Assembly (NCBI GenBank): GCA_016178015.1
Contig: JACOUB010000007.1
Span: 1 to 64,000 of the forward strand
Origin: Methylocystis sp.
GTDB lineage: Bacteria > Pseudomonadota > Alphaproteobacteria > Rhizobiales > Beijerinckiaceae
Length of the DNA stretch: 64,000 bases
Reading direction: 5' to 3'
Part shown: positions 1-64,000 of the stretch, piece after piece
How positions within the stretch are numbered: the stretch's first letter is position 1
Layout of the letters: each line of letters begins with the position of its first letter
The notes under the pieces: generated by a model
What the model saw: only the letters and a program-made list of their open reading frames with translations
Told to the model about the DNA's origin: nothing
Databases searched by the model: none
Made by a program: the position numbers and the translations under genes

Positions 1-322
1 GATCGCGGCGGCGGCGCGTTCGTTGGCCGAGGATGTCGCGGCGGGCCGTCTCGCGCCCGCCGACGTGACCGCCGATGCGATTTCCGCGCGCCTCGACACG
101 CAGGGAATTCCCGATCCCGATCTCATTATCCGCACCTCGGGCGAGCAGCGTCTGTCGAATTTTCTGCTTTGGCAGGCGGCCTACGCCGAATTCGTGTTCT
201 TGCCGATCCACTGGCCCGATTTCGACAAGGCGGCGCTTGAATACGCCATCGCGGATTACGCGCACCGCGATCGTCGCTTCGGGCGGCTGGAGCCAGTGGG
301 CGCCGCGAAGACGGCTTCATGA
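1..322 (+). CDS. uppS: Undecaprenyl diphosphate synthase, C-terminal part (cut by window edge)
   Basis: The last 106 residues of a cis-prenyltransferase, which makes the C55 lipid carrier for peptidoglycan and LPS from farnesyl diphosphate and isopentenyl diphosphate. The conserved C-terminal block is present: [19 protein letters not shown], then a FVF motif and WPDF. The start lies outside the window; the visible frame begins at base 2. Its TGA overlaps the ATG of cdsA by 4 bp, as in the usual alphaproteobacterial frr-uppS-cdsA-dxr order, so translational coupling is likely. Confidence 0.95.
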
Positions 323-1185
323 CCGAGCCGCCGCGAGCCGGCGCGGACGACGCCCGCAACGCAGCCGGCCGTTTCGCCGATCTCGGTTTGCGCCTCGCGT
401 CCGGCGTGGTTCTGATCGTCGCGGCCCTCGCGGCGCTTTACATGGGCGGCGCCGTCTTTGCGCTCTTTTGGTGGTTGGCCGGTTTCGCGGTGCTGTGGGA
501 ATGGCAGGCTCTGATCGGCGGGCAGCGCCGCTTGGCCCGCATCGCCGGGGGCGGCGCGGCGCTGGTCGTCGGCGCAGCCTTCGCCTGGCGCGGCATGCCG
601 GCGCCGGCGGCGCTCGGGCTCGTCGCCTTCGCGCTTGGCGTCGCCATGCTGGCGGAGCGGGGCCGCCGACTATGGGCGGCGGGCGGCGTTCTATATGCCG
701 GTTCGCTGACGATTTCGGTGTGTCTCCTGCGGGGTTCGTCCGCAATCGGAGCGCTCGCCATCGCTTGGCTGTTCGCCGTGGTTTGGGGAACGGACGCCAT
801 GGCCTATTTCGGCGGCCGAATCATCGGCGGCCCGAAATTATGGCCGCGCATTTCGCCGGGTAAGACTTGGTCGGGCACGCTTGTCGGAGTGTTGAGCGGC
901 GCGGTGTTCGGGGCCGCGATCGCCCGCTGGGGCCTCGCCTCCGACGTTGCCTTGGCGCCGGCGTTCGTCGCCGGGCTGGTCGGCGGAGCGCTGGCGCAAA
1001 CGGGCGATCTCTTCGAGTCGGCAATCAAGCGGCGTTTCGGGGTAAAGGATTCGGGCCGGCTCATTCCCGGCCATGGCGGGGCCATGGATCGTCTCGACGG
1101 CTTCATTTTCGCCAGCGCCGTCGCCGCGCTGGTCGGCGCGTTGCGCGGACAGTCTTCGGTGGCGGCGGGTCTCTTCTTCTGGTAG
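319..1185 (+). CDS. cdsA: Phosphatidate cytidylyltransferase
   Basis: Makes CDP-diacylglycerol from CTP and phosphatidic acid, the branch point of phospholipid synthesis, in the inner membrane. The 288-residue protein is almost wholly hydrophobic segments. It carries the family signature near its C-terminus (about residues 234-260: SAIKRR, then KDSG, then [11 protein letters not shown]), whose aspartates bind metal. The ATG start overlaps the uppS stop by 4 bp. dxr follows after 10 bp. Length and position fit the family well. Confidence 0.95.
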
Positions 1186-1195
1186 GCGACACCTC

Positions 1196-2437
1196 ATGGC
1201 CATTCGACTGGGCGTTTCCGCCCCTGGCGCCTCCGCCGCCCGTTCGCCTCGGCGGCTCGTTCTGCTCGGCGCAACCGGCTCCATCGGCCGGTCGGCGGTC
1301 GACCTTCTGGAGAACGATCTCGACAATTTCACCGTTGCGGCGGTGGTTGGCGGGCGTGATCCGCAGGCGCTGGCGCGCGTCGCGCTCACTGTGAGAGCCG
1401 AGTTCGCGGCGATTCGCGATCCTGACGGCTATGCCTGTCTCAAAGAGGCTCTGGCGGGGACCGGGATCGAGGTCGGCGCCGGGCGCGAGGCGGTCATCGA
1501 GGCGGCGCAGCGCCCGGCCGATCTCGTCATAGGCGCCATTGCCGGCGCGGCGGGCCTCGAGCCCACCTACGCCGCGCTGAGCAGCGGCCGCGACGTGGCG
1601 CTCGCCAACAAGGAATGTCTGGTGTGCGCCGGCGCTCTTTTCATGGGCGCCGCGAAGCGAACGGGCGCCCGCGTTCTGCCCATCGACAGCGAGCACAACG
1701 CCATTCTGCAGGCCTTGGGAGGCGCGCCGCCGGCCGCCGTCGAACGCATGATTCTGACCGCCTCGGGCGGTCCGTTCCGGACCTGGAGCAAGGAGGCGAT
1801 TTCCAGAGCGACGCCGGAACAGGCGCTCGCCCATCCCAACTGGGCGATGGGGCCGAAAGTGACGATCGATTCGGCCGGCCTCATGAATAAGGGGCTGGAG
1901 CTGATCGAGGCCCATCATCTGTTCGGCGTTGCGGCCGGCAAGCTGGATGTGCTGGTGCATCCGCAGTCGATTGTTCACGGCCTCGTGGCGTTTTGCGATG
2001 GGTCGGTGACAGCCGGGCTAGCGGTTCCGGACATGCGCGTGCCGATCGCCCATTGCCTCGGGTTTCCGCATCGACTGAAGACGAGCATGCGCCGTCTCGA
2101 TCTCGCCGAGATCGCGACGCTGACCTTCGAGCGCCCGGATTTTGCGCGGTTTCCAGCCTTGCGGCTGGCGGTGGACGCGCTCGCGGGCGGGGCGGGGCTG
2201 CCGACGGTGCTCAACGCCGCCAATGAGATTGCGGTGGAGACCTTCCTTTGCGGGCGGATCGGCTTCGATGGGATCGCCCGCCATGTGGCCGAGGCCTGTG
2301 AGGCGGCGCTCAAGGATGGAACGGCGCGCGAGCCCGCCACCGTGGAAGAAGCCCTCCAGCTTGACCATGTTGTCAGAGAAAGATCGCGAACCGCCTTGGC
2401 CGCCGAGACTTCTTCAGGCATGATAACGTCTTGGTAA
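1196..2437 (+). CDS. dxr: 1-deoxy-D-xylulose 5-phosphate reductoisomerase
   Basis: Second enzyme of the MEP isoprenoid pathway: NADPH-dependent conversion of DXP to 2-C-methyl-D-erythritol 4-phosphate. At 413 residues it has the N-terminal nucleotide motif GATGSIG (from residue 25), metal ligands D164 and E166 in DSEHNA, and E235 in the NKGLELIEA loop. The residues before that loop read TIDSAGLM rather than the commoner TIDSATMM, a mild variation. The ATG at 1196 puts the GATGSIG motif at a normal distance. Upstream in-frame codons lie inside cdsA and are rejected. Confidence 0.95.
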   Translation: MAIRLGVSAPGASAARSPRRLVLLGATGSIGRSAVDLLENDLDNFTVAAVVGGRDPQALARVALTVRAEFAAIRDPDGYACLKEALAGTGIEVGAGREAVIEAAQRPADLVIGAIAGAAGLEPTYAALSSGRDVALANKECLVCAGALFMGAAKRTGARVLPIDSEHNAILQALGGAPPAAVERMILTASGGPFRTWSKEAISRATPEQALAHPNWAMGPKVTIDSAGLMNKGLELIEAHHLFGVAAGKLDVLVHPQSIVHGLVAFCDGSVTAGLAVPDMRVPIAHCLGFPHRLKTSMRRLDLAEIATLTFERPDFARFPALRLAVDALAGGAGLPTVLNAANEIAVETFLCGRIGFDGIARHVAEACEAALKDGTAREPATVEEALQLDHVVRERSRTALAAETSSGMITSW

Positions 2438-2501
2438 CCAAGAGACACCGGCGACGCCGGCGGCGTGCTTGGCCGGCGCGGGCGCGCCAGGAGTAGCTGT
2501 C

Positions 2502-3656
2502 TTGCTAGAACTCGTTATGAATATCGCGACCTATTCGCTCCCGTTCCTGTTCGTCTTGACGGTCGTCGTGTTCTTCCATGAACTCGGCCACTTTCTGGTG
2601 GCGCGCTGGTGCGGGGTCAAGGTCGACGTTTTTTCACTCGGATTTGGGCCGGAGCTGTATGCCTTCAACGACCGCAAAGGAACGCGCTGGCGGCTCGCCG
2701 CGGTTCCGCTCGGCGGCTATGTCAAGTTCCACGGCGACCCCAGCGGGGCCGGCGCGCCGGATCCTTCGTGCATCGAGACCCTGCCCCCCGAAGAGCGCGC
2801 CATCACCTTCTTCGCTCAGCCGGTAGCTAAACGCGCGGCGATCGTGATAGCCGGCCCTCTCGCCAATTTTATTCTGGCGACGGCGATCTATTCGGCTCTT
2901 TTCTTCAGTTATGGCCGCGTCGTTTTAACGCCGCGGGTGGCCGCCGTGATTCCGGGCGGGATCGCTGAAGCGGCAGGATTCCAGCGCGGCGATCTGGTTC
3001 TCACGATCAATGGCGCGCCGATCGAGAGCTTCGGCAAAATGCAGGAAATCGTCTCCGGCGCCAGCGGCAAGCCGCTCACCATCGTCGTCCGACGCGGCGA
3101 TCAAGAGGTGACGCTGGGAGCGACGCCGCAATTGCGTGAGATCGAGACCAGCCTGGGCAAGACCAAGGTCGGCATGCTCGGCCTGCAGGCCAGCGACGAT
3201 CCCGCCGATATGCGCGAGGAGCGCTATGGGCTGGTCAATTCGGTCAGATTGGCGTTCAGCGAGACCTGGATGGTCGTCGATCGGACCTTCAGCTATCTCG
3301 GCGGCCTTCTCGCTGGACGTGAAGCCGCCGACCAGCTTTCGGGGCCGATCGGAATAGCGCAGGTTTCGGGTCAGATGGCCAAGGCGATCGCCAAGGTCGG
3401 GGTATGGCCGCTGTTCAATCTGATTGCGATCATCTCCACCTCTATCGGATTGCTCAATCTGATGCCGGTGCCCATGCTCGACGGCGGCTACCTGTTGTTC
3501 TATGGCATCGAAGCCGTGCGCGGACGAGCTTTGACCGAGCGAACGCAGGAATATGCGTTTCGCGTCGGTCTCGCCATGGTATGCAGCCTGATGGTTTTTT
3601 CCACCTACAATGACATCGCCCGGTTGATCCACAAGATCGCGGGAGGCGGCTCGTGA
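2502..3656 (+). CDS. rseP: RIP site-2 zinc metalloprotease RseP
   Basis: Inner-membrane intramembrane protease (M50 family) that cleaves membrane-bound anti-sigma factors and leftover signal peptides. Seen: HELGH zinc motif at residues 26-30 in the first membrane segment, a PDZ domain around 135-215, and the second catalytic motif NLMPVPMLDGG near 320-330 in a C-terminal membrane segment. A TTG start at 2502 is preferred because AGGAG (2489-2493) lies 8 bases upstream. The ATG at 2517 is the alternative and would remove five residues. The place between dxr and bamA is typical. Confidence 0.93.
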   Translation: MLELVMNIATYSLPFLFVLTVVVFFHELGHFLVARWCGVKVDVFSLGFGPELYAFNDRKGTRWRLAAVPLGGYVKFHGDPSGAGAPDPSCIETLPPEERAITFFAQPVAKRAAIVIAGPLANFILATAIYSALFFSYGRVVLTPRVAAVIPGGIAEAAGFQRGDLVLTINGAPIESFGKMQEIVSGASGKPLTIVVRRGDQEVTLGATPQLREIETSLGKTKVGMLGLQASDDPADMREERYGLVNSVRLAFSETWMVVDRTFSYLGGLLAGREAADQLSGPIGIAQVSGQMAKAIAKVGVWPLFNLIAIISTSIGLLNLMPVPMLDGGYLLFYGIEAVRGRALTERTQEYAFRVGLAMVCSLMVFSTYNDIARLIHKIAGGGS

Positions 3657-4127
3657 CATAAGCGAGCGGCATTCCCGACAAAGGACATGCGCCGGCGGGC
3701 CTATCCGCGTTCGCGATCTCCTCATTTTAAGCGTTGGTCTCCAAGTTGGACGAAATCCGGTTGATCGACTGCGTTGGGCGCGCCAACCCTCTCCCAGAGG
3801 GCGAGCGCATGCACACATCTTCTTGAGTTTTTTCAACCGCTTGGTCCAGAACTGATCGAAAAACATGGCTTTTTCCCTCATCCATGCCTGGCGCTCCCGG
3901 CCGCCCGTTAACCCGGCGCTGACCATGAACCGTGGCATTGCCGCCACGCCTTCGACAAATTACTGGAATAGGACAGCTTGGCATTTGCAGGATTCGTTAA
4001 ACCTTGTAGAAGGGCTTATTGGATCGAACGGCTGCGCTTGCGATGCGGGCGTTGGTATTGGGTTGTGAGAGCGTCCTGGGCCGCTGGCGCCGAGACGAGG
4101 ATCAGGATCGAGAGGTTTAGGATCACG
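3657..4127. other. 470-bp intergenic region rseP-bamA
   Basis: No convincing gene. It holds a short fragment of the dispersed CCCTCTCCC/GGGAGAGGG-type repeat (about 3788-3802) and only short open frames without family features. The region presumably carries a separate bamA promoter, but I cannot pick one out with confidence. Confidence 0.5.
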
Positions 4128-6632
4128 ATGCAATCCATCGGAAGCTTTTGGAAACGCGCGTCTCTCATGATGGCCGTTTTGGTGGTTGCGGTCGGCTATT
4201 CCGCTTTTGCTTTTGCGCAAGCTATCGACGTCGTCGGCAATACGCGCGGCGATTCCGACATGATCCGCTCCTATTTCACGGGGACCGGCGCGGCCGAGGT
4301 CGAACAAGGCGTCGCAGCTCTTCGCAACACGGGGCGTTTCACCAGCGTCAGCGCCACCCGCGAGCAGGGCCGCGTCGTCGTTCACGTCGCCGAGAGCAAT
4401 CTCATCAATCGCGTCGCTTTCGAAGGCAACAGCAAGATCAAGACCGAGAATCTCCAGTCCGAGGTCAAGACGCACGCGCACGGCTCCTTCAGCCCGTCGA
4501 CAGCCGACGCCGATGTCGCCCGCCTCACCGAAATCTACCGACGCTCAGGCCGCGCCGCCGCCAAGATCAGCTATCGCACGGTCGATTTGCCGAACGGCCG
4601 CATCGACGTGGTCTTCACCGTCGACGAAGGCGAAAAGACCGGCGTAAAGGAGATCAAATTCGTCGGCAATCAGGTCTATTCCACCGGACGGCTGGTCGGC
4701 CTGATGGAGACGACAGAGATGAATTTGCTGTCGTTCCTCAAGAACAGCGACGTTTATGATCCTGATCGCATCGCCGCGGATCTTGAACTTGTTCGCCGTT
4801 ACTATCTGAAGAACGGCTATGCCGATTTCCATATCGTCAGCTCGGACGCCACGTTCGACCCCGCGCGGGGCGGTTACATCCTCACCATCGTGATCGAGGA
4901 AGGTCCCCAATATCGCGTCTCCAGCGTCGACGTGGAGTCGCGTCTCGCCGATATCGATCCCGCCAGTCTGCGGCCGCTTGTCCGTCTGTCGGAGGGCGAC
5001 GTTTACAACGGCGACGCCGTCGAGAAGACCGTCGAAACCTTAACGCGCGAAATCGCCAAGAAGGGCTATGCGTTCTCGCAGGCGCGGCCACGCGGCGAGC
5101 GCAATGCGGCGGCCCGGACGGTGGCGATTCGTTTCGTGGTGGAGGAAGGACCGCGCGTCTACATCGAGCGCATCAACGTTCACGGCAACGCGCGTACGCG
5201 CGATTACGTCATTCGCCGCGAGTTCGAGGTCGGCGAAGGCGACGCCTATAACCGCGTGCTCATCGATCGCGCGGAGCGCCGCCTCAATGGTCTCGGCTAT
5301 TTCAAGAAGGTCCGCATCACCAACGAGCCAGGCTCGGCGCCCGATCGCGTCGTGATCAATGTCGATGTCGAGGATCAGCCCACCGGCAATTTCGGCGTCT
5401 CTGGCGGCTGGTCGACGAACGAGGGCTTCCTCGGCGAGGTCTCCGTTTCAGAAAGCAACTTGATGGGGCGCGGCCAGGCCGCCCGTCTCTCGGTGCAGGA
5501 AGGAGAGCGGGCGCGCGGCGTGACTTTCAGCTTCACCGAGCCCTATTTCCTCGATCAGCGCGTGGCGGCCGGCTTCGATGTCTTCGCCAAGCGGTCGGAC
5601 GCCTTCAACTTTTCCGTTTATAACACGACCTCCATCGGCGGCACGCTGCGGGCCGGCGTGCCGATCACCGAGGAGATCAGTTTCTCGCCGCACTATTCGA
5701 TTTACAACACGACGATCTCCATTCCCAACGATAGCAAGCGTCCGTTCAACGACTGTCAGCTTCCCGTGCCCGGCACGACGCCCGGATTTAGCGCTTTTTT
5801 CCCACCGCCGGCCTTTCCGAATCTAGCCGTCAACTGCCTGACCAATGGCGAGGCGTCTTTGGCGATCAAGGAATCGCAAGGTTCCCGCTTGACCTCCCTG
5901 ATCGGTTATTCGACGGCCTATAGCACGCTCGACAATTTTAGAAATCCCAAGAACGGCTTCCACGTCACTACCTCGGAGGAGGTCGCCGGCCTCGGCGGCG
6001 ACAGCCGCTTCATTCGCAGCAGCGGCGACCTGCGCTATTTCCACGAGCTTCCTGTTTTGGACGACGTGGTGGGCATTGCGCATTTGCAGGGCGGCAATAT
6101 GTTCGGGATTGCTGGCTATCAGCTCCGGGTGGTCGACAATTTCAATCTCGGTCCGAGCCTCGTGCGCGGCTTTGCGCCGGGCGGCATTGGTCCGCGCGAC
6201 AACTCCGATCCGCTCAGCACGAGGGGCAACTCGCTCGGTGGGACGGATTATGTCGGCGCCTCGCTCGAGGCGCAGTTCCCGATCTGGGGCGTGCCTAAAG
6301 ATATCGGCCTCAGGGGCGCCGTGTTCGCCGACGCCGGAACGCTGTGGGGTTACAAGGGCGCCACGAATTTCAGCAAATTTCTGTTCGGCGTTCCTAATTT
6401 ACCCTGTGTGAGTTCCACCGTCATTCCTGCCGCCCCTGGCGTTCCGTTTCTCACCCAGGGAAGCTGTATCACTCTGGCGGGCGATACGACAAAGATTCGC
6501 ACGTCTATCGGCGCTTCCATCCTCTGGCAGTCGCCGCTGGGACCGCTTCGCTTCGACTTTGCCTTTCCGCTCTCCAAGGCCACCGGCGACATCACTCAGG
6601 TTGTCAAAATGTCCGGCGGCGCGAACTTCTGA
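4128..6632 (+). CDS. bamA: Outer membrane protein assembly factor BamA
   Basis: Omp85-family core of the BAM complex that folds beta-barrel proteins into the outer membrane. The 834-residue product starts with a signal peptide ending near residue 30 (YSAFAFA before QAIDVV). About five POTRA repeats follow, with recurring patterns such as VEEGP, then a C-terminal 16-strand barrel ending in MSGGANF with a terminal Phe. The ATG at 4128 is preceded by a purine-rich GAGGTTTAGGA stretch. The frame is open further upstream, but that part has no signal-peptide character. Confidence 0.96.
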   Translation: MQSIGSFWKRASLMMAVLVVAVGYSAFAFAQAIDVVGNTRGDSDMIRSYFTGTGAAEVEQGVAALRNTGRFTSVSATREQGRVVVHVAESNLINRVAFEGNSKIKTENLQSEVKTHAHGSFSPSTADADVARLTEIYRRSGRAAAKISYRTVDLPNGRIDVVFTVDEGEKTGVKEIKFVGNQVYSTGRLVGLMETTEMNLLSFLKNSDVYDPDRIAADLELVRRYYLKNGYADFHIVSSDATFDPARGGYILTIVIEEGPQYRVSSVDVESRLADIDPASLRPLVRLSEGDVYNGDAVEKTVETLTREIAKKGYAFSQARPRGERNAAARTVAIRFVVEEGPRVYIERINVHGNARTRDYVIRREFEVGEGDAYNRVLIDRAERRLNGLGYFKKVRITNEPGSAPDRVVINVDVEDQPTGNFGVSGGWSTNEGFLGEVSVSESNLMGRGQAARLSVQEGERARGVTFSFTEPYFLDQRVAAGFDVFAKRSDAFNFSVYNTTSIGGTLRAGVPITEEISFSPHYSIYNTTISIPNDSKRPFNDCQLPVPGTTPGFSAFFPPPAFPNLAVNCLTNGEASLAIKESQGSRLTSLIGYSTAYSTLDNFRNPKNGFHVTTSEEVAGLGGDSRFIRSSGDLRYFHELPVLDDVVGIAHLQGGNMFGIAGYQLRVVDNFNLGPSLVRGFAPGGIGPRDNSDPLSTRGNSLGGTDYVGASLEAQFPIWGVPKDIGLRGAVFADAGTLWGYKGATNFSKFLFGVPNLPCVSSTVIPAAPGVPFLTQGSCITLAGDTTKIRTSIGASILWQSPLGPLRFDFAFPLSKATGDITQVVKMSGGANF

Positions 6633-6710
6633 CCGGGGGAGCAGTGCATAGGCAATCGGCAGTCGGCTGGCGCTTGGTCCTTCGATAGCCGCTTTCTCAC
6701 TGGCGGCAAG

Positions 6711-6757
6711 AGCAGGTCCCGAAAAAGTTGACAGACTTTTTCGAGAAGGATCTGCTC
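6711..6757. repeat. Dispersed hairpin repeat (AGCAGGT...CTGCTC type)
   Basis: Imperfect palindrome with inner arms GAAAAAGT and ACTTTTTC and outer arms AGCAGG and CTGCT. A second copy with the same arms lies at 45167-45211. It sits in the 239-bp bamA-lpxD gap, flanked by further inverted pieces: GGCAGTCGG near 6657 against CCGACTGCC near 6850, and GGCAATCG against CGATTGCC. It may also act as a weak terminator for bamA. Confidence 0.75.
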
Positions 6758-6871
6758 CGACTTATTGAGTTGGAGCAGGCAATCGCCATTGCCGATTGCC
6801 TGCTGTCGCCCCTTCGGCAGCAATAACGCCAGCTCCCGAATGCCCAGTGCCGACTGCCGGATCCTTAAGGG

Positions 6872-7948
6872 ATGAGCGCAACCAACTTTTTTCACCTCGA
6901 ACGGCCCTTTTCGCTTGCCGAAATTGCCGAGATCGCGGACGCCCATATCCACGGCGGCGATCGGTCCGCAAGCGTTGCGGATGCAGTGATCGTCGGGGTC
7001 GCCCCCTTGGACCACGCCCGCCATGGCGATCTGTCGTTTTTCGATCATCCGCGTTATGCGGCGGCGCTCAAAGCCTGCCGGGCGACCGCTTGCCTGGTGC
7101 GCGAACGCAACCTGGATGCGCTCCCGCCCGGCGTCGTCGGCCTCGTCACCGCTGGTCCTTATCGCGCCTTGGCCAAGATCATGGCCCGTTTGTTCCCGGA
7201 CGCGCTGCGGCCGGGCTCGCTGTTTGCCGCGAGCGGCGTTGCGCCGGGCGCGCTCGTTCATCCGTTGGCGCGGCTCGAGCTGGGCGTGACGCTCGATCCC
7301 GGCGCGGTCGTCGGCCCAAACGCTGAAATCGGTTGCGGAACGATGATCGGCCCGCAAGCGGTCATCGGTCCAAACGTGCGCATTGGGCGCGATTGCTCGA
7401 TCGGAGCCTGCGCCAGCGTGACCCACGCGCTGATCGGAGATCGGGTCATCGTGCACCCGGGAGCGCGTTTGGGGCAAGACGGTTTCGGCTTCGCCACGGG
7501 CGCCGATGGTCACTTGAAGACGCCGCAAATCGGCCGGGTGATCGTGCAAGACGATGTCGAGATCGGCGCCAACGCCACGATCGATCGGGGCGCGACGCGC
7601 GACACCATCGTCGGCGAGGGGACCAAGATCGACAATCTCGTGCAGATCGGTCACAACGTGGTGATCGGCCGGCGTTGCGTGATCGTGGCGCAGACCGGCG
7701 TCGCCGGGTCATGCGAGATCGGCGATTTCGTCCTGCTCGGCGGCCAGTCGGCGATCGCCGGTCATCTGTCGATCGGCGAGGGCGCGCAAATCGCCGCGAA
7801 ATCCGGCGTGATGCGCGACGTTCCCGTCGGCGCGCGGTGGGGCGGCAGCCCAGCGCGGCCAATCCGCCGCCATTTGCGCGGCGAGGTCATGCTCGATCGC
7901 CTGGCCCGCCGCGACGCCGCAGACGCGAGGCGGCGAGCGGGAGAATAG
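6872..7948 (+). CDS. lpxD: UDP-3-O-acylglucosamine N-acyltransferase
   Basis: Third lipid A enzyme, adding a 3-hydroxyacyl chain from acyl-ACP to the 2-amino group of UDP-3-O-acyl-GlcN in the cytoplasm. The 358 residues comprise an N-terminal uridine-binding domain (about 1-110) and a left-handed beta helix of hexapeptide repeats (I/V-G-x-x patterns, about 115-325). The catalytic His is H261 in QIGHNVVIG. The ATG at 6872 follows a CTTAAGGG element closely. Length and order bamA-lpxD-fabZ are standard. Confidence 0.96.
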
Positions 7949-7968
7949 AGAGAGCATTCTTGGCCTCA

Positions 7969-8071
7969 TGCTGAGGAGCGCCCGCAGGGCGCGTCTCGAA
8001 GCATGGGGCGAGTGATTTCCTCGTCCTTCGAGACGCCCGCTTCGCGGGCTCCTCGAGGCATGAGGAAATCG
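7969..8071. repeat. Inverted repeat between lpxD and fabZ
   Basis: A roughly 100-bp foldback: CTCATGCTGAGGAGCGCCCG on the left and CGGGCTCCTCGAGGCATGAG on the right, with inner arms GCGTCTCGAAG and CTTCGAGACGC. Elements of this look are scattered through many Hyphomicrobiales genomes (from memory). No second copy is seen in this window. Confidence 0.7.
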
Positions 8072-8105
8072 CTCACTTGATCGCCTGGGAGAAGGTTGGA
8101 GCGAA

Positions 8106-8573
8106 ATGAGCGAGACGACGGCGCCGGCAACGCTCGAGGCGATGGACATCCTGCAGATTCTGCGATGTCTGCCGCATCGCTATCCCTTTCTTCTCGTCGA
8201 TCGCATCGTCGATATTCGTGGCGACGAGTCCGGCGTCGGCATCAAGAATGTCACCATCAACGAGCCTCAATTTCAAGGGCACTTCCCCGATCGTCCGGTG
8301 TTCCCCGGCGTTCTGCTGATCGAGGCGATGGCCCAGACCGCGGGCGCCATCGGCCTGCGCGCGCAAGGCGATGTCGAACGTCCCCCTAGCGTCTATTTCC
8401 TGACGATCGACAGAGCCAAATTCCGCAAGCCGGTCGGGCCCGGAGATCGCGTCGAATTGCACATGACCAAGACCGCGCAAAGGCGGAATATGTGGTGGTA
8501 TTCCGGGCGAGCTTTGGTGGATGGCGTTCTCGTCTGCGAGGCGCAGATCAGCGCCATGCTCGGCGTCGATTAG
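8106..8573 (+). CDS. fabZ: 3-hydroxyacyl-[ACP] dehydratase FabZ
   Basis: Hot-dog-fold dehydratase of fatty acid elongation. Its substrate pool (3-hydroxyacyl-ACP) is shared with the LpxA and LpxD acyltransferases, which explains its place in the lipid A operon. The 155 residues show the catalytic His59 in [12 protein letters not shown] and Glu73 in LLIEAMAQ. The start is the ATG at 8106. A shorter form beginning at the internal Met of [10 protein letters not shown] is possible. Confidence 0.96.
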
Positions 8574-8616
8574 GCGCATAAATCGGGACTAGACCTTTGG
8601 GGGCAATCTCAGATGT

Positions 8617-8764
8617 CGCCTTTCATCTCATGGCGGCATGATCGGCGAGGCGGGCTCGATCCTGTCAAGGATGCGAAGCACGGCCTTCGGCCGCGCGAGC
8701 TTTAGCTCGCGTCCTTGACAGGACCGACCCGCTCGCCAAACTTGCCGCCATGAGATGAAAGGCG
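8617..8764. repeat. Large imperfect foldback between fabZ and lpxA
   Basis: Outer arms at 8617-8638 and 8743-8764 are perfectly complementary over about 20 bp (TTTCATCTCATGGCGGCA against TGCCGCCATGAGATGAAA). Inner imperfect arms contain TCCTGTCAAGGA and TCCTTGACAGGA. Two small hairpins sit at the tip (GGCCTTCGGCC and GCGAGCTTTAGCTCGC). It fills most of the 257-bp fabZ-lpxA gap and would form a long stem in the transcript. Confidence 0.85.
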
Positions 8765-8830
8765 AGGTGCGATTTCTGAGCGAACGGCGCCTGTCGCGCG
8801 AAATCTCCATCTCTAGATTAGGCGAGCGGC

Positions 8831-9649
8831 GTGAGCTTTCGCATTCATTCGTCGGCAATCGTCGAAAGCGGCGCCGTTCTGGGCGAAGGCGCCGTCGTCG
8901 GTCCCTATTGTCATGTCGGCGCCCATGTCGAGCTTGGCGCCGATGTCGAACTCGCGTCGCATGTCGTGGTGAGCGGAGAAACCCGCATCGGCGCCGGCAC
9001 GCGAATTTTTCCGTTCGCTTCGCTCGGCAATGAAGCGCAGGATCTGCAATCGCTCGGCGAACCGGGAACGCTGTCCATCGGCGCTCATTGCATTATTCGC
9101 GAGGGCGTCACCATCAATCTCGGGTCGTCCAGAGGCGGCGCCGGAACGAAGGTCGGCGATCACTGCGCTTTTCTGGCCTATTCCCACATCGCGCACGATT
9201 GCCAGATCGGCGATCATATCGTGCTTTCGAACAATGTCCTGCTCGGCGGACATGTGGAGGCAGGCGATCACGTGATGATCGGCGGCGCGAGCGCGGTGCA
9301 TCAGCATGTGCGCATCGGCGCGCATGCTTTCGTCGCCGGTCTTTCCGGGCTTGAGGGCGATGTGATTCCGTTCGGCCTCGCCGGAGGCAATCGCGCGCAT
9401 CTCTTCGGCCTCAATCTCGTCGGCTTGCGCCGGCGAGGCTTTTCGAGCGAGCGGATTGCGGCGTTGCGTGCGGCTTATCGTCTCATATTCGCTCGAGAAG
9501 GTTCTTCACGAGAGCATGTCATGGCTGAGCGCATCGAATCCGCCGCCACGCAATTTTCCGGACAGAGCGATGTCGCCGCTTTACTGGATTTTCTGCGCGC
9601 CAGCTCTGTTCGGCCGCTCTGCGCGCCGCGCCCTCCCTCCCGGCGCTGA
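8831..9649 (+). CDS. lpxA: UDP-N-acetylglucosamine O-acyltransferase
   Basis: First lipid A enzyme: transfers a 3-hydroxyacyl chain from ACP to the 3-OH of UDP-GlcNAc. The 272-residue protein has hexapeptide repeats over about residues 5-190, catalytic H122 in IAHDCQIGDH, and a helical C-terminal domain. The start is a GTG at 8831 behind AGGCGAGCGGC. Only 4 bp separate its stop from the lpxB ATG; the lpxI gene often found at this place in alphaproteobacteria is absent. Confidence 0.95.
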   Translation: MSFRIHSSAIVESGAVLGEGAVVGPYCHVGAHVELGADVELASHVVVSGETRIGAGTRIFPFASLGNEAQDLQSLGEPGTLSIGAHCIIREGVTINLGSSRGGAGTKVGDHCAFLAYSHIAHDCQIGDHIVLSNNVLLGGHVEAGDHVMIGGASAVHQHVRIGAHAFVAGLSGLEGDVIPFGLAGGNRAHLFGLNLVGLRRRGFSSERIAALRAAYRLIFAREGSSREHVMAERIESAATQFSGQSDVAALLDFLRASSVRPLCAPRPPSRR

Positions 9650-9653
9650 CGGC

Positions 9654-10838
9654 ATGGCGAGACGGCAAACGCACATTTTTCTCGTCGCCGGCGAGGCCTC
9701 GGGCGATCAATTGGGCGCTGCTCTCATGCGCGCCTTGCGCGCCGCGGACCCGGAGATATCGTTTTCCGGCGTCGGCGGCGAGGCCATGGCGCGCGAAGGG
9801 CTCGTCAGCCTGTTTCCGCTTTCTGACATCGCCGTGATGGGCTTGTTGCCGGTGCTTGCCCGCCTGCCGCGCCTCTATCGGCGCATCGAACAGACGGCGC
9901 GAACGATTGTCGAGAGCGCGCCCGATTGTCTCGTCATCATCGACGCGCCCGACTTCACGCATCGCCTCGCGCGGCGCGTGCGGCGCGCGTCGCCAAGCGT
10001 TCCCATCATCGATTATGTCAGCCCGAGCGTGTGGGCCTGGCGCCCGGGGCGCGCGCGCGCCATGCGCGCCTATGTCGATCATGTGCTGGCGTTGCTGCCG
10101 TTCGAGCCGCAGGCCCATGCGCGGCTCGGCGGTCCGCCCTGCACCTATGTCGGCCATCCGCTGGTCGAATACCTCGATCTGTTGACGCCGAACGCCGAAG
10201 AGGCGCACGCCAGAGAGACGAAGTCGCCGCTTTTGTTGATCCTGCCCGGTTCGCGTACAGCCGAGGTCGCGCATCTGATGCCGGTGTTTGGCAAGACGCT
10301 CGAACTGGTTTCGCGTCAAGGCGTCGCGCTCGACGCAGCGCTGCCGGTCGTAGCGCATGTCGAGAGTGCGATCAGCAAGGAGCTGCGATCCTGGCCGGCC
10401 AAGCCGCGTCTGATTTCGCAGGACCAAAAATTCGCGGCGTTTCGGCGCGCCCGCGCCGCGCTGGTCGCCTCCGGCGCCGCGACATTGGAGTTGGCGCTCG
10501 CCGGCGTGCCGATGGCGGTGGCTTATAAGGTCAATCCCGTCGAGGCGCTGCTGAGATTTCTGGTGAAGGTCGACAGCATCGTGTTGCCCAATCTCGTGCT
10601 CGGCGAGAAGGCAATCCCCGAATTCTTGCAAGAGGCGGCGACGCCGCAGGCCCTCGCGGACGCTCTGGCGCCTCTTGTCGTTGGCGGCGCGGCGCGCGAG
10701 GCTCAGCAACGCGCTTTCGTTCGCGTGCGCGAGCGCATCCTCGCAGCCGGCCCGCGCCCCAGCGCACGGGCGGCGGCAATCGTCATGGAAGCGGCGAGGA
10801 ACAATCTTGCGCGTCGCACAAATATGTGCGATAGATAG
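9654..10838 (+). CDS. lpxB: Lipid-A-disaccharide synthase
   Basis: Glycosyltransferase (GT19) that joins UDP-2,3-diacylglucosamine and lipid X into the tetraacyl disaccharide on the inner face of the inner membrane. At 394 residues, motifs include AGEASGDQLGA near the N-terminus, SPSVWAWRPGR, LPGSR, and the donor-binding SGAATLELALAGVPM. The ATG at 9654 is chosen because upstream in-frame codons lie inside lpxA. The final residues (about ARRTNMCDR) look unconserved and run to within 1 bp of hicA. Confidence 0.95.
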   Translation: MARRQTHIFLVAGEASGDQLGAALMRALRAADPEISFSGVGGEAMAREGLVSLFPLSDIAVMGLLPVLARLPRLYRRIEQTARTIVESAPDCLVIIDAPDFTHRLARRVRRASPSVPIIDYVSPSVWAWRPGRARAMRAYVDHVLALLPFEPQAHARLGGPPCTYVGHPLVEYLDLLTPNAEEAHARETKSPLLLILPGSRTAEVAHLMPVFGKTLELVSRQGVALDAALPVVAHVESAISKELRSWPAKPRLISQDQKFAAFRRARAALVASGAATLELALAGVPMAVAYKVNPVEALLRFLVKVDSIVLPNLVLGEKAIPEFLQEAATPQALADALAPLVVGGAAREAQQRAFVRVRERILAAGPRPSARAAAIVMEAARNNLARRTNMCDR

Positions 10839-10839
10839 A

Positions 10840-11058
10840 ATGAACGGGAATGAATTCGAGAGAAAGATCAGGAGACTGGGCCGCAAGCGGAGCGTTGCCG
10901 TTTCCTTCGATCGGGGGCATGGCAAAGGGAGCCACGGACGCCTTTACTACGGCGATCGCTTCACCACTTTGAAGGATCGTAAAAAGGAGATCGGCCCGGG
11001 TCTTCTTTCGGCAATGCTCGCTCAGCTCGGGTTGAACAAGGACGACTTGGGGGTCTGA
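10840..11058 (+). CDS. hicA: HicA-family toxin (mRNA interferase)
   Basis: A 72-residue dsRBD-fold protein of the YcfA/HicA family, expected to cleave mRNA when freed from HicB. The catalytic His is seen in GHGKGSHGRLYYG; the conserved tail is KDRKKEIGPGLLSAMLAQLG. It begins 1 bp after the lpxB stop and ends 1 bp before hicB, the usual toxin-first order. No clear ribosome binding site precedes it, so it may depend on read-through from lpxB. Confidence 0.88.
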   Translation: MNGNEFERKIRRLGRKRSVAVSFDRGHGKGSHGRLYYGDRFTTLKDRKKEIGPGLLSAMLAQLGLNKDDLGV

Positions 11059-11059
11059 C

Positions 11060-11506
11060 ATGGCGTTTGGTTACCGTTATAAGTTGGAGCGTCAGGACAA
11101 TGGTTGGCAGCTCGTGCGCTTTCCCGGGATCCCAGAAGCGCTGACCGAAGGCGAAACTGAAGAGGAAGCCCGCGCCAACGCTCTCGATTGCGTTATTGCC
11201 GCGCTCGAAGGATACATGAAAGCCGGCAAGCCATTGCCGAGAGAGGGCGCCGGACATTCCGGACCCGACCGCGCCGTTCTTCCATCGCTGGTGACCGCAA
11301 AATTGGCGGTCTACGAAACAATGCGCGAACGCGCCTGGTCCAAGGTAAGGCTTGCTCAGGAACTCGGCATGCCCGAGAACTCGGTGCGTCGGCTGCTCGA
11401 CCTGCGGCACAGTTCGCACATGTGGATTATCGACGAGGCGTTGGCGAAAATGAACGCCGAATTGCCGATCGACCTCCCGAAAAAGTCGCGCAGGAAGGCT
11501 GCGTGA
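11060..11506 (+). CDS. hicB: HicB-family antitoxin
   Basis: 148 residues. The N-terminal partial RNase H-like fold (about 1-60, YKLERQDNGWQLVRFPGIPE) binds and blocks HicA. The C-terminal part (about 85-130) is helix-turn-helix-like (KVRLAQELGMPENSVRRLL), suited to autoregulating the hic promoter. A basic tail KKSRRKAA ends the protein. It pairs with the gene directly upstream. Confidence 0.88.
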   Translation: MAFGYRYKLERQDNGWQLVRFPGIPEALTEGETEEEARANALDCVIAALEGYMKAGKPLPREGAGHSGPDRAVLPSLVTAKLAVYETMRERAWSKVRLAQELGMPENSVRRLLDLRHSSHMWIIDEALAKMNAELPIDLPKKSRRKAA

Positions 11507-11510
11507 GAAC

Positions 11511-11616
11511 CTAGAGTCTTTCCGTGTTTCGTTGAAACACGGAAAAGACTCTATGTTCTTGTTTTGACGCGTTTCCTACGCCAAACCGGCATCCACTTCG
11601 GCGGGAAACGCTCTAA
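11511..11616. repeat. Composite palindromic repeat, copy 1
   Basis: Two modules. The first is the hairpin AGAGTCTTTTCCG... type at 11513-11552 (arms around GTTTCGTTGAAAC). The second, at about 11569-11615, has the core ACCGGCATCCACTTCGGCGG and ends in GCTCTA. Related copies are at 13694-13845 and 45212-45317. The hicB stop lies just outside this copy. Confidence 0.85.
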
Positions 11617-11639
11617 TACCAACGGCGAGAAACAGTGAC

Positions 11640-11742
11640 TCGTCATGCCCGCGCTTGTCGCGGGCATCCACGCCTTTTTCTTTTGTTAAGCCAAAGACGT
11701 GGATGGCCGGGTCAAGCCCGGCCATGACGTGCTGATGGATCA
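11640..11742. repeat. Dispersed GTCATGCCCGCGC/GCCCGGCCATGAC inverted repeat, copy 1
   Basis: Left part CGTCATGCCCGCGCTTGTCG runs into GCGGGCATCCACG. The right part is CGTGGATGGCCGGGTCAAGC then CCGGCCATGACG. Each part is itself a palindrome and the two are roughly complementary. Other copies are at 35560-35705 and 60690-60845. With the repeat at 11511-11616 it fills most of the 366-bp hicB-GH15 gap, where no gene is visible. Confidence 0.85.
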
Positions 11743-11872
11743 GTGTCAGTCGCCGTTGGTATAAGCGCCCGCAAACGCTCGCAGCCTGGTCGGCCGCCGG
11801 CCCGCGCTTTATATACAAGATTTACAAGGTGCAGCGCCTTTTTCAGCGCGGCTGACGGCTGCGAGGCTTCGC

Positions 11873-13696
11873 ATGGTCGGAAGGCTGGAAGACTACGCGC
11901 TCCTGGGCGACTGTGAAACGGCGGCGCTGGTCGGGCGCGATGGGTCGATCGACTGGCTGTGCTGGCCGCGATTCGATTCGGGCGCGTGTTTTGCGGCCCT
12001 GCTGGGCGCGAGAGAAAATGGGCGTTGGCTGATCGGCGCCGTCGACGAGCAAGCGCGGGTCAGCCGGCGCTACCGGGACGGCACGCTCATTCTCGAAACC
12101 CATATCGAAACCAGCGACGGCGCCGCCACCGTGGTCGATTTCATGCCGCTGCGCGGCGAAGCGTCCGATCTGGTGCGCCTTGTTCAAGGCAAGCGCGGAA
12201 CTGTGGCGATCCGCACCGAACTCATTATCCGCTTCGATTATGGATCGCTCATCCCCTGGGTGACGCGTTCCGAGGACGGCTCGTTAACCGCCGTTGCGGG
12301 GCCCGACATGGTCGTTTTGCGAACCCCGGCCAAGCTTGCCGCCAAGGGGCTCACGCATGTCGGGGAGTTCACCGTCTCGGCCGGCCAGACCATTCCATTC
12401 GTTTTGACCTATGGACCATCCCATTTGGGCCCGCCTGCGGCGGTCGATCCGTCCGCGGCGCTCGCCGACACCGAGGCCTATTGGCGGGATTGGTCGCGAC
12501 GCTGCAGCCGGCCGGATGAATGGTCGGAGCCGGTCACGCAGTCGCTCATCACGCTCAAGGCGCTCACCTATCGACCGACGGGCGGACTCGTGGCGGCGGC
12601 GACGACATCGCTGCCGGAGCAATTGGGCGGGCCGCGCAATTGGGATTACCGATACTGTTGGCTGCGCGATGCGACGTTCACGTTGCTGGCGCTGATGAAC
12701 GCCGGCTATTTCGACGAGGCGGAAGCATGGCGCAGCTGGTTGTTGCGCGCTGTCGCGGGAGCTCCGGCGCAAGCTCAAATCATGTACGGCTTGAGCGGCG
12801 AACGGCGCTTGCCAGAGTGGGAGGCGCCCTGGCTCGGCGGCTATGAAGGCGCCCGTCCTGTCCGCGTCGGCAACGCCGCGGCCGAGCAGCTCCAACTCGA
12901 CGTCTACGGGGAAGTCCTCGACGCCCTTTATCATGCGAGGTCCGGCAAGCTGAAGGCGGACGCCGCCGGCTGGATGCTGCAGCGGGAGCTGCTGAAGCAT
13001 CTCGAGGCCATCTGGGACCAGCCGGACGAGGGAATCTGGGAAGTACGGGGCGGCCGGCGGCACTTCACCACCTCCAAAGTGATGGCGTGGGTCGCGTTCG
13101 ATCGCGCCATCAGGATGGTGGAAACGTTCGCAATGGACGGCCCGGTCGATCGCTGGCGGACAATGCGACAGACGATCCACGACGAGGTGTGCGAGCGCGG
13201 GTTCGACGCCGACGTCGGCGCGTTCGTGCAGAGCTACGGCTCCAAGCAACTGGACGCAAGCGTCTTGCTGATTCCGCAGGTTGGTTTCCTGCCGCCCAGC
13301 GACCCGCGGATTCGCAGCACGGTCGAGAGGATCGAACGCCATCTCATGTCGGACGGGTTGGTCATGCGCTACGAATCGGGCCAAGGCGTCGACGGCTTGC
13401 CGGGCGGCGAAGGGGCGTTCCTCGCCTGCAGCTTCTGGCTCGCGGATAATTTCGTTCTATTGGGTCGCAAAGAGGAGGCGCGGCGGCTGTTCGAGCGGCT
13501 GTTGGCGCTGCGCAACGACGTTGGTCTGCTCTCGGAAGAATACGATCCAAAAGCAAAACGCCTGGTCGGCAATTTTCCGCAGGCGCTGTCGCACATCGCT
13601 CTCGTCAACACTGCGCACAACCTCGTTATGACCGACAAGCCTGCCGAGCAACGCGCATGTATGTGTCCGAGCAGCGCCGAGGCGCAGGCCGCTTAG
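11873..13696 (+). CDS. Glycoside hydrolase family 15 protein (glucoamylase/trehalase-like)
   Basis: A 607-residue cytoplasmic protein without a signal peptide. The N-terminal beta domain of the trehalase-like kind (LEDYALLGDCETAALVGRDG, then SIDWLCWPRFDS) precedes an (alpha/alpha)6 catalytic barrel, with RNWDYRYCWLRDATFTLLAL near residue 260 and EGAFLACSFWLADN near 510. Members cleave alpha-glucosidic bonds in trehalose, maltooligosaccharides or glycogen; substrate cannot be told from sequence. Its TAG stop (13694-13696) is the first three bases of a dispersed repeat, so the C-terminus may have been reset by the insertion. Confidence 0.88.
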   Translation: MVGRLEDYALLGDCETAALVGRDGSIDWLCWPRFDSGACFAALLGARENGRWLIGAVDEQARVSRRYRDGTLILETHIETSDGAATVVDFMPLRGEASDLVRLVQGKRGTVAIRTELIIRFDYGSLIPWVTRSEDGSLTAVAGPDMVVLRTPAKLAAKGLTHVGEFTVSAGQTIPFVLTYGPSHLGPPAAVDPSAALADTEAYWRDWSRRCSRPDEWSEPVTQSLITLKALTYRPTGGLVAAATTSLPEQLGGPRNWDYRYCWLRDATFTLLALMNAGYFDEAEAWRSWLLRAVAGAPAQAQIMYGLSGERRLPEWEAPWLGGYEGARPVRVGNAAAEQLQLDVYGEVLDALYHARSGKLKADAAGWMLQRELLKHLEAIWDQPDEGIWEVRGGRRHFTTSKVMAWVAFDRAIRMVETFAMDGPVDRWRTMRQTIHDEVCERGFDADVGAFVQSYGSKQLDASVLLIPQVGFLPPSDPRIRSTVERIERHLMSDGLVMRYESGQGVDGLPGGEGAFLACSFWLADNFVLLGRKEEARRLFERLLALRNDVGLLSEEYDPKAKRLVGNFPQALSHIALVNTAHNLVMTDKPAEQRACMCPSSAEAQAA

Positions 13697-13845
13697 AGCG
13701 TTTCCCGCCGAAGTGGATGCCGGTTCGGCGTAGGAAACGCTCTAGAGCTTTTTCATGTTTCGTGGAAACAAGAAAAAGCTCTACGTTTTTGTTTTAACGC
13801 ATTTTCTTCGCCGAACCGGCGTCCACTTCGGCGGAAAATGCTCTA
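13694..13845. repeat. Composite palindromic repeat, copy 2, between convergent GH15 and lpxC genes
   Basis: Order of modules: TAGAGCGTTTCCCGCCGAAG with ATGCCGGTTCGGCG, a central hairpin AGAGCTTTTTC/GAAAAAGCTCT (13744-13782), then an inverted copy of the first module ending GGAAAATGCTCTA. Both outer ends read TAGAGC pointing inward. The left TAG is the stop of the GH15 gene and the right CTA is the stop of lpxC on the opposite strand. It probably serves as a bidirectional terminator. Confidence 0.9.
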
Positions 13846-14817
13846 AAGGCCCAATGAGCGTCCCAGCTCTGCTTGGCGCAGGACGCAAATGTCCGCTGCG
13901 GTGGCGCGCCGCGGCGGCGTCGCGCCGAGGGTCGCGAATGCGGACGGGGTCGCAAGCAGCGCCTCGACCAGCGCCACATTGAGACGATGCCCGCCCCGAT
14001 AGGAGCGGAACGCGCCAACGATCGGCGCGCCGGCCAACGCCAGATCGCCAACCACGTCGAGCATCTTGTGGCGGACGAATTCGTCGGCAAAGCGCAAGCC
14101 TTCCGGGTTGAGCACGCGATTTTCCGCGATGGCGACGGTGTTCTCGAGCGAAGCGCCTTGCGCCAGACCTTCCTTCCACAAGGCTTCGACATCGCCAACG
14201 AAACCGAACGTGCGAGCAGGGGCCAATTCGGCGCAGAATCGCTCGGGCGCCAGCATGATGGCGCGCCGCTGGCGGCCGATCGGGCTATCTGGAAAACAGA
14301 TTTCCACGTCGAGATGGAGGCCGGCAGGCGCCGGACGCAGCTCCGCCCAGGACGCGCCTTGGGCGACCCGCACCGGCGCCACAACCTTCAACAGGCGGCG
14401 CGGCGCGGCCAAACGCGTGATGCCGGCCTCGAGGATGGCGGCGACGAAGGGGCCGGCCGAACCATCCATCGCCGGAACTTCCGGCCCGTCGATCTCAATC
14501 AGCGCATTGTCGACGCCAAGGCCGGACAAGGCCGCCATCACATGCTCGATGGTGGACAGCGAACCGCCGGCCCCCGCGCCGATCTCGACCCGCAACCGGG
14601 TCGACGCAACGTGCGACCAGAGGGCCTCGATCAAACTCGCCGCGCCGACTGGCGCTCCCGAGCGAAGGAAGACTATTCCCGTCCCCGCGCTCGCCGGCGA
14701 CAAGGTCATGCAGGCGGGACGATTGCTATGCGCGCCGACGCCGCGCAGAGTTGCGGCGCCGAGCAGAGTCGTCTGCGCCGGCGCCGTCTGCAGCGTTGCC
14801 GTCTGCCGCGATGTCAT
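13843..14817 (-). CDS. lpxC: UDP-3-O-acyl-N-acetylglucosamine deacetylase
   Basis: Zinc deacetylase and committed step of lipid A synthesis. The 324-residue protein shows the metal ligands H92 (STIEHVMAAL), H250 and D254 (FVRHKMLDVVGD), and catalytic H277 (YRGGHRLN). It closes the division cluster, following ftsZ as in many Proteobacteria, 321 bp downstream of the ftsZ stop. Its stop codon is the terminal TAG of the composite repeat next to it. Confidence 0.95.
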   Translation of the reverse strand: MTSRQTATLQTAPAQTTLLGAATLRGVGAHSNRPACMTLSPASAGTGIVFLRSGAPVGAASLIEALWSHVASTRLRVEIGAGAGGSLSTIEHVMAALSGLGVDNALIEIDGPEVPAMDGSAGPFVAAILEAGITRLAAPRRLLKVVAPVRVAQGASWAELRPAPAGLHLDVEICFPDSPIGRQRRAIMLAPERFCAELAPARTFGFVGDVEALWKEGLAQGASLENTVAIAENRVLNPEGLRFADEFVRHKMLDVVGDLALAGAPIVGAFRSYRGGHRLNVALVEALLATPSAFATLGATPPRRATAADICVLRQAELGRSLGL

Positions 14818-15138
14818 GGGAATGCGCTGTCCCCTCTCATGCGCCGCTGCAACGCTTGATTTCTCCCTCTCCCCGCAAGCGGAGAGGTGATCGTCGCGAA
14901 CCGATCAAGCGTAGCTCGCGTCACAAGACCGCGCCCACCATAAGCGCGCCGGCCGCCGGCCTCCAGTCACGCTTTCCTACAGATTGTTACAATGCGCCAA
15001 CGGCGCTTGCCGCCGCCGTGAACGACAGCGTCGATGCGAGCCTGAAGGCTCGCGGTCCAAGCGACGGACCGCGCGCCTTCAGGCGCGCTTCTGGTCTGCG
15101 GTTCCCGCTTGCTCGACAACGCTCCGAGAGGCGATGTC
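14818..15138. repeat. ftsZ-lpxC intergenic region with palindromic repeats
   Basis: 321 bp without a gene. It holds a short CTCTCCCCGCAAGCGGAGAG hairpin (14871-14890). At 15042-15092 lies a double palindrome, GCGAGCCTGAAGGCTCGC then GGTCC...GGACC then GCGCGCCTTCAGGCGCGC, the same family as the element inside priA (36029-36080). It may separate lpxC expression from ftsZ. Confidence 0.75.
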
Positions 15139-16824
15139 TCATAAACGCGTCTGGCGGCGCAGGAAGGCGGGAATCTCGAGCTGGTCCTCCTCGATCGAAC
15201 GCGCCGGCGTCGCCCGGCGCCCATGCTGGTCGAGGCCGTCATGGGCGGGGTTTTGCAGCATCGCCGCGCTCGGACGCCTGGCGTATTCGACATGGACGGA
15301 CGAGGGCTGCGGCGCCTGCAGGGCTGCTGGGCGCGCCAGCGGACCCTGAGCGGCGGGCGGCGCAGCCGCTTGCACCGTTTGTAACGCGTCTTCCTGACGG
15401 CTCGCGCCGAACGAGGCCAGCCGCTCAAAAATCGAGCGACGACGCAATTCGGGCGGCGGCCCCAGCTCGCCGCGCTGCTGACGCAACTGATCCTGGATCG
15501 GCTTGGGAAAATCCTCCATCTGCGGCATGCGCTGGGCGCGCGGCGGCAGTTCGGGAGGCGGCGGGATATACGGGCCGGCGGCCGGTTCGTCCAAATGCCG
15601 CAGCGCCGGCTCGGCATAGGTGGCGCGCGCGGCCATCGGCTCAATATAGACGTCGTGCGCCGCAACAGGCGCCGGGGCGAACGGCTGCTGCTCGGCATAA
15701 TAACTCGGCGCCGGATGCTCCGCGACGTGCTGCGGCGCGGCTTCGACGATGCGCGGCGCCGGCTGCTGCTTCGCCTGGAAGGCGGCCTGCGCGCGCAAAC
15801 GCTCCGCCGCCTCGATGAGACGGGCGCCCGCCAGTCCGTCGTCCAGCACTGCTGAAGCCGGCAGATCGATGCCGGTCGCGACCACCGACACGCGCACGAC
15901 GCCTTCGAGCGAGGAATCGAATGTGGCGCCGAGGATGATGTTGGCGTCTTCGTCGACTTCCTGACGGATGCGACTGGCCGCCTCGTCCACCTCATAGAGG
16001 GTGAGATCGTTGCCGCCGGTGATCGAAATGAGCAACCCGCGCGCGCCCTTCATCGACACTTCGTCGAGCAATGGGTTGGCGATGGCCGCCTCGGCGGCGA
16101 GATTGGCCCGGCGCTCGCCGGTCGCCTCGCCGGTGCCCATCATCGCCTTGCCCATGCCGCGCATGATCGAACGCACGTCGGCGAAATCGAGATTGATCAG
16201 GCCCTCCTTGACCATGAGGTCGGTCACTGAGGCGACGCCGGAATAAAGCACCTGGTCGGCCATGGCGAAGGCGTCGGCGAAGGTCGTCTTTTCCGTGGCG
16301 ATGCGGAACAAATTCTGATTGGGAATGACGATCAGCGTATCCACGGATTTCTGCATTTCGCCAATGCCGCCCTCGGCGATGCGCAAGCGGCGCGCGCCTT
16401 CGAAATGAAACGGCTTGGTGACGACGCCGACGGTTAAGATGCCCATATCGCGCGCAATCGAGGCGATGACCGGCGCCGCGCCCGTGCCGGTGCCGCCGCC
16501 CATGCCGGCGGTAACGAAAACCATATGCGCCCCCGACAGCTGCTCGCGGATCTCCTCGCGCGCTTCCTCGGCGGCGGCGCGTCCGACTTCTGGCTGGGCG
16601 CCGGCGCCGAGACCCTCGGTGACCTGCAGGCCCATCTGAATGATCCGCTCGGCCCTCGAGGAGGCAAGCGCTTGGGCGTCCGTATTGGCGACCAGGAAAT
16701 CGACGCCACAAAGGCCCGATGTGACCATGTTGTTCACGGCGTTGCAGCCGCCGCCGCCGACGCCGCACACGATGATGCGGGGCTTTAATTCCCGAAGTTC
16801 GGGGGCTTTGAGATTGATCGTCAT
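15139..16824 (-). CDS. ftsZ: Cell division protein FtsZ
   Basis: Tubulin-like GTPase that forms the division ring. At 561 residues it is long owing to an alphaproteobacterial-type disordered Pro/Ala/Gln-rich linker (about 330-540). The GTPase part has [10 protein letters not shown] (21-30), the tubulin signature GGGTGTG (109-115), and the T7-loop region [11 protein letters not shown]. The conserved C-terminal peptide EIPAFLRRQ, which binds FtsA and other partners, is at the end. The gene lies 100 bp downstream of ftsA. Confidence 0.97.
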
Positions 16825-16924
16825 TGCCTGGCCTCTCGAATACTGGCTGCTGTTCGGCGTTGTGTTTTCGTCTTCCTGGGACGCCTCGCCGCCGTGCGCG
16901 CCGCCCTCGGTCGTCTCGTCTCGC

Positions 16925-18238
16925 CTAGAAACTTTCCTTCAACCACCGTCCGACGCGCGACATGTAGCCGTGTGCGCGGGGCGCCGCCGCATGCGCATCG
17001 CCACCGTGCTCGAAATATTCGCGGCCCGCGAACTGCGGATAGATCAACAGGCCCACGGCCGCCGCGAAGGCCGGACTTTTGACCGAGTCCGGCAAGCCGT
17101 CGGCGCCGAGCGGACCGCCGACGCGCACTTGGCCGCCGAGGATGCGCCGCGCCACCTCGGCGACGCCGGTGAGCTGGCAGGCGCCGCCGGTGAGGACGAT
17201 GCGCCGCCCCGATTGCGCCGGATAGCCGGCGCCGGCAAGACGATCGCGTAAGAATTCGAGGGTTTCCTCAACACGCGGACGGATGATGCGCACAAGATGG
17301 GATTTGGGCACACGCGCCGGATGCTCGCCCGCCTCGCCGACCTGATCGAAGGCGACCGTCTCGCGATCGTCCGAAGGCGAAGCAAGGGCGGCCCCGTACA
17401 GCGTCTTCAGGCGCTCCGCGTCGGTGAGCCGCGCCTCCAAACCTCGCGCGAGGTCCATGGTGACGTGGTCGCCGCCGAGCCTCACTGCGTCGACATGAAC
17501 GAGCGCGCCGCCCGAGAAAATCGCGAGCGACGTCGAGTGGGCGCCCATGTCGATGACGATGGCGCCCATTTCCGCCTCGTCGGGCTCGAGCACCGCAAGA
17601 CCCGCGACATACGGCGCCGCCGCTACGGCGTCGACGCCGAGATGAGCGCGCTCGACCGCCAGAACGAGATTGCGACTGGCCGTATGATCGCAGCTGACAA
17701 CGTGCAGATCGACGCCGAGCTCGTCGCCGATCATGCTCTTGGGCTCGCGAATGCCGCCGACGCCATCAAGCGAGAAGTCAGTCGGCAATGAATGCATCGC
17801 CACTCGGCCGCGAGGCAGCGTATGATTGGCCGCAGCCTCCAGCACGCGTTGAACGTCGGAGGCGGCGACCGTTCCGCCGCCGATCGCCGTCTTGGCGGCG
17901 AAATGCTGCGAGGCGAGGCGGCCGCCTGAGGCGGTGACGATAACGCTTTCGACCTGCGCTCCGGCCATGCGTTCGGCGGCGTCAACGGTCTGGCGGACGG
18001 CGCTTTCGACCTCCTCCATGTCGACGACCTGGCCTGCCTTGACGCCACGCGAACGCTGATGGCCAATGCCGAGAACGCGCGGACGATGCGTGCAACCTTG
18101 CAAAGAGGGCGTATCGGTCGGCGTCAGCCGCGCGATCAGACAAGCGACCTTCGAGGCGCCGACGTCCAGCGCCGCCAATATTGCGCTGCGGCGCGCCGAC
18201 AACGGCTTCATACGCGTCGGAACCATATGGTTCTTCAT
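16925..18238 (-). CDS. ftsA: Cell division protein FtsA
   Basis: Actin-like membrane tether for FtsZ. At 437 residues it shows the actin-fold phosphate loops ([14 protein letters not shown] near the N-terminus; [15 protein letters not shown] in the middle; [12 protein letters not shown]) and the C-terminal amphipathic membrane helix [10 protein letters not shown]. The ATG at 18238 is chosen because it overlaps the ftsQ stop as ATGA. The frame stays open far upstream through ftsQ, but that is not coding. Confidence 0.95.
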
Positions 18239-19266
18239 ATTTGGGCGCCCTTGTGGGACTTGCGAGCCAACATCGCCGCGCGGGCGGCCATGCCTTCCTC
18301 GGTGAGACGCACAGCCACGCGGCCGGGGGTCCGTAAATCCAGCGAGAGGATGTCCTTGTCGAGAATGCGGGCGTCGCGCTGCAAGCGCGCCAGCGTCAAC
18401 AATGCGTCCTCGGGGCGCTGTTCCGGCAGCTTCACCGCGACGCCGTTCGTCATGGCGAAGGTCCAGCGCCGTCCCGCGACGAGAATTCCCGCCTTGATGC
18501 GCGGCCCCAGCTCTCCGGCGGCGGCGACCAGCCCCATAAATTCCGCCAGCCGTTTTTCCGCGCCGTCGCCGACGACGAACGGAAGATCGAGAAAACGGTC
18601 GGCGCGCATGGCGTCGAGGACCGCGCCATCGGCGGCGACCACCGCAATTTGTCCGTTCCGCTGCCACAAGGCGCAAGGCCGACGCTCCTCGATCGCGATG
18701 ACGAGGCGATTTGGATAGAGTTTGAGAACCCGCGCGCTCTTGACCAGCGGGAGCGCCAGCAAGCGCTCGCGAATGGCGCCCGCATCGAGAAACGGCAAGG
18801 AATTGGCAGGACCGACGCCGGAAGCCGCGAGAATTTCCGGCTCGCGCAATTCGCTCTGGCCGGTGATGGTGACGGCTTGAATGGAAAATCCGGCGGCGCG
18901 CGCGATAACGTCGCGCAGCGCGCCGTGGCGCGCCACGAACTCGGCGTGGCCGCCATTGTGCACGAACCCGGTCATGCCGACGATCCCAAACAAGATGAGC
19001 GCGGCGACAAGGTCGACGCCGGGCCGCGCGGCCAGCGCCGCCGCCCGCGCTAGGAAGCCCGGCGCGACGCCTTTGGGGGAGGCGACCCGCGTCGCCGGCG
19101 ACCAGCGCCGCGACGGGGTGAAGGCCGCCGGGAGAAAAGCGCCCCGCGAACGGGAAACCGGGACGGCGGCGGGCGCTCCGGTCGCCAAGGGCGCCGCATG
19201 AGCGAACGCGAAAAAAACCGCGAGCGGTTCCCTCAGCGATCGCAGGATGCGTCTTCCACCATCCAT
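18235..19266 (-). CDS. ftsQ: Cell division protein FtsQ
   Basis: Bitopic divisome protein linking early and late division proteins. The 343-residue product has a basic cytoplasmic N-terminal part (about 1-80), one membrane segment (VDLVAALILFGIVGMTGFV), then a periplasmic POTRA domain (FSIQAVTITGQSELREPEIL) and the FtsQ beta domain. The start overlaps the end of ddl by 34 bp and the end overlaps ftsA by 4 bp, implying coupled translation. Confidence 0.93.
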   Translation of the reverse strand: MDGGRRILRSLREPLAVFFAFAHAAPLATGAPAAVPVSRSRGAFLPAAFTPSRRWSPATRVASPKGVAPGFLARAAALAARPGVDLVAALILFGIVGMTGFVHNGGHAEFVARHGALRDVIARAAGFSIQAVTITGQSELREPEILAASGVGPANSLPFLDAGAIRERLLALPLVKSARVLKLYPNRLVIAIEERRPCALWQRNGQIAVVAADGAVLDAMRADRFLDLPFVVGDGAEKRLAEFMGLVAAAGELGPRIKAGILVAGRRWTFAMTNGVAVKLPEQRPEDALLTLARLQRDARILDKDILSLDLRTPGRVAVRLTEEGMAARAAMLARKSHKGAQI

Positions 19267-20156
19267 CGGACGAGCTCACCAAACGAAAACCCGGCATACG
19301 CCGCCATTTCCGGCACGAGAGAGGTCTCGGTCATGCCCGGCTGCGTGTTGACCTCCAACACGACGAGCTCGCCCGTGCCTCCCGGGCGGTCGTCGTATCT
19401 AAAGTCCGCGCGGCTCACGCCGCGACAGCCGAGCGCCCGATGCGCCGCGAACGCCAACTCTTGGACCTGTTGGTAAATATTTTGTTTAAGATCTGCCGGA
19501 AGCACGTGTTTGGAACCGCCTTTCGCGTATTTCGCGTCATAACCGTAAAAATCTTCCGAGACCGGAAGAATCTCGATCACCTCCAACGGGCGATCGCCCA
19601 TCATCGCGCAAGTCAATTCGCGTCCGGCGACGAATTGCTCGGCCAGCATCAAATCGCCATGCGCCCAATCTGACGCCGCCAATTCCTGTGGCGGATGAGA
19701 ACGCCCCGCCTTGACGATGAACACGCCGAAGGACGACCCTTCGCTCACCGGCTTCAGCACGTAGGGCGGCTCCAAGACATGCGCCTTTGCCGCCTCCAGC
19801 CGATGCACGACGCTCCCCTTCGGCACCGGCACGCCGGCCGCCGCCATGACGGTCTTGGCGATGTCCTTCTGCATGGCGAGCGAGGAGGCGAGCACGCCGG
19901 AATGCGTATAGGGAATGCGCAACATTTCCAGCACGCCCTGCATGATTCCGTCTTCGCCGAACCGCCCGTGCAAGGCGTTGAAGGCGACATCCGGCTTCAC
20001 TCCGGCGAGAACCTGCGCGACATCGTGGCCAACGTCGATCCTGGTGACGGCGAAGCCTTCGCTTTCCAGCGCCCTGGCGCAGGCTTCGCCCGAGCGCAGG
20101 GAAATTTCACGTTCGGCGGAGAGCCCGCCCATGAGAACGGCGACATGCGCGGTCAT
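19233..20156 (-). CDS. ddl: D-alanine--D-alanine ligase
   Basis: ATP-grasp ligase making the D-Ala-D-Ala end of the peptidoglycan stem peptide. The 307 residues show the N-terminal signature VLMGGLSAEREISL, HGRFGEDG, the ATP-binding KPVSEGSSFGV, and the C-terminal metal/substrate block EVNTQPGMTETSLVPEMA. The ATG is at 20156. Between this gene and murB lies a toxin-antitoxin pair instead of the usual direct murB-ddl junction. Confidence 0.95.
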   Translation of the reverse strand: MTAHVAVLMGGLSAEREISLRSGEACARALESEGFAVTRIDVGHDVAQVLAGVKPDVAFNALHGRFGEDGIMQGVLEMLRIPYTHSGVLASSLAMQKDIAKTVMAAAGVPVPKGSVVHRLEAAKAHVLEPPYVLKPVSEGSSFGVFIVKAGRSHPPQELAASDWAHGDLMLAEQFVAGRELTCAMMGDRPLEVIEILPVSEDFYGYDAKYAKGGSKHVLPADLKQNIYQQVQELAFAAHRALGCRGVSRADFRYDDRPGGTGELVVLEVNTQPGMTETSLVPEMAAYAGFSFGELVRWMVEDASCDR

Positions 20157-20180
20157 TTTGGCCTATCGAATTGCGGCGCG

Positions 20181-20534
20181 TCAGCGCCCGATGAACGAAC
20201 GAACCGTATCGAAGACGGCGGCCGCTTCTTCGTCCCCAAGACGGCCTGCGCGCCGGATGATGCGGGACGGCTCGACATTGGCGATCTTGGTCGGACGGAC
20301 GATCGAGGCCGCGGTGAGGCCGGCGTCGGATGGATTCTCGATCGTCACATCGTGTGACAGCTTCGAGTTTTGCGCGCTGGTAATCATTACGAGCCATACG
20401 AAGCCCTCCGACCTGACCTTGTCGTTCGAGACGACTAAAGCCGGCCGCCGCTTCTCGGCGAAGCGATCGGAATAAGGGAACGGCACGACGACGACATCGC
20501 CCGGCGCAAAGATGAGCGCTCTAGAGGTCGGCAT
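20181..20534 (-). CDS. MazF/PemK-like toxin
   Basis: 117 residues of the PemK/MazF fold: FAPGDVVVVPFPYSDRFAEK, RRPALVVSND and the C-terminal TKIANVEPSRIIRRAGRLG. Such proteins are sequence-specific endoribonucleases. The start at 20534 overlaps the antitoxin gene by 14 bp. The two genes sit between murB and ddl in the division cluster and are transcribed with it. The stop lies only 24 bp before the ddl start. Confidence 0.85.
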   Translation of the reverse strand: MPTSRALIFAPGDVVVVPFPYSDRFAEKRRPALVVSNDKVRSEGFVWLVMITSAQNSKLSHDVTIENPSDAGLTAASIVRPTKIANVEPSRIIRRAGRLGDEEAAAVFDTVRSFIGR

Positions 20535-20754
20535 AGGCTTCGTCGTCGGCTTCGCTCGCCCATTCGGTGAAGGTCGCGAAAGGATCGTCCTCTTCGTTCG
20601 GCGCGCTCCGTTCGAGGCGCACACCCTTGTCGTCCAAGACGTAACGCAGCCGGTCGCCCGGCTTGATGCGCAGCCGCTCTCGAACCGCCTGCGGCAGCAC
20701 CGTCTGGCTTTTGACCGACACTTTCGAATAGACAGTCTTAGGATTGGCCGACAT
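20521..20754 (-). CDS. AbrB/MazE-family antitoxin
   Basis: 77 residues. The N-terminal swapped-hairpin AbrB domain (TVYSKVSVKSQTVLPQAV, RLRIKPGDRLRYVLDD) binds DNA; the acidic C-terminal tail (EEDDPFATFTEWASEADDEA) should wrap the toxin. The start at 20754 is preferred to an upstream ATG because it begins the conserved region. It likely regulates its own transcription in addition to read-through from murB. Confidence 0.85.
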   Translation of the reverse strand: MSANPKTVYSKVSVKSQTVLPQAVRERLRIKPGDRLRYVLDDKGVRLERSAPNEEDDPFATFTEWASEADDEAYADL

Positions 20755-20873
20755 TGCGACCCCCAAAGCGACCCCCAAACTTCTTTACAATCTTACCGCC
20801 TTACTACGCCGCCCGCAAGTCGCGAAGCATCGCCGCCAATGGGAAAGCGAGACGCGCCCCAGCCAGCGTAACC

Positions 20874-21794
20874 CTAACCTACCCCCACCCGCCTGATTTC
20901 CCACTCGAGCTCGACGCCGCTCGTCTCGAGGACACGCTGGCGGACCTGTTCGCCCAGTCGCTCGATGTCGGCGGCGCTGGCGGCGCCTCGGTTGATGAGG
21001 AAATTGCAGTGCATCTCGCTGACCTGTGCGTCGCCCACGACGCGCCCACGGCAACCCGCCGCGTCGATGAGCCGCCAAGCCTCATGGCCTGGCGGATTCT
21101 TGAATGTCGATCCGCCGGTCTTCTCGCGGATCGGCTGCGAGGCTTCGCGCGCCGCGGTGATGCGGTCCATCGCGGCGATGATCGCAGCGGGATCGCCGGG
21201 CTTGCCGGCAAACAGCGCCTGCGTGAAGATCACATCCTCCGGCGCCGAACAGTGACGGTAGGAAAAGCCCATCTCTTGGTTGGAGAACACGCGAACGGCG
21301 CCCGAGCGATCGACGCCGCGCGCCTCGATGAGCGCGTCTTTGGTCTCGCCGCCATGCGCGCCCGCGTTCATCCGCAAGGCGCCGCCGATGGCCCCCGGAA
21401 TGCCGCGGTAGAAGGCGAGGCCGTCGACGCCAGCTTCGGCGGCGGCGCGCGCCGCCTTCACATCTGGAACCGCCGCCCCGACGCGCAGGCGATGGCCCGC
21501 CTCGACGTCGATCCCGCCGAAACCCTTGGCGCCGAGCCTGATGACGACGCCAGGCGCGCCGCCGTCGCGCACGATGAGATTGGAGCCGAGCCCGATGACG
21601 GTAACCGCAATCTCGTGCGGCAGGCTTGCAAGGAAATAGGACAAATCGGCCTCGTCGGCGGGGACGAACAGCGCCTGCGCCGGTCCGCCGACGCGAAACC
21701 ACGTATAGGGCGCCAGCGGCTCGTTCGCCGTCAGACGCCCGCGCAGCTCCGGCATGAGAGCCTTAAGATCGGCCGTGATGTCGGGGAAAGTCAC
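20874..21794 (-). CDS. murB: UDP-N-acetylmuramate dehydrogenase
   Basis: FAD enzyme reducing UDP-GlcNAc-enolpyruvate to UDP-MurNAc. At 306 residues it has the FAD-binding [40 protein letters not shown], and catalytic residues in GFSYRHC and near the C-terminus ([14 protein letters not shown]). I chose a GTG at 21794 because a perfect AAGGAGG lies 9 bases upstream, inside a dispersed repeat element. Longer open frame upstream runs through that repeat and into murC and is rejected. Confidence 0.94.
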
Positions 21795-21807
21795 GGGCGC
21801 GTTCCTC

Positions 21808-21912
21808 CTTCTCCCGCCTGCGGGAGAAGGTGTCGCACGAACGTGCGACGGATGAGGGCCCTCACCCGGCTTGCTCCGCAAGCCACCCTCTCCCGCAAGC
21901 GGGAGAGGGAAC
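21808..21912. repeat. GGGAGAAGG/CCCTCTCCC inverted repeat, murC-murB junction
   Basis: Two small palindromes, TTCTCCCGCCTGCGGGAGAA and CTCTCCCGCAAGCGGGAGAG, separated by ATGAGGGCCCTCACCCGGCT. On the minus strand, the end nearest murB supplies the AAGGAGG ribosome binding site of that gene. Relatives are at 59088-59217, 62231-62403 and 63574-63716. Confidence 0.85.
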
Positions 21913-21945
21913 GCGTCCAAGCGCCTGATTGTGGAATTTCGATAC

Positions 21946-23358
21946 TCATGATGAGGAGCCGCTATTGGCCAGCTGCTCCGGCAGCGCGTAGGCCCATTGC
22001 GTGATGTTGCCGGCGCCGAGGCACACCACGTAATCTCCGGGCTCGGCGATATCGCGAACAATTGTTGGGAGTTCCTCCGCCGACGGCAGCGCAATGGCGC
22101 AGCGATGGCCATGCGCTTTTATCGCCGCCACCAATGCGTCGCGATCGACGCCGTCGATCTTTTGTTCGCCCGCCGCATACGTCTCGGCGACGGCGACCAC
22201 ATCGGCGTCGTTGAAACAAGTCGCGAACTGATCGAACAAGGATTGCAGACGCGTGTAGCGATGCGGCTGTATCACCGCGATGACCTTGCCCTTGGCGGAG
22301 GCGCGCGCCGCGCGCAACACCGCCGCGATCTCGACCGGGTGATGCGCATAGTCGTCAAAGATGGCGACGCCATTCCACTCGCCTGTTCGCGTAAAGCGCC
22401 GTTTCACGCCGCCAAACTCGGCGAGCGCCTTGCGGATCTGATCGGGCGTCACGCCGAGCTCATAGGCGACCGCAATCGCCGCCGTTGCGTTCAACGCATT
22501 GTGATGGCCGGGCATGGGCATGACGAGATCGTCGAGATAAGTCGCCTGCGCGGTCTTGCGGTCGCGCAACAGAACGCTGAACCTTGTGACGCCGCCCGTG
22601 AGATTTACGTCCAGAAGACGCACATCGGCTTGCGGATTCTCGCCATAGGTAATGACGCGGCGATCCTCGATCCGTCCGACCAGCTCCTGCACCGTCGGAT
22701 GATCGATGCACATCACCGCGAAGCCATAGAACGGCACATTGCCGACGAAAGCGCGGAAGGCCTCCTTGATCGCGTCGAAGGTCTCGAAATGATCCAGGTG
22801 TTCGGGGTCGATATTGGTGACGATGGCGACATCGGCCGGCAGTTTGAGAAACGTGCCGTCGCTCTCGTCGGCCTCGACCACCATCCAGTCGCCGGCGCCG
22901 AGCTTCGCATTGGCGCCATAGGCGTTGATGATGCCGCCGTTGATGACGGTGGGATCGAGGCCGCCCGCGTCGAGCAGGGTCGCGACCAGCGAGGTCGTCG
23001 TCGTCTTGCCGTGCGTGCCGGCGATGGCGACGCATTGCTTCAATCGCATGAGTTCGGCAAGCATTTCGGCGCGGCGCACGACCGGCAGGCGCTTCTCGCG
23101 CGCGGCGATGAGTTCGGGATTGTCGCGTTTGATCGCCGTCGACACCACGACGACTGCAGCGTCGCCCAGCCATTTGGCGTCGTGACCGACATGAACGAGC
23201 GCGCCCTTTGCGGCGAGCCGCTTCACATTGGCGTTCTCGGCGGCGTCCGTGCCCTGCACGCTATAGCCGAGATTGAGCAGCACTTCGGCGATGCCCGACA
23301 TGCCGATGCCGCCGATGCCGACGAAATGAATGGGCCCCAGGACGCTCGGCAATTTCAT
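21946..23358 (-). CDS. murC: UDP-N-acetylmuramate--L-alanine ligase
   Basis: First Mur ligase, adding L-Ala to UDP-MurNAc. At 470 residues, it has the N-terminal Rossmann [18 protein letters not shown] loop GTHGKTTT (114-121), [21 protein letters not shown] and the C-terminal [10 protein letters not shown]. Its ATG overlaps the murG stop by 4 bp. The repeat at 21808-21912 separates it from murB. Confidence 0.97.
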
Positions 23359-24482
23359 GCAACCCTCCGTTGTCGCGCCACGGCGCCCTCGGTTTTGGCG
23401 GCGACGCTCAGCACGAGATCGGCGAGCCGCTCAGAGGCGTCGGCGATCCCGACGCGCTTGGCGGCGCGCGCGCGCGCAATGAGTTGCGAAGGCGAAGCGA
23501 CCAGTTGCTCGATCCGCCGGCTGAGCGCCTGCGGCGTGAAATCTTCCTGCGCAATGATCTCGGCCGAGCCGGATTTGGCAAGTTCGGCGGCGTTGGCGGC
23601 CTGATCCTGGTCGAGCGCATGCGGCAGGGGCACGAGAATCGACGGCCGCCCGATGACGGCGAGTTCCGCGACGGTCGAGGCGCCGGAACGCGCGATGACG
23701 AGATGCGCGCGCGCCATGCGCTGCGGCAGATCGGCGAAAAACGGCGCGATCTCCGCTGCGACCGCGGCGCGCGCGTAAATCGTTGCGACTCGAGCTGCGT
23801 CCTCGGCGCGCGTCTGCTGCACGAGGTCGATGCGCGCGCGTATCTCGCGAGGCAGCGCTTCGATCGCCGCCGGCACGATATCGGCCATGACGCGCGCGCC
23901 CTGCGAGCCGCCGGTGACGAGCAGACGCAACCGTCCATCGGCAAGATCGGAATAGGCTTCGTCGGCGGCGGCGAGAACGCCGGGGCGCACCGGATTGCCG
24001 GTGACGACGACCTTTTCCTTCAATCCGGCGTCGACGTCTAAGAGCGGAAATCCGGCCGCGATCTTGTCGACGCGCCGCGCGAGAAAACGATTGGCCCGGC
24101 CCATCACGGCGTTCGCCTCATGCAACACCGTCGGAATGCGCAAAAGCGCCGCCGCCATGAGCGGAGGCACGCTCGGGTAACCGCCGAAACCGATGACGGC
24201 GCGAGGACGCATCTTAAGCAAATGGCGCATCGCCTCGAGGGTTCCCCACCCGAGCTTGGCGATCGCCGTCAGCCTGGCGAGCGCGGAGCCGCCGCGCGGC
24301 GTCGCGGCGCTGATCGTGTGCATGGCGCGGGCCGGAAAGGCGCCGCCGTAACGCAAGGCGCGCGCGTCCGTCACGAGCTCGATCGCGACGCCGCGCGCTG
24401 AAAGAGCGTGGGCGAGAGCCTCCGCCGGGAAGAGATGGCCGCCGGTGCCGCCGGCGGCGAGAACAATCGGGCGGTCGTTCAT
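23355..24482 (-). CDS. murG: UDP-GlcNAc:lipid I N-acetylglucosaminyltransferase MurG
   Basis: Peripheral inner-membrane glycosyltransferase (GT28) turning lipid I into lipid II. At 375 residues, motifs are the N-terminal [55 protein letters not shown] and the DQDQAANA loop. The ATG at 24482 overlaps the ftsW stop by 4 bp and the end overlaps murC by 4 bp. Confidence 0.96.
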
Positions 24483-25627
24483 GCCGCTGCGCCCTCGCCA
24501 GAGACCTCCGTCAACACCTCCGAGCGCGGCCGCCGGCGCGTCACCGCGAGCAGGAAGCCCATGCCGAGCGAAAGCGAAATGAGCGAGGAGCCGCCATAAG
24601 AAATGAAGGGCAGCGTCATGCCCTTGGCGGGCATGAGGTCCAGATTGACCGCCATGTTGATGCAGCTCTGCAAGCCAAACAACATGACGAGGCCCGCCGC
24701 GGCGAAACGGCAGAATGGGTCCTCGTTGCGCGCCGCCGCAAACAGCCCGCGCACGACGATGAAGGCGAATAGGCAAGCCAGCAGGATGCAGACGATCGCG
24801 CCGAATTCCTCGCCGATCACGGCGAAGATGAAATCGGTGTGCGCATCGGGAAGAATGCGCTTGAACATGCCTTCGCCTGGGCCCCTGCCGAGCCACGAGC
24901 CGGCGATGAAACTGTCGAGCGCCGTGTCGACCTGGAACGTATCCGCGAGGCCGGCGCCCGCCGCTTGCGGCTCAAGAAAGCGCTCGATGCGCGTGTGAAC
25001 ATGCGGCACGAATTCATAGGCGGCGAGCGCCGCAGCGGCGCCGAAGCCGCCGATGCCCGCGACCCACAGCCAGTGCAGGCCGGCGGTGAAGAACAAGGAC
25101 GCCCAAACCAACGAGATCAACATCGCCTGGCCGAAGTCCGGCTGCAGGACGAGGGGCGCGACGGCAAGCGGCCACAAGCCGAGCGCGATGGCGTTGCCGG
25201 GCAAGTCCTTGCGCCGCACTCCTTCAGAAATGGCCCAGGCGACCACGATGACGAAGGCCGGCTTGACGAATTCCGACGGCTGAACGCCGAATATCCAGCG
25301 CCGCGCGCCCTTCACCTCCTGCCCGAACGCCAGCGTCGCGACGACGAGGGCGAGCGATATGGCCAGAATGACCAGAGCGGCGCGCCGCACATGGCGCGGC
25401 GACAAGAAGGACGCGGCGACCATCAAGGCGAGCGCCGGCCCGAGATACATCGCCTGCCGGTTGACGAAATAGAAGGTCGGCAGATGGAGCCGTTCGGCGA
25501 CCGGCGGTCCGCCCGCCATGGCGAACACCACTCCGCAGACGACCAGCGTCGCCAGCGCCGCCAGCAGCCAGCGATCGATCGTAAAGGCCCAATCGGAGAA
25601 AGCCGATCGCTTGGCGCGCGACATCAT
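24479..25627 (-). CDS. ftsW: Peptidoglycan glycosyltransferase FtsW
   Basis: SEDS-family lipid II polymerase of the septum, with about ten membrane segments in 382 residues. Seen: GARRWIFGVQPSEFVKPAFV, the periplasmic loop with LGRGPGEG and LPDAHTDFIFAVIGEEFG, and GLQSCINMAVNLDLMPAKG with TLPFISYGGSS. It works with FtsI, encoded in the same cluster. The start at 25627 overlaps murD by 4 bp; a second ATG follows directly at 25624. Confidence 0.96.
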   Translation of the reverse strand: MMSRAKRSAFSDWAFTIDRWLLAALATLVVCGVVFAMAGGPPVAERLHLPTFYFVNRQAMYLGPALALMVAASFLSPRHVRRAALVILAISLALVVATLAFGQEVKGARRWIFGVQPSEFVKPAFVIVVAWAISEGVRRKDLPGNAIALGLWPLAVAPLVLQPDFGQAMLISLVWASLFFTAGLHWLWVAGIGGFGAAAALAAYEFVPHVHTRIERFLEPQAAGAGLADTFQVDTALDSFIAGSWLGRGPGEGMFKRILPDAHTDFIFAVIGEEFGAIVCILLACLFAFIVVRGLFAAARNEDPFCRFAAAGLVMLFGLQSCINMAVNLDLMPAKGMTLPFISYGGSSLISLSLGMGFLLAVTRRRPRSEVLTEVSGEGAAA

Positions 25628-27051
25628 TGTTGTTCTCCCGTCAGCGAAGCTGCGACGGCGGAAAGCCCGGAAACGAGATCGCGGAACGCATTCCCGCGCG
25701 CTTCGAAATTGGCGAATTGATCATAGGAGGCGCAAGCTGGCGAGAGCAGCACGACCGCTTCATGGGCCTCGCTTGCGCCGGCGTCGCGCGCCGCCCGCGC
25801 CAGCGCCGCGTCGAGCGTCCCGCAACGCTCGAAAGGCAGCGCCCCTTCCAGCGTCCGCCCGAAGTCCTCTGTCGCTTCGCCGATCAGATAGGCTTTGCGA
25901 ATGCGAAAAAAATGAGGCCGCAGCGGCTCGATGCCGCCCGCTTTGGCTCTGCCGCCGATGATCCAGTAAATATCGTCGAAACAAAGCAACGCCTTTTCGG
26001 CGGCGTCGGCGTTGGTCGCTTTCGAATCGTTGATGAAGCGCACCCGTCCGCGTCGTCCAACTTCCTCCAAGCGATGCGGAAGGCCGGGAAACGTGCGCAG
26101 TCCGGCGGCGATCCTCTCGCCATCGAGCCCGCAATGCCATGCCGCGGCGCAAGCGAAAGCGGCGTTCTGCGCGTTATGAGCGCCGCGCAGCGTATCGAGC
26201 CCGGCAAGATCGCCCAGCGCCTCCGCCTCGGTCGGCGCCAGATCGTAACCTTTCGACATGACCAGCGAACCATCGATGAAGTAACCCCAATCCAACCGGC
26301 GCTTCGCTGACACGGGGATGACCTGCTGACCGGGCCGCTCAGCCGCGGCCAGTCTGGCGCCGATCGCGTGACACCAAGGATCGTCGACGCTAACCAGCGC
26401 GATTTCGGCCCGCTCGACCAATCGTTCCTTGACCGCCGCGTAACTCTCCATCGTCCCATGCCGATCGAGGTGATCTGGCGTCAGGTTGATCAGCACGCCG
26501 ATGGTCGGCGCGAGCGAGGGCGCAAGATCGATCTGGAAGGACGAGCACTCGATCACGTGAATCCGCCCTTCCGATGGCGGCGCGAGGTCCAGGATCGGCG
26601 TGCCGATATTGCCGCCGAGCTGCACGTCCCAGCCCGCTTGCCGCAAAATATGGGCGATCAGCGCGGTCGTCGTCGATTTGCCATTGGTGCCGGTGATGGC
26701 GATGAACAGCGCGCCGCCCGCCAATGTCTGGCGCTCGCGGCAGAAGAGTTCGATATCGCCGATCACTTCGATCCCGGCGGCGCGGGCGCGCTCGACTGCC
26801 CAATGCGGCGCCGGATGCGTCAGCGGCACGCCCGGCGAGAGAACCAGCGCGTCGAATTGCGTCCAATCGGCGTCATCGAGATCGACAACGTCGAAACCTC
26901 GCGCGCGCGCCTCGCGACGGCCGGCCTCGCTGTCGTCCCACGCCGCGACCTGCGCGCCCCCGGCATGGAGCGCACGCGCTGTCGCAAGCCCCGACCCGCC
27001 CAGACCAAACAGCGCAACGCGCCGCCCCGAGAATGTGCTGACCGGCGTCAT
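25624..27051 (-). CDS. murD: UDP-N-acetylmuramoyl-L-alanine--D-glutamate ligase
   Basis: Mur ligase adding D-Glu. At 475 residues it shows FGLGGSGLATARAL at the N-terminus, ATP loop GTNGKSTTT (121-129), NLTPDHLDRHG and the C-terminal NDSKATNADAA and LSPACASYDQF. The ATG at 27051 lies 2 bp after the mraY stop. The frame is open further upstream inside mraY, but without Mur character. Confidence 0.96.
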   Translation of the reverse strand: MTPVSTFSGRRVALFGLGGSGLATARALHAGGAQVAAWDDSEAGRREARARGFDVVDLDDADWTQFDALVLSPGVPLTHPAPHWAVERARAAGIEVIGDIELFCRERQTLAGGALFIAITGTNGKSTTTALIAHILRQAGWDVQLGGNIGTPILDLAPPSEGRIHVIECSSFQIDLAPSLAPTIGVLINLTPDHLDRHGTMESYAAVKERLVERAEIALVSVDDPWCHAIGARLAAAERPGQQVIPVSAKRRLDWGYFIDGSLVMSKGYDLAPTEAEALGDLAGLDTLRGAHNAQNAAFACAAAWHCGLDGERIAAGLRTFPGLPHRLEEVGRRGRVRFINDSKATNADAAEKALLCFDDIYWIIGGRAKAGGIEPLRPHFFRIRKAYLIGEATEDFGRTLEGALPFERCGTLDAALARAARDAGASEAHEAVVLLSPACASYDQFANFEARGNAFRDLVSGLSAVAASLTGEQQ

Positions 27052-27053
27052 CG

Positions 27054-28136
27054 TCACCTCAATTTCAGGGTCGAGAGACCAATGAGCGCCAGCACGAAAG
27101 CGATGATCCAAAAGCGCACCACGATCTGCGGCTCTTTCCAACCCAGCTGCTCGAAATGATGGTGGATCGGCGCCATGCGGAACACCCGTTTGCCGGTGAG
27201 CTTGAACGAAGCCACCTGCACGATCACCGATGCGCCCTCGAGCACGAACAGGCCGCCGACGATGGCGAGCACGAATTCCTGCTTGGCGGCGACCGCCACG
27301 GCGCCGAGCAGGCCGCCGAGCGCCAATGAACCGGTGTCGCCCATGAAGATTTGCGCCGGCGGCGCGTTAAACCACAAAAATCCGAGACCCGAGCCAATGA
27401 GCGCCGCGCAGACAATGGTGAGCTCGCCGACGCCCGCCACATGATTGATGCCGAGATAATTGGAAAAGATCGAATTGCCCACGAGATAAGCGATGACGGC
27501 GAAGGTTCCGGCGGCGATCATCGACGGCACGATGGCCAGACCGTCGAGTCCGTCGGTCAGATTGACGCAATTGCCGGCCGCGACGATGACGAAAGCGCCG
27601 AACGCCGGGAACAGCCAACCGAGCGAGACGAGATAGCCCTTCAGCAGCGGCACGGCCAGTTTGGCCATGTCCTCGCCGCCGACGCGCATCAGAAGGTAAA
27701 CCGCGACGCCGGCGATGATAAACTCGAGCAGCAGCCGCAGCCGGCCGGAAAAACCCTTGTGCGAATGCGTCGTGACCTTGAGATAATCATCGTAAAAGCC
27801 GATCGCCCCGAACAGGGCGGTGACGACAATCACGATCCAGACATAGGGGTTCTTCAGATTGGCCCACAGCAGCGTGGCGACCATGAGACCCGAGAGGATC
27901 ATCAGTCCGCCCATCGTCGGCGTGCCTTTCTTGGTGATGAGGTGCGAGGCGGGCCCGTCGTCGCGAATCGGCTGGCCCTTGCCCTGCTTGATGCGCAGCG
28001 CGGCGATGATCGTGGGGCCGAAGAAGAACACGAAGAACAGCGCCGTCGCCGCCGCGCCGACAGCGCGGAACGTGATGTAACGAAAGAGATTGAGCGGACC
28101 GTAGAGATGCGAGAAGTCCGCAAGCAGCGTCAACAT
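27054..28136 (-). CDS. mraY: Phospho-N-acetylmuramoyl-pentapeptide transferase
   Basis: Integral membrane enzyme (about ten helices, 360 residues) making lipid I from UDP-MurNAc-pentapeptide and undecaprenyl phosphate. Seen: [44 protein letters not shown] and [13 protein letters not shown], which hold the catalytic aspartates and the HHH motif. The start at 28136 is 10 bp after the murF stop. Confidence 0.97.
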
Positions 28137-28146
28137 CGTCTGTTCC

Positions 28147-29577
28147 TCACCTGACCGCTTCGGGCGCGGCGCTAAATTTCGTTCGCGAGGCGTCGACGAT
28201 GCGCGACATGCGCGAACCATTGGACCCTTTGATCATGACCACGTCGCCTCCCGCAAGCGCGCCCAGAACGACTTCCTCGAGTTCCTGCGCATTCGATCGA
28301 TGCGCGCCGCGCATCGATTCCGGCGCGGCATAGAACAGATGCGCCATGAGCGGCCCCGCCGTAAAGAGGAGATCGACGTTCGCCTTCTCCAGGTCGGGCG
28401 CCAAGTCCGCATGCAGTTGCGCGGCGCCGGCTCCAAGCTCCAGCATATCGCCCAGCACGGCGATGCGCCGCCCGGAGCCTTCTGGCGCAGTCGCCGCGAG
28501 AAGTTCGAAAGCGGCGCGCATGGAGGTCGGATTGGCGTTGTAGCTCTCGTCGACGAGCGTGGCCTCGCCTCCGTCGACGAGCAGCTTCTCGCGCCGGCCG
28601 CGTCCGCGCGGCGGCGTGAAGTCGGCGAGCGCGGCCGCCGCCCTTTCGACATCGGGGACGAGCATCTGGGCTATGGCGAGCGCCGCCAGCGAATTGATCG
28701 CAAAATGGCGGCCCGGCGCGCCGAGGCGATAACGCAGGCGACGTCCAAAAACGTCCGCTTCGACCTCGGCGGTCTGGCCCATCGCCTCATAGGCGACAAG
28801 GCGCGCATCTGCCCCCTCGCCGGCGCCGAAACTGAAGATGTGCTCGGCTTTCGACGCGCGAGCGTGTTGCACGAGGCGATCGAAGGTCTCGTCGTCGCGG
28901 TTGACAATGGCGACGCCGCCTTCGACGACGCCGGAGAAGATTTCCGCCTTGGCGTCGGCGATCGCCTCGAGCGAGGCGAAATATTCGAGATGCACGGGCG
29001 CGACCCGCGTCACCACCGCAATATGCGGTTTGACCATACGCGCCAGCGGCGTGATCTCGCCAGGGTGATTCATGCCCACCTCGAACAGACCATAACGCGC
29101 TCGAGCCGGCATGCGGGCGAGCGACAAAGGCACGCCCCACTGATTGTTGTAAGACGCCGCCGAGGCGTGCGTCTCGCCGAACCGCGTCAGCACGAGCCGC
29201 GCCATGTCCTTGGTGGAGGTCTTGCCGACCGAGCCGGTGATGGCGGCGACATAGGCGTTGCTGCGCTCGCGCGCCGTGGCGCCGAGACGCTCCAGCGCGG
29301 CCTGCACGTTTCTGACGACGAACAGCGGACCGAGGCCCGCCAGCGACGATGCGTGCGGCTCGTCGACGACGGCGGCGGCGGCGCCGTGCTCGAACGCCGC
29401 CCGCACGAATTCATGGCCGTCGCGCGCATCGCCTTTGATGGCAAAGAAGAGATCGCCGGGCTCCAGCGTGCGGGTATCGATCGACACGCCGCCGACGTCG
29501 CGCGGGGCGCCGCCGCTGATGCGGGCGTGCAACGCTCCGATGAGCCCCAATCCGGACCATAATGCTTCCTGTGTCAC
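28147..29577 (-). CDS. murF: UDP-N-acetylmuramoyl-tripeptide--D-alanyl-D-alanine ligase
   Basis: Last cytoplasmic ligase of the pentapeptide, adding D-Ala-D-Ala made by Ddl. At 476 residues it shows [18 protein letters not shown], the ATP loop GSVGKTS (115-121), [39 protein letters not shown] and the late motif [11 protein letters not shown]. The start overlaps the murE stop by 4 bp. Confidence 0.97.
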
Positions 29578-31031
29578 GTCCTCTGTCCCCGCAGCGCCTC
29601 CGCGATAACGGCATGATCGGAGAACGGAAGGACGATATCCCCCACGATCTGGGTGGTTTCGTGGCCTTTGCCGGCGACAAGGAGCGTATCGCCGGCGCGC
29701 AATTGCGCCACACCCTCGCGGATCGCCAGTCGCCGGTCGCCGATTTCGATGATTTTCGCATGAGCGGCGGCGCGCGCGCCATCGAGAACGGCGGCCCGAA
29801 TGAGCGCTGCATCTTCGCTGCGCGGATTGTCGTCGGTGACGATGACGATGTCGGCGGCGCGCCCGGCGATCTCGCCCATCAGGGGACGCTTGCCTTTGTC
29901 ACGCTCGCCGCCGCAACCGAACGCCACGATGAGACGGCCATGCGTGAGCGGCCGCAAGGTCGCCAGCACCTTGTAAAGCGCATCTGGCTTGTGAGCGTAA
30001 TCGACAAAAACCGGCGCATCGAGGCGCTTGCCGACCAGTTCGAGACGCCCCGGCGCGCCTTGCAAGTTTTCGAGCGCCGCGAACACGCAGCTCGCGTCCT
30101 CTCCCGTCGCGATGGCGAGGGCCGCGGCGACCAGCGCGTTGGAGGCTTGAAACGCGCCGACGAGCGGCAGATTCACCTGGTAATCGGCGCCGTCGAAACG
30201 CACGCGCAGCCGCGTCGCGAGCGCAAAAGGCTCGAGCGAAATTATTCTGATCGTCTCGCCCCTCGCTCCAATGGAAAAGATGCTCAGCCCGCGCGCGCAG
30301 CAAGCGGCGACAACGCGATCCGCGCCATCGCTGTCGGCGTCGATCACTGCTGTTTGGCCGGGCTGCAAGAGCGTATCGAAGAGCCGCAGTTTGGCCGCGA
30401 GATAATCGTCGAAATTGGCGTGGTAATCGAGATGGTCGCGTGTGAGATTGGTGAAGGCGCCGGCGGCAAGCCTCACCCCGTCGAGGCGGCGCTGATCGAG
30501 GCCGTGCGAAGACGCCTCCATGGCGAGATGCGTGACGGAACGCGCGGCGAGATCGTCGAGCGTCTGGTGCAGGAGAATCGGGTCGGGCGTCGTCAAGGAA
30601 CCATCATGTGCGCCGCGGCCATCGACGAGGCCGACGGTTCCAAGCGACGCCGCCTCGTGGCCCGCGGCCGCCCAGAGCTGACGCAAGAACGCGACGACCG
30701 AGGTCTTGCCGCTGGTGCCGGTGACGGCGGCGATGGTTTGCGGCTGACGCGGATAGAACAGGGCCGCCGCGCGCGCCAAGGCCGCGCGAACGTCGGGAAC
30801 CGACACCAGCGGCAAATCGCAAGACGCCTGCTGCGGGGCGACGATGACGCCGGCGCCGCGCGTCTTCGCGTCGCCAGCGAAGGCGAGGCCGTCGCTCTTT
30901 GCGCCCGGCACGGCGAAGAAGACGAAGCCCTCCCGAACCGCACGGCTGTCGGCGGCGAGCCCGGCGACCTCGAGGTCGCGCAGGCTTGAGTCGAGTTCGA
31001 CGCCACAGAGCAGTTCGGCAAGCCGCATCAA
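29574..31031 (-). CDS. murE: UDP-MurNAc-L-alanyl-D-glutamate--2,6-diaminopimelate ligase
   Basis: Adds the third residue of the stem peptide. At 485 residues it shows DSRAVREGFVFFAVPG, ATP loop GTSGKTS (105-111), TTPDP, EASSHGLDQRRLDG, NLTRDHLDYH, and DNPR (401-404), the motif that selects meso-diaminopimelate over lysine. The wall is therefore the Gram-negative A1-gamma kind. The start overlaps the ftsI stop by 4 bp. Confidence 0.97.
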   Translation of the reverse strand: MMRLAELLCGVELDSSLRDLEVAGLAADSRAVREGFVFFAVPGAKSDGLAFAGDAKTRGAGVIVAPQQASCDLPLVSVPDVRAALARAAALFYPRQPQTIAAVTGTSGKTSVVAFLRQLWAAAGHEAASLGTVGLVDGRGAHDGSLTTPDPILLHQTLDDLAARSVTHLAMEASSHGLDQRRLDGVRLAAGAFTNLTRDHLDYHANFDDYLAAKLRLFDTLLQPGQTAVIDADSDGADRVVAACCARGLSIFSIGARGETIRIISLEPFALATRLRVRFDGADYQVNLPLVGAFQASNALVAAALAIATGEDASCVFAALENLQGAPGRLELVGKRLDAPVFVDYAHKPDALYKVLATLRPLTHGRLIVAFGCGGERDKGKRPLMGEIAGRAADIVIVTDDNPRSEDAALIRAAVLDGARAAAHAKIIEIGDRRLAIREGVAQLRAGDTLLVAGKGHETTQIVGDIVLPFSDHAVIAEALRGQRT

Positions 31032-32833
31032 TGTCCTCCTCCGCCGGTCGCCGGCGCATTCGCCATGCCATAGCCCAGTTTGGCGAGCAGCGGAAAGGGT
31101 TGCGTCGGAAGCTCGAAACGCGGCGCCAGACCGACCAGCGGCCCGACGCGCTCGATGATCTGCGCCGTGACGGCGCCTGCATTGTAGGCCGCAGTCGCAT
31201 GACCGCCGTTTTCTGGAAGCCCCTGCGGCTCGTCCATGATGGTCAGGATGAGATATTTCGGCTGGTCCGCCGGCGCCACCGCCATAAAGGTGGTGAACAC
31301 TTGGTTTTTGGAATAACGGCCGCCGATCACTTTCTCGGCCGTTCCGGTCTTGCCGCCGACGAAATAGCCGTCGACATTGACTTTCCTGGCGGTTCCTTTT
31401 TCGGCGTTGAGACGCATGAGATAGCGCATGGCTTCGCTGGTCTCGGCGCTGACCACCTGCGGCGCGTCCTTCCTGGCCTCGGCTTCGCCGCGTTTCAAGA
31501 ACGTCGGCGTGATGAGATAGCCGCCGTTCATCAACGCGCCGACCGCCATCATCGCCTGCAGCGGAGCGACCGCAAGGCCATGGCCGAAGGCGATGGTCAT
31601 GGTGTTGAGTTCGCCCCAGGTCTTGGGAACGATCGGCTCGGCGCTCTCCGGCAGTTCCGTGCGCATGCGGCGCAATTGCCCCATTTTGCGCAAGAAGGCC
31701 TTGTGCCGCTCGACGCCCTGGCCAAGCGCGATGCGCGCCGCGCCGATGTTTGAGGAATAGGTGAAGACCTCGGGCAGGGTGAGCGAGCGATTCTGCGCAT
31801 GATAATCATGAATTCTGAAGCGGCCGAAGCTGAGCGCGCTGCGCGCATCTAAACGCGAATTGAGACTGAGCTTGCCGGAATCGAGCGCCATGGCGATGGT
31901 CAGCGCCTTGAACGTCGAGCCCATCTCATAGACGCCGACATTCACGCGATTGATGTGGAGCGGATCGAGCGCGTCGGTGGGCTTGTTGGGATTGTAGTCG
32001 GGCAGCGAGGCGAGCGCGATCACTTCGCCCGTATTCACGTCGAGAATGACGGCGGCGCCGGCTTTCGCCTTGTGGCGCTCGACGCCGCGCTCCAGCTCGT
32101 CGCGCACGGCGTGCGTGGCGCGGATGTCGAGAGACAGCGTCACCGGGCGCAGATCCTCGGGCGCGGGATTGAATCCAGCGCCGTGGAGATCGGCGAGGCC
32201 TTGCCCGTCGACGTATTTTTCGATGCCGGCGATGCCGGCGTTGTCGATGTCGGCGTAGCCCAGGACATGCGCGCCGATGGGGCCGTTCGGGTAGACGCGC
32301 TTGTGCTCGGGCAACAGGCCGACGCCGGGGAGCCCTAAGTGAAACACTTCGTCGCGCTGGTGCGGCGTGACCTGGCGTTTGATCCAGACGAAACCCTTGC
32401 GCGACCCCAGGCGTTCGCGCAGTTCGCGCGCATCGAGGTCAGGCAGGACGGCGGTGAGCAGCTCGGTCGCTTCATCCTTGTCGATGATGCGGCGCGGCTC
32501 GGCGAACACCGACATGGTCTTGACGTCCGTCGCCAGGATTTCGCCATTACGGTCGAGAATGTCGGGACGCGCGCCGGCCGTCGCGGCGGCGGCGGCGCGC
32601 CGCACGGTCGCCGGTTCGGGCTTGAAGCCGAGATAGACGAGCCGCCCGCCGATCACGCCATAAAGACCTATGAACAACAGCGCGGCGAGGCGCAGGCGCG
32701 GAGCGCTCTTGGCGAAACTGGTCGAACAGACATCGCTGAAGAACCTGCGCGCCCACGTTGGCGCGGGCGTGGCCGCGCGTTCTGGTTGGAGCGCCGCAGG
32801 CGTGGCCTCTGGCCGCTCTCCGTCCATGCTCAT
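31028..32833 (-). CDS. ftsI: Peptidoglycan D,D-transpeptidase FtsI (PBP3)
   Basis: Septal class B penicillin-binding protein, 601 residues. A proline-rich cytoplasmic N-terminal part precedes one membrane segment (LRLAALLFIGLYGVIGG). A pedestal domain and a transpeptidase domain follow, with the catalytic Ser in GSTFKALT (SxxK), YSSNIGA (SxN) and GGKTGTAEK (KTG). The ATG at 32833 overlaps the ftsL stop by 4 bp. The partner is FtsW. Confidence 0.96.
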   Translation of the reverse strand: MSMDGERPEATPAALQPERAATPAPTWARRFFSDVCSTSFAKSAPRLRLAALLFIGLYGVIGGRLVYLGFKPEPATVRRAAAAATAGARPDILDRNGEILATDVKTMSVFAEPRRIIDKDEATELLTAVLPDLDARELRERLGSRKGFVWIKRQVTPHQRDEVFHLGLPGVGLLPEHKRVYPNGPIGAHVLGYADIDNAGIAGIEKYVDGQGLADLHGAGFNPAPEDLRPVTLSLDIRATHAVRDELERGVERHKAKAGAAVILDVNTGEVIALASLPDYNPNKPTDALDPLHINRVNVGVYEMGSTFKALTIAMALDSGKLSLNSRLDARSALSFGRFRIHDYHAQNRSLTLPEVFTYSSNIGAARIALGQGVERHKAFLRKMGQLRRMRTELPESAEPIVPKTWGELNTMTIAFGHGLAVAPLQAMMAVGALMNGGYLITPTFLKRGEAEARKDAPQVVSAETSEAMRYLMRLNAEKGTARKVNVDGYFVGGKTGTAEKVIGGRYSKNQVFTTFMAVAPADQPKYLILTIMDEPQGLPENGGHATAAYNAGAVTAQIIERVGPLVGLAPRFELPTQPFPLLAKLGYGMANAPATGGGGH

Positions 32834-33219
32834 CGTCCCGTTCCCTTGGGCGTCGTCGGCGCGGCGGCGCTGCTCGGCGTAGTGGTCGGACCGCTCAATC
32901 CCAGCGCGTCGAGCTTGCGCCCGATCGAGTCGACGCGCGCGCCGCGCTCCGGCAAGGACTGCGCCGTCACGATCTGTCCGACAGCGAGCTGCTGAAGATC
33001 GAGATAACGAGCGGAGAGTTCCTGCACGCGTTCGGGCCGCGTCAGGAACGACCATTCGGCGCGCAGCACGGCGATGGCGTCGCGCTCAGCCTTAACCTCG
33101 TGCTTCATCTTGGCGATCTGCTCGGCCCGCAGGATCGTCTGATATTTGATCGAATAGGCGTAGACCGCCGAGCCGACCAGCGCCACAACCGCCAGCACGT
33201 TGACAAGACGCAGCATCAA
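32830..33219 (-). CDS. ftsL: Cell division protein FtsL
   Basis: Small bitopic divisome protein, 129 residues: short N-terminus, one membrane segment ([20 protein letters not shown]), then a coiled-coil stretch (about 30-65, with the [20 protein letters not shown] signature) and a Pro/Thr/Ala-rich tail. FtsL is poorly conserved, so the call also rests on its place between rsmH and ftsI with 4-bp overlaps on both sides. Confidence 0.9.
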
Positions 33220-34256
33220 CGATCCCCGTGTCCAGAATTGGGCAGGCGCGCCAAGCGCGCCAGTGCGTCCTCCAGATCGCGCGCCGGGGCGCCGGTGCGC
33301 GTCCCGAACCGCAACTTCGCGGAACGCGCGCGCGGATTATGGATGGTTTCTGCGGGCGACGGCGCGACCGGTTGGCGACTCTCGCTGAGAAACGTCGGCG
33401 CTGGCGGCGCCGTCTCTCCCGGCAAGCGGCGCGACAGCGTTTCGCCGCGTCCCGACCGCTCCGCGAAAAATTGCTTGACGATGCGGTCCTCGAGCGAGTG
33501 AAAGCTGACGACGACGAGCCGACCGCCGTCCCGCAAGACGCGCTCGGCGGCGCCAAGCGCGGCGACGAGCTGCCCGAGTTCGTCGTTGACCGCGATGCGC
33601 AGCGCCTGAAAACTTCGCGTCGCCGGATGGATGTCGCCGGGACGCCCCGGCGCGGCGCGTTCGATGATCAACGCAAGAGCCTTGGTCGTCACGATCGGCC
33701 CACGGCTTCGCTCGGCGACAATCGCTCTGGCGATGCGCCGCGCCGCGCGTTCTTCACCGTAATGATAAAGGATATCGGCGAGCGTTTCCTCGTCGGCCGC
33801 GGCGATGATGTCGGCGGCGCTCTCGCCCCGCCCCTCCATGCGCATGTCAAGCGGCCCGTCGCCGCGAAACGAAAAGCCGCGCTCCGGCTCGTCGAACTGC
33901 ATGGACGAAACGCCGAGGTCGAGCACGACGCCATCGAGCGGCGCGAAGCCTGTGCGCTCCGCAATTTGCGCAAGATCGGCAAACCTTGCCTCGACCAGCG
34001 TCAGCCGGCCGCAGCTTTCCGTAACGAGCGGCAAGCCCGCGCGCACGGCTTCGGGGTCGCGATCGAGCGCCAGGACGCGCGTTCTAGGCAGAGCGAGAAT
34101 GGCGCGTGCGTAGCCGCCGGCGCCGAAGGTTGCGTCGAGATAGCGGCCGCCCTCGCGTAAGCGGAGCGCCGCGACGGCTTCTTGCCGAAGCACGGGAATG
34201 TGCCGGGCCGGTCCGCCCGCGGCGGGACCAAAGTCCCCGCCGCGACCCGTCGTCAT
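33216..34256 (-). CDS. rsmH: 16S rRNA (cytosine(1402)-N(4))-methyltransferase
   Basis: SAM-dependent methylation of C1402 in the 16S rRNA P-site. At 346 residues it has [15 protein letters not shown], the SAM loop [41 protein letters not shown] with DGPLDMRM, and [16 protein letters not shown]. It is the old mraW. The ATG at 34256 overlaps the mraZ stop by 4 bp. Confidence 0.96.
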
Positions 34257-34777
34257 TCCCGTGCTCCATGCGCGCGCGACGCTGCGGCCGCGTGTCTGGC
34301 GCCGAGCTCTTTCCGCATGTCGCGCACCTGGTTTCTGGCCTCTTCGAGATGCGCGCGGAACCGCTCCGGCTCCCAGATTCGAAACTTGTGGCCCTGACCC
34401 ACGAAGGTCACGTCCGACGCGATGCACGCATAAGTCTTGATCGTTTCGGTGAGGGAAACGCGCCCCTCCGAATCGACTTTCAAAATCTCGCTCGTCCCCA
34501 AAAGCGCGGTGGAGAACATGTCGCGCTCCGGCGAGTAGGGCGAGAAATGCTCGAGCAACCCGTCGATCTCGCGCAGCAACGCATGACCGCCGCAATCGAG
34601 CGCCGGGGCCTCCAGCGCGGGATGGACATAGAGCCCCTCGAACCCGTCTTGCGCCAACACCGCTCGGAACGGGGCGGGGATCGACACCCTGCCCTTGGCG
34701 TCCAGCCGGTTGGTGAAATGCGAGACGAAGCGCTCCAAGGTCGTGGCCCCGACTGCGACGCGACGAAACGACGCCAT
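34253..34777 (-). CDS. mraZ: Transcriptional regulator MraZ
   Basis: Double AbrB-like-domain protein heading the dcw cluster and repressing it in E. coli. Seen: the first half [18 protein letters not shown] and the second [15 protein letters not shown], with WEPERF near the end. A basic C-terminal tail brings it to 174 residues. The start at 34777 is uncertain: a TTG at 34738 would give the more usual N-terminus (ERFVSHFTN). Its probable operator lies about 75-115 bp upstream. Confidence 0.95.
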
Positions 34778-34850
34778 TTGCCGCGAACCACTGAACGCCC
34801 GGCGGCTCGCGGCCGGAAAGCGCTACGCTCCCGGTGAACCTGATGCTCGG

Positions 34851-34890
34851 CGGGATGATGTGGGATAGCATGGGATGCCATGGGCGTCAA
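34851..34890 (-). promoter_or_regulatory. Probable mra promoter with MraZ operator repeats
   Basis: Read on the + strand, four boxes stand at exact 10-bp period: CGGGA (34851), TGGGA (34861), TGGGA (34871), TGGGC (34881), each separated by 5 bases. This matches the TGGGN repeats with 5-nt spacers reported as the E. coli MraZ site. On the minus strand a -35 TTGACG (34890-34885) and a weak -10 TATCCC (34867-34862), 17 bases apart, overlap the boxes. Bound MraZ should therefore block the promoter. Confidence 0.8.
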
Positions 34891-34976
34891 TTGCGGCGCG
34901 GCGGCCGAAGCGCTCGTCCGGCCGCCAAGACGCATTAGGCTTCGTTAGGGTTAAGGGAGCGTTGACGGGGGCGGCG

Positions 34977-35057
34977 AATAGCGAATGGCGAATAGCGAGT
35001 AAACGGGAACCCCGAAGCGCTCGCCAATTACTCGCTATTCGCTACTCCCTACTCGCT
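34977..35057. repeat. AT-richer inverted repeat between mraZ and rnpB
   Basis: Left arm GCGAATAGCGAATGGCGAAT then AGCGAGTAA; right arm TTACTCGCTATTCGCTACTC then CCTACTCGCT. It folds back on itself and lies directly beyond the 3' end of the RNase P RNA gene, so it could serve as its terminator. The repeated GCGAATAGCGA word suggests slippage or repeated insertion. Confidence 0.7.
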
Positions 35058-35066
35058 CCGATAAAG

Positions 35067-35472
<406 letters not shown>

Positions 35473-35559
35473 GAAGGGATAGGTACGGGGAGGCGAGAGG
35501 TCAAGACGCGGGCGCCGACTGAGAGCATGGGACTTTCGATCTCGAGATGTTGACCCATC

Positions 35560-35705
35560 AGCGCGTCATGGCCGGGCTTGTCCCGGCCATCCACGCCAAG
35601 AAGCTGCGCCACCTCTCCAGAAAAGTGGCGCATTTTCATCTCTTTCGGGAACCTTCCCGCAATGTCCCGGCGTGGATGCCCGCGACAAGCGCGGGCATGA
35701 CGGCT
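35560..35705. repeat. Dispersed GTCATGGCCGGGC/GCGCGGGCATGAC inverted repeat, copy 2
   Basis: Left CGTCATGGCCGGGCTTGTCC then CGGCCATCCACGCC; right CGTGGATGCCCGCGACAAGC then GCGGGCATGACG. It has the same two-part build as 11640-11742 and 60690-60845, with the two halves in swapped order. Between the halves is a small inverted word (GCCACCTCTCC / AAAAGTGGCG). It occupies most of the rnpB-priA gap. Confidence 0.85.
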
Positions 35706-35843
35706 ATCATCATTTATCGCGGCTGGCATCACTTTCGCCTGCACGGATTGTCGCAACGAGCCGACCTTCTCAAATAGTCTAGAACTCCATCGCAACTTCA
35801 GGCCGTCTCCCGCGCGGGACAAAATTGCTTTAGAACGCGCGCC

Positions 35844-38138
35844 ATGAGCGGCGCGGCGGACACGGACGAAAAAAAAGCGCAAATTGCCGAGGTTTTGCTG
35901 CCGGTGGCGGTGGATACGACCTATTCCTATCTTGTCCCGCCGGCGTTGCGGCTCGCGCCCGGCGACAGCGTTAAAGTCCCGCTTGGCGCGCGCGAAGCCT
36001 TCGGCGTCGTCTGGGCGATCGAATCGCCGGACCGCGGGCCTTCAGGCCCGCAACTCGGCGCGCCTGAAGGCGCGCGGTCCGATCTCGCCGGCAATCTCAA
36101 GACCATCGTCGCCCGCTATGACCGCCCGCCGCTGCCCGCCAATTTGCGCGCCTTGGTCGATTGGGTGGCGCGTTGGACGCTGGCCCCGCGCGGCATGGCG
36201 CTGCGCATGGCGACGCGCGCCGCCGAGGGCGCCGGCCCCGACACGCCGCGCCTCGGCTATCGCCTCACAGGCCGCGCGCCGGCGCGCGTCACGCCCGCCC
36301 GCGCCCGCGTCATCGCCGCCGCCGAGGGCGGCTTGACCTTCGCCAAGGCGGCGCTGGCGCAAGCCGCCGGCTGCTCCGCAAGCGTCATCGACGCCCTCGT
36401 GGACGAAGCAACGTTGGAGGCGATCGCGCTGGCGGCGGCGCCGGTCGTCCCGCCGCTCGATCCGCATTTCGACGCGCCGCGGCTCGAGCCGCAACAGCGG
36501 GCCGCCGCCGACGAACTCACACAGGCGGTCGCTGCCGGCGGCTACCATCCCTTTCTGCTTGAGGGCGTCACCGGCGCCGGCAAGACCGAGGTCTATTTCG
36601 AGGCGGTCGCTAGCGCGCTTCGATCCGGCGGGCAGGCGCTGGTCTTGATGCCCGAAATCGCCCTCACGGCGCAGTTTCTGGAGCGCTTCGCGACGCGATT
36701 CGGCGCCAGGCCCGCGGAGTGGCATTCGGGCGTCGCGCTGCGTCGGCGCGCCCGCGTCTGGCGCGGCGTCGCCACCGGCGAAGTCAAGGTCGTCGTCGGG
36801 GCGCGCTCGGCGCTGTTCCTGCCGTTTTCTAAGCTGCGGCTCATCGTCGTCGACGAGGAGCACGAGGGGGCCTACAAGCAAGAGGACGGCGTGGCCTATC
36901 ATGCACGCGATATGGCGGTGGTGCGCGCCCGCATCGAGGATGCGACCATCGTGCTCGCCTCGGCGACGCCCTCGATCGAGACGCGCGTCAACGCCGAACA
37001 GGGCCGCTACGCGCATCTGCGGCTCACCGCGCGCGCCGGGGCGCGCCCCATGCCGGACATCGCCGCGATCGACATGCGCATCGAGGGCGCGGAGCGCGGG
37101 CGCTGGATCGCCCCGCGCCTTGCCGCCGCCATCGGCGCGGCCATGGCGCGCGGCGAACAGGCGCTGTTGTTCCTCAACCGGCGCGGCTATGCGCCCTTGA
37201 CGCTGTGCCGGACGTGCGGGCACCGCTTCCGCTGTAAGAATTGCGACGCCTGGCTGGTCGAGCACCGCTTCCGCAACACGCTCGTTTGCCACCACTGCGG
37301 CCACGTCGAGCGGCGGCCGCGCATCTGCCCGGAATGCGAGAGCGAAGACCAGCTGGTCGCCTGCGGGCCAGGCGTCGAACGACTCGCCGAAGAAACGGCC
37401 AACCTCTTTCCGAACGCCCGCACGCTCGTTTTGTCTTCGGATTTGCTCGGCGGGCCTGCGCGGCTGCGGCGCGAACTGGAAGACATCGCGAACGGCGTTT
37501 TCGACATCGTCATCGGCACGCAGCTCGTCGCCAAGGGCCACAATTTTCCTTTGCTCACGCTGGTCGGCGTGATCGACGCGGATTCGGGGCTTGGCAGCGG
37601 CGACCCGCGCGCCGCGGAACGCACCTTTCAGCTGCTCAATCAAGTCACCGGACGAGCGGGGCGCGGCGATACGCCCGGCCGCGCGCTGCTGCAGACGTGG
37701 CAAAAGGAGCATCCGGTCATCCGCGCCCTGCTCTCCGGCGACGCCGAACAGTTTTATGCGCAGGAGACCAATCTGCGCCGGCGCGCCGGCCTGCCGCCGT
37801 TCGGCCGGCTGGCGGCGCTCATCGTGGCGGCCAAAGACGCCGGCGCCGCGGAAGCTCACGCGCGGGCGCTGGCGCGGGCCGCGCACTGCTTGCCGCCGAC
37901 CGACCGCTATCGCGTGGCTCCAGCGGGAGGACTGCCTGAGCCGGATGAAATCATCGTGCTCGGTCCCGCCGAAGCGCCGATCGCGCTGGTGCGCGGCCGC
38001 CATCGTTTCCGCCTGCTGGTCAAAGCGCCGCGCCGCGCCGACCTGCAAGGATTTCTGCGCGCCATGATCGCGGCGGCGCCCAAGGAACGCGGCGGCGTGC
38101 GGGTGGCGGTGGACGTCGATCCGCAGAGCTTTTGGTGA
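35844..38138 (+). CDS. priA: Primosomal protein N' (replication restart helicase PriA)
   Basis: 3'-5' DNA helicase that reloads the replisome at stalled forks. At 764 residues it has the N-terminal DNA-binding domain (VDTTYSYLVP start), helicase Walker A GVTGAGKTE (241-249), DEEH, a zinc-binding insert beginning at C455 with eight cysteines (CRTCG, CKNC, CHHCG, CPEC) and GRAGRG. A 52-bp palindromic repeat (36029-36080) lies within the reading frame at about residues 62-79, adding a Gly/Pro-rich stretch without breaking the frame. Confidence 0.95.
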   Translation: MSGAADTDEKKAQIAEVLLPVAVDTTYSYLVPPALRLAPGDSVKVPLGAREAFGVVWAIESPDRGPSGPQLGAPEGARSDLAGNLKTIVARYDRPPLPANLRALVDWVARWTLAPRGMALRMATRAAEGAGPDTPRLGYRLTGRAPARVTPARARVIAAAEGGLTFAKAALAQAAGCSASVIDALVDEATLEAIALAAAPVVPPLDPHFDAPRLEPQQRAAADELTQAVAAGGYHPFLLEGVTGAGKTEVYFEAVASALRSGGQALVLMPEIALTAQFLERFATRFGARPAEWHSGVALRRRARVWRGVATGEVKVVVGARSALFLPFSKLRLIVVDEEHEGAYKQEDGVAYHARDMAVVRARIEDATIVLASATPSIETRVNAEQGRYAHLRLTARAGARPMPDIAAIDMRIEGAERGRWIAPRLAAAIGAAMARGEQALLFLNRRGYAPLTLCRTCGHRFRCKNCDAWLVEHRFRNTLVCHHCGHVERRPRICPECESEDQLVACGPGVERLAEETANLFPNARTLVLSSDLLGGPARLRRELEDIANGVFDIVIGTQLVAKGHNFPLLTLVGVIDADSGLGSGDPRAAERTFQLLNQVTGRAGRGDTPGRALLQTWQKEHPVIRALLSGDAEQFYAQETNLRRRAGLPPFGRLAALIVAAKDAGAAEAHARALARAAHCLPPTDRYRVAPAGGLPEPDEIIVLGPAEAPIALVRGRHRFRLLVKAPRRADLQGFLRAMIAAAPKERGGVRVAVDVDPQSFW
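36029..36080. repeat. Palindromic repeat embedded in the priA coding sequence
   Basis: GGACCGCGGGCCTTCAGGCC then CGCAACTCGGCGCGCCTGAA then GGCGCGCGGTCC. Two nested hairpins (GCGGGCCTTCAGGCCCGC and GCGCGCCTGAAGGCGCGC) lie inside outer arms GGACCGC and GCGCGGTCC. It is the same family as the intergenic element at 15042-15092. In frame it encodes roughly PDRGPSGPQLGAPEGARS. Confidence 0.85.
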
Positions 38139-38397
38139 GGCGGCGAGCGCGCCGGCCGCGCAGCGGCGCAAAGCTCGGATTATGGACAATTCGATTATAA
38201 ATGTGAGGCCCTCTTTAACGTTTTCCTGGTCATTATCGGCGACGGTCGGCCTCGCGCCGCGTTTAACGAAAATTGGTCGGAAACATTCGGCCTTGCCGTC
38301 TTTCAAAAGTGGGGAGACCGGCCGAACGGTTCGCGTCGGTTCGATGTGAACTGGCGATCCGTTGGAAGATTGTTGACAGCTTGTTGGTAAAGTCCGC

Positions 38398-39954
38398 GTG
38401 CTCGAAATGAGTGAAATCACCGCCGAGATGATCGAACGTGGCCGCGGGGCCGACCCGAAGACGGCCACCCAGCGCCGCCAGCGCATCGCCACGGTCAGAC
38501 AGGCGCGCGAACGCCTCACCACCTCGGACACCGGCCATCGCGGCTGCGACCTCGAATTGCTGCGCGCTTACGCCGCCATGCGCATCAGTTCGGCGGTTTC
38601 GGCGACCGCCCTCATATCGATGGTGGCGCTGCTCTCTTTCTATTGGATCGAGAGCGTCGCCGTCGTCGTTTGGACGGTTCTGGCCTGCTCCAGTCTGATC
38701 TTGTGTTACGGCATGGCCAAGCGGCTGAACGCGCTCGAGGACACCCAGACAAATGTCGTCCACTGGCGCACCAAATTCGTCGTTTGCGAACTCGTTCACG
38801 GAGTCGCCTGGGCGGCGATGGCGCTGTTGTTGCTGCGCGTTGACGATCCAAACGCCAAGACTTTCGTGATGGCGATGCTGTTGTTGGCGGGGGCTTTCAA
38901 CGCCATGGTGACGGCGACCATCCCCACTGCTGTCTATGCCGCGATCGTCCCGATCTCTGTTGCGATCATCGCGTCTCTGCGCTTCAATGACTTGGCCGGC
39001 GCCAGCCTGGCGCTGCTCGCGCTGGTGTGCGCCGCGCAAGTCTTCTTCTTCAAGCTGGCCAGACGCTTCCATCAGATTTCGCTGGAGGGCCTGTTCTTTC
39101 GGGCGGACAAGAACGACCTCATTGCGGAGCTCGAGCAAGCCAAGGCCAATTCCGATGAAGCGCGCCGGCGCGCCGAAGAAGCCAATTTCGCCAAGTCGCG
39201 CTTCCTCGCCACGATGAGCCATGAGTTGCGCACGCCGCTCAACGCCATCCTCGGCTTTTCGGAAGTCTTGAAGGGCGAATTGTTCGGGACGCATCAGGTT
39301 GCCGCCTACAAGGACTATTCCAACGACATTCACGTGAGCGGCCAGCATCTGTTGACGCTCATCAACGAGATACTCGATCTCTCGCGCATCGAGGCCGGCC
39401 GCTATGAGTTGAAGGAGGAGAGCCTCTCGCTCGCCGACGTCGTTGAAGACTGCATGCGTTTGCTGGCGATCCGCGCGCAAAAGCGCGACATCAAGGTGGT
39501 CGAGACGATGGAGCAGGAGCTGCCGCGCATCTGGGCGGACGAACGCGCGGTGCGGCAGGTGACGCTCAATCTGCTCACCAATGCGATCAAGTTCACGCCG
39601 CAAGGCGGACAGGTGACGGTGAAGGTCGGCTGGACCAGCGCGGGAGGGCAATATCTTTCCATTCGCGATAACGGGCCAGGCATTCCCGAAAACGAGATCG
39701 CCCTCGTCATGTCTTCTTTCGGACGCGGCGCGCTGGCGCAGAAGAACGCCGACGAAGGCGCAGGCCTCGGCCTGCCGATCGTCAAAGGATTGATCGATCT
39801 GCATGGCGGCAGCTTCATCTTGAAGTCGAAAGTGCGCAGCGGCACCGAGGCGGTCGTGGTGTTTCCGCCGGAACGCGTCATGAACATTCTGCCCAAGCTC
39901 GATCCGGGCGGCGAGCGACACGCCATGGTCAAGGAGCGCCGTCCGGCGGCGTAA
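38398..39954 (+). CDS. Membrane-bound sensor histidine kinase
   Basis: 518 residues, GTG start at 38398 (an ATG follows three codons later). An N-terminal soluble part of about 55 residues precedes several membrane segments (about 60-215) with no obvious large sensor domain. A coiled-coil linker leads to a HisKA domain with phospho-acceptor H275 in TMSHELRTPLNAILGF, and a HATPase domain (NLLTNAIKFTPQGG, DNGPGIP, GAGLGLPIVKGLIDLHGG). It resembles the PleC/DivJ/PdhS group of alphaproteobacterial kinases in its H-box. No response regulator is adjacent, so its partner is unknown. Confidence 0.85.
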   Translation: MLEMSEITAEMIERGRGADPKTATQRRQRIATVRQARERLTTSDTGHRGCDLELLRAYAAMRISSAVSATALISMVALLSFYWIESVAVVVWTVLACSSLILCYGMAKRLNALEDTQTNVVHWRTKFVVCELVHGVAWAAMALLLLRVDDPNAKTFVMAMLLLAGAFNAMVTATIPTAVYAAIVPISVAIIASLRFNDLAGASLALLALVCAAQVFFFKLARRFHQISLEGLFFRADKNDLIAELEQAKANSDEARRRAEEANFAKSRFLATMSHELRTPLNAILGFSEVLKGELFGTHQVAAYKDYSNDIHVSGQHLLTLINEILDLSRIEAGRYELKEESLSLADVVEDCMRLLAIRAQKRDIKVVETMEQELPRIWADERAVRQVTLNLLTNAIKFTPQGGQVTVKVGWTSAGGQYLSIRDNGPGIPENEIALVMSSFGRGALAQKNADEGAGLGLPIVKGLIDLHGGSFILKSKVRSGTEAVVVFPPERVMNILPKLDPGGERHAMVKERRPAA

Positions 39955-39969
39955 CCGGCGGCGGCGCTC

Positions 39970-40758
39970 TCAGGGCGTCGTCGCGAGTACCAGCAGCACG
40001 ACGATTTCCGCCCCTTGCTGGGCCGCGCCCAGAACGTCGCCGGTCAAGCCGCCGATCTGGCGCTCGGCAAGTTTGGCGACCAAATAAGCCGCCGCCAGCG
40101 CGCCGGCGTCGGCCAGCATGATCTGCCCCAGCGAGGCGCCGGCGGCCAAGGGCAGCAGCGACAGGGCGGCGGCCAAGATGATTGCGGTCCGCAGCGCCTG
40201 CCCGAGCGGGCGCAGCGCGGCGTGGCCGGCGCCATCCGCGCGCGCCGGCGCCGAGATCATGATAGGCGCCAGCCCCGCCGTCCGCGACACCGCGCCGGCG
40301 ACGATGAGCGCCGCGACGCCGAGCAGCGTTCCGCGCTCGGCGATCGCCGCCAAGGCCGTCACACGCAAAATCAAGCTCAGCGCCAACGCCGCCGCGCCAT
40401 AAGAACCGAGCCGGCTGTCGCGCATGATCTCGAGTTTTTCCTCTTGCGTCGCGCCGCCGCCGAACCCGTCGATGACGTCCGCGAGGCCGTCCTCATGCAG
40501 CGCCCCGGTGACCGCCACCAGGGCCGCGATCGCGCAGGCCGCCGCCGGCAGAGCCGGAACCCCGGCGAGCCGCGCCAGCAGCAGCGCGCCGCCGCCGCAC
40601 GCGCCAAGAATCGTTCCCGCCACGGGAAGCGCCCGCACGGCGGTGCGGAAATCGGGCATGGCGTGGCCGTTGCGGCCGGCGCGCGCCGGCAGGCGCGAGT
40701 AGAAACGCAAGCAGGCGTCGAGGTCGTCGGCGAAGCGCGCGAACATGGCGTCCTTCAT
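39970..40758 (-). CDS. cobS: Adenosylcobinamide-GDP ribazoletransferase
   Basis: Inner-membrane enzyme joining adenosylcobinamide-GDP and alpha-ribazole in the last steps of cobalamin assembly. The 262 residues show FYSRLPARAG near the N-terminus, the catalytic-region motif LHEDGLADVIDGFGGG, MRDSRLGSYG, several hydrophobic helices and GGLTGDVLGAAQQ at the end. The start is the ATG at 40758. Its frequent divergent partner cobT is not present next to it. Confidence 0.93.
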   Translation of the reverse strand: MKDAMFARFADDLDACLRFYSRLPARAGRNGHAMPDFRTAVRALPVAGTILGACGGGALLLARLAGVPALPAAACAIAALVAVTGALHEDGLADVIDGFGGGATQEEKLEIMRDSRLGSYGAAALALSLILRVTALAAIAERGTLLGVAALIVAGAVSRTAGLAPIMISAPARADGAGHAALRPLGQALRTAIILAAALSLLPLAAGASLGQIMLADAGALAAAYLVAKLAERQIGGLTGDVLGAAQQGAEIVVLLVLATTP

Positions 40759-40794
40759 GAAGCGGCGCCGCCGATTTGTCGAGCGTCGCGAGCG

Positions 40795-41007
40795 TCAAGA
40801 GCGCCGCGTTCCGTGACGGCCGGCCTGGCCGGCATGCCCCGCGCTCAAGCAGCGCGCGGGTGGATCGCCAATCGTCGGGTCCCAGGCCGCCTTGCCGATG
40901 ACGTCGGGAAATTCGTTCAAGGAGAGCGGATTGATCGAATTGAACAGCGACCCGCCAATGACGGTTCCGCCGGCGGCGGCCTCGACAGTTTTGCCGGACT
41001 CCTTCAT
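40795..41007 (-). CDS. Small hypothetical protein, uncertain
   Basis: A 70-residue frame upstream of cobS on the same strand. The first two thirds look protein-like (EAAAGGTVIGGSLFNSINPL, then SLNEFPDVIGKAAWDP) with high-GC third codon positions; the tail is rich in Gly/Arg/His. I do not recognise a family and see no ribosome binding site. It could be the remnant of a longer gene. An opposing frame on the + strand (40892-41119) is less convincing. Confidence 0.35.
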   Translation of the reverse strand: MKESGKTVEAAAGGTVIGGSLFNSINPLSLNEFPDVIGKAAWDPTIGDPPARCLSAGHAGQAGRHGTRRS

Positions 41008-41150
41008 GTCGAATGGGACGCCGAGGCAGAATGCTCATCCGGGCTCGGATGCAGGCCGAGGCGAAAACCTTAGACGGCGGCCGGCGGAATGTAGCAAGTG
41101 TACCACAGCAAATTTTTAGTTGCCTTCAGGCGCCCCACTGTTGGTGGAAT

Positions 41151-41193
41151 CTGTCACGACTCTGTCATCGAGGCCCTGCAAGGCTCCTGTCAC
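41151..41193 (+). promoter_or_regulatory. Pho box (PhoB binding site) upstream of porin gene
   Basis: CTGTCAC at 41151 and CTGTCAT at 41162 form two 7-bp direct repeats with 11-bp spacing, the standard PHO box layout. A third half-site CTGTCAC stands at 41187. The site ends about 27-50 bp before the porin ATG (41220). Being upstream of a phosphate-selective porin gene supports it independently. It predicts induction by PhoR-PhoB on phosphate starvation. Confidence 0.85.
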
Positions 41194-41219
41194 TAGCTTA
41201 CTGGGTTGGGGGTTGTGCA

Positions 41220-42944
41220 ATGAAAATCCGAAACAAAAAACACGCTTTTGCGGCGATCGCCTTGGGGGCTTTTGTAACGTGTTCGGCCACCGCTGTGCGA
41301 GCGGACGACACGGCGGCCGAAATTCGCTTGCTCAAGGCCAGGCTGCAGCAGCTCGAGGCCAAGGTCGCCAAGCAGGAGCGCGAGCAGAAGGCCAACGTCC
41401 ACAACGCCGCCGCGCCGCCGGCGCTGGTATGTAAGGACGGCCCCTGCCCGACGCCGCCGCCGCCGCCGCCTCCCGTTTTTGTCAGCTTCAAGAATGGGCT
41501 GTTCGTCGAGACGCTGGACCACGCTTTCAGCTTCAAGATCGGCGGCCGCCTACAGGTTGACGGCGGGGGCAGCTCGCAACCCGAGCTGGGCAAGTCTGGC
41601 AACGCCGGCATTCGCCGCGCCCGCCTCGAGGTCGAAGGCAAGGCGTTCTCATTTTGGCTTTACAAGCTTCAATACGACTTCACCGGAAGCACCGTCACCG
41701 GCACTGTGCAAGGCGGCATCCGCGACGCGTGGATTGCGCTGAAGCACCCCTACCTTGACTTCATCCCTTACGCGACTGACCCCCTCACTCTGCAGGTGGG
41801 CAACTCCAAGGAGCCCCAGGGGCTCGAGACAGTGACGTCGAATAAATACAGCACCTTCATAGAGCGGGCGATGGTCAGCGATGCGCTGGCGCCTTCTCGC
41901 CACGTCGGTTTCGCGGCGATCGCCCACGGGAAAGACTGGAGCGTCAAGGGCGGCATATATACGACGAGCCCGGAAGACAGAGCTCTGGCGCCGGTTGCCG
42001 GAATACCAGTTCCGTTTGGCATACCGCCGACGGCAGGCTGGGTGGCGACGGGCGGCGGCCAATACTTCGATCTCACTGGCCGCGCCACTTATGCTCCTAT
42101 CAAGACCGAAGACGCCTTCCTGCATCTGGGCGGCTCGATCCGCTATCACCGGCCCAACGACTCCATCGCCGCCACAGATCCAATTAGCCTAGCGCCGGGA
42201 AACAACATCAGGTCGGAAGCCAACATCCTCGGCGAAGGCCTGCTCGGCACCCCGGACCTCTCTTGCGGACTGGTGCCTTCGCCCAATGGAGCCGTCGGAG
42301 CGGCGCTCGTGGCGGGGAAATGCGTCAAGGACGCTCTATTTTACGGCGCCGAGCTTTCCACCGCTTACGGGCCTTTCTCCATGCAAGCGGAGTATCTCGG
42401 CGCCCACTATGATCGAAACCTCTTCAATCTCGCGTTCGCCAGGCGCAGCGGCGTCTTTGCTCCGGGAGGCGCGTCCCACGATTTCAACGGCTACTATGTC
42501 TACGGCACGGTGTTCCTGACCGGAGAGACGCGAGCCTCGTCCTATAAGGTGCACCCGCTGGACGGCGCGATATTCGAACAGGTCAAGATCCTGCACCCCT
42601 TCAGCGCGGGCGGTTGGGGCGCGTGGGAGGTGGGCGCGAGGTTCAGCGTCCTCAATTTGAACAGTTCTCCCATCACCGGGGCGCCATACAGCAATATCCT
42701 TTTCAACGCCTCGGGCGGCGCCCCCGTCGCAGTCCGCCCCGTTTTCGTCGCCCTCGCCAATAGCGGCGTCGTCGGGGGCAGGGAAGAGAACCTGACCGTC
42801 GGCCTCAACTGGTATCCCGACAAAGGCGTCCGCTTCATGGCGAACTGGGTCAGGGTGATGAACTTGTCGGCGCCGTTCGCCCAGCCTTTCGTCAACGGCG
42901 CGCATCCCAATATTTTCCTGATGCGGGCCCAGGTCGACTGGTAA
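41220..42944 (+). CDS. OprO/OprP-family phosphate-selective porin
   Basis: 574-residue outer-membrane channel. It has a signal peptide (residues 1-27, ending AVRA before DDTA), then a short coiled coil (about AEIRLLKARLQQLEAKVAKQ), a Cys-containing proline-run linker (PPPPPPP near residue 85), and a beta-barrel domain (FKIGGRLQVDGG, GIRRARLEVEGKAF onward) ending in RAQVDW with a terminal aromatic. Proteins of this family take up phosphate or polyphosphate. The Pho box upstream supports that here. A strong terminator follows. Confidence 0.88.
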   Translation: MKIRNKKHAFAAIALGAFVTCSATAVRADDTAAEIRLLKARLQQLEAKVAKQEREQKANVHNAAAPPALVCKDGPCPTPPPPPPPVFVSFKNGLFVETLDHAFSFKIGGRLQVDGGGSSQPELGKSGNAGIRRARLEVEGKAFSFWLYKLQYDFTGSTVTGTVQGGIRDAWIALKHPYLDFIPYATDPLTLQVGNSKEPQGLETVTSNKYSTFIERAMVSDALAPSRHVGFAAIAHGKDWSVKGGIYTTSPEDRALAPVAGIPVPFGIPPTAGWVATGGGQYFDLTGRATYAPIKTEDAFLHLGGSIRYHRPNDSIAATDPISLAPGNNIRSEANILGEGLLGTPDLSCGLVPSPNGAVGAALVAGKCVKDALFYGAELSTAYGPFSMQAEYLGAHYDRNLFNLAFARRSGVFAPGGASHDFNGYYVYGTVFLTGETRASSYKVHPLDGAIFEQVKILHPFSAGGWGAWEVGARFSVLNLNSSPITGAPYSNILFNASGGAPVAVRPVFVALANSGVVGGREENLTVGLNWYPDKGVRFMANWVRVMNLSAPFAQPFVNGAHPNIFLMRAQVDW

Positions 42945-42983
42945 AAGTCCGCCCCGCGCCAGACGCTCTTCAACCGACGCCTA

Positions 42984-43016
42984 CCCGCCCCGAGACTGCT
43001 CCGGGGCGGGTTTTTT
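42984..43016 (+). terminator. Rho-independent terminator after the porin gene
   Basis: Nine-bp GC-only stem CCCGCCCCG / CGGGGCGGG followed directly by six T. It begins 40 bp after the porin stop. The rest of the 303-bp gap up to the folate gene holds only a weak inverted GGTCC/GGACC element near 43203-43243 and no gene that I can support. Confidence 0.93.
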
Positions 43017-43247
43017 GTGCGGCGCGCGGGTTTGCGCCGCCCACGGGACTTGAGCAAAGGCGGCGAATTGTCGCTGAAGCTCTGGCCCCGCATGCGTCGG
43101 CTGGCCTCGGGCCTCCTCCAGGCTGTCGGCGACGGCGCAGCGCCCCACCCAAACAATATTGTGCATTACGGCGCCACATGTCCGCGCAATCCCCGTAAGC
43201 CTTGCGGTCCAAGGGCGGCGCCGGACCGCGAGGCTTCGGCTCGCATT

Positions 43248-43859
43248 TCACCGAAAGACGATCAGCTCTCTCTCCGTCAACACAAAATCGAGTTTCTCAT
43301 CGTGCGGCCCGGTCGGGACCGCATCCGCTTCCTGGCAGGCAAAAGCCAGCCCGATCGCGACCACGCTTTTGCGGGCGCGCAACGCGCCGAGCGTCGCGTC
43401 GTAGATGCCGCCGCCGTAGCCCAGCCGATGGCCCCCGCGCTCGAAAGCGGCGAGCGGCGCAAACAGAATGTCCGGTTCGCGGGCCGGCTTGTCGCCTGCC
43501 GGCTCGGACAGGCCGAAGCGGCCCTTCACCAGCTCGTCGCCCGGCGCAAAGGTGCGAAAAATCAGCGGCTGTTTCACGGCGGTCATCACCGGCAGGGCGG
43601 TGGCGATTCCTTTGGCGGCGAGCGCGTCGAGAAGAGGACGGGTGTTCAATTCGCTGCGGATAGGCCAATAGACGGAGACGACCGGGGCGTTCATCCGCTC
43701 TCTCGCCATGATCTCTTCGACGAGCGCAACCCCTCGCTCGCTGGCGCGCGCCGCGGCTTCGTGCGCCTCGTGCGGGGAGACGAGATCGCGGCGGCTGAGC
43801 GAATGGCGGCGCAGCGCCGACTTGCTGGCCGCGAGACGTTCCGCGTCGGCGAGGGTCAT
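43248..43859 (-). CDS. fau: 5-formyltetrahydrofolate cyclo-ligase
   Basis: ATP-dependent conversion of 5-formyl-THF to 5,10-methenyl-THF (ygfA in E. coli). At 203 residues it has the N-terminal RRHSLSRRDL region, VVSVYWPIRSELNT, and the signature GGHRLGYGGGIYDATL. It lies just downstream of the 6S RNA gene, the classic ssrS-ygfA pairing. Its ATG overlaps the stop of a 14-codon leader ORF made of a 15-bp tandem repeat. I see no Shine-Dalgarno sequence of its own. Confidence 0.93.
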   Translation of the reverse strand: MTLADAERLAASKSALRRHSLSRRDLVSPHEAHEAAARASERGVALVEEIMARERMNAPVVSVYWPIRSELNTRPLLDALAAKGIATALPVMTAVKQPLIFRTFAPGDELVKGRFGLSEPAGDKPAREPDILFAPLAAFERGGHRLGYGGGIYDATLGALRARKSVVAIGLAFACQEADAVPTGPHDEKLDFVLTERELIVFR

Positions 43860-43900
43860 GCAAGAATCATGAATGCAGGAGTCATGAATGCAGGAGTCAT
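43856..43900 (-). CDS. Possible 14-residue leader ORF upstream of fau
   Basis: Reads MTPAFMTPAFMILA and stops in a TGA that overlaps the fau ATG as ATGA. It consists almost wholly of the 15-bp tandem repeat at 43868-43905. Function is inferred only: ribosomes ending here could re-start on fau. No ribosome binding site is evident before it, so it may be chance. Confidence 0.35.
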   Translation of the reverse strand: MTPAFMTPAFMILA

Positions 43901-43905
43901 GAATG
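43868..43905. repeat. 15-bp tandem repeat (2.5 copies)
   Basis: Unit CATGAATGCAGGAGT at 43868-43882 and 43883-43897, followed by a partial copy CATGAATG. It lies between the 6S RNA 3' end and fau. Copy number could vary by slippage in steps that keep frame. Confidence 0.9.
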
Positions 43906-43927
43906 AGCAAATCGTCGCAACGGGCAA

Positions 43928-44088
43928 GGTGCGGGCCGCGCAAGCCGTGGGACGACCGATCCCGGGAACCTACAACGTAGGTGGGCGCCGTGTGACCAAG
44001 CCCACGGGCGAGGTCGGGGACAGCTCCCTTGGAGATCGATAAGCCCCGGGGAATTAGGTCCGACACGCACCCCGCAGCGCCGCGCCCG
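43928..44088 (-). ncRNA. ssrS: 6S RNA
   Basis: Regulatory RNA that binds RNA polymerase holoenzyme by mimicking an open promoter. On the minus strand the RNA has closing arms GCGGGC and GCCCGC. Conserved blocks are CCTAATTCCCCGGGGCTTAT, AAGGGAGCTGTCCCCGACCT and CCCACCTACGTTGTAGGTTC, like Hyphomicrobiales 6S RNAs as I recall them. A -10-like TACATT sits at 44095-44090. It is followed by fau, as in most Proteobacteria. Ends are estimated. Confidence 0.85.
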
Positions 44089-44298
44089 CAATGTAGCCCC
44101 GGGCTCGTTCGAACGCCAGCGGCGCGTGACCAACCGCCGCCGCGCCATCAGGGGTTGGCGCCAAAAACCGGGAGAAACAGTGAGCGAGAATTGTATCGCG
44201 CGCCATGTTTATTCGGGCTTTGCGTCTGTAAACCAATTTATAAAATCTTTCCCAAGTAGATCGTGATGGTTGTCGCAGCAGATATAGAGGCATTTCAA

Positions 44299-44327
44299 TT
44301 GGTGCTTGTGTCAGAATGTGTTATATA
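44299..44327 (+). promoter_or_regulatory. Sigma-70-like promoter for the NTase pair
   Basis: TTGGTG at 44299-44304 and TATATA at 44322-44327 with a 17-bp spacer, in a locally AT-rich stretch 55 bp before the small gene at 44382. Prediction by eye only. Confidence 0.5.
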
Positions 44328-44381
44328 CATTGCCAATGTTTGAGAAAGCGCTTCTCTCGCTTGCAAGAGGCACGATACGCG

Positions 44382-44585
44382 ATGGACAGGAAAACGAGAT
44401 TTCAGATCAGGCGCTACGAAAGCTTGGAAGCCATGAAGGCCGACGAGTACGCGTACTGGCGACAGCGGCCCGATCATGAACGCATCGCCGCTGTCTCCGA
44501 AATTACCAGCGAGGCTTACGGCCTGAAGGATTTGCGCCCCGATGTACCGAGACTTCAAAGAACTCTTGTCCATCTTCAACGATAA
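44382..44585 (+). CDS. Small hypothetical protein paired with a nucleotidyltransferase gene
   Basis: 67 residues, charged and mostly helical (MDRKTRFQIRRYESLEAMKA; DEYAYWRQRPDHERIAAVSE), no Cys, no membrane segment. The ATG at 44382 is the first reasonable start. It overlaps the downstream nucleotidyltransferase gene by 44 bp, so the two are probably made together. I do not recognise a characterised function. The pairing suggests an antitoxin or accessory partner, which is inference. Confidence 0.65.
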   Translation: MDRKTRFQIRRYESLEAMKADEYAYWRQRPDHERIAAVSEITSEAYGLKDLRPDVPRLQRTLVHLQR

Positions 44586-45060
44586 CAAGGTCAAATATCT
44601 TGTCGTGGGCGGCTACGCCGTTTCTTTCCATGCCCAGCCGCGGGCGACCAGGGACTTGGATATTCTGATCAAGCCGGACGCCGAAAATGCGGCGGCGGTT
44701 TATGCGGCGCTGACAGAATTTGGAGCGCCGCTCGAAGGACTGAGGCCGGAGGATTTTATCGAACGGGGCAAGTTCTTCCGCATGGGAACGCCGCCGGTCA
44801 TGGTGGACATTCTGCCGGAAATCAGTGGGGTCGATTTCGACCGCGCATGGCGACGGCGGGTCGGGGTCACGATTGACGCCGGGGCGGGGTTGAAGGCGCA
44901 ATTCATTTCCGACGCCGATTTGATTGTTGCGAAACTGGCGGCGGGGCGGCCCCAAGACCTCGCCGACGTGGACGCGCTCCATAAGGCCAAAGGCGCCGAC
45001 AAGGGCGGCGGCAAACCGAGGCGCGGCAAGGCGGCGAAAAATATCCCGCCGGAGCCCTGA
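44542..45060 (+). CDS. Nucleotidyltransferase-fold protein (DUF6036-like)
   Basis: 172 residues. The N-terminal half has the polymerase-beta-type NTase core: VGGYAVSFHAQPRATRDLDI, with the GG loop and the DLDI aspartates, and a possible third acidic residue in VMVDILPE. The C-terminal part is basic and low-complexity (KGGGKPRRGKAAKN). Related NTases occur in AbiEii-like and MNT toxin-antitoxin systems, but this family's role is not established. It overlaps a small upstream gene. Confidence 0.72.
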   Translation: MYRDFKELLSIFNDNKVKYLVVGGYAVSFHAQPRATRDLDILIKPDAENAAAVYAALTEFGAPLEGLRPEDFIERGKFFRMGTPPVMVDILPEISGVDFDRAWRRRVGVTIDAGAGLKAQFISDADLIVAKLAAGRPQDLADVDALHKAKGADKGGGKPRRGKAAKNIPPEP

Positions 45061-45166
45061 CCTCTTCTCTGCTTTGGAGCGCCTTCGGCCAGGAGCGTTC
45101 CGCGCCCCTCGCCTGCGCCTTCATCGTGATCAAATCCGTCCCCACGGCCAATATCAAAAAGTAGGA

Positions 45167-45317
45167 GCAGGTTCTTGTCGAAAAAGTCTGTCAACTTTTT
45201 CGCAACCTGCTCTAGAGCATTTTCCGCCGAAGTGGACGCCGGTTCGGCGAAGAAAATGCGTCAATACAAAATTCTAGAGCTTTTTCATGTTTCCATGAAA
45301 CATGAAAAAGCTCTAGA
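45167..45317. repeat. Composite palindromic repeat, copy 3, with an AGCAGGT hairpin
   Basis: Three modules in a row. The first is the hairpin AGCAGGTT...AACCTGCT with arms GAAAAAGT/ACTTTTTC (45167-45211), as at 6711-6757. The second is AGAGCATTTTCCGCCGAAGT then GGACGCCGGTTCGGCGAAGA then AAATGCG. The third is the hairpin TCTAGAGCTTTTTCATGTTT ... GAAAAAGCTCTAGA (45273-45317). The last CTA is the stop of the methyltransferase gene on the minus strand. Confidence 0.88.
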
Positions 45318-46065
45318 CCGCCGCCTGTTCTATCGCCTCGTCGTAGACCGTTTCGCCCGCTAACAGGGCGCCGCCCCGGGGCAAGCTTGCCCCTCGAATG
45401 CGTTCGATCCGCGTCAGGGTGAACAGACCGAGCGGCGGCAACAGGCGCCGTTCGATCAGCAGCATGTCGACGCGCGCGTCGATCCAGTCGCCGATAACGG
45501 CCCAAGGAAATTTCGGCCGCCAGCCGAGCTTGGTGGCGACCCGGCGGCCAATCCACGATTCTACCGCGGTGAGGGGGCTGTCCTGGGCGCTGACGTGATT
45601 GACCAGGACGATTTCGCCGCCCGGCCGCACGACGCGCGCCAGTTCATCCAGCGTCGCCTGCGGTTGCGCGACCACGGTGAGCATGTAGGGCGCGACGACG
45701 CAGGCGAAGGCGGCGTCGGGAAAAGCCAGCCTTGTCGCATCCATACGGCCGAGACCGACGACATGGGCGAGGCGCTGGCGGGCCACCCGCCCGGCGGCGC
45801 GGCGCAGCATGGGCTCCGACAGATCCGCGCCGAAAACGCGCGTATGGTCCTCGAACATCGGCAGTTCCAGCCCGGTGCCGACGCCGATGTCCAAAATGAG
45901 CCCGTCGGCGCTCGAGGCGACCGAAGCCGCCGCGCGCCGTCCCGGCCGCAACAGCGTAGCGAACAGCAGGTCATAAATCGGCGCCCAGCGGGCGTAAGCC
46001 TCTTCTACGGAGCAATTGTCCAGAGCGCGCTCGCAAGCGCAGCGGGTCTCGCGGGTTTCGCTCAT
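45313..46065 (-). CDS. PmtA-like SAM methyltransferase (probable phosphatidylethanolamine N-methyltransferase)
   Basis: 250 residues with a class I SAM fold: [20 protein letters not shown] opens the domain as in Rhodobacter-type PmtA, followed by [15 protein letters not shown] (SAM loop), [13 protein letters not shown] and [15 protein letters not shown]. PmtA enzymes make phosphatidylcholine by methylating phosphatidylethanolamine. A quinone-pathway or other small-molecule methyltransferase is possible. The ATG overlaps the mnmA stop by 4 bp. The TAG stop belongs to the neighbouring repeat. Confidence 0.72.
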
Positions 46066-47306
46066 CTTAACGCCCCGCGCGCCGGCAGGGAAGGCGAGGG
46101 CGCCGCGGGTTGGCGCGCTGCTCCGTAAATTGCCGGTTCGGCCGAAGCGATGAAGCCGCCGCCGAGCACGCGCGCCTCCGCTTCCTCGCCATCATAGAAG
46201 ACGCAGGCTTGGCCGGGCGAGACCCCATATTCCGGAACGGCGAACACAACCTCGGCGCCATCGCCGCCGTTAGCGCGCAACAGCGCCGCAACGGGCGGAC
46301 GCGTCGAGCGCACCCGCGCCATGATCTCGACGCCCGCGCCCGGCAAACTCGAAAATTCGCCGTCGCCGATCCAATTCACGTCGCGCAAGGCCACGCTGCG
46401 CGTCTCCAGCGCCGCGCGCGGTCCGACCACCACCTGCGCCTTGGCGGCGTCGAGCCGCACCACGAACAAAGGCTCGGCGAAGCGTCCGGCGGCGACGGCG
46501 CCCAGCCCGAGGCCCCGCCTCTGCCCGATCGTATAATGGATGACGCCGGCGTGGCGCCCGATCGCTCTTCCGTCGATATGGACGATGTCTCCCGGAACGG
46601 CGGCGCCCGGCGCCAAACGCTCGACCAGGTCGCTGTAGTGGCCAGTGGGGACGAAGCAGATGTCCTGGCTGTCGGGCTTCTCGGCCACGTCAAGACAAAA
46701 GCGCCGCGCCAGGTCCCGCACCTGCGGCTTGCCGAGCGAACCGAGCGGAAAGCGCAACTGCCGCAGCTGGTCTTTGGTGGTGGCGAACAGAAAATAGCTC
46801 TGGTCGCGTTGAGCGTCGCGCGCCCGATAGAGCGCGCGTCCGCCCCGGCCATCCGGGCGCGAGGAGATGTAATGGCCGGTCGCCAGCGCATCCGCGCCGA
46901 GATCCTTCGCCGTCTCGAACAGATCGGCGAATTTGATGAATTGGTTGCAGGCGACGCAAGGAACCGGCGTCTCGCCGCTGGCGTAGCTTGCGGCGAAACC
47001 GTCGATCACCTTCTCGCGGAACTGGTTCTCGTAATCCAGCACATAGTGCGGAACGCCGAGCCGCCCCGCAACGCGACGCGCATCGTGGATGTCTTGTCCC
47101 GCGCAGCAAGCGCCCTTGCGATGCGTGGCCTCGCCATGATCGTAAAGCTGCAGGGTGACGCCAATGACGTCATAGCCTTGTTCGCGCAGCAGCGCCGCGA
47201 CGACGCTGGAGTCGACCCCGCCCGACATGGCCACGACGACCCGGGTTTCTCGCGCCGGCTTCGGCAAATCGAGGCTGTTGAGGAAGGAGGATGCGGCCGC
47301 CATCAT
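46062..47306 (-). CDS. mnmA: tRNA-specific 2-thiouridylase MnmA
   Basis: Thiolates U34 of tRNA Lys, Glu and Gln using ATP and relayed sulfur. At 414 residues it has the PP-loop SGGVDSS (28-34), GHYISS region, a catalytic Cys in CNQFIKF (about C120), the second Cys in SQDICFVP, and the GQRRGLGLG motif of the central domain. The ATG at 47306 (a second ATG follows at once) is preferred to a TTG ten codons upstream. The C-terminal tail is Pro/Ala-rich and unconserved. Confidence 0.95.
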
Positions 47307-47336
47307 CGCAAACAGTCCGAGCGCGTCTTCGCGCAA

Positions 47337-47633
47337 TACGCAACGCGGACGACTGGCCGCGCAAAATTCCGGGCGCCGATATTTAGACCATTATCCTGGC
47401 TGCGACGCAAATCCGCTCGAGACCACTTAGCGGTCCAGATAGAACGCCGGCCGTCCGTTGCAAGATCGCTTTTTTTGCGAGGGTGCCACAGCTGCGGCGT
47501 CAAAGCTCGCGCGTGCGTCCAAAAGTCTCTTGAAATCAGCCTGGAACAAAGTTTGTCGGCATGTTCTGGCCGTATTGTTCGTGGGGCGCATCGCTGCTAA
47601 TAGGCCGCGAGGCTTTTGGGCGAGGGCGATTCC
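47337..47633 (+). promoter_or_regulatory. mnmA-prs divergent intergenic region with prs promoter
   Basis: About 300 bp without a gene between divergent operons. A good sigma-70-like promoter toward prs stands at 47575-47603: TTGTTC, 17-bp spacer, TAATAG, placing the start site about 25 bp before the prs ATG. I see no operator repeats. Confidence 0.6.
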
Positions 47634-48575
47634 ATGAAGGCGATGAAAATTCTCGCGGGCAACTCCAATCGGGCGCTCGCCGAAACGATCGCCGCCTATC
47701 TCGGCATTCCGCTGTGCCGGGCGCATGTCCGGCGTTTTGCCGACATGGAGATATTCGTCGAGATTTTGGAGAATGTGCGCGGGCAGGATGCGTTCGTCGT
47801 TCAATCTGCCTCGGCGCCGGCCAACGATCACCTGATGGAGCTGCTCATCATGATCGACGCGCTGCGGCGGGCTTCCGCGCGCCGCATCACCGCCGTTTTG
47901 CCCTATTTCGGTTATGCGCGGCAGGACCGCAAGCAAGGTCCGCGCACGCCGATTTCGGCCAAGCTGGTCGCCAATCTGATTACCCGGGCCGGCGCCGACC
48001 GCGTGCTTACGGTCGATCTGCACGCCGGGCAGATACAAGGGTTCTTCGACATTCCGACCGACAATCTGTACGCCGCGCCGGTCATGGTCGCCGACATCAA
48101 GGAACGGCAAAATCAGCAGGACGTGACGGTGATTTCGCCCGACGTCGGCGGCGTCGTGCGCGCCAGGGCGCTGGCCAAGCGCATCGATGCGCCGCTCGCC
48201 ATCGTCGACAAGCGGCGCGAGCGCGCCGGCGAATCCGAGGTGATGCACATCATCGGCGACGTGGCCGGCCGCAACTGCATTCTGATTGACGACATCGTCG
48301 ATTCCGGCGGCACCCTGTGCAACGCCGCCGAGGCTTTGCTGGCCGAGGGCGCCAATTCCGTGTCCGCTTATATCACGCACGGCGTGCTGTCGGGCGCGGC
48401 CGCCGGCCGCATCGCGGCGTCGAAGCTTAAGGAACTCGTGGTCACCGATACGATTGAGCCGACCGGCGCCGTCCAGGCGGCGACGAACATTCGCGTCATT
48501 CCGATCGGACCCTTGCTCGGCGAGGCGATCGCCCGCACCGCGAAGGAAGAGAGCGTGTCGAGCCTGTTCGATTGA
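47634..48575 (+). CDS. prs: Ribose-phosphate pyrophosphokinase
   Basis: Makes PRPP from ribose 5-phosphate and ATP for nucleotide, His and Trp synthesis. At 313 residues: [59 protein letters not shown] and the PRPP loop [20 protein letters not shown]. The ATG at 47634 behind GGCGAGGGCG is chosen; another ATG occurs three codons later. Typical class I enzyme. Confidence 0.96.
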
Positions 48576-48606
48576 AGGGCGTGGCGATTTGGCGCGCCGC
48601 GCGCTT

Positions 48607-49023
48607 TCAGCGCGAAAACGGATCGATCAGCGGCACGTCGAGCCCCTCGAAATCCTTGCCGTTGCGCGTGACGAGCGGCACGCCCTTGGCGAGCGCCGTC
48701 GCCGCGATCAGCGAGTCGCCGACAGTCAGGACGCGTCCCCCAACTCTCGCATAGGCGCGCAGACGGCCCGCCGTCTCGGCAATTCCCAAATCGACGGGGA
48801 TGGCTCTCGGCCCGAAGCGATCGCGTATCGCCGCCAGAAAGGCCGACAGGCGGAGCTTTTGTTCGTGGTTCGCCGCTTCGAATCCATAGCTCAGTTCGTG
48901 AAAAAGAACGACGCTCACGAGAACTCTGGGCGTCGCCTCGACGAAGGCGACAACGCGCGCGTCGGGCCGCTTGCGGCTCAGCTCGGATATGACGTTGGTG
49001 TCGAACAGCGCCGCGTTCGGCAT
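48607..49023 (-). CDS. vapC: PIN-domain toxin VapC
   Basis: 138-residue PIN-fold ribonuclease. Acidic metal ligands are visible at D8 (LFDTNVISELS), E in FHELSYGFE, and D in LTVGDSLIAATAL, with TRNGKDFEGLDVPLIDPF at the end. The ATG at 49023 lies 4 bp after the stop of its antitoxin gene. It is convergent with prs, 31 bp from its stop. Confidence 0.9.
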   Translation of the reverse strand: MPNAALFDTNVISELSRKRPDARVVAFVEATPRVLVSVVLFHELSYGFEAANHEQKLRLSAFLAAIRDRFGPRAIPVDLGIAETAGRLRAYARVGGRVLTVGDSLIAATALAKGVPLVTRNGKDFEGLDVPLIDPFSR

Positions 49024-49027
49024 GGGG

Positions 49028-49267
49028 TCATTCTTCGAATTGAAGTGCGGCGCGATCCTCGCCTCGCTTCGGAAGCGGAATATCGAACCCGACGCGCCCC
49101 GCGACGTCGACCAGCCAGCGCCCGTCATGGGGCGACATGGCCTCCTCGTAAGTCTCCGCCGAGATGACCACGCAAGGATTTTGCGCGCCGATGACCTGCG
49201 GCTCGCCCGCCCGAGCGCGCCGAAGAATTTCCGACAGTTCCGCTTTCGCCTTCGCGACCGACCACAT
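49028..49267 (-). CDS. Phd/YefM-type antitoxin of the VapC pair
   Basis: 79 residues. The N-terminal Phd fold WSVAKAKAELSEILRRARAG binds DNA; CVVISAETYEEAM follows, and an acidic/aromatic tail should neutralise VapC. CGGAGG stands 7 bases before the ATG. The twin palindrome upstream is the likely autoregulatory operator. Confidence 0.88.
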   Translation of the reverse strand: MWSVAKAKAELSEILRRARAGEPQVIGAQNPCVVISAETYEEAMSPHDGRWLVDVAGRVGFDIPLPKRGEDRAALQFEE

Positions 49268-49289
49268 TTCTTGCCTCCGAGGTTTAATC

Positions 49290-49309
49290 TGGACTAGTGT
49301 GGACTAGTC
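49290..49309 (-). promoter_or_regulatory. Twin-palindrome operator of the vapBC-type pair
   Basis: TGGACTAGTGTGGACTAGTC: the word GGACTAGT occurs twice at 10-bp spacing, each centred on the palindrome ACTAGT. It lies 23-42 bp upstream of the antitoxin ATG, where Phd-type proteins bind their own promoters. Confidence 0.65.
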
Positions 49310-49463
49310 TGTGCATGAGTCAAGCTCCCACGCGGGCTCAACGTCCTGGCGCTCGCGCGCCAAATTTCCCGTCGCCGGCGCGGGGCAAGGGGTCCGGGAC
49401 GCCTCGGCTCCGTTTCGGCCGTGGCGAAAAAAAGCAGCGCTTTGGATATGCGTGATTTTTGTT

Positions 49464-49496
49464 GCTACAATAATTTGAGCGATTTATTGTAGTAGC
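49464..49496 (+). promoter_or_regulatory. Inverted repeat upstream of brnTA (probable BrnA operator)
   Basis: GCTACAATAA ... TTATTGTAGTAGC around a short AT-rich centre, ending 9 bp before the brnT ATG. In characterised BrnTA pairs the BrnA antitoxin represses its own promoter; the position fits. Confidence 0.65.
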
Positions 49497-49505
49497 GAAA
49501 ATTCA

Positions 49506-49781
49506 ATGCCGATCGAGTTTGATCCCGCCAAGCGCTGCGCCACTCTCGAGCACAGAGGACTCGACATAGCGCGAGCGGGCGAGGTTTTCGCCGGCCCCAC
49601 CCTGACGGTCGAGGACGACCGCCGCGATTATGGCGAGGATCGCTTCATCTCGATCGGTTTTCTGGACGGCCGGATGGTCGTCCTGGTTTGGACGAGGCGC
49701 AGCGGCGCGCGCCGCATCATCTCGATGAGGAAAGCCAATGACCGCGAACAAGTCCTCTACGGCCCCCGATTTCACGGATGA
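49506..49781 (+). CDS. brnT: BrnT-family toxin
   Basis: 91-residue RelE-fold ribonuclease of the BrnT (DUF497) family: IEFDPAKRCATLEHRGLDIA, FAGPTLTVEDDRRDYGEDRF, the core GRMVVLVWTRR, and RIISMRKANDRE near the end. Toxin-first order. It overlaps brnA by 44 bp. Confidence 0.92.
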   Translation: MPIEFDPAKRCATLEHRGLDIARAGEVFAGPTLTVEDDRRDYGEDRFISIGFLDGRMVVLVWTRRSGARRIISMRKANDREQVLYGPRFHG

Positions 49782-49992
49782 CGCCCCGGACCTGTCGGCC
49801 CCGGAATGGCGCGAGAAATTCGCCGCCGCCCCCGTCCGCCGGGGCCGCCCGCTCGCGCCGACGCGCAAGGTTTCGACGACGATCCGGCTCGACCCCGATA
49901 TTCTGGAAGCCTTCCGCGCGGCGGGCGAAGGCTGGCAGTCGCGCATCAACGCCGCGCTGCGGGAATATCTCGAAAAACGCGCGCGGTCGTGA
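49738..49992 (+). CDS. brnA: BrnA-family antitoxin
   Basis: 84 residues. The acidic N-terminal part (TDDAPDLSAPEWREKF) is for toxin binding; the C-terminal ribbon-helix-helix is KVSTTIRLDPDILEAFRAAG then WQSRINAALREYLEK. It overlaps the end of brnT. Probable repressor at the inverted repeat 49464-49496. Confidence 0.92.
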   Translation: MTANKSSTAPDFTDDAPDLSAPEWREKFAAAPVRRGRPLAPTRKVSTTIRLDPDILEAFRAAGEGWQSRINAALREYLEKRARS

Positions 49993-50634
49993 GGGAGAAG
50001 CGTGCGAGGGGCGCAATTTGTTCGTCTCGGGGAGTCGAAATTTCGCAATTGGTATGCTGTCACCGTAATTTATCGTAATTCATCGTCTTCATTCGCGATC
50101 TCGACGACGTGAAAGAGCGCCTCGACGGCGCGCGGCGCATCTTGCGTACGCTGGTGTCGATCGCCGAGAAGAAGGCCGCGTGAGCGATGATGTCGCGGGA
50201 CGGATGGTCGATCGTAAAGACTTCGCCCGGAACCCTGTGGAGCGCTTCGCGGTTTCTCGGCGGCGTCGCCGTCGAGCTTTTGAAGCCCGCTGCGATCTTC
50301 GAACAATAAGGTGAAATCAAATGGCGCGCCACGGTCGATGAAGATGGGCAATATTGCTTCGCTGTGCCGCTATGAGGCCGGAACCGGTGCGGCGCTCCAG
50401 TCGCCGCAAATGCGACGGACCGGGTTTCTGTGCGACGCTTCCATGCCAATCCGCGATGTCGGCGACGCCCAAGGGATGTCCGCAAAAGCTATAACTTTCG
50501 TTCAGGAGGGGCGTCGCGTCATTGTGAAGGGGGCCGGGGGCGTAGGGTAGGCCCAAAAATTCACTCGCCGGCCGTTGCTATCCTGCTGAGAAACCGGAAT
50601 ATGAAATTTCCGAAATTGTGGTCAGGGGCCCAAC
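49993..50634. other. 640-bp stretch with gene remnants and no intact gene
   Basis: At 50088-50183 (+) the frame reads like the C-terminal tail of a protein (FIRDLDDVKERLDGARRI then LRTLVSIAEKKAA) with no start codon of its own beyond an internal GTG: probably a decayed gene. A 40-codon frame (50187-50309) and one at 50311-50550 follow on the same strand, both without recognisable features. The stretch contains TCGTAATTTATCGTAATTCA-like repeated words near 50065-50085. Confidence 0.5.
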
Positions 50635-51180
50635 GTGATCGAGCCTTCTGTTCATGCCACTCCTATGGAGGCGGCTGCTATTCGTGCTCTCTCAAAGGCA
50701 GAGGCGTCTCTTCTTTTGCAACTTGGCCGCCTCGTCCGTGACGACTTCGGGACTTATCGTTTGCGCGGCTCGGTGCCGGACGAAATTATCTCCGATCAAG
50801 AAGATTTCGAAGCCTCTCGTTTCGTCGAGGAAACCGAAGCCATCTCGCTTCACGCGCTTTCCGACGACAAAATTCGCAATCTTTGGTGCAAGGGCTTACT
50901 CGTAAAAGATTGCACCGGCTTTCGCTTCATCGACCCTCCGAAGCCGAAGCCGAAGCTTTGGGAGAAAATTTCACTAGTCGCTTCCCTGGCCGGGACTGCG
51001 GCGTTTTTGATCGGACTTGGCGGCCTCGCTATAGTCGGTTTCGGGGAGGCTATCGTCGAGACCCTAGTCAAGCTGAGGCACTTGCGGCTTGGCGATATCG
51101 CGGAAATAATTTCCATGGGCATTGCCTTCATCGCTCTTTCCGCCGGATGTTGGTGGCTCATGGAGGGGCGGCGACGCTAA
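50635..51180 (+). CDS. Hypothetical protein with two C-terminal membrane segments
   Basis: 181 residues from a GTG at 50635 (an ATG ten codons later is possible). A soluble N-terminal part (about 1-105: LSKAEASLLLQLGRLVRDDF; EDFEASRFVEETEAISLHAL) resembles a small winged-helix or helical domain in pattern only. Two hydrophobic segments follow (about 112-136 and 157-176) with a short basic loop, then a basic end EGRRR. Base composition is less GC-rich than the neighbours. I do not recognise the family. Confidence 0.6.
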   Translation: MIEPSVHATPMEAAAIRALSKAEASLLLQLGRLVRDDFGTYRLRGSVPDEIISDQEDFEASRFVEETEAISLHALSDDKIRNLWCKGLLVKDCTGFRFIDPPKPKPKLWEKISLVASLAGTAAFLIGLGGLAIVGFGEAIVETLVKLRHLRLGDIAEIISMGIAFIALSAGCWWLMEGRRR

Positions 51181-51234
51181 TGCGTAAACCCATCCTAGCT
51201 TTGGACTGCGCCTTGGCCAGCAGTGTTCGAAAAA

Positions 51235-51429
51235 ATGACTGATTTTGTGGAGGAAAAGGACTGCCTGTTGTGCGGCAAAATAGTGCCCGCCGAGCGAGAG
51301 GCGTTTCGCGCCAGTCTCGACAGAATGCCGCTAGACGAGCCCGTCTGCGACGCGTGTCTAGTAGCGTTCTGGCGGAACTTGGGGCTACCCGTCAGCGATA
51401 CCGATGAGCCGGAACCGACCCCGCATTGA
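51235..51429 (+). CDS. Small hypothetical protein with two Cys pairs
   Basis: 64 residues from the ATG at 51235 (a GTG at 51223 adds four). Two CxxC motifs, CLLCGK and CDAC, 29 residues apart, could hold a zinc ion. The rest is acidic with a Pro-rich end. Family unknown. It lies 54 bp after the membrane protein gene, on the same strand. Confidence 0.5.
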   Translation: MTDFVEEKDCLLCGKIVPAEREAFRASLDRMPLDEPVCDACLVAFWRNLGLPVSDTDEPEPTPH

Positions 51430-51443
51430 CGCCCCCGCGGTTG

Positions 51444-51692
51444 CTAATTGGTAGCTAAAGTGACCCAGCCCTGAGCCCGCATGCAGTTTTCAATAGTCTT
51501 CCCAACCATTGCGGTATGGAATAAGTTGTCACCCATGGAGCCGTTCCCGGTGGTCGGGACCATTGCGGCTTGAACACGGCATCCGGCAATGGCGCGTTGA
51601 TAGTCTTCGTCTGAAGCGCTATCCTTGGTGTACTTCGCAGAGGCACACCCTGTTAGCAACAACATCGTCCAGAGGATGAATCGTTTGATCAT
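51444..51692 (-). CDS. Small putative lipoprotein
   Basis: 82 residues: a short basic start and hydrophobic stretch ending in a lipobox (LWTMLLLTGC), so the mature protein would begin at Cys16 and be lipid-anchored. The mature part has two further Cys and the word MRAQGW, common at the end of small Gram-negative lipoproteins. AGGGA stands 5 bases before the ATG. It follows the gene at 51707-51928 by 14 bp, probably as one operon. Confidence 0.65.
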   Translation of the reverse strand: MIKRFILWTMLLLTGCASAKYTKDSASDEDYQRAIAGCRVQAAMVPTTGNGSMGDNLFHTAMVGKTIENCMRAQGWVTLATN

Positions 51693-51706
51693 TGTATCCC
51701 TATTTT

Positions 51707-51928
51707 TTAGGCGATGATCTCGATCTCACCCGACTTCACGAAGCGCAACACCTCGGAATCCATTGACGATATACCGCCAATTACAATTTGAACAGCGGTC
51801 ATATGTTCCGGGTCGCCTGCCGAATCAACATAGCCTTCATAGTCCCCCTTTGCGACAAGGTGGCCGTTCGCCAATCGCACATCGTCTCCGACAACGCGCA
51901 GTCTCACACTTGCGGTCCTTGTTTCCAT
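51707..51928 (-). CDS. Hypothetical protein
   Basis: 73 residues, beta-rich in appearance (TASVRLRVVGDDVRLANGHL, then AVQIVIGGISSMDSEVLRFV), without Cys, Trp or a signal peptide. The start at 51928 is supported by AAGGAGC 5 bases upstream. It is divergent from the gene at 52036. Function unknown. Confidence 0.6.
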   Translation of the reverse strand: METRTASVRLRVVGDDVRLANGHLVAKGDYEGYVDSAGDPEHMTAVQIVIGGISSMDSEVLRFVKSGEIEIIA

Positions 51929-52035
51929 GATGCTCCTTTTTTGAGCTAGGTGCTTGCGCCGTTCTTTATCCTGCGGCGATCGTATGTCCATGCGGCGCTT
52001 TGTCGCCACAGGCAAGCAGCGTGAGGAGAATTCAG

Positions 52036-52308
52036 ATGATGTTGCAGCGCATGAAGAACAACATCGATGCCAGCTGTGAGAAAGAATCACTTGACTGGAC
52101 TTGGTCTCACAACGAGGCGTCAATCGATTTCCCAAAATTCGGCAATGGGACAGAACGGCACAGCGATTTCCGTGTCACCCTGACCTGGCGGGATATTGAG
52201 GAAATCATGAAAGCTATGGCCAACAAAAATCACGAAGGGGCGTTGCGCGCTCAGAGGGCATTACACCTTGCCAATGCGATCGAAGACCTCTTCAGAAATT
52301 CAAACTGA
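52036..52308 (+). CDS. Hypothetical protein
   Basis: 90 residues from an ATG behind GAGGAGAATTCAG. A mixed N-terminal half with DWTWSHNEASIDFPKFG is followed by a helical C-terminal half (DIEEIMKAMANKNHEGALRA). Soluble, charged, family unknown. The following 200 bases up to the acyl-CoA ligase are AT-rich and hold no gene. Confidence 0.55.
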   Translation: MMLQRMKNNIDASCEKESLDWTWSHNEASIDFPKFGNGTERHSDFRVTLTWRDIEEIMKAMANKNHEGALRAQRALHLANAIEDLFRNSN

Positions 52309-52518
52309 CCTACTACCTGCGGCTTGCAAAAGATATTTGCAAAAATGCTGAGCCATTGATTTTCATAGAACTTTTTTATGCAAAAGTTTTGTGCGAAACA
52401 ACGAGCGCAAAATCGGTCGCTTCGCCCAACACGCCACCGGCGGCGGTTCGCACCGTCCTCCAGCCGCACACCGCATTGGGCTTGCCCAAGCCTCGCGCCG
52501 GCTGCGAGAAGGCGCCGC

Positions 52519-54045
52519 ATGATACAAACCATCGACATGCGCGAGCCCGTCCCGTCCCGCTTCAATGTCGCCCGTTACTGCCTCGCCGAAAACGCGCGGC
52601 GGCGTCCCAAGGCCATCGCGCTGACCGTCGTCGGCGACGAGCATGAGCAGCGCTGGACGCATGGCGAACTCGATCTGAAGGTGCGCCGGCTCGCGGCGGG
52701 CTTTCGCTCGCTTGGGCTTCCTCCCGGCTCGCGCGTGATGATCCGCATGGGCAATGAGGCGAATGCGGCGCTTTGCTATTTCGCGGCGATAGCGGCGGGC
52801 CATGTGGCGCTGCTCGCCTCCTCGCAGATCACCTTCGAAGAGGCTGATTTTCTGTTGCGCGACTGCAGCGCCGGCATCCTCGTGCTTGGGCGCGCGTTCG
52901 AAAACGAAGGTCACAACGCGCCAGGAGTCGCCGTCCTGCGCGGCGCCGATCTCGACCGCCTCGCCGAATTCGATCCGATCGCCGATTACGCGGACACGAG
53001 CGCGGAAAGTCCCGCCTATCTCGTCTATACGTCGGGCACGACGAGCCGGCCCAAAGGCGTGCTGCATGCGCAGCGCGCGGCGTGGGGCCGCCGGCCGATG
53101 CACGCGCATTGGATGGGATTGGAGCCCTCCGACGTGGTGCTGCACGCCGGCGCGATCAACTGGACGTATACGCTCGGCGTCGGGATCGTCGACCCGCTGG
53201 CGAAGGGCGCCTCCGCTATCCTCTATAACGGCCGTCCCGATCCGGCCATCTGGCCGCGCCTCGTCGCGCGTTACAACGCGACGATCTTCGCCGCCGTGCC
53301 GGGCGTCTATCGGCAAATCCTGAAATATGGCGCCCCCGAAAGTTGCGATCTCTCGAGCCTGAGGCATTGCCTGAGCGCCGGCGCCGCGCTCGCGCCGAGC
53401 CTTTACGAGGAGTGGCGCGCAAGGACCGGAACGGAACTGTTCGAAGCCTTCGGCATGAGCGAAATCTCGACCTTCGTCTCCAGCGGGCCGACGGTTCCGG
53501 TGCGTCCTGGCTCGCCCGGACGCCCGCAGCCGGGCCGGCGCGTCGCGGTTCTGCCGCGCGAGGGCGGAACCGAGCCGCTGCGGCCGGGCGAGACCGGCCT
53601 GCTCGCCGTTCACCGCAGCGAACCCGGCCTGATGCTGCGTTATTGGAACCGGCCGGCGGAAGAAGCGGCAGCCTTGCGTGGCGACTGGTTCGTCTCGGCC
53701 GATCTCGTCGCGTTCGACGACGACGGCTATGTCTGGCATCACGGACGCAATGACGAGATCATGAATGCGCAAGGCTATCGCGTATCGCCCGCCGAGGTCG
53801 AACACTGCCTCATGCGTTGTGAGGGCGTGCTGGACGCCGCCGTCGCCGAGCGCATGGGGCGGGGCGAGACCATCATCAAGGCGTTTGTCGTGATGCGCGA
53901 CGGCGCGGCGGCGAGCGACGGCGCGATCATCGGCCATTGCCGCCAGCATCTCGCCGCCTACAAATGTCCGCGCGTCGTCGCCTTTCTCGACGCGCTGCCG
54001 CGCAACAGGAACGGCAAGTTGGATCGCGCCCGACTGCCACAGTAG
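52519..54045 (+). CDS. Acyl/aryl-CoA ligase (AMP-dependent synthetase, ANL superfamily)
   Basis: 508 residues. Adenylation motifs: YTSGTTSRPKGV (P-loop), FGMSEISTF, a YWNRPAEEA region, GRNDEIMNAQGYRVSPAEVE (hinge) and the C-terminal catalytic Lys in PRNRNGKLDRARL. It should form an acyl-AMP and then a thioester with CoA. Resemblance is to the benzoate-CoA ligase/acetyl-CoA synthetase side of the superfamily; the substrate is not deducible. The ATG at 52519 is used; one at 52537 is possible. Confidence 0.85.
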   Translation: MIQTIDMREPVPSRFNVARYCLAENARRRPKAIALTVVGDEHEQRWTHGELDLKVRRLAAGFRSLGLPPGSRVMIRMGNEANAALCYFAAIAAGHVALLASSQITFEEADFLLRDCSAGILVLGRAFENEGHNAPGVAVLRGADLDRLAEFDPIADYADTSAESPAYLVYTSGTTSRPKGVLHAQRAAWGRRPMHAHWMGLEPSDVVLHAGAINWTYTLGVGIVDPLAKGASAILYNGRPDPAIWPRLVARYNATIFAAVPGVYRQILKYGAPESCDLSSLRHCLSAGAALAPSLYEEWRARTGTELFEAFGMSEISTFVSSGPTVPVRPGSPGRPQPGRRVAVLPREGGTEPLRPGETGLLAVHRSEPGLMLRYWNRPAEEAAALRGDWFVSADLVAFDDDGYVWHHGRNDEIMNAQGYRVSPAEVEHCLMRCEGVLDAAVAERMGRGETIIKAFVVMRDGAAASDGAIIGHCRQHLAAYKCPRVVAFLDALPRNRNGKLDRARLPQ

Positions 54046-54057
54046 GTTGGAGTCTTG

Positions 54058-54190
54058 CTGCGAGCCTGAAGGCTCGCGTCGATTCCTTCGCACGGACGCC
54101 AACACCCTCTCGGACCGAAGTCGGCTGTTGCCGACTTCGGCATTTGATGCGCAAACCGGGAATGCCCGGTTTGCGAGGGAGAGGGGCGCG
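54058..54190. repeat. Three short hairpins between the ligase and hlyD genes
   Basis: GCGAGCCTGAAGGCTCGC (54060-54077, same core as 15042-15092), GAAGTCGGCTGTTGCCGACTTC (about 54116-54137; the arms are GAAGTCGGC and GCCGACTTC), and CAAACCGGGAATGCCCGGTT TG (about 54153-54174; arms CAAACCGGG and CCCGGTTTG). They likely end transcription from the ligase gene. Confidence 0.75.
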
Positions 54191-54264
54191 CGAACCGAAG
54201 CCATCAACCGGATTTCGTATTACACCAACGATTCGATCGGCGATTACTTCTTATAACCGCAGGC

Positions 54265-55284
54265 ATGATACAGAAACCGCGCATGAAACGCTTCGCCCCG
54301 ATTCTCGCAATTCCCGTCGTCGCCGGCCTTGCCGCCCTCTCCTGGTCTTTTTACGCAAGCGGCGGCGATCCGGGAAACAACGTCTACCTCGGCTATGTCG
54401 AGGGCGATCTCTTGTTCATCGGCCCCAATGAGGGCGAGCGGCTCGACAAGCTGGCCGTGGAGGTCGGCAAGATTGTCGCGCCGGGCGACGCGCTGTTCTC
54501 GATGGCGACCCCCTTGCTCGATGGGCAGCGCGCCGAGGCCGCCGGCCGCCTCGAGCAAATGACGGCGCAATTCGAGAATTTGAAAGCGTCGCTGAACCGG
54601 CCGGAGCAGATCGCCGTGTTGCGGGCCGCCGTGGATCGCGCCCAGGCCGCGCTCGTTCTCTCCAGCAACGAGTTGCAGCGCAAGACGACGCTGTTTGCGC
54701 ACGGCGACGCCACCAAGGCCGCCCTCGACCAAGCGTCCATGGCGCATGACCGGGACAAGGCCTCGCTCGAGGAGGCCAAGCGGCAGGTCGAGGCGGCGCG
54801 GCTGGCCGGCCGCAGCCACGAAATCGGCGCCGCCGAAGCCGCGATCCTGCAAGCGCGCGCGCAGCTTTCTCAGATCGACATCCGCATCGCCCGGCAGAGC
54901 GTGACGGCGCCCGCCGCCGGCGTCATCCAGGACGTCTACTTTCGTCCCGGCGAGATGGTGAATGCCGGCCAGCCTGTGCTGTCGCTGTTGCCGCCCGAAA
55001 ACCGCAAGGTGCGTTTTTATGTCCCGGAGCCGCAACTCGCCGCGTTCAAGCTCGGCGAGCGCGTGAAAGTCGCCTGCGACGGCTGCGCGGACGGGCTGTG
55101 GGGCCGCATTTCCTTTATGGCGGCGCGGGAGGAATTCACGCCGCCGGTCATTTTCAGCGACCAGGAACGCAACAAGCTTGTTTTCAAGCTCGAGGCGAAA
55201 CTCGAGCAGGACGCGAGAAATCTGCCGCTCGGCCTGCCGGTCTCCATTCGCCTGTGGCAAAAAAATGGAGGCGGCGGCGAATGA
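54265..55284 (+). CDS. HlyD-family periplasmic adaptor (membrane fusion protein)
   Basis: 339 residues: N-terminal membrane anchor (FAPILAIPVVAGLAALSW), a lipoyl-like barrel half (LDKLAVEVGKIVAPGDALF), a long coiled-coil hairpin (about 85-190), the second barrel half (SVTAPAAGVIQDVYFRPGEM) and a beta-barrel domain. It is the YbhG kind of adaptor that goes with ABC-2 exporters. The start is 54265 or 54283. The stop overlaps the ATPase gene by 4 bp. Confidence 0.9.
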   Translation: MIQKPRMKRFAPILAIPVVAGLAALSWSFYASGGDPGNNVYLGYVEGDLLFIGPNEGERLDKLAVEVGKIVAPGDALFSMATPLLDGQRAEAAGRLEQMTAQFENLKASLNRPEQIAVLRAAVDRAQAALVLSSNELQRKTTLFAHGDATKAALDQASMAHDRDKASLEEAKRQVEAARLAGRSHEIGAAEAAILQARAQLSQIDIRIARQSVTAPAAGVIQDVYFRPGEMVNAGQPVLSLLPPENRKVRFYVPEPQLAAFKLGERVKVACDGCADGLWGRISFMAAREEFTPPVIFSDQERNKLVFKLEAKLEQDARNLPLGLPVSIRLWQKNGGGGE

Positions 55285-56222
55285 CGGCGCCCGACATCGC
55301 CATCGAAGCCGAAGGCCTGACCAAATCCTTCGACGGCAAGAAGGTCGTCGACAATCTGTCGCTGCGCGTGCAGCGCGGCCGCATCCACGGTTTTCTCGGG
55401 CCCAACGGCAGCGGCAAGACCACGACGATCCGCATGTTGTGCGGTCTGCTTACCCCGGATTCGGGGCGCGGCTCGTGCCTTGGTTACGATATCCGCACGC
55501 AGCAAGATCAGATCAAGCGCAAAGTCGGCTATATGACGCAGCGTTTCTCGCTTTATAGCGATCTCACGGTCCGCGAGAATCTGGAGTTCATCGCCCGCAT
55601 CTATGATCTTGAGACTCCCGAGCGCGCCGCAACGGAGGCCATCCGTCGGCTGGACTTGGAGAGCCATGCCGAGCAGCTCGCCGGCGAACTCTCCGGCGGT
55701 TGGAAACAGAGATTGGCGCTCGGCGCCTGCATTCTCCCCAATCCTGCCTTGCTGCTCCTCGACGAGCCGACCGCCGGCGTCGATCCCAAAGCGCGGCGCG
55801 ACTTCTGGGACGAAATCCACCATCTCGCCAGCCAAGGGCTCACCGTGCTCGTCTCCACCCATTACATGGACGAAGCCGAACGCTGTCACGAGATCGCCTA
55901 TATCGCCGAGGGCCGCCTGCTTGCGCAGGGACTCATCGCCGAGATTGTCGCGAAATCGGGTCTTTCGACCTATGTCGTAACGGGACCTGGCTTGGACGAA
56001 CTTGCCGACCGTCTCAAGACCACGGCCGGCGTCGACATGGTCGCGCCCTTCGGCGCCGCCCTCCACGTCGCAGGCCGCGACGCCGCCCGCCTCGCCGAAA
56101 TCGCCCGCGACCTCGGCAAGGACGCGCCGCAGGCGTGGGTTCCTGATGCGGCGACGCTCGAGGATGTGTTCATCGATCTCATGAGTCATTTGGAGCGAGG
56201 TCCCGATGTCGGACGCGCGTGA
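55281..56222 (+). CDS. ABC-2 exporter ATP-binding protein
   Basis: 313 residues. Walker A GPNGSGKTTT (about 40-49), Q-loop in MTQRFSLYSDLTVREN, signature ELSGGWKQRLAL, Walker B LLLLDEPTAGVDPKAR, switch His in VSTHYMDEAERC, and a C-terminal domain of about 80 residues. The LSGGWKQR form and VDPKARRDFW are usual for the YbhF/CcmA-like drug-exporter group. It overlaps both neighbours (4 bp and 17 bp). Confidence 0.93.
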   Translation: MTAPDIAIEAEGLTKSFDGKKVVDNLSLRVQRGRIHGFLGPNGSGKTTTIRMLCGLLTPDSGRGSCLGYDIRTQQDQIKRKVGYMTQRFSLYSDLTVRENLEFIARIYDLETPERAATEAIRRLDLESHAEQLAGELSGGWKQRLALGACILPNPALLLLDEPTAGVDPKARRDFWDEIHHLASQGLTVLVSTHYMDEAERCHEIAYIAEGRLLAQGLIAEIVAKSGLSTYVVTGPGLDELADRLKTTAGVDMVAPFGAALHVAGRDAARLAEIARDLGKDAPQAWVPDAATLEDVFIDLMSHLERGPDVGRA

Positions 56223-57390
56223 CGCCGCCGGGACCAAAACTGCGCACATCGCCGCGGCCTTCGAGGCGTCGCTGCGCCGCATGCGCGCCATATTCGTCAA
56301 GGAATTCATCCAATTGCGGCGCGATCGCGTGACTTTCGCGATGATCGTCGGCATTCCGTTGATCCAGCTCCTGCTGTTTGGCTTTGCGATCAACACGGAC
56401 CCCAAGCATCTGCCGACCGCCTTGCTCGTGCAAGACGACGGGCCGCTGGCGCGATCGCTGGTCGCCGCGCTGCGCGCCACCGATTATTTCGACATCGAAG
56501 CCATGGCTGCGGGCGAAGCGGACGCCGATCGGCTCATCCTCTCGAACAAGGCGCAGTTCGTCATCGACATCCCGCCCGATTTCGACCGCCGTCTCATCCG
56601 CGGCGAAAAACCGCCGCTGCTGGTCGTCGCCGACGCCACCGACCCGACCGCGACGAGCGGCGCCATCGCCGCCGTGATCGGCGCCGCGAACACTGCGCTC
56701 GATCGCGAACTCAAAGGGCCGCTGGCGCATCTGGCGCAAAGCGCGCCGCCGTTCGAATTGCGCATCCAGCGACGCTACAATCCGGCCGGCGAAACGCGGC
56801 GCAACATCGTGCCGGGATTGATCGGCACCATCCTCACCATGACCATGCTGATCTACACGGGCCTGTCCGTCACCCGCGAACTCGAGCGCGGAACCATGGA
56901 AGCGCTGCTCGCCATGCCGGTGCGCCCAACCGAAATCATGCTGGGCAAAATATCGCCTTATGTCGTCGTCGGCGCCGTGCAGATGGCGACGATCCTGATC
57001 GTCGCCACGTTGCTGTTCGGCGTGCCGGTCGTCGGCTCGCTGTGGCTGCTCGTTCCACTCGCCCTCTTGTTCATTATCGCCAATCTTTCGGTCGGCTACA
57101 CATTCTCGACGGTCGCCGTCAATCAACTGCAGGCCATCCAGCTCACTTTCTTCTTCTTCCTGCCGAGCATATTGTTGTCCGGCTTCATGTTTCCGTTTCG
57201 CGGCATGCCGGTGTGGGCGCAATATCTGGGCGAATGCCTGCCGCTCACCCATTTTCTGCGCATCGTGCGGTCGGTCATGCTGAAGGGATCGGGCTTCGGC
57301 GATCTCGCCGTCGACACGGGCGCGCTCGCCCTCTTTACGCTCGTCGCCATGAGCATTGCGATCGCCCGCTTTAGACAGACGCTGGATTAA
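56206..57390 (+). CDS. ABC-2 exporter permease (YbhS/YbhR-like)
   Basis: 394 residues: a first membrane segment (VTFAMIVGIPLIQLLLFGFA) after a cytoplasmic start, a large periplasmic domain of about 150 residues, then five hydrophobic segments with the family block ERGTMEALLAMPVRPTEIML and LSGFMFPFRGMPVWAQ. Only one permease gene is present, so the transporter is presumably a homodimer, where E. coli YbhR/YbhS form a pair. The cargo is unknown. Confidence 0.92.
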   Translation: MSDARDAAGTKTAHIAAAFEASLRRMRAIFVKEFIQLRRDRVTFAMIVGIPLIQLLLFGFAINTDPKHLPTALLVQDDGPLARSLVAALRATDYFDIEAMAAGEADADRLILSNKAQFVIDIPPDFDRRLIRGEKPPLLVVADATDPTATSGAIAAVIGAANTALDRELKGPLAHLAQSAPPFELRIQRRYNPAGETRRNIVPGLIGTILTMTMLIYTGLSVTRELERGTMEALLAMPVRPTEIMLGKISPYVVVGAVQMATILIVATLLFGVPVVGSLWLLVPLALLFIIANLSVGYTFSTVAVNQLQAIQLTFFFFLPSILLSGFMFPFRGMPVWAQYLGECLPLTHFLRIVRSVMLKGSGFGDLAVDTGALALFTLVAMSIAIARFRQTLD

Positions 57391-57424
57391 GTTCTATGGG
57401 GGTTTTTCAGACATTGGACGTTCT

Positions 57425-58357
57425 ATGACCACGCCGATCAGCGCCGAGACATTCCGCCGCCGGCTCGACGAGGCCGCCGAGGCGACCGAGTCCGAGTTGC
57501 AAACGCTGTTGTTGGCGCAGCCGCTCGCCGGCGAGACGGCGCGCCCACAGCGCCTGCTCGCGGCGATGCGTTACGCCTCGCTCGGCGGCGGCAAACGGCT
57601 GCGCCCGTTTCTCGTCATCGAATCGGCGCGTCTGTTCGGCGTCATCGGCGCCGGCGCCTTGCGCACGGCCGCGGCGCTCGAAATGATCCATTGCTATTCG
57701 CTGGCGCACGACGATCTGCCGGCGATGGACGACGACGATCTGCGGCGCGGACGCCCGACCGTGCACAAGGCCTTCGACGAGGCGACCGCCATTCTCGCCG
57801 GCGATGGCCTGCTCACCTATGCCTTCGATGTTATCGCCGATCCCGCGACCCATGCCGACGCGGAAGTTAGAGCAGGACTCGTGCTCGCCCTGGCGCGGGC
57901 GGCGGGCCTGGGCGGCATGGTGGGCGGCCAGGCGCTGGACCTTGAAGCCGAAACAGCCGGCGCGCCGTTGGCGCTCGAGGAAATCTTGCGCCTCCAAGCG
58001 ATGAAGACTGGCGCGCTGCTGCGCTTTGCCGTCGACGCCGGCGCCATTCTCGGCGGCGCCTCCGCCGCGGCGGCCGCGGCGCTGACGCGCTACGGCGCGG
58101 CGCTCGGCGCCGCCTTCCAGATCGCCGACGACATTTTGGATGCCGAAGGCGACGCCGCGGCGCTCGGCAAGCGCGCCGGCAAGGACGCCGGGCGCAACAA
58201 AGCGACCTTGATCGGCGCCTTGGGGCTCGACGCGGCGCGCGCCCGCCGCGATTCTTTGGTGCAGGAAGCGATCGGGGCGCTGGCGACGATCGGCGGGGGC
58301 GGCGCGACGGACGTGCTCGCGGAAGCCGCGCGTTTCGTCGCCGCGCGCCGCAACTGA
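57425..58357 (+). CDS. ispA: Farnesyl diphosphate synthase (short-chain polyprenyl synthase)
   Basis: 310 residues. First Asp-rich motif DDLPAMDDDDLRRG with the bacterial two-residue insert, preceded by MIHCYSLAH; GGQALDL; second Asp-rich motif FQIADDILDAEGD; KDAGRNKATLIGALG at the end. It condenses IPP with DMAPP/GPP to give FPP, the substrate of UppS encoded at the window start. A GGPP product cannot be excluded. The usual neighbours xseB and dxs are not here. Confidence 0.93.
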   Translation: MTTPISAETFRRRLDEAAEATESELQTLLLAQPLAGETARPQRLLAAMRYASLGGGKRLRPFLVIESARLFGVIGAGALRTAAALEMIHCYSLAHDDLPAMDDDDLRRGRPTVHKAFDEATAILAGDGLLTYAFDVIADPATHADAEVRAGLVLALARAAGLGGMVGGQALDLEAETAGAPLALEEILRLQAMKTGALLRFAVDAGAILGGASAAAAAALTRYGAALGAAFQIADDILDAEGDAAALGKRAGKDAGRNKATLIGALGLDAARARRDSLVQEAIGALATIGGGGATDVLAEAARFVAARRN

Positions 58358-58369
58358 GCGGAAAACAAC

Positions 58370-59086
58370 ATGAGCGGCGCGGGAGAACAGGCACCCCCTA
58401 TCCACGGCAAGCGGCGCCCGCTGCCGCTGCGCATCGTGCGGGCGCACCCGCGTCTGTTCATCTGCGCCGCCGTCGGCGCGCTATTCGGCCTCGTCCTGCC
58501 GCAAGAGTGGCGCGACGTGACGCGCGCGCTCATCGCCTGGAACGCAGCGGTGCTGCTCTACCTTGCGCTATCGGCGCGCCTCATCGCCCGCTCGACCCAT
58601 GAATCGATCCGCCGGCGCGCGCAATTCCAGGACGAAGGGCGCCTCGTCATTCTATTTCTGGCCACGGCGACGGCCTGCGCATCGATGGGCGCGATCGTCG
58701 CCGAGCTCGGCCCAGTCAAGAATCTGACCGGCTGGTCGCGGACGGGTCACCTGGGACTGACCATCCTCACCGTGCTCGATTCCTGGCTGTTCATCCATCT
58801 GACGTTCGCGTTTCATTATGCGCATGAATATTATCTCGAACGAGCGAGCGCGCCGGACAAGAGGCCAGAGCAGCGCGGCGGCCTGATCTTTCCTGGAACG
58901 GAGCTGCCGCATTACGGCGATTTTCTCTACTTCGCCTATGTCATCGGCGTCGCCACGCAAACCGCCGATGTTTCGACCTCGTCGCGAACGATGCGGGCGA
59001 TCGCCCTCGTCCACGGGGTCCTGGCCTTTTTCTACAATACGGCGATCCTGGCGTTGACGGTGAACATCGCGTCGGGGTTCGTTTGA
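58370..59086 (+). CDS. DUF1345 family membrane protein
   Basis: 238 residues with about five membrane segments: LFICAAVGALFGLVLP, NAAVLLYLALSARLIA, LVILFLATATACASMGAIVA, LTILTVLDSWLFIHLTFAFH and a final segment. The family signature region FHYAHEYYLE and GLIFPGTELPHYGDFLYFAY, VIGVATQTADV is present. Function of the family is unknown. It starts 12 bp after ispA and is probably co-transcribed. Confidence 0.88.
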   Translation: MSGAGEQAPPIHGKRRPLPLRIVRAHPRLFICAAVGALFGLVLPQEWRDVTRALIAWNAAVLLYLALSARLIARSTHESIRRRAQFQDEGRLVILFLATATACASMGAIVAELGPVKNLTGWSRTGHLGLTILTVLDSWLFIHLTFAFHYAHEYYLERASAPDKRPEQRGGLIFPGTELPHYGDFLYFAYVIGVATQTADVSTSSRTMRAIALVHGVLAFFYNTAILALTVNIASGFV

Positions 59087-59087
59087 G

Positions 59088-59217
59088 CGCCCCCTCCCCA
59101 ACCCTCCCCCGCTACGCGGGAGAGGGAGCAGATTCGGGGCTTGGATAAATCCGTTGCCCAATGCCGATCGTTTGCGTCCCCTCTCCCGCGAAGCGGGGGA
59201 GGGACAGGGAGGGGGGC
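59088..59217. repeat. CCCTCCCC/GGGGAGGG repeat between DUF1345 and degP-like genes
   Basis: Two hairpin halves, CCTCCCCCGCTACGCGGGAG and CTCCCGCGAAGCGGGGGAGG, with about 60 bp between. It is related to the elements at 21808 and 62231. It sits between two convergent genes and likely terminates both. Confidence 0.75.
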
Positions 59218-60651
59218 TCACCCTCCGACCACGGTGGTGAAAACCTGGCCGCCGCGCGCCAGCGTGATTTTCCAATAATTGCGCTTGCCGCTCGTCGCCT
59301 GCTCCATGTCGCGCGTCGAGCCGATCTTCGCGTCGTTGATCGCCAAAACGACATCGCCCTTTTGCAAATTCATCTGGGCGGCGACGGAGCCGTCCTCCAC
59401 ATCCGTGATGACGACGCCGGACGCCGCCACTCCCTGAACCGACAATTCCTCGACGACGGCGGGCGAAAGATTGACCAGCGTCGCGCCCGTGAAGGGCGAC
59501 GGTCCCTTGATCGTCACAGGTTCGCGCGGCGGCGTCTCGGGCGCCGGCGCCAGACGTATCTGCGCGGCGATCTTCTTGCTGCCGCGCAACAGGCCGATCG
59601 TGGCGGAGCCGCCCAACGGCTTGGTGGCGAGCCGGTAGCCGACCGCCTCGGGATCGTCGGCGGCTTGGCCGTCGACGGAAACGATCACATCGCCGCGCTT
59701 GACGCCCGCTTGCGCCGCCGGCCCTTTGCCGTCGATATCGGCGATGAGCGCTCCGGCCGGCCGCTCGAGCCCCAAACTGTCGGCGATCTCCTTGGACAGC
59801 GTCTGCAAGGTCGCGCCGAGCCACGGCCGCCTGACCTGCTTGCCGCCGCCCTTCGCGGCGGCGATCACGACTTTCACCATATTGACCGGGATGGCGAAGC
59901 CGATGCCCACCGATCCGCCCGATTTGGAGAAGATCGCCGAATTGATGCCGACCACGCGCGCGTTCATATCGACCAGCGGTCCGCCGGAATTGCCTGGATT
60001 GATGGCGGCGTCGGTCTGAATGAAGAAGCCGTAGTCGGAAATGCCGACGTGCGTTCGCGCCAGCGCCGAGACGATTCCTTGCGTCACCGTCTGCCCGACG
60101 CCGAACGGATTGCCGATGGCCAGCGTCAAATCGCCCACTTCGAGGGCGTCCGAATCGCCGAGCTCGGCGACCGGAAAATTCGTTCCTTCGTCGAGCTTTA
60201 AGACGGCGAGATCGGTGCGCGGATCGCGCAACGCGATTGTGGCCGCGATCTCCCGCTTGTCGGCGAGCGCGACCTTCACGTCCGTCATGCCCTCGATGAC
60301 ATGGTGGTTGGTCACCACCAGACCGGAGGCGTCGACCAGCACGCCCGACCCCAAGGATTGCGCCGTGCCCCGACCAAACCGGCCGCCGCCGCCGAAGAAG
60401 CGCCGGAAGATCGGATCATCGAACAAAGGATTGGCGCGTTCGACGCGCGACGCGAAGACGTTGACGACGGCAGGCGCCGCCTTCTTCACGACCGGCGAGA
60501 ACGAGAGGACGACGTCAGCGCGCGATTGCGGAACGACGCGCTCTTGCGCGGCTTGCAAGCCCTGCGCGTGGGCGGGAGGCGGCGCGAGCAACGCCGAACT
60601 CGCGCAACCAAGCCAAACGAACGCGCCGAACGCCAGGGGGCGCCTCATCAT
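59218..60651 (-). CDS. DegP/Do-like periplasmic serine protease
   Basis: 477 residues: signal peptide (about 1-29, ending PPAHA before QGLQ), trypsin-like domain with H117 (TNHHVIEG), D147 (RTDLAVL) and S222 (NPGNSGGPLV), a PDZ domain (about 280-370) and a second PDZ-like domain at the end. It is a quality-control protease/chaperone of the envelope. The ATG at 60651 is chosen: GAGG stands 6 bases upstream. The longer open frame reaches into the dispersed repeat at 60690 and is not coding. Confidence 0.93.
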   Translation of the reverse strand: MMRRPLAFGAFVWLGCASSALLAPPPAHAQGLQAAQERVVPQSRADVVLSFSPVVKKAAPAVVNVFASRVERANPLFDDPIFRRFFGGGGRFGRGTAQSLGSGVLVDASGLVVTNHHVIEGMTDVKVALADKREIAATIALRDPRTDLAVLKLDEGTNFPVAELGDSDALEVGDLTLAIGNPFGVGQTVTQGIVSALARTHVGISDYGFFIQTDAAINPGNSGGPLVDMNARVVGINSAIFSKSGGSVGIGFAIPVNMVKVVIAAAKGGGKQVRRPWLGATLQTLSKEIADSLGLERPAGALIADIDGKGPAAQAGVKRGDVIVSVDGQAADDPEAVGYRLATKPLGGSATIGLLRGSKKIAAQIRLAPAPETPPREPVTIKGPSPFTGATLVNLSPAVVEELSVQGVAASGVVITDVEDGSVAAQMNLQKGDVVLAINDAKIGSTRDMEQATSGKRNYWKITLARGGQVFTTVVGG

Positions 60652-60689
60652 GGGCATCCTCGTGAGCCATATAATACCGAGCGAAAAAT

Positions 60690-60845
60690 ATTTACCCGTC
60701 ATGCCCGCGCTTGTCGCGGGCATCCACGCCGATAAGCTCCGACGCGTCCCGAAGCAGAGGTGGGACATTTCAGCTTCCTTACGAAGATTCCCTGTTGCGT
60801 CCCGGCGTGGATGGCCGGGACAAGCCCGGCCATGACGCGCTGAGG
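60690..60845. repeat. Dispersed GTCATGCCCGCGC/GCCCGGCCATGAC inverted repeat, copy 3
   Basis: Left CGTCATGCCCGCGCTTGTCG then CGGGCATCCACGCCGA; right CGTGGATGGCCGGGACAAGC then CCGGCCATGACGCG. Same build as 11640-11742. It lies upstream of the DegP-like gene and may separate it from the divergent hemW. Confidence 0.85.
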
Positions 60846-61040
60846 GGTCAAAATTCTGCGCCGCCCGTATAAGCGCCCAATACGATGCCGGTAAGGACGT
60901 TTACAAGAGGATTAGTCGTGAAAATGCTTATCCCGCGCAATCCGCGCGTTCTCGGTTTCGCCGAATCGTCCCAAGCGTGTGGACGGCTCGCTGTGGACAG
61001 CCCGCGTGACCCGATCGCCGCTTCATGGCATAAAGCCTTT

Positions 61041-62210
61041 ATGGCTGCGACGATTCGAAATGCGTTCGACCCCGGCTTTGGCGTCTATGTGCACTGGCCG
61101 TTTTGCCTGTCGAAATGCCCCTACTGCGATTTCAACAGCCACGTCCGCCGTGGCGAGGTCGACGAAGACCGCTTCGTCGACGCCTTTCGCGCCGAGATCA
61201 AGCACCGCGCGGCGCTGGCCCCGAGGCGCGAGGTTCGCTCGGTGTTCTTCGGCGGCGGCACGCCTTCGCTGATGGCGCCCGCCGCCGCCGAGGCGATCCT
61301 TGCCGCCATCGCCGATCATTGGCGGTTGGCCAAAGACGTCGAAATCACCCTCGAGGCCAATCCCACCAGCGTCGAGGCCGCTCGCTTCAGGGGCTTCAAG
61401 GCCGCCGGCGTCAACCGCGTCTCGCTCGGCGTTCAGGCTTTGAACGACATCGAATTGCGGGCGCTGGGGCGCCAGCATTCGGTCGCCGAGGCGCTCGCCG
61501 CGCTGGAGACTGCCAATTCCGTGTTTGCGCGCGTCTCCTTCGATCTCATCTACGCGCGGCCGCGCCAGACGCCTTCCGCCTGGCGCAAGGAGCTGGAGCT
61601 GGCGCTCGCCCGCGCTCCCGAGCACGTCTCGCTCTATCAGCTGACCATCGAGCCCGACACCATGTTCGAGCGCATGTTCAAGGCCGGCAAACTGGAGCTT
61701 CCCGACGCCGACGCGCAGCGCGCCCTGTGGGACGTGACGCAGGAGGCGACCGCCAAGGCGGGGCTTCCAGCCTACGAGGTGTCGAATCACGCGCGGCCCG
61801 GCGCCGAATGCCGGCACAATCTCGTCTATTGGCGCTATGGCGAATACGCCGGCGTCGGCCCCGGTGCGCACGGACGGTTGGCGACGAAGCACGGGCGACG
61901 GGCGCAGGCGGCGGAGCGCCACCCCGAAATGTGGCTCACCGTCGTCGAGACCGAAGGCCATGGGCTGGTCGAGGACGAATTGCTGTCGGCCGAGCAGGAG
62001 GGCGACGAGTTCCTGCTGATGGGCTTGCGCCTGCGCGAGGGCGTCGACCCGGCGCGCTATTTGGCGCTGACCGGCAAGAAGCTCGCCCCCTCGCGCATCG
62101 CCGAGCTGATCGGCGACGGCCTCATCGAATATGCGCGCGACCAACGGCTGCGGGTCAGCTCGGAGGGCTTTCCGGTGCTCGATGCGGTGGTCGCCGATCT
62201 CGCGGCGTAA
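61041..62210 (+). CDS. hemW: Radical SAM heme chaperone HemW
   Basis: 389 residues. [4Fe-4S] cysteines C22, C26, C29 in CLSKCPYCDF (CxxxCxxC), FFGGGTPSLM, LEANPTSVE, NRVSLGVQALND, SFDLIYARP, and the HemW-type C-terminal domain (YWRYGEYAGVGPGAHG). It was long misnamed coproporphyrinogen III oxidase (HemN-like); HemW binds and hands over heme. The ATG at 61041 is used; upstream in-frame sequence has no family features. Confidence 0.93.
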   Translation: MAATIRNAFDPGFGVYVHWPFCLSKCPYCDFNSHVRRGEVDEDRFVDAFRAEIKHRAALAPRREVRSVFFGGGTPSLMAPAAAEAILAAIADHWRLAKDVEITLEANPTSVEAARFRGFKAAGVNRVSLGVQALNDIELRALGRQHSVAEALAALETANSVFARVSFDLIYARPRQTPSAWRKELELALARAPEHVSLYQLTIEPDTMFERMFKAGKLELPDADAQRALWDVTQEATAKAGLPAYEVSNHARPGAECRHNLVYWRYGEYAGVGPGAHGRLATKHGRRAQAAERHPEMWLTVVETEGHGLVEDELLSAEQEGDEFLLMGLRLREGVDPARYLALTGKKLAPSRIAELIGDGLIEYARDQRLRVSSEGFPVLDAVVADLAA

Positions 62211-62480
62211 GGCGGGTTTGGCGGCGCGAACACCCCTCTCCCAGAGGGCGCGAACACCCTCTCCCAGAGGGAGAGGGTCGGTCCGAAGGACCGGGGTGAG
62301 GGGTAACAATCTCTCCGGTTTCGCATGAGCGCAAAACGACCAAGGCCGCAACCCCTCACCCGGCTGCTCCGCAGCCACCCTCTCCCTCTGGGAGAGGGTT
62401 GGGCGCGCCCCTAGGTGTTGCCGATATGCCACGGCGGCAAACAAAATGACCTGCGTGCGGACTGTTCGTCGCATCTTTCG
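62211..62480. repeat. hemW-omp intergenic repeats
   Basis: ACCCTCTCCCAGAGGGAGAG near 62252 with an adjacent partial duplicate (CCCTCTCCCAGAGGGCGCGA), then GGTCCGAAGGACC and GGGGTGAGGGGT; the mirrored arm is ACCCCTCACCCGGCTGCTCC then CCTCTCCCTCTGGGAGAGGG near 62353-62400. No gene is visible between hemW and the outer-membrane protein gene. Confidence 0.8.
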
Positions 62481-62510
62481 TTGACGCCGCTACGCCCGTG
62501 GTCGTATCTC
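62481..62510 (+). promoter_or_regulatory. Candidate promoter of the outer-membrane protein gene
   Basis: TTGACG at 62481-62486 and TATCTC at 62505-62510 with an 18-bp spacer, leaving an untranslated leader of about 100 bases before the ATG at 62619. By eye only. Confidence 0.4.
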
Positions 62511-62618
62511 TTGGACGATCAGCTTAAGACTATTCCCTCCCCTGCCGTATGGAGTTTTTGGCGGTTGGGGCGGGCATTCCCGGCTAGGTTCACGGTTAAC
62601 TGACCAACGAGGCGCATC

Positions 62619-63497
62619 ATGAAGCTTGTTCCCGCCGCCGCCGCCATCGCGCTGGCTTTCTCCGCCACATCGGCGCTCGCCGCCGATCTTCCCAACCGCA
62701 AGGGTCCGCCAATCTATGTTGCGCCGGTGGCGTTCAGCTGGACGAGCTGCTACGCCGGCATCAACGTCGGCGTCGGCTTCGGCAATGACGACCGGGAGAC
62801 CGGCTCGCAGCTCCTTGTTGTCGCCGCTGGCAGCGGGAGCGCAGCGTGGTCGCTGCCCAACAATTTTGACGTCGGCATTGTCGGCGGCGGCCAGCTCGGC
62901 TGCAATTACCAGTTCTCGCCTTGGCTCGTAGTCGGCGTGGAAGCCGACATGCAGGGGACCAATCTCGACACCAGCGCCGTCGGCGCGGCGGGTCTCGCGA
63001 CCACCCCTGGCGTCGCCCCCTTCGCCACCAACTTCAACTCGAACAACTTCGTTGACTGGTTCGGCACCGATCGCGTCCGCATCGGTATCGTCCCTCCAAT
63101 GTTTGATTCTCGCTTGATGTTGTATGGGACCGGCGGTTTCGCTTATGGCCGGGTGACGAGTCGCTTCTCCAAGGTCGACTTCAACGTGCCGACCACCGGA
63201 TCCGTTTTCGGAAACACCGTCATCAGCGACGTCGAACTTGGCTGGGCGGCCGGCGGCGGCGTCGAATGGGCGCCGGCCATGCTGCCGAACGTGTCGGTGA
63301 ACCTCGACTATCTGTTCGTCGATCTCGGCAGCAGGACGTTTGTGGTGCCAGGGGTCATCCAAACTGGCGCAGCGTTCGGGACTCCCTCGGTTTTCACGGC
63401 CTTTGATAATGTTCCGACCCGCTTCCATACGGTTCGCGCGACCGTCAACTATCACGTGAACCTGTTTGGCCCGGGTCCGATCGCCGCCAGTTTTTGA
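62619..63497 (+). CDS. Omp25/Omp31-type outer membrane beta-barrel protein
   Basis: 292 residues: signal peptide (about 1-22, SATSALAADLP), the usual linker with a Pro-rich IYVAPVAFSWTSCYAGINVG, and an eight-strand barrel with repeated GxxxG-type strands (VGIVGGGQLGCNYQF, LMLYGTGGFAYGRV). It ends GPIAASF with terminal Phe. This family is abundant in Hyphomicrobiales outer membranes. The first strand is followed by long loops rich in Asn/Thr. Confidence 0.88.
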   Translation: MKLVPAAAAIALAFSATSALAADLPNRKGPPIYVAPVAFSWTSCYAGINVGVGFGNDDRETGSQLLVVAAGSGSAAWSLPNNFDVGIVGGGQLGCNYQFSPWLVVGVEADMQGTNLDTSAVGAAGLATTPGVAPFATNFNSNNFVDWFGTDRVRIGIVPPMFDSRLMLYGTGGFAYGRVTSRFSKVDFNVPTTGSVFGNTVISDVELGWAAGGGVEWAPAMLPNVSVNLDYLFVDLGSRTFVVPGVIQTGAAFGTPSVFTAFDNVPTRFHTVRATVNYHVNLFGPGPIAASF

Positions 63498-63522
63498 TCG
63501 GTTTTAAGACGTGATCGAATCG

Positions 63523-63550
63523 AAGCCCGGCCCATGCGGCCGGGCTTTTC
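63523..63550 (+). terminator. Rho-independent terminator after the barrel protein gene
   Basis: Ten-bp stem AAGCCCGGCC / GGCCGGGCTT with a 5-base loop, running into TTTTC. It lies 26 bp after the stop codon. Confidence 0.88.
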
Positions 63551-63573
63551 AGTTGGGGATGAGGCGGCATTGA

Positions 63574-63716
63574 ACTCTTCTCCCGTGAAACGGGAGAAGG
63601 TGGCCCTCGCGTCAGCGAGGGTCGGATGAGGGCCGGCGCCGCTGCGCGAGCCCAACGGCCCTCATCCGACCCGGCTTCGCCGGGCCACCTTCTCCCGCGT
63701 CGCGGGAGAAGGGTTT
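63574..63716. repeat. TTCTCCCGTGAAACGGGAGAA-type double hairpin repeat
   Basis: CTTCTCCCGTGAAACGGGAG then AAGGTGGCCCTCGCGTCAGC; the mirrored half is GCCACCTTCTCCCGCGTCGC then GGGAGAAGG. The central part GGATGAGGGCCG / GGCCCTCATCC folds back. Same family as 21808-21912. Confidence 0.85.
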
Positions 63717-63795
63717 GCGCCCAGCCGATCCGCTTGCAATTGCGTGAAATTTCGTGTGCGACAGATATCAGGCGTTCCCCACGTGATTTGCGCTG

Positions 63796-64000
63796 ATGTC
63801 TCGATCTTCACATTTTCTCGACATGAAACGGCGCGGCGAGAAGATCGCCGTGCTCACCGCCTATGACGCTCCGACCGCCAAGGCCGAGGTCGAGGCCGGG
63901 ATCGACATCGTCCTGGTCGGCGACAGCGTCGGCACCAATATGCTGGGCTACGCGCACGAGCGCGAGGTGACGCTCGAGGATATGGTCCATCATATCGGCG
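63796..64000 (+). CDS. panB: 3-methyl-2-oxobutanoate hydroxymethyltransferase, N-terminal part (cut by window edge)
   Basis: First 68 residues of the enzyme that makes ketopantoate for CoA synthesis. Conserved blocks are LTAYDAPTAKAEVEAGIDI and VLVGDSVGTNMLGY, with the metal-binding Asp in GDSVG, then TLEDMVHHIG. The ATG at 63796 is a normal distance from LTAYDA. The gene continues beyond the window. Confidence 0.93.
   Translation, partial: MSRSSHFLDMKRRGEKIAVLTAYDAPTAKAEVEAGIDIVLVGDSVGTNMLGYAHEREVTLEDMVHHIG

Follow-up and report, generated by a model that had tools for sequence, protein, structure and literature searches.

The priA gene of the Methylocystis sp. genome studied here contains, in frame, a 52-bp pair of inverted REP palindromes. 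Our best explanation, to which we give a probability of roughly 0.8, is that this pair is a REPIN-like element that was probably mobilised by a RAYT and has been kept, nearly neutrally, in a permissive loop of PriA. The gene lies in the window, by which we mean the whole 64,000-nucleotide stretch of DNA that was analysed. In the mechanism we propose, a RAYT (an HUH enzyme of the Y1 type) would nick and join single-stranded REP hairpins and in this way copy or move them, and one such hairpin pair would have landed in the permissive loop. Selection would have purged most other insertions into genes, and the product in this case would be a complete PriA, lengthened by a disordered loop of some 16 residues. 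The insert was probably tolerated rather than useful, and a claim of adaptive function for the PriA loop is unsupported by the evidence here. REPINs were reportedly the subject of a 2011 study by Bertels and Rainey.

The first-pass annotation had reported a 52-bp double palindrome within the priA reading frame, and both its coordinates and its frame proved exact (Table 1). Each of the two 23-nt half-sites matched GGACCGCGNGCCTNNAGGCNCGC with no mismatches, and within the 764-residue open reading frame the codons they occupy encode PDRGPSGPQLGAPEGARS. The stem changes in the priA half-sites (G/C and C/G replacing A/T) are matched on both sides of the stem, and the palindrome is thus intact. The element has the two inverted REPs plus spacer of a REPIN, and when single-stranded the doublet was predicted to form one hairpin. 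The predicted fold of the 52-mer was -28.2 kcal/mol as DNA (z -7.1) and -45.9 kcal/mol as RNA (z -8.0), with none of 200 shuffles as good in either case.

Table 1. Features of the priA element, its gene and related repeats (window positions, or contig C1 where marked).
Feature	Position	Strand	Remarks
priA (primosomal protein N', replication-restart helicase)	35844..38138	+	764 aa; PriA domains found
Head-to-head REP pair, REPIN-like	36029..36080	+	priA codons 62-79
REP half-site 1	36029..36051	+	stem variant G/C, exact match
Spacer between half-sites	36052..36057	.	6 nt; unique among 32 surveyed head-to-head pairs
REP half-site 2	36058..36080	-	stem variant C/G, exact match
Second family element in window	15036..15088	.	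tail-to-tail pair; intergenic by simple gene model
RAYT frame	C1:40829-41467		exact half-sites, inverted orientation, at either end

The strength of the predicted RNA fold suggested another reading, in which a hairpin of -46 kcal/mol at codons 62-79 slows ribosomes or alters the stability of the priA mRNA, and hence the level of PriA; effects of REPs on mRNA stability and termination are among those described in PMC6006769. We regard this as decidedly unlikely, since the inverted arms give every pair of the family such a fold, so that the priA copy is in no way exceptional. It also counts against this reading that hairpins within reading frames are unwound by ribosomes.

The protein encoded by priA had six Pfam matches, each over its cut-off, covering the 3' DNA-binding domain, the helicase core, the Zn ribbon and PriA_C. 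A search for PriA over 60 genomes (our own and 59 relatives) identified priA as the sole full-length match in its own genome; the second match there was to the helicase region only (query 217-343, contig C46). An AlphaFold2 model built with 36 sequences had a mean pLDDT of 84.6 and a pTM of 0.82, and its sole internal stretch with pLDDT below 50 was residues 63-79. The insert residues follow the strand formed by residues 50-60 and precede the conserved NLK motif of the 3' DNA-binding domain. The model aligned with a solved PriA structure (8fak_H) over 630 residues (Z 30.4, rmsd 3.9), and although Mfd chains outranked 8fak_H in the same comparison, they did so over about 355 residues. Alignment columns were counted as near-invariant if 34 or more of the 35 relatives kept them. 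Our PriA retains all 14 such columns within its first 123 residues, and of the 202 in the rest of the protein it departs from three and retains 199. Based on the retention of these conserved residues and the position of the insert in a loop, the PriA looks functional despite the insert. The loop of about 16 extra residues is predicted to be disordered, and we infer that it is translated and that PriA tolerates it. The place of the segment in the structure, which the first-pass annotation had proposed to model, is thus a loop of variable length in the 3' DNA-binding domain.

PriA matches were present in 59 of the 60 genomes (none in G032), those of G053 being weak and of helicase type only. Two alignments were examined, the first with 29 relatives' loci (every one of the nine congeners, and 20 other members of the family) and the second with 35 loci, out of 80, in GTDB genomes that included Methylocystis, Methylocella, Methylobacterium, Microvirga, Rhizobium, Bradyrhizobium and others. 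The insert was in none of the 29 relatives and in none of the 35, and in both alignments the flanks on either side aligned. As the segment is missing from every aligned relative, it is an insertion and not ancestral, and the earlier proposal that the repeat family supplied a new segment to the N-terminal 3' DNA-binding domain is borne out. In neither set was the segment found conserved in relatives lacking the repeat family. From these alignments, the insertion would postdate the split of this species lineage from the congeners examined.

The nearest PriA, that of G007, is 81% identical, and its matched stretch is 48 nt shorter (2244 versus 2292 nt). The loop at the insert site varies in length across relatives, so that an exact empty site is undefinable; likewise no target-site duplication could be defined at priA, where the element measures 52 nt and the net gain over the nearest relative 48 nt. 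We attribute the survival of the priA copy to three circumstances, namely that the half-site is free of stops in five of its six frames, which helped in-frame survival, that the net change of 48 nt is a whole number of codons, and that the loop was already variable in length.

That the genome is a draft of 63 contigs (2,812,208 bases in all) brings up the possibility of an assembly or sequencing artefact. We consider this extremely improbable, as the insert lies inside a contig of 135,747 bases and keeps the frame exactly. In addition, its spacer is shared with none of the other surveyed head-to-head pairs and so was not simply copied from another locus, though its combination of stem variants recurs once, at C2:40606. 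That second head-to-head element with two non-A stems was considered as a coding copy and rejected, as it sits between frames; by eye, we take these frames to be the ends of tuf and rpsJ.

The half-site belongs to a large family. Exact half-sites numbered 189 genome-wide, compared with none for the reversed pattern, and all 10 genomes of the genus contained between 13 and 189 exact copies each. In the window four half-sites were found at up to three mismatches; 100 shuffles averaged 0.25, and one of them reached four. Inverted pairs genome-wide comprised 31 head-to-head (30 and 31 by strand) and 53 tail-to-tail. Among 48 surveyed tail-to-tail pairs two spacers recurred, AAGAGCGGCCCT in 12 copies and AAGCGACGCGGAACCC in seven, which indicates that tail-to-tail dimers have also spread as complete units, whereas 30 different spacers were counted in the 32 head-to-head pairs surveyed. 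The companion element that had been placed at 15042-15092 does belong to the same family and is intergenic, but its true limits are those in Table 1 and it is a tail-to-tail pair, the opposite arrangement to that in priA.

The foot of the unit is GGACC, conserved at 98-100% at each position in 138 distinct half-site contexts that were chosen by pattern similarity. Flanking bases are weakly conserved at most: a T precedes GGACC in 52-57% of cases, and an A follows the unit in 52% of head-to-head and 84% of tail-to-tail cases. This foot differs from the unpaired GT[AG]G foot of the GTAG REP superfamily and from that of the CGTC superfamily, which has a CGTC foot and no linked transposase gene, whereas a RAYT is linked to the family here. 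The GGAC-footed family may therefore be a variant outside both published superfamilies as their texts describe them.

Searches of our genome for Y1_Tnp identified two genes. One, on contig C1, encodes a RAYT with the motif NHVH and reached 80 bits with NCBIfam REP_Tyr_transpos, whose cut-off is 80. Copies of the family flank this gene in inverted orientation, which is the arrangement of a REPtron; the stop codon of the gene falls inside the right half-site, and the left half-site would also overlap the frame were translation to begin at the earliest start available. The second gene (contig C25) scored 64.3 bits, below the REP_Tyr_transpos cut-off, and no exact half-site was found within the surrounding 2,085 nt. 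TnpA-REP is described as cleaving and joining REPs using a GT[AG]G guide (PMC8266576, PMC6006769). We infer that the C1 RAYT acts on the GGAC foot, its candidate substrate being single-stranded GGACCGCGAGCCTTCAGGCTCGC.

Homologues of the C1 RAYT were found in eight of 41 genomes, our own included, at E <= 0.001. Four of these matches were strong, those of our own genome, G002 (71%), G016 (57%) and G004 (51%). The G004 homologue is also located between inverted half-sites, and that of G002 has an exact half-site pair on one side only; no half-site was found in 2,025 nt around the G016 homologue, a stretch that begins at a contig end. Within the genus, seven of the 10 genomes had no match at E <= 0.001, the other three being our own, G002 and G004. 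As RAYTs occur in three of the 10 genus genomes and half-sites in all 10, room must be left for RAYT loss or for mobility of some other origin, and this distribution speaks against a simple picture of one RAYT for one family unless RAYTs have been lost or act from elsewhere. Co-evolution of the RAYT with the REP loop was also considered and set aside: the half-sites flanking the G004 RAYT have the loop CC, which is found in just six of the 156 half-sites of that genome.

To place the elements relative to genes, we used a codon model trained on the window and required a coding signal on both flanks. The survey of our own genome comprised 82 elements, representing 157 of the 189 exact half-sites; in the congeners, one G002 pair beside its RAYT and some sites of G005, G004, G001, G003 and G006 were left out. 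Three of our 82 elements were within genes (six under a laxer criterion), compared with 230 of 372 random positions in the same stretches (Fisher p 7e-25); in the window, 254 of 400 random positions scored as genic. The stretches from G008, G002, G007 and G005 were similar, with five of 103 elements passing the lax criterion versus 317 of 415 random positions, and in G009 together with four G004 stretches five of 66 elements were flagged against a control of 198 of 263. By inspection, two of the latter five were internal, two were upstream of a likely start and one was implausible. The many dispersed copies of the family are thus mostly extragenic, as in REPINs.

The first-pass annotation had pointed to the Rickettsia palindromic elements (RPEs), and these counts bear on a reading of the element as an RPE-like, protein-coding palindrome prone to in-frame insertion. 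There is a likeness, in that a palindrome has added a segment to a protein of an alphaproteobacterium (PMC10969869), and the half-site is open in most frames. Moreover, RPE-4 and RPE-6 are counted as CGTC REPs in PMC3733652, and RPEs and REPs are thus related in kind. However, the first-reported RPEs are given in PMC10969869 as about 150 bp long with nearly half in reading frames, whereas the element in priA is 52 nt and its family is rarely genic, is built of 23-nt REPs with a GGAC foot, and shares its genome with a RAYT flanked by identical units. On the basis of the intergenic bias, the foot and the linked RAYT, we rejected an RPE-like origin, which we judge highly improbable; a REP or REPIN with a RAYT in the genome fits better.

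The three genic elements of our genome are those in priA, in an ImuB-like Y-family polymerase (contig C11) and in the tail of a DEAD-box helicase (contig C5). The second is a tail-to-tail pair at C11:33984-34039 (L115/L241), in frame in a variable linker of the polymerase, and this copy was absent from all eight congener homologues aligned; three distant paralogues (L250-L252) were left out of that alignment. The polymerase carries IMS domains, on which the tentative name ImuB partly rests. The helicase copy is a single 28-nt palindrome and a candidate insertion. Of the five elements in G008, G002, G007 and G005, two lie in an Eco57I-type methylase, once in G008 and once in G002, and the others in HypF, a HisA-like protein and a CopA/HMA junction.

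In the methylase, the element is a single in-frame REP (L299, 1515-1537; L323, 1542-1564), and the G008 and G002 genes are 95.5% identical; since the REP is common to both, it has been inherited since their common ancestor or exchanged. In two congeners (L276, 1537-1593; L400, 1476-1535) a tail-to-tail dimer joins the CopA frame to the following HMA (heavy-metal-binding) frame, possibly a gene fusion made by the repeat.

A bias of the insertions toward nucleic-acid enzymes was considered, because four of the seven independent loci in the first five genomes (our own, G008, G002, G007 and G005) were of this type: PriA, the ImuB-like polymerase, the DEAD-box tail and the Eco57I-type methylase, the other three being the HisA-like protein, HypF and the CopA/HMA junction. 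The bias failed a prediction fixed in advance, with neither of the two internal cases in G009 (a CopA/HMA junction and a putative membrane protein) fitting it.

This result also bears on whether the loop is under selection. Lengthening of this loop of the 3'-end binding domain could alter the choice of forks in replication restart, to the advantage of the host or, supposing that its copying passes through single-stranded DNA at forks, of the REPIN. The position of the insert between the strand and the NLK motif and the in-frame copy in the ImuB-like polymerase are consistent with such a role, as are the REPs described in PMC3733652 in uvr genes, DNA polymerase I, recBCD genes, dnaE2 and others. 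Nevertheless, the loop is variable across relatives and modelled as disordered, the enzyme bias failed, and the insert was seen in one species; we therefore consider selection on the loop very unlikely. A broader version, that GGAC-footed, RAYT-linked REPs put loops in both PriA and the ImuB-like polymerase which were kept for altered handling of stalled forks and fed back on REPIN copying, is in our estimation very improbable.

The reading that we prefer, a tolerated REPIN-like insert, has several precedents. As REPINs are described in PMC3116915, the likeness lies in short, conserved REPs that stand inverted around a less conserved spacer, a single hairpin, many copies and a link to a RAYT; here, by contrast, tail-to-tail pairs outnumber head-to-head ones and have two recurring spacers, the foot is GGAC, and the priA copy is intragenic. 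Di Nocera reported intragenic REPs from a range of species in 2013 (PMC3733652), frequently as dimers and frequently in genes for replication and repair, so the type of event is not new. The in-frame REPs of the GTAG and CGTC superfamilies in that paper are similar to ours, with several in replication or repair genes, but the foot here is neither GTAG nor CGTC as its text describes them. The main text does not name priA, the gene list being a supplement. The RAYT between inverted REPs, its HUH motif and the REP near the gene end resemble the REPtron/TnpA-REP systems described in PMC6006769, PMC8266576 and PMC2817692, where, however, typical substrates begin 5' GT[AG]G and other feet are simply called atypical. 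No word starting with GGAC occurs in the main texts of PMC6006769, PMC8266576 or PMC3733652, and among the matches listed no title or abstract opening reports a REP in PriA, a REP or RAYT in Methylocystis, or a palindrome in ImuB.

In the priA case a mobile hairpin has become part of an important single-copy DNA-repair protein, for which the relatives without the insert are natural controls. It opens to test a standing question, namely whether REPs inserted into proteins of replication and repair alter their function or are neutral passengers. The family is, in addition, a sign that methanotroph-type Alphaproteobacteria have RAYT-linked REPs whose foot is not GT[AG]G, and such a foot would be helpful for testing how RAYTs choose their sites.

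Several other features were observed in the window. Repeats of the CGTC...CCACGCC type at 11641-11674, about 35564-35597, 35669-35702 and about 60693-60731 resemble the published CGTC superfamily, and the window thus seems to carry two unrelated REP types. Inverted 111-nt copies that are 92% alike are present at 13738-13848 and 45210-45320, with related pieces near 11542-11616, and represent another repeat family. Two RNA genes, both on the minus strand, were also identified: rnpB (RNase P class A RNA; 35065-35467, 275.7 bits), about 380 nt upstream of priA, and 6S RNA (43930-44083, 56.9 bits).
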